DNA from: Deltaproteobacteria bacterium | GTDB lineage: Bacteria; Desulfobacterota; DSM-4660; Desulfatiglandales; Desulfatiglandaceae | Assembly (NCBI GenBank): GCA_003646995.1 | Contig: QMLZ01000106.1 | Location: 1 to 9,495 of the forward strand | Reading direction: 5' to 3' | DNA: 9,495 nucleotides | Shown: in pieces, positions 1 through 9,495 of the stretch | Layout of the letters: every line of letters starts with the position of its first letter | Numbering within the stretch: the first letter of the stretch is position 1 | Program-made: the position numbers and the translations under genes | The notes under the pieces: generated by a model | What the model was told of the DNA's origin: nothing | Databases searched by the model: none | What the model saw: the letters and a program-made list of their open reading frames with translations, nothing else

Positions 1-257
1 ACGCCCACATCAAAGAGCTCATGCCCAAGGCGATGACGGGGGTGGCTTTGACGGGGGTCAACCTTTTCACCATGCTCGGCGGTGGATTCTTCCTACACTT
101 CATGGGATGGGTCCTTGAACAGTTAGGAGGACGACAAACCCTCCCCCCTGAGGCCTACAGAACGACCTTCCTCCTCGGGGTAACAGGGATTTTTGCGGCT
201 TTTACCCTCTACTCTAAAAGTGAGGAAAGGTTCTCTGGAACATCAAATCAATGGTAA
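1..257 (+). CDS. Major facilitator superfamily transporter, C-terminal fragment (5' end outside window)
   Basis: The reading frame is open from base 3 to a TAA at 255-257 and gives 84 residues with no start needed, so this is the 3' end of a longer gene. The segment begins AHIKELMPKAMTGVALTG, which resembles the loop and helix 11 region of MFS permeases. A glycine-rich hydrophobic helix (NLFTMLGGGFFLHFMGWVL) follows, then a loop, then a last helix (TFLLGVTGIFAAFTLYS) and a short polar tail. It would be an inner-membrane secondary transporter; the substrate cannot be told from this fragment. GC content is clearly higher than in the minus-strand genes that follow. Its last 15 bases overlap the end of the convergent oxidoreductase gene. 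It could be any MFS subfamily with this C-terminal pattern; membership in the superfamily is fairly sure. Confidence 0.75.
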   Translation, partial: AHIKELMPKAMTGVALTGVNLFTMLGGGFFLHFMGWVLEQLGGRQTLPPEAYRTTFLLGVTGIFAAFTLYSKSEERFSGTSNQW

Positions 258-2009
258 AGGAGGAGGGATACCCTTTTCATCCCAACCACGCAGGCGATAG
301 TAATCTTTTTTCATCGTCTCCAACTCCTCCTCAGTTATCACACTATGTTTGCTACCTATTGCCTCGGTAAAGAAACGACGTGGTAAAGTATCATCCGAAG
401 CTGTTATGCCTTCTCTAAGATTGAAAGTTCTAGTTGCATTCCGTATACGTGAGGCAAGTTTTTGTAGGCCTTGCTTATCTAAATTCATACCTGTGGTTCC
501 GTAAATTATTTTGTTCAATTCATCCCACAAATAGAGATCTCTATAAAATCTACAAATAATAAGCGAATCAAGCAAAGTAAGCCGGTCCTCGTAATCCACA
601 AAAACCTCGGCTTTTCCCTCAATTTGATCCGGAGCAATCATGCCTGAAAGCTCTGCTTTAAATATTGTAGCACGCAAGTGGCAAGCCCCACGGTCAGATG
701 TTGCATAAGCAAGCCCCATACCTTTAAGGATCCGCGGATCATAAGCTGCCGGTTCCATTCCCTTGACGTGAATTGCAAGGTCTTCTAGATCCCATTCCTT
801 TGCGGCATGTCTTATGCCTTCAGCTAACACGGCTCCTATTCCTTCTTTCTTTGCAATTCTGTGTAAAAGGGAGACGATGGCTTCAACGTCACCGTAGTCC
901 AATTTTTCGGATATTTTCCCACGTTTGGAAGCTTCTATTGCAAAAGCAATAAGATTTCCTGCCGTAATCGTATCCATGCCTAGACGATCACAAATATCGT
1001 TCAGATAGGCAATTTCATTGATATCCAAAACCATACAAAGTCCACCAAAGGAGTAAATTGTTTCATATTCCGGTCCCTCTATTTTTAGACCTTTATGTCT
1101 CCCCTGTACGACCTCTGTAAGCCTGCCGCATGCCATAAAGCACTTGTTGCAAGCGTGAGGTTTCACGTTGCAAATTTCGTGTAAGCTCTCCGCTCCGATC
1201 TTTTCCCATCCATCAACGGTTCCTTGTGACCAATATCGTGAAGGGAAAGCCTCAAATTTGTTGACAATTGCCACCAAAGCAGGGGTCCCGTAATCCTTAA
1301 ATACCTTCACAACCGGGTGATCTTTGCTTTTTTCCAACCACTCATCCCAAAAGCTGCTCATTAACTCGGGGTAAGCAACCTCTCGTTTCTTTTCCCCGTG
1401 GAATGCCAAAGCCTTAACCTTTTTGGCGCCCAGAACTGCCCCCACTCCAGTTCTTCCTGCACATCGCCAATAATTATTGGCGATGATAGAAAAACGCACC
1501 AAATTCTCACCAGCGGGCCCTATCACCAGCACACCTGCTTCTCGGTGAGCTAGTTTCTTCTTCACCGCATCCTCTGCTTCATATGTGTGTAAACCCCATA
1601 AATCGCCCGCATCATGAAACACCACACCGCTATCCGTGATTTCTAGCCACATTGGATCTGATGAACTCCCCTGCAAGACTATGGCATCGAAACCTGTTCT
1701 GCTGATAGATTCTGCTACTCTTCCGCCTGAATATGATTCAGAATATATCCCTGTTAGTGGAGATTTTGTAAAGACACCATATCTACTTGATCCCCACACC
1801 TTGGTATCAGTAGCTGGCCCTACAGCGATGATAAAGTTGTTCTTTGACGAAAAGGGATCTATTCCAGGCTCATTATGTCTTAAGAGGAGGTATGTCGCCA
1901 ATCCTTTGCCACCTAGGTAGTTTTCATACACAGCGTCTGGCATTTTTTCAACACGGAACTTCTTATTGCTTAGATCAATAAAAAGCACATGATTGAAGAA
2001 TCCCTTCAT
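243..2009 (-). CDS. Aldehyde:ferredoxin oxidoreductase (tungsten/molybdenum AOR family)
   Basis: This 588-residue protein has about the usual AOR length (around 600). The family oxidises aldehydes to carboxylic acids in the cytoplasm, passing electrons to ferredoxin, using a tungsten or molybdenum bis-pterin cofactor and one [4Fe-4S] cluster. Visible marks: an N-terminal AOR domain with YLGGKGLATYLL (31-42) and the pterin-binding stretch AGRTGVGAVLGAKKVKAL (184-201); cluster cysteines C287, C290 and C294 (CX2CX3C) and C486 in DSLIIC; EGPEYE (311-316); and DRGACHLRA (439-447), whose H444 matches the active-site histidine of the Pyrococcus enzyme. The start ATG follows AAGGAGGGGG, 15 bases after the SDR stop. 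It is the last gene of the operon. No AorA-type ferredoxin subunit or FAD subunit lies nearby, so it is probably a stand-alone ferredoxin-linked enzyme. The C-terminus (GIPPPLPLI) departs from the usual 'GIPT..KL..LGL' tail and lies at the overlap with the MFS gene. The substrate is not known. Confidence 0.93.
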   Translation of the reverse strand: MKGFFNHVLFIDLSNKKFRVEKMPDAVYENYLGGKGLATYLLLRHNEPGIDPFSSKNNFIIAVGPATDTKVWGSSRYGVFTKSPLTGIYSESYSGGRVAESISRTGFDAIVLQGSSSDPMWLEITDSGVVFHDAGDLWGLHTYEAEDAVKKKLAHREAGVLVIGPAGENLVRFSIIANNYWRCAGRTGVGAVLGAKKVKALAFHGEKKREVAYPELMSSFWDEWLEKSKDHPVVKVFKDYGTPALVAIVNKFEAFPSRYWSQGTVDGWEKIGAESLHEICNVKPHACNKCFMACGRLTEVVQGRHKGLKIEGPEYETIYSFGGLCMVLDINEIAYLNDICDRLGMDTITAGNLIAFAIEASKRGKISEKLDYGDVEAIVSLLHRIAKKEGIGAVLAEGIRHAAKEWDLEDLAIHVKGMEPAAYDPRILKGMGLAYATSDRGACHLRATIFKAELSGMIAPDQIEGKAEVFVDYEDRLTLLDSLIICRFYRDLYLWDELNKIIYGTTGMNLDKQGLQKLASRIRNATRTFNLREGITASDDTLPRRFFTEAIGSKHSVITEEELETMKKDYYRLRGWDEKGIPPPLPLI

Positions 2010-2024
2010 ATCTCCCCCTCCTTA

Positions 2025-2795
2025 CTAAGCTGCAGTCCATCCTCCATCGACAAATATTATTTGTCCTGTAATGTAATCTGATGCTGAAGATGCCAGAAAC
2101 ACAACAGTTCCCGCTAAATCATCGGGTATCCCAGATCTCCCTAAAGGTATCCTCGAAAGGATCCACTGTCTTCGTTGCTCATCGGTGAAAACGGCCTCAG
2201 TTAGTTTCGTCTTATAGTATCCTGGCGCAATAGCGTTTACTCTAATATTATATGGAGCAAGCTCCACAGCAAGTGCTTTCGTGAGTGAAGCCACTCCTCC
2301 CTTTGTAGCTCCATATGCTGATATGTTAGCTATACCGATGACACTTGTTAATGAGGCAATATTTATAATTTTTCCTTTCTTTCTTTGGATCATTGCCCTC
2401 GCGACAAGTTGTGTCATAAAGAACACAGCTTTTAGATTAACATCCACCACCTTATCGAAGTCTGCTTCTGAAAATTCTAGAAATGGTTTCCTAATGTTAA
2501 TTCCAGCATTGTTTACTAACACATCTATTTTCCCAAACTTTTTTAAGGTCTCATCAATCACTCGCTTGCGGTCCTCTTCCTTGGTTACATTTGCTGGTAA
2601 AGCTATAATCGGAACATCAGAATTTAAACTACTTTGCAATTCAGTTACTGCCTTTTCAAGTGCTATAGGATCACGCCCAACAGCTACTATTGACGACCCT
2701 ACTGAAGCTAAAGCGCGTGCCATAGCAAATCCAAGACCACGACTTGCTCCTGTAACAATGCTAACTTCTCCTAATAGCGAAAATTGCTGCAACAT
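2025..2795 (-). CDS. Short-chain dehydrogenase/reductase (classical SDR; gluconate 5-dehydrogenase-like)
   Basis: A 256-residue classical SDR, an NAD(P)-dependent oxidoreductase acting on a hydroxyl/keto pair. The Rossmann motif TGASRGLG is at 15-22, NNAG at 95-98, and the catalytic tetrad is N120, S148, Y161, K165 (YGATK). The family C-terminal DGG is near 250-252. An arginine right after the second strand (AVGRD, R41) suggests some preference for NADP(H). The stretch NNAGINIRKPFLEFSEADFD resembles gluconate 5-dehydrogenase and FabG-like sugar-acid dehydrogenases, but SDR substrates cannot be assigned this way. I place the start at the ATG one base after the Fe-ADH stop (TGA-A-ATG). It follows AAGGAG (2805-2810) with 9-base spacing and gives the standard N-terminus MLQQFSLLGEVSIVTGAS. 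The longer frame, from 2828, would add 11 atypical residues inside the upstream gene. It probably acts on an intermediate shared with the adjacent ADH and AOR. Confidence 0.93.
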   Translation of the reverse strand: MLQQFSLLGEVSIVTGASRGLGFAMARALASVGSSIVAVGRDPIALEKAVTELQSSLNSDVPIIALPANVTKEEDRKRVIDETLKKFGKIDVLVNNAGINIRKPFLEFSEADFDKVVDVNLKAVFFMTQLVARAMIQRKKGKIINIASLTSVIGIANISAYGATKGGVASLTKALAVELAPYNIRVNAIAPGYYKTKLTEAVFTDEQRRQWILSRIPLGRSGIPDDLAGTVVFLASSASDYITGQIIFVDGGWTAA

Positions 2796-2796
2796 T

Positions 2797-3981
2797 TCAG
2801 AAAGCTCCTTCATAGATTTTACGCACATCCTCTTCCGTCAAATCTCTTGGATTTGGCACAAAAAGTCTCGCCTGCTTCATCCCACCCTCCACCAATTTCG
2901 GCAAATCGCTTCGAGGTATACCGTAGTCAGATAACTTATAAGAAATCCCTACCGCTGTGAGTAGTTTCTTCACTGCCTCTACTGATAACTCTGCTTGCTC
3001 CGCAATAGAAAGACCTTCCACCACTTCGCCCATTGCTTCTGCAATGTTTGCATATTTTCGGTAATTACCTATTAGGTTATAGCGCATAACATGAGGAAGC
3101 ATTATAGCATTGGATCGTCCATGCGACATGTGATATTCAGTCCCCAGCACATATGCCAATCCGTGCACAGCTCCGAGCCCCCCACTAGTAAACGCCAATC
3201 CCGCAACAGTGGCAGCTAACAACATGTTGTATCTCGCTTCAAGATCCGATCCTTTTGCATATGCCTTTGGGAGATTCTCTGAAATTAGGGATATTGCATG
3301 CAATGCAAGCATATCTGAAAATGGAGTGGAGTTTACAGAGACATAAGCCTCTATTGCGTGCACCAGTGCATCTACTCCAGTATCAGCTGTAACTGATTGA
3401 GGCAAAGAGAGTGTTAATAACGGATCGAGTATGGCTACATTGGCTATATTGAAATTGGTATAAACTACCTTTTTCGTATTTTCTTGCTCGTCTGTAATGA
3501 CGAATACTCTAGTAACTTCACTACCAGTTCCAGCAGTAGTGGGTACTAAGATCTTCGGAAGACCTGGCTTTGGAACTGTATCCACACCTACATAGTCCAA
3601 TACGACTCCTTTATTGGTGGCCAATATAGATACTCCTTTGGCTACATCAAGGGAACTTCCTCCCCCCACACCAATCACTAAATTAAATTTTTCTTTTCTC
3701 AGAACCTCGGCACACTTATCAACAATACGCGCTGGAGGTTCTGGCTCGACTTCATCAAATACTTTTGTTTTGAGTTTCTCCTTACGAAGGGATTCCAGTA
3801 CTGAATCTAATATGCCGCTTCTAACCACACCTTGGTCGGTCACGATCAACACCTTACGTCCGCCTAGTGCACGCGCTTCCTTACCGATTTCTGATGCAGA
3901 ACCTTCACCTATGATTATCTTGGTGGGTGATAGGAACGTACATAATTTCCTGCCTCGATAAAAAGAAACCTGCCCATTCAT
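2797..3981 (-). CDS. Iron-containing alcohol dehydrogenase (group III Fe-ADH)
   Basis: At 394 residues it has the normal length for the family, which interconverts alcohols and aldehydes or ketones with NAD(P)H in the cytoplasm. Visible: the dinucleotide-binding motif GGGSSLDVAK at 106-115; the TTAGTGSEVT segment (148-157); and all four metal ligands in the FucO-like arrangement, D204 and H208 (GVDALVHAIEAY), H273 (AVHG) and H287 (MSHG, 14 residues later). The enzyme should therefore be metal-loaded and active. The ATG overlaps the upstream permease stop as ATGA and has GGAGGG 7 bases upstream, so translation is probably coupled. Placement beside an SDR and an AOR suggests an alcohol-to-aldehyde-to-acid route or its reverse; the substrate is unknown. 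Class assignment is firm; names such as lactaldehyde reductase or 1,3-propanediol dehydrogenase would be guesses. Confidence 0.95.
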   Translation of the reverse strand: MNGQVSFYRGRKLCTFLSPTKIIIGEGSASEIGKEARALGGRKVLIVTDQGVVRSGILDSVLESLRKEKLKTKVFDEVEPEPPARIVDKCAEVLRKEKFNLVIGVGGGSSLDVAKGVSILATNKGVVLDYVGVDTVPKPGLPKILVPTTAGTGSEVTRVFVITDEQENTKKVVYTNFNIANVAILDPLLTLSLPQSVTADTGVDALVHAIEAYVSVNSTPFSDMLALHAISLISENLPKAYAKGSDLEARYNMLLAATVAGLAFTSGGLGAVHGLAYVLGTEYHMSHGRSNAIMLPHVMRYNLIGNYRKYANIAEAMGEVVEGLSIAEQAELSVEAVKKLLTAVGISYKLSDYGIPRSDLPKLVEGGMKQARLFVPNPRDLTEEDVRKIYEGAF

Positions 3982-4952
3982 AAGTAAGCCCTCCTTCCTT
4001 TAACTTTTTCTCGTATGGTTCCATAAAGTCCTTTGGGTAAGAAAATGATCAAAACTATCAGTGCAAGGCCGTAGGCCATTTCAGAAATGCCAATATATTT
4101 GGTTCCATAAGCTATTCTTATGTATTCTTCTAGTGACACAATTAAAGCAGTACCTATTGTTGGCCCCCATAGATCGAACATGCCTCCGAGAATGGCCTTA
4201 AATGGTATAGCCAGCGAAATCCCAACCCCGGATAATGTGTGAGGATTTAAATAAGTTACGTACTGTGCATAAAGAACCCCCCCTACGGCCGTCATAAATG
4301 CACTAATTACTGTCACCATTAATTTGTAATACACTATTCTTACCCCCAAACACGATGCAGCGATCTCATCTTCACCAATTGCTCTCAGAGCTTTTTGCAT
4401 GCGACTTCTATCTATAGCTTTCCAAACGTATAAGGCTATTAGTAAGAAAATTAAGGAGATGTAATAAAACCATATTTTGTTAGTGAATTGGAAATAAAGA
4501 GGAGCATTATTCAGATTTCGAATAGTGAATCCCAATGATCCCCCAGTTACTTCCCTAAAGGCAATTATCAGCAATGCTACCATTTCGCCTACTGCAAGAG
4601 TCACAAGTGCGAAGTAATCTCCGATAACTCCAAACCTAAAACAAGCATATCCCAAAATGCCTGCGAAAAGGGCAGCTGCGATCCCCCCAATAATCATGCC
4701 TAACCAAGGAGAAATTCCATAATAGTTGAAAAGCAAAGAACTAACATAGGCTCCTATTCCCAGGAATGCACCATGTCCCAGTGATACAATGCCAAATCTG
4801 CCCATATAAGCCCACGCAGTGGAAATAAACGACCAAATTAGAATCAATATGAGAATATGCGTTACGTAATCTGAACGAGTTAAAAGTGGCAAAATTGCAA
4901 GTAGCACAAAGACGACAAGCATATTGTTTTTTACTATCCTCATGTTTTTCAA
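3978..4952 (-). CDS. livM: Branched-chain amino acid-type ABC transporter permease, LivM family
   Basis: A hydrophobic inner-membrane protein of up to 324 residues, forming one half of the channel of a HAAT-family importer with the LivH-type gene just upstream. LivM hallmarks: MGRFGIVSLGHGAFLGIGAY (50-69), TGGSLG (136-141), the ATPase-contact loop AIGEDEIAASCLGVRIVYYK (191-210), and ILGGMFDLWGPTIG (254-267). A basic tail follows the last helix. The first possible start is a TTG only two bases after the LivH stop. An ATG three codons later (4943) is the alternative. Neither has a clear ribosome binding site, so translation probably depends on ribosomes finishing LivH. The 3' end overlaps the Fe-ADH start by four bases (ATGA), tying the transporter and enzyme genes into one unit. 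The substrate is not shown by the sequence. Confidence 0.93.
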   Translation of the reverse strand: MKNMRIVKNNMLVVFVLLAILPLLTRSDYVTHILILILIWSFISTAWAYMGRFGIVSLGHGAFLGIGAYVSSLLFNYYGISPWLGMIIGGIAAALFAGILGYACFRFGVIGDYFALVTLAVGEMVALLIIAFREVTGGSLGFTIRNLNNAPLYFQFTNKIWFYYISLIFLLIALYVWKAIDRSRMQKALRAIGEDEIAASCLGVRIVYYKLMVTVISAFMTAVGGVLYAQYVTYLNPHTLSGVGISLAIPFKAILGGMFDLWGPTIGTALIVSLEEYIRIAYGTKYIGISEMAYGLALIVLIIFLPKGLYGTIREKVKGRRAYL

Positions 4953-4954
4953 TT

Positions 4955-5818
4955 CTATGCTACCCTGGTTCCCAAGATCCCTTGTGGCCTGACAAGCATC
5001 ACTAGCACAAAGATCAAAAGCGCAATAATATCCGCGATTTCGGTTGTGGTAAGGACAGCAGATATCGATGTCACAATTCCAATAATGAAAGCACTAATGA
5101 ATCCTCCCAGAAGATTTCCCATCCCTCCAAGCACAACTATGATGAATGCCATGATGGTGAAGCTAGAACCAAAGTGAGGATGCACCGTGTAAATCGGCGT
5201 AAAAAAGGCAGCAACTATTCCCGTTAAAGCTCCCCCTGCTCCCATTGTTACAAAATATATCGTCCGCGAGTTTATCCCCATTGTTTGAGCTACTTCGGCA
5301 TCTTGAGCTACAGCACGTATTGCTAAACCAAGATATGTTTTATGAAGGAACACATAGAGCAAAGCAAGCGTTGCCAATGCACCAAAGAAGGCAAAAAGGC
5401 ACGAAGAGCGAAGATAAAGGCTGCCAAAATTCAATATAGGAAAATGGATAGGAATTCCTCTATAGTCCGCCCCCCAAATTACCATAGCTAAGTTTTCGAA
5501 TATAATTATGAGCCCTGCCAATGCCAACAATTGATTTAAACGAGGAGCGTTTAGTAAAGGATCGATTAGCAAATATTGGGTTACAACCCCTAAAGCTCCC
5601 ATAGCAGCAACTGCTATAATACACGAGATCAGCAATGGTACATGCAGCTGTACTGTAAGAGCATATATTAGATAAAATCCAAGCATTACAAATTGACCGT
5701 AAGCCATGTGGATGATTTTAACTACTCCAAAAATTAGGTTAAGTCCAAAGGCAAGAAGAGCTAGAACTCCGCCTAACAACAAGCCATTAATAGCAGCGTT
5801 TAGTACTTGTTCAACCAA
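4955..5818 (-). CDS. livH: Branched-chain amino acid-type ABC transporter permease, LivH family (TTG start)
   Basis: A 287-residue polytopic inner-membrane permease with the LivH pattern: AINGLLLGGVLALLAFGLNL at 9-28 and IFGVVKIIHMAYGQFVMLGF directly after it (29-48). The cytoplasmic coupling loop IRAVAQDAEVAQTMGINSRT is at 167-186, VVLGGMGNLLGGFISA at 228-243, and the C-terminal VRPQGILG near 276-283. It pairs with LivM to form the translocation pore. The start codon is TTG (− strand 5818-5816). It is supported by a very strong Shine-Dalgarno sequence (AAGGAGGAGGGG) with about 7 bases from its GGAGG core, and by an N-terminus of normal length. It lies 24 bases after the LivF-type ATPase. The ligand is unknown; the family also imports amides, urea and other compounds. 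Confidence 0.93.
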   Translation of the reverse strand: MVEQVLNAAINGLLLGGVLALLAFGLNLIFGVVKIIHMAYGQFVMLGFYLIYALTVQLHVPLLISCIIAVAAMGALGVVTQYLLIDPLLNAPRLNQLLALAGLIIIFENLAMVIWGADYRGIPIHFPILNFGSLYLRSSCLFAFFGALATLALLYVFLHKTYLGLAIRAVAQDAEVAQTMGINSRTIYFVTMGAGGALTGIVAAFFTPIYTVHPHFGSSFTIMAFIIVVLGGMGNLLGGFISAFIIGIVTSISAVLTTTEIADIIALLIFVLVMLVRPQGILGTRVA

Positions 5819-5819
5819 T

Positions 5820-5832
5820 ACCCCTCCTCCTT
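5820..5832 (-). promoter_or_regulatory. Strong ribosome binding site that decides the TTG start of livH
   Basis: Minus-strand AAGGAGGAGGGGT lies just before the TTG at 5818. No in-frame ATG lies at this distance, so the site fixes the rare start codon. The same 13 bases occur before the solute-binding protein gene (8649-8661). Confidence 0.75.
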
Positions 5833-5842
5833 GATATTGAGA

Positions 5843-6547
5843 TTAAATCCCTAAATATGCCTTCTTTATATACGGATTTTGGAGGAATTCATCGCGCACC
5901 CCCTCAAAAGTTATTTCACCCGATTCTAGCAAGTACGCATATTCTGCCAACTGCAAAGCTTTCTTGGCATTCTGTTCCACCATTAAAATTGAGTAGCCTT
6001 TAGTCCCGATTTCCTTAATGAATTCGAAAACCCGAGCAACTATCTTAGGAGCTAATCCCAGCGAAGGTTCATCAAGCATTATTAACTTTGGTTGTGCCAT
6101 CAAACTGCGAGCTATAGCTAGCATTTGTCGCTCACCACCACTGAGTGATCCGGCCAATTGATTTCTTCTATCTTTCAACACTGGAAATAGTTCAAATACC
6201 TCTTCTACTGCCTCACTAAAGGTTCTTCTAGCATGTTTTGGGTAGCTTCCGACTTTTAAATTCTCGTAAACACTAAGGTAAGGGAACAACCTCCCTCCTT
6301 CGGGTACAAAGGCAATTCCCAACTCGGAAATTTTATACGGGGAACAGCTATCTATACGTTGGCCGTTGAATTCAATAATTCCTTTTTTCGGCTTCAGTAA
6401 CCCAGCAATATGCTTGAGCAACGTTGTCTTTCCAGCACCATTTGGGCCTACGACAATAACTGTTTGTCCTGGGTTAACCTCAATAGTGATGTTATGAAGT
6501 ACTATAAAGTCACCGTATCCACCAACTAGATCTCTCACACGAAGCAT
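5843..6547 (-). CDS. livF: Branched-chain amino acid-type ABC transporter ATP-binding protein, LivF family
   Basis: A 234-residue cytoplasmic ATPase, the usual LivF length. Walker A is GPNGAGKT at 34-41. The Q-loop region reads VPEGGRLFPYLSV (81-93), typical of LivF. The ABC signature LSGGE is at 135-139, Walker B LIMLDE at 155-160 with catalytic E160, and the switch region is MVEQN (189-193), where LivF proteins carry Q instead of the usual H-loop histidine. It should form a heterodimer with the LivG-type protein encoded one base upstream (TGA-T-ATG), powering import through LivH/LivM. There is no strong ribosome binding site, only GAAGAG, so it is probably translated by coupling to livG. 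Family assignment is firm; the transported ligand is not. Confidence 0.95.
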   Translation of the reverse strand: MLRVRDLVGGYGDFIVLHNITIEVNPGQTVIVVGPNGAGKTTLLKHIAGLLKPKKGIIEFNGQRIDSCSPYKISELGIAFVPEGGRLFPYLSVYENLKVGSYPKHARRTFSEAVEEVFELFPVLKDRRNQLAGSLSGGERQMLAIARSLMAQPKLIMLDEPSLGLAPKIVARVFEFIKEIGTKGYSILMVEQNAKKALQLAEYAYLLESGEITFEGVRDEFLQNPYIKKAYLGI

Positions 6548-6548
6548 A

Positions 6549-7271
6549 TCACTCTTCGCCTAAGTATGCTTCAATAACTCTTTCATTGTTTGCAATTTCG
6601 CGAGGAGAACCGTCAGCTATTAATTCTCCATAATCTAGAACAATGACTCGATCAACCAAATTCATTAATGCACCCATAATATGCTCAACCCATATGATAG
6701 TAACACCAAGTTCTGCATGAATCTTTTTTAATATGCGGGCTGCTTGCTCTAATTCTTCTTTGTTAAGTCCGCTAAGCACTTCGTCTGCTAAAAGCACTTT
6801 AGGCTTAGTAGCGAGAGCCTTCGCTAATTCCAGTCTCCTAAGGCCAACAGCCGTAAGTTCATCTGGCATCGTTTTTTCTGTCACTTCTAACCCTACAAAG
6901 GAAAGACATTCAAGAGCCAATTGCTTCGCTTTTCCCTCGTCTGAGTCAGCAGATTTCTTACCAAATAGCGCTCCTATCATCACATTTTCCAACACTGTCA
7001 TATCCCTAAAAGGACGGGGAATTTGAAAAGTCCTGACTATTCCCAGATGGCAAATCCTATCGGGAGTAAGCCCCGTTATATCCCGGCTGTAATAGAAAAT
7101 CTTTCCTTTATTCGGCTTCAAAACTCCCGAAATCACATTGAAGAGCGTGGTCTTCCCCGATCCGTTCGGACCGATAAGGCCCACAAATTCCCCTTCACAT
7201 ATCTCCACCGAGATACCGGACAGTGCCGCCAATCCCCCAAAATACTTACTGACCTTCTCCAATCTCAGCAT
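6549..7271 (-). CDS. livG: Branched-chain amino acid-type ABC transporter ATP-binding protein, LivG family
   Basis: A 240-residue ATPase with Walker A GPNGSGKT at 34-41, a Q-loop in RTFQIPRPF (80-88), Walker B VLLADE at 159-164 with catalytic E164, and H-loop H197 in VEHIMG. The signature region reads LTAVGLRRLELAKAL (139-153) rather than LSGGQ or the more usual LPYGxQRRLE. A degenerate LTLxxRKRLE-type signature is known in part of the LivG family, so this is a variant and not evidence of loss. The full signature in LivF would form one normal ATP site. The ATG is preceded by TTTTAATAAATGCA with no recognisable Shine-Dalgarno sequence, which is unusual in this operon. A stem-loop separates it from the binding-protein gene. 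Translation may be weak or depend on readthrough mRNA structure. Confidence 0.93.
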   Translation of the reverse strand: MLRLEKVSKYFGGLAALSGISVEICEGEFVGLIGPNGSGKTTLFNVISGVLKPNKGKIFYYSRDITGLTPDRICHLGIVRTFQIPRPFRDMTVLENVMIGALFGKKSADSDEGKAKQLALECLSFVGLEVTEKTMPDELTAVGLRRLELAKALATKPKVLLADEVLSGLNKEELEQAARILKKIHAELGVTIIWVEHIMGALMNLVDRVIVLDYGELIADGSPREIANNERVIEAYLGEE

Positions 7272-7280
7272 TGCATTTAT

Positions 7281-7330
7281 TAAAACACTAAAATTGGTGG
7301 CGCCCGCATATTTGAGCGAGCGCCACCAAT
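7281..7330 (-). terminator. Intercistronic stem-loop (attenuator or leaky terminator) after the binding-protein gene
   Basis: Two perfectly complementary 11-base arms, ATTGGTGGCGC (7293-7303 on the plus strand) and GCGCCACCAAT (7320-7330), enclose a 16-base loop. On the minus strand the hairpin starts 7 bases after the stop codon of the solute-binding protein and is followed by TTTTAGTGTTTTA, an interrupted T-tract. This is the expected place for a partial terminator or mRNA-stabilising hairpin that keeps binding protein in excess over membrane parts, as known in other ABC import operons. The stem is plain in the sequence; the degree of termination is inferred. Confidence 0.8.
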
Positions 7331-7337
7331 CGTTTAG

Positions 7338-8645
7338 CTATGGTGCAAACGGTGAATCAGCGGGAAATGGCAGTTTGGGCTTGGCAGTTTGTAGTGCACT
7401 GGGCCATGCAATCTCTATCTTGCCGTTTACCCATTGCATTACAACTGGGTAGGAACGAAGGTTCTGTCCAGCATATTCGTGCTCGGGCGGAGCAAATTTT
7501 ACTCCATATCCACAAGGAGTAGCTCCCTCAGGGATGTCAAGATCTCGAGCGGCCATGCGGATTGTGTCAGCCGTAACTTTACCATACTTCTTGACTGCTC
7601 TAGGCAATACTTCATGCACCATTACCCAAGTATGGCCGAAGCCCTGTGTTGCATGAGTCGGCGGGTTAGCCTCCCCGTATTTCTGCCTATAGCGATTCAA
7701 AAATTCAGCAATCAGCCTGCCCATACCAGGCTTCAACTTCCTCACATCTAAAATCTGTGCAGGAGCAGGATCAACATTATAAAGATAGTTCACAATTTCT
7801 CTGCCAAGAGACTTTTCTAGAAGAGGAAAGTTAGCGTATCCAGCTCCATGACCAATAATTGCTTTCGTCTTCAGTCCTAATTCTCTCGCTTGCCTCAAGA
7901 AAAGAACTATATCGGGAAAATAGCCTGTATGTAAAATAACATCTGGACGATGAGCTTTTAGTTTGAGAACGAGAGATGACAGATCTTTCGCAGTATGTGA
8001 GTAACCTTCCTTCAAAACTATTTTCATTCCATATTTTTTCAATTGAGCTTCATTTGCTTTTGACACAGAACTTCCGTACGGGCCATCCTCATGGATAATG
8101 GCTACCTTCACATCTTTTGGGGAGGAGTAACCAAGACTAGTATAATTCTCGTTCAGAAAATTCACAGAGCTTTTTCCCCACTGGGAACCCATTGGCTGAA
8201 CACGAAAAACGTATTGCTGGTGTCGTCCTTTTACTATTTTATCGGAAATTGCAATGATAACCCAAAAAACCGTATGATTCTGCTCACATATAGGCGCAAG
8301 GGGAACACCGATAGAACTCGAGTAATCTCCTAAAATAACCGGGACCTTTTCGACTGAAATCAACCTTTTTGCTTCCCTAATGGCTATATCGGGGTTACTT
8401 TGAGCATCTGCTGTAATTGGTTTAATTTTGCACCCTGGGATCCAACCTTTTTCATTTGCCATCTCAATGGCAATCATCGAACCTCTATAGCCCGCAAGAG
8501 CTCCTGCAGGTGCAAATGGCCCCGTAAGGGAAAACAAAACGCCAATTTTTATCTCGTTGGAAGACCCAATTGCTCCATTAGGAAACGTCAATAGCAGCGT
8601 TAAAATACAGACCAGCCCTAACGCTATTGCCAACGCTTTCTTCAT
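7338..8645 (-). CDS. Periplasmic solute-binding protein of a HAAT/Liv-type ABC transporter (Peripla_BP_6)
   Basis: A 435-residue protein that captures the ligand and delivers it to the LivHMGF-type complex encoded downstream. Residues 1-27 form a signal peptide: MKK, a long hydrophobic core (LAIALGLVCILTLLLTF), then a likely signal peptidase I site after AIG. C13 sits inside the core without a lipobox, so this is not a lipoprotein. The mature start EIKIGVLFSLTGPFAPAG is typical of LivJ/LivK-like type I folds, as are ITADAQSNPDIAIREAKRLI (77-96) and VILGDYSSSIGVPLAP (103-118). It is longer than LivK (about 370), with extra sequence toward the C-terminus (PPEHEYAGQNLRSYPVVMQW). The ATG follows a very strong AAGGAGGAGGGG. 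The gene lies 40 bases after the regulator. Ligand specificity cannot be read from the sequence; related proteins bind amino acids, amides, urea or aromatic acids. Confidence 0.94.
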   Translation of the reverse strand: MKKALAIALGLVCILTLLLTFPNGAIGSSNEIKIGVLFSLTGPFAPAGALAGYRGSMIAIEMANEKGWIPGCKIKPITADAQSNPDIAIREAKRLISVEKVPVILGDYSSSIGVPLAPICEQNHTVFWVIIAISDKIVKGRHQQYVFRVQPMGSQWGKSSVNFLNENYTSLGYSSPKDVKVAIIHEDGPYGSSVSKANEAQLKKYGMKIVLKEGYSHTAKDLSSLVLKLKAHRPDVILHTGYFPDIVLFLRQARELGLKTKAIIGHGAGYANFPLLEKSLGREIVNYLYNVDPAPAQILDVRKLKPGMGRLIAEFLNRYRQKYGEANPPTHATQGFGHTWVMVHEVLPRAVKKYGKVTADTIRMAARDLDIPEGATPCGYGVKFAPPEHEYAGQNLRSYPVVMQWVNGKIEIAWPSALQTAKPKLPFPADSPFAP

Positions 8646-8648
8646 AAC

Positions 8649-8661
8649 ACCCCTCCTCCTT
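8649..8661 (-). promoter_or_regulatory. Strong ribosome binding site of the solute-binding protein gene
   Basis: Minus-strand AAGGAGGAGGGGT ends three bases before the ATG, with the upstream GGAGG core at the best distance. It is the strongest type of site in the operon and fits high-level production of the binding protein. The identical 13-mer precedes livH. Confidence 0.75.
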
Positions 8662-8685
8662 TGTGTTTTGAATTAACACTAAATT

Positions 8686-9243
8686 TTAATATGTTGGCGG
8701 GCTGATAACCCATATTACCTCCGTGACGCTTTTTCCTCGATTGATGTACCCATGAGGCCTTGTAGAATCGAAATAGAAACTGTCTCCTTCATTCAAGGAG
8801 TAAACTTTATCTTCAATCCTCAACTCAAGCGTACCACGTACTACGTACCCAAACTCTTGACCACCACTGTGTGAATATAGCCCATGACTGCCTGCACCCG
8901 GTTCAAAGCGAGCCAAAAGTGGCTCCATATTCTTACCTGCCAATGACTTCACTAAAAGGAAAATAGATGCATCACCTTGAGGATACCTAATTTCAAAACC
9001 TTCTCCTTTCCTGATCACTATCTCCTCATCGGCGTCAGATTCTACAAATAAGTCAACGAGTTTAACACCAAGGGCAGTCGCAATATTCTTTAATGTAGAA
9101 ATAGAAGGGCTGGCGATCCCTTTTTCAATTTGAGATATGTAGCCACTTGTACACCCAGCCCTTTTAGCCAACTCGTTCACAGTAAATTTCCTACTTCGTC
9201 TCAAAATTTTTATCTTCGCCCCAAGTTTCTTGAGTTCTTCCAT
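8686..9243 (-). CDS. XRE-family transcriptional regulator with C-terminal cupin domain
   Basis: A 185-residue protein, standard for HTH-XRE/cupin_2 regulators. The N-terminal DNA-binding domain spans about 6-65: LGAKIKILRRSRKFTVNELA, then helix-turn-helix GCTSGYISQIEKGIASPSIS (30-49), then LKNIATALGV. The cupin barrel spans about 105-182: SHSGGQEFGYVVRGTLELRI (124-143) and GDSFYFDSTRPHGYIN (153-168). Only one histidine of the usual HxH pair is present (H125, with E130 and H164), so metal binding is uncertain and the pocket may bind an organic effector instead. It is the first gene of the block and very probably controls it and itself, because the only good promoter lies just upstream. No Shine-Dalgarno sequence is visible before its ATG (GGCGTTTAAAATG). 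The effector, and whether it represses or activates, are unknown. Confidence 0.93.
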   Translation of the reverse strand: MEELKKLGAKIKILRRSRKFTVNELAKRAGCTSGYISQIEKGIASPSISTLKNIATALGVKLVDLFVESDADEEIVIRKGEGFEIRYPQGDASIFLLVKSLAGKNMEPLLARFEPGAGSHGLYSHSGGQEFGYVVRGTLELRIEDKVYSLNEGDSFYFDSTRPHGYINRGKSVTEVIWVISPPTY

Positions 9244-9260
9244 TTTAAACGCCGTTTATT

Positions 9261-9291
9261 TACTATAACTAATAAATGCATACTATACGTA
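9261..9291. repeat. Direct repeat TACTATAnnTA, 20-base period (candidate operator)
   Basis: TACTATAACTA at 9261-9271 and TACTATACGTA at 9281-9291 share 9 of 11 bases and start exactly 20 bases apart, about two turns of the helix. One copy lies between the −35 and −10 boxes proposed for the regulator gene; the other touches the −10 box and the expected start of transcription. That arrangement suits binding of the XRE regulator to its own promoter (inference). The core 7-mer also occurs singly inside coding sequence, for example at 6500-6506, so only the spaced pair is notable. Confidence 0.5.
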
Positions 9292-9300
9292 AACTGTCAA
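9271..9300 (-). promoter_or_regulatory. Candidate sigma-70 promoter of the regulator/transport/oxidoreductase operon
   Basis: The minus strand has a perfect −35 box TTGACA (plus-strand 9295-9300) and, after 18 bases, TTTATT (9271-9276, 4 of 6 matches to TATAAT). Transcription would begin near 9264, about 20 bases before the regulator ATG. No comparable promoter was seen in the short gaps further down the operon. The −35 is convincing; the −10 is weak, as expected for a regulated promoter. Confidence 0.5.
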
Positions 9301-9350
9301 GGGGAGAATTTGCGCCTATGCACTTCGTCTGAGGGACGTCTTTTTCTTCC

Positions 9351-9379
9351 TTGACGTGCTGTGGAGGTGTTGACATTAT
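9351..9379 (+). promoter_or_regulatory. Candidate promoter in front of rnc
   Basis: TTGACG (9351-9356, 5 of 6 to consensus), a 17-base spacer, then CATTAT (9374-9379, 4 of 6). Transcription would start close to 9386, leaving only about 5 bases before the rnc ATG. A GGAGG at 9363-9367 would then lie outside the transcript. The match is moderate and the very short leader makes the call uncertain. Confidence 0.3.
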
Positions 9380-9390
9380 TTAGACCCTGA

Positions 9391-9495
9391 ATGGAAAAAC
9401 TCGCTAAGCTTCAAGAGCGTTTGGGTTATTCCTTTCGTCGCTTGGAGCTCCTGCAAGAAGCCCTCACTCACCGTTCTTACGGGAAACCCGATAAT
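9391..9495 (+). CDS. rnc: Ribonuclease III, N-terminal fragment (3' end outside window)
   Basis: The last 105 bases encode 35 residues starting MEKLAKLQERLGYSFRRLEL and continuing LQEALTHRSYGKPDN. The pattern LxERLGYxF...LLxEALTHRSY is the typical N-terminus of bacterial RNase III, a dimeric endonuclease that cuts double-stranded RNA during rRNA and mRNA processing. The catalytic signature (ERLEFLGD region) lies beyond the window. The start is fixed by an in-frame TGA immediately before the ATG. The nearest Shine-Dalgarno-like GGAGG ends 23 bases upstream, too far for normal use. GC content matches the MFS fragment at the other edge, so both may belong to the older chromosomal backbone. It is read away from the minus-strand operon, with 147 bases between the divergent starts. 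Confidence 0.85.
   Translation, partial: MEKLAKLQERLGYSFRRLELLQEALTHRSYGKPDN

What the first reader, a model, noticed from the sequence alone, without database searches (positions are those of the whole stretch)
243..9243. Self-contained operon joining a Liv/HAAT-type importer to SDR, Fe-ADH and AOR, led by an XRE-cupin regulator
Nine minus-strand genes with gaps of at most 66 bases combine high-affinity uptake, three successive-type oxidoreductases and a likely sensor. Such transporters are usually assumed to carry amino acids, but none of the adjacent enzymes is an amino acid transaminase, decarboxylase or ligase. The set fits import of a hydroxylated or aldehyde-forming compound, oxidised by SDR and ADH to an aldehyde and then by AOR to an acid with ferredoxin reduction; the reverse direction is also possible. 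I do not know a described pathway with exactly this set.
Basis: partly seen in the sequence, partly recalled or inferred. Interest (0 to 1): 0.7.

Follow-up and report, generated by a model that had tools for sequence, protein, structure and literature searches.

The report
Hydroxy-acid import-and-oxidation operon (inferred)
This is a nine-gene operon, probably from a sulfate-reducing type of bacterium, that seems to pull in a small hydroxylated compound that is not an amino acid and oxidise it in two steps to an acid, and relatives of it show that such importer-plus-oxidiser operons recur although their substrate is still unknown.

Summary
The nine minus-strand genes are real, at the stated coordinates, with gaps of at most 66 bases. 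The linkage is conserved. In a tree of the binding protein, window and 10 other loci of one 19-row clade have the Fe-ADH near; 0 of 61 rows outside do. Starting from the ADH, 23 of 30 loci (of 64 hits in 395 genomes) have a Liv/HAAT gene directly upstream; in 17 of these the gene order differs, and the sister binding proteins are only 22-27% identical. So importers joined related ADHs at least twice, and AORs of at least three lineages joined window-type operons. The SDR recurs but is optional. All 77 aligned binding proteins lack the glutamate that holds the amino group in leucine-binding protein (role recalled). Best reading: import of a small hydroxycarboxylate or polyol, NAD-linked oxidation to an aldehyde by the ADH, ferredoxin-linked oxidation to an acid by AOR. 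Some sister operons carry GABA transaminase or 4-hydroxybutyryl-CoA dehydratase genes, hinting at 4-hydroxybutyrate there; this does not transfer safely to the window. Substrate and direction are untested. ADH plus AOR alcohol oxidation is known; I found no account of the importer coupling.

The parts
8686..9243 (-). XRE-family HTH + cupin regulator (185 aa)
   Evidence: HTH_3 4.8e-14, Cupin_2 5.3e-20; below PuuR cut-off, 75.4 of 211 bits; similar protein near sister operon L136 is also HTH_3 + Cupin_2, those of L220 and L222 by similarity only, 38 and 41%
7338..8645 (-). HAAT-type periplasmic binding protein (435 aa), N-terminus looks like a signal peptide (by eye)
7292..7331 (-). RNA hairpin between binding protein and LivG, possible attenuator or mRNA stabiliser
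   Evidence: 16 pairs; -34.5 kcal/mol, z -7.79
6549..7271 (-). LivG-type ATPase (240 aa)
   Evidence: ABC_tran 2.7e-24 and BCA_ABC_TP_C 8.3e-12
5843..6547 (-). LivF-type ATPase (234 aa)
   Evidence: ABC_tran 3.2e-33; best NCBIfam LivF, below cut-off
4955..5818 (-). LivH-type permease (287 aa)
   Evidence: BPD_transp_2 2.9e-33
3978..4952 (-). LivM-type permease (324 aa)
   Evidence: BPD_transp_2 3.3e-31
2797..3981 (-). Iron-type (group III) alcohol dehydrogenase (394 aa), conserved partner of the importer
   Evidence: Fe-ADH 1.5e-53 and ADH_Fe_C 4.3e-63; D204, H208, H273, H287 invariant in 13 aligned sequences, window included; distinct subfamily, 10 hits over 600 bits against 459 or less for the rest
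2025..2828 (-). SDR (267 aa as ORF; likely start at 2795), gluconate 5-dehydrogenase/KduD-like
   Evidence: adh_short_C2 2.5e-69; of the 25 NCBIfam models shown only a broad subfamily cut-off is reached; profile best solved match gluconate 5-dehydrogenase 1vl8; Y172 and K176 invariant in A5
243..2009 (-). Aldehyde:ferredoxin oxidoreductase (588 aa)
   Evidence: AFOR_N 1.6e-69, AFOR_C 3.6e-123; C287, C290, C294, C486, E314 and H444 invariant in 16 aligned sequences, window included

Best explanation
The operon is a dedicated import-and-oxidise unit. A HAAT-type ABC importer takes up a small hydroxylated compound that is not an amino acid, most likely a hydroxycarboxylate. The Fe-ADH oxidises its primary alcohol to an aldehyde with NAD, and the AOR oxidises the aldehyde to a carboxylic acid, reducing ferredoxin. 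The KduD-like SDR handles a secondary alcohol or ketone form of the same or a related compound. The XRE-cupin protein is the local regulator. Shown here: gene content, conserved linkage, repeated recruitment, conserved expected active-site residues, loss of the amino-binding glutamate. Inferred: substrate class, cofactor use, direction, regulator role.
For: SBP-LivG-LivF-LivH-LivM-ADH order in L001, L002, L003, L006, L007, L012, L131 and L132; L008 and L009 have ADH-SBP-GFHM-AOR-SDR; L177 has GFHM-ADH-AOR-SDR and L174 FHM-ADH-SDR-ligase, both starting inside the operon at a contig end (ADH of L174). SBP tree: ADH in window plus 10 rows of a 19-row clade, in 0 of 61 rows outside. 23 of 30 ADH loci have a HAAT gene directly upstream, same strand. 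17 of 64 ADH hits lie under 1 kb upstream of an AOR hit, all on the same strand. Separate AOR lineages in window, L006 and L008/L009/L177. Equal contig lengths suggest 7 SBP-ADH linkages, one of them the contig of L008, and 3 AOR-ADH linkages besides the window's own. LBP E226 is H in 17 of 17 clade rows and 57 of 60 outside rows. In D. kuznetsovii an ADH and an AOR with neighbouring locus tags are both abundant on methanol and ethanol (PMC5770442, passages).
Against: 6 clade members have no ADH near: L005, L010, L013, L017, L133 and, with only about 1.5 kb visible past LivM, L134. Neither AOR nor SDR is near the ADH in L001, L003, L007, L131, so the acid-forming step is not universal or is encoded elsewhere. 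In G002, which holds the nearest relative L012, an AOR related to the window's lies at another locus; whether one also followed the SDR there cannot be seen (contig end). No SBP-AOR pair shared a contig length. No substrate was measured; the pocket reading rests on alignment to a protein about 22% identical. In the one transporter-dehydrogenase-AOR cluster that I read about, the recombinant AOR showed no activity on the expected aldehyde (PMC6278857).
Confidence: 0.6

Rival explanations
1. Specific form: the substrate is 4-hydroxybutyrate or a close omega-hydroxy acid; ADH makes the semialdehyde and AOR the dicarboxylate.
For: In sister loci (ADH 41-49% to the window's), GABA transaminase (50% identity or more) or an AbfD-like dehydratase lies within 9 kb of the ADH in 8 of 22, against 0 of 66 HAAT control loci. 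GabT of L164 and L225 passes TIGR00700; L208 dehydratase hits AbfD 1u8v with 568 bits. L163, L164, L168 have CoA-transferase-ADH-GabT, and their ADHs nest in the sister ADH clade. L005, L010, L011, L017, of the window's binding-protein clade, have a CoA-transferase nearby; that of L005 is of the same Pfam families as that of L164.
Against: None of these genes was found within 9 kb in the 11 window-type loci scored, in the hit list of the twelfth (L174), or in the window. The window ADH scores 256.6 of 500 on the 4-hydroxybutyrate dehydrogenase model. AbfD-like genes are in 11 of 15 genomes with a window-type ADH or operon against 5 of 15 others, weak, and not in G002. The SDR has no role in this scheme. 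By their titles the control loci are mostly from other phyla.
Confidence: 0.22
2. The substrate is a diol, polyol or sulfonate such as 2,3-dihydroxypropane-1-sulfonate; SDR acts on the secondary and ADH on the primary alcohol.
For: SDR is near gluconate and hexonate dehydrogenases and (R)-DHPS dehydrogenase (8wwf rank 10); ADH scores 336.6 bits on the SarD model; in L002 (Pfam) and L132 (by similarity) a zinc-type dehydrogenase gene follows the ADH or SDR; a DHPS-induced set with ABC importer, dehydrogenase and AOR is reported in Desulfovibrio DF1 (passages).
Against: ADH is far below the SarD cut-off (700). That DHPS importer is of the SsuA/TauT kind, not HAAT. No desulfonating gene is among the nine.
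Confidence: 0.13
3. Reverse or protective use: AOR and ADH reduce acids or remove aldehydes, and the importer supplies an acid.
For: AOR and ADH run in reverse in gas-fermenting bacteria (recalled; [quoted passage not shown] Acid-activating genes sit near some window-type loci: L001, L002, L132.
Against: Acyl-CoA ligases beside the ADH suit consumption of the acid product as well. A high-affinity importer fits catabolism better than a bulk electron sink (inference).
Confidence: 0.12
4. Ordinary branched-chain amino acid importer beside unrelated dehydrogenases by chance.
For: Fold and family are LIV-like; AOR genes are abundant in such genomes (up to 20 matches in one genome) and SDR is a very common family.
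Against: Conserved, repeatedly rebuilt linkage; amino-binding glutamate absent.
Confidence: 0.05

Closest known systems
ADH/AOR alcohol oxidation of sulfate reducers (D. kuznetsovii Desku_2952/Desku_2951; S. fructosivorans Adh3929/Aor2487)
   Same: Same pair of activities: alcohol dehydrogenase giving NADH, then AOR giving reduced ferredoxin (PMC5770442, PMC10084766; passages). Locus tags are neighbours in D. kuznetsovii.
   Different: Those act on methanol or ethanol, and no importer is named in the passages that I read; the two genes are not neighbours by locus tag in S. fructosivorans. Here a HAAT importer and an SDR are in the operon. Orthology with those enzymes was not tested.
LIV-I / HAAT branched-chain amino acid importers (E. 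coli LivKHMGF)
   Same: All five components and fold.
   Different: Bits on the NCBIfam Liv models are below cut-off; LBP E226 is replaced by H266 and W18 by A47; the neighbours are oxidoreductases.
SAR11_0655 (PDB 8wch) binding protein, co-purified with L-pyroglutamate
   Different: 26% identity; its physiological ligand was not checked (paper not held).
DHPS genes of Desulfovibrio sp. DF1
   Same: ABC importer, alcohol dehydrogenase and AOR genes on one contig (PMC6278857, passages).
   Different: Different importer family and dehydrogenase family; that AOR was inactive on the expected aldehyde.
Clostridial GABA / 4-hydroxybutyrate pathway (AbfD, CoA-transferase, 4-hydroxybutyrate dehydrogenase)
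   Same: Some sister ADH operons carry AbfD-like and GabT genes.
   Different: Not present in the window; window ADH is below the 4-hydroxybutyrate dehydrogenase cut-off.

Membership tests
HAAT/LIV-type ABC importer | Type I binding protein, two BPD_transp_2 permeases, two ATPases in one operon | tested here: met
Branched-chain amino acid (LIV-I) importer | Glutamate for the ligand amino group (LBP E226; role recalled) | tested here: not met
   H in 17 of 17 clade rows, H or N in 60 of 60 outside rows
Branched-chain amino acid (LIV-I) importer | Curated NCBIfam cut-offs of LivF, LivG, LivH, LivM and the binding-protein model | tested here: not met
   215/441, 188.4/362, 71.4/379, 102.6/366 and 115/477 bits
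Tungsten aldehyde:ferredoxin oxidoreductase | AFOR_N and AFOR_C domains, four cluster cysteines, active-site Glu and His (residue roles recalled) | tested here: met
Tungsten aldehyde:ferredoxin oxidoreductase | Aldehyde oxidation with ferredoxin | not testable with these tools
   needs protein
Group III Fe-dependent alcohol dehydrogenase | Fe-ADH domains and Asp-His-His-His metal site (roles recalled) | tested here: met
4-hydroxybutyrate dehydrogenase, sulfoacetaldehyde reductase SarD, ErcA, lactaldehyde reductase | NCBIfam cut-offs | tested here: not met
   256.6/500, 336.6/700, 369.8/550, 328.4/523.15 bits
KduD / gluconate 5-dehydrogenase | NCBIfam cut-offs | tested here: not met
   KduD (TIGR01832) 268.3 of 338.85; gluconate 5-dehydrogenase PRK08085 254.1 of 408 and PRK08213 252.6 of 279 bits
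PuuR-type regulator | NCBIfam cut-off | tested here: not met
   75.4 of 211 bits
ADH-AOR alcohol oxidation as in D. kuznetsovii | ADH and AOR genes side by side or in one operon | tested here: met
   (one SDR gene between them); also 17 of 64 ADH hits in the survey
ADH-AOR alcohol oxidation as in D. kuznetsovii | Orthology with Desku_2952/Desku_2951 | not tested
   their sequences were not fetched

The most novel reading that the evidence does not exclude
There is a large, undescribed class of import-and-oxidise operons in Desulfobacterota-type and Desulfotomaculum-type bacteria (groups judged from record titles), in which at least two arrangements of HAAT importers (SBP-HMGF and SBP-GFHM, with distantly related binding proteins) were each joined to related Fe-ADHs and to AORs of several lineages. 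Their importers carry hydroxy acids or related compounds without an amino group. Many transporters annotated as branched-chain amino acid uptake in these bacteria would then be feeding ferredoxin-reducing oxidation of hydroxylated compounds.
Probability: 0.45. Interest if true: 0.65.

Novelty: new variant of a known kind. Interest (0 to 1): 0.5.

Why it matters
HAAT importers are numerous in sulfate-reducing and syntrophic bacteria and are mostly labelled as amino acid transporters (general knowledge; the source names read so). Conserved coupling to Fe-ADH and AOR gives a concrete, testable reason to relabel a group of them and predicts an uptake route for hydroxylated dissolved organic matter with ferredoxin-level energy gain.

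Tried and rejected
Chance adjacency: rejected by the linkage counts. One fixed three-enzyme pathway: rejected, because AOR and SDR are optional and AOR is replaced by distant lineages. Transfer of the 4-hydroxybutyrate reading to the window: kept only as a rival, since genome-level presence of the AbfD-like gene hardly discriminates. Riboswitch or known RNA: no Rfam match in the window at gathering scores. Promoter-like sites in the window are at chance level, 21 found against 19.1 expected. Literature: of the four library searches for the gene set, one search found 0 papers with at least 4 of 5 terms, and searches listed 3, 9 and 3 papers. I read passages of PMC6278857, PMC11505543 and PMC11201294 from these; the others I saw as listings only. 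Through I read passages of PMC5770442, PMC11206085 and PMC10084766. In what I saw no importer-ADH-AOR operon is described. The paper on SAR11 binding proteins is not held, and a search for the entry code found nothing. In many genomes the whole-genome searches scored only the top 3-5 candidates, so their counts are lower bounds. Of two structure predictions allowed I used one.
Full report
What is there. Nine minus-strand ORFs run from 9243 to 243: XRE-cupin, binding protein (SBP), LivG, LivF, LivH, LivM, Fe-ADH, SDR, AOR, each supported by Pfam. The largest gap is 66 bases, between SBP and LivG; it holds a 16-pair hairpin, and the region folds with -34.5 kcal/mol, z -7.79, which may set a higher level for the SBP than for the rest. 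The listed SDR ORF overlaps the ADH by 32 bases; relatives begin later, so I place the start at 2795. The flanks are a plus-strand ORF with a weak RNase III match (E 5e-5) at 9391-9495 and the 3' end of a probable transporter gene at 3-257 (E 0.023). No genome is held for the window.

Expected active-site residues are present. AOR has C287, C290, C294, C486, E314 and H444 invariant over 16 aligned sequences; that these are the cluster ligands and active-site residues is recalled from the Pyrococcus enzyme. ADH has D204, H208, H273 and H287 invariant over 13, the expected metal site (recalled). The SDR keeps Tyr172 and Lys176. In the model lists shown (25 at most for each protein), none of the nine proteins reaches an NCBIfam cut-off except the SDR, and that only for a broad subfamily, glucose 1-dehydrogenase PRK07231, 263.6 over 215 bits.

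The linkage from the importer side. A profile of the SBP found 244 places in named genomes, of which the best 80 were kept as loci. SBP-LivG-LivF-LivH-LivM-ADH occurs in L001, L002, L003, L006, L007, L012 and in two further regions, L131 and L132. L008 (a Desulfovirgula MAG) and L009 have ADH-SBP-GFHM-AOR-SDR with a sigma-54 activator in front. I gave 85 loci plus the window to the tree script; 79 loci and the window passed the filters. One pair of rows, L037 and L135, is identical and apparently the same contig. Window and all 10 ADH-bearing loci fall in one 19-row clade (SH-aLRT 100). Of the other 8 clade rows, L004 ends inside LivM and L011 inside LivG, so they cannot tell; L005, L010, L013, L017 and L133 have no ADH near, nor does L134, of which only about 1.5 kb past LivM is visible. 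Outside the clade 0 of 61 rows have the ADH within 9 kb. Of 66 loci used as controls outside the clade, 33 had more than 6 kb on both sides, so part of the zero rests on short contigs.

The linkage from the enzyme side. A profile of the window-type ADH against 395 genomes of the phylum of G002 gave 64 hits in 56 genomes. Ten hits score above 600 bits, the rest at most 459. For the 30 hits returned as loci, 23 have a HAAT gene directly upstream on the same strand: LivM in 6, LivF or LivG in 17. The other seven are L143 (beside a TRAP importer by eye, L172), L149 (beside a sugar ABC importer by eye, L176), L159, L163, L164, L167 and L168. A second window-type copy in G331, L173, has no importer next to it that I recognised. 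A profile of the AOR gave 97 hits in 83 of 395 genomes. 17 of the 64 ADH hits lie under 1 kb from one of these AORs, always on the same strand with ADH first. I fetched 20 regions, 17 of these pairs and 3 wider cases: 19 of 20 have HAAT genes just upstream of the ADH, and the exception, L213, starts at a contig end. As contrast, of 29 AOR loci shown, only L191 and L192 have LivG-LivF directly before the AOR; L189 has a weak ATPase match before it and L194 and L195 a binding-protein gene after it.

Two arrangements. Most of the sister operons read SBP-LivH-LivM-LivG-LivF-ADH-AOR (L224 to L226 lack the AOR directly after the ADH), with binding proteins 22-27% identical to the window's, ADH 44-48% and AOR 54-64%. 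The window type reads SBP-G-F-H-M-ADH. So different HAAT importers were joined to related ADHs. In addition a window-type ADH (66%) in L175 sits behind an importer of the other arrangement. AORs of window-type operons come from at least three places on the AOR tree (FastTree, local support): window with L178, L179, L181 and L183; L006 beside many sister operons; and a distant lineage in L008, L009 and L177. The last has a different cysteine spacing but retains AFOR domains (Pfam for L008 and L177). This repeated assembly is the strongest argument that importer, ADH and AOR act together.

Further linkage. Exact equality of longest-contig lengths among protein hits suggests 7 SBP-ADH pairs, one of them on the contig of L008, and 4 AOR-ADH pairs, one of them on the window's own contig, against about 0.2 expected by chance for each. 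No SBP-AOR equality was found, although the window itself has both.

Clues from neighbours. In sister loci GABA transaminase (50% or more) or an AbfD-like dehydratase lies within 9 kb of the ADH in 8 of 22; two more, L209 and L210, carry AbfD-like pieces at the edge of the region. GabT of L164 and L225 passes the TIGR00700 cut-off, and the L208 dehydratase matches AbfD of Clostridium (1u8v) with the C-x3-C and H-x6-C positions kept (their role as cluster ligands is recalled). In L163, L164 and L168 the ADH lies between a CoA-transferase and GabT. Hence a 4-hydroxybutyrate/succinate semialdehyde role is plausible for the sister ADHs. For the window type the recurrent extras are an SDR (window, L006, L008, L009, L012, L132, L174, L177), an acyl-CoA ligase (L001, L002, L132, and L174 by similarity) and a zinc-type dehydrogenase (L002, and L132 by similarity). 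The SDR is nearest to gluconate 5-dehydrogenases, with (R)-DHPS dehydrogenase also in the list. These suggest a hydroxylated acid or polyol whose product is an acid made into a CoA ester. AbfD-like genes are in 11 of 15 genomes with a window-type ADH or operon and in 5 of 15 others, which is weak.

How it works, step by step. Shown: genes, order, conserved residues, conserved linkage. Inferred: uptake by the importer; NAD-linked oxidation of a primary alcohol by the ADH; ferredoxin-linked oxidation of the aldehyde by AOR; side reaction on a secondary alcohol by the SDR; regulation by the XRE-cupin protein. The ADH-AOR logic is supported in cultured sulfate reducers: both proteins are abundant on methanol and ethanol in D. 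kuznetsovii (PMC5770442); in S. fructosivorans the ADH is essential for growth on ethanol and the AOR is proposed for the second step (PMC10084766). A caution comes from Desulfovibrio DF1, where the AOR coded with a DHPS dehydrogenase was inactive on the expected aldehyde (PMC6278857).

Distribution. The SBP is patchy: 21 of 395 genomes of the phylum of G002 at E 1e-60; at E 1e-100, 2 of 85 in the order of G001, 1 of 10 in the class of G002, 1 of 199 in the phylum of G004 and 1 of 299 in that of G003, which look like one phylum. This suggests movement between lineages, though I did not test transfer by comparing trees with species relations.

Novelty. Each part is known and the ADH-AOR step is known. 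The conserved addition of a HAAT importer, in two arrangements, was not found in the searches listed under Tried and rejected. I therefore call it a new variant of a known kind, with the substrate as the open question.

Noticed in passing
window 7292-7331, minus strand: Strong hairpin followed by a T-rich stretch between binding protein and LivG, likely a partial terminator or 3' stabiliser.
   Followed up: partly
window 9261-9292: A 12-base near-repeat (TACTATAACTAA / TACTATACGTAA, spacing 20) just upstream of the regulator gene, a possible operator; short two-copy repeats are often chance.
   Followed up: no
window 9391-9495, plus strand: Start of a likely RNase III gene, divergent from the operon (weak match, E 5e-5).
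   Followed up: partly
window 3-257, plus strand: C-terminal piece of a probable membrane transporter, overlapping the end of the AOR gene tail to tail (weak family match, E 0.023).
   Followed up: partly
L207-L226, L136, L137: Recurrent sister operons SBP-HMGF-ADH-AOR, many with a sigma-54-activator-like gene near (Pfam only for L136); a larger find than the window itself.
   Followed up: partly
L008, L009, L177: A distant AOR lineage with C-x3-C-x3-C spacing and a GADH motif where the window has GACH.
   Followed up: partly
L138: In the genome of the Desulfovirgula MAG (G003) an AOR (53%) lies near a hydantoinase/oxoprolinase gene; interesting because the best solved SBP match held pyroglutamate.
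   Followed up: no
L005, L010, L011, L017: Members of the SBP clade without a visible ADH have an XRE-like regulator, a CoA-transferase and an ATPase that looks MoxR-like by eye, the L005 one giving no Pfam match at 1e-10.
   Followed up: partly
L009 (G004): Record titled Armatimonadetes, yet its phylum sample lists the same genomes (G474 onward) as that of the Desulfovirgula MAG, so the title may be wrong.
   Followed up: no
table: Many AOR hits show exactly one in-frame stop, of all three kinds; probably the gene's own end inside the aligned range, not checked.
   Followed up: no
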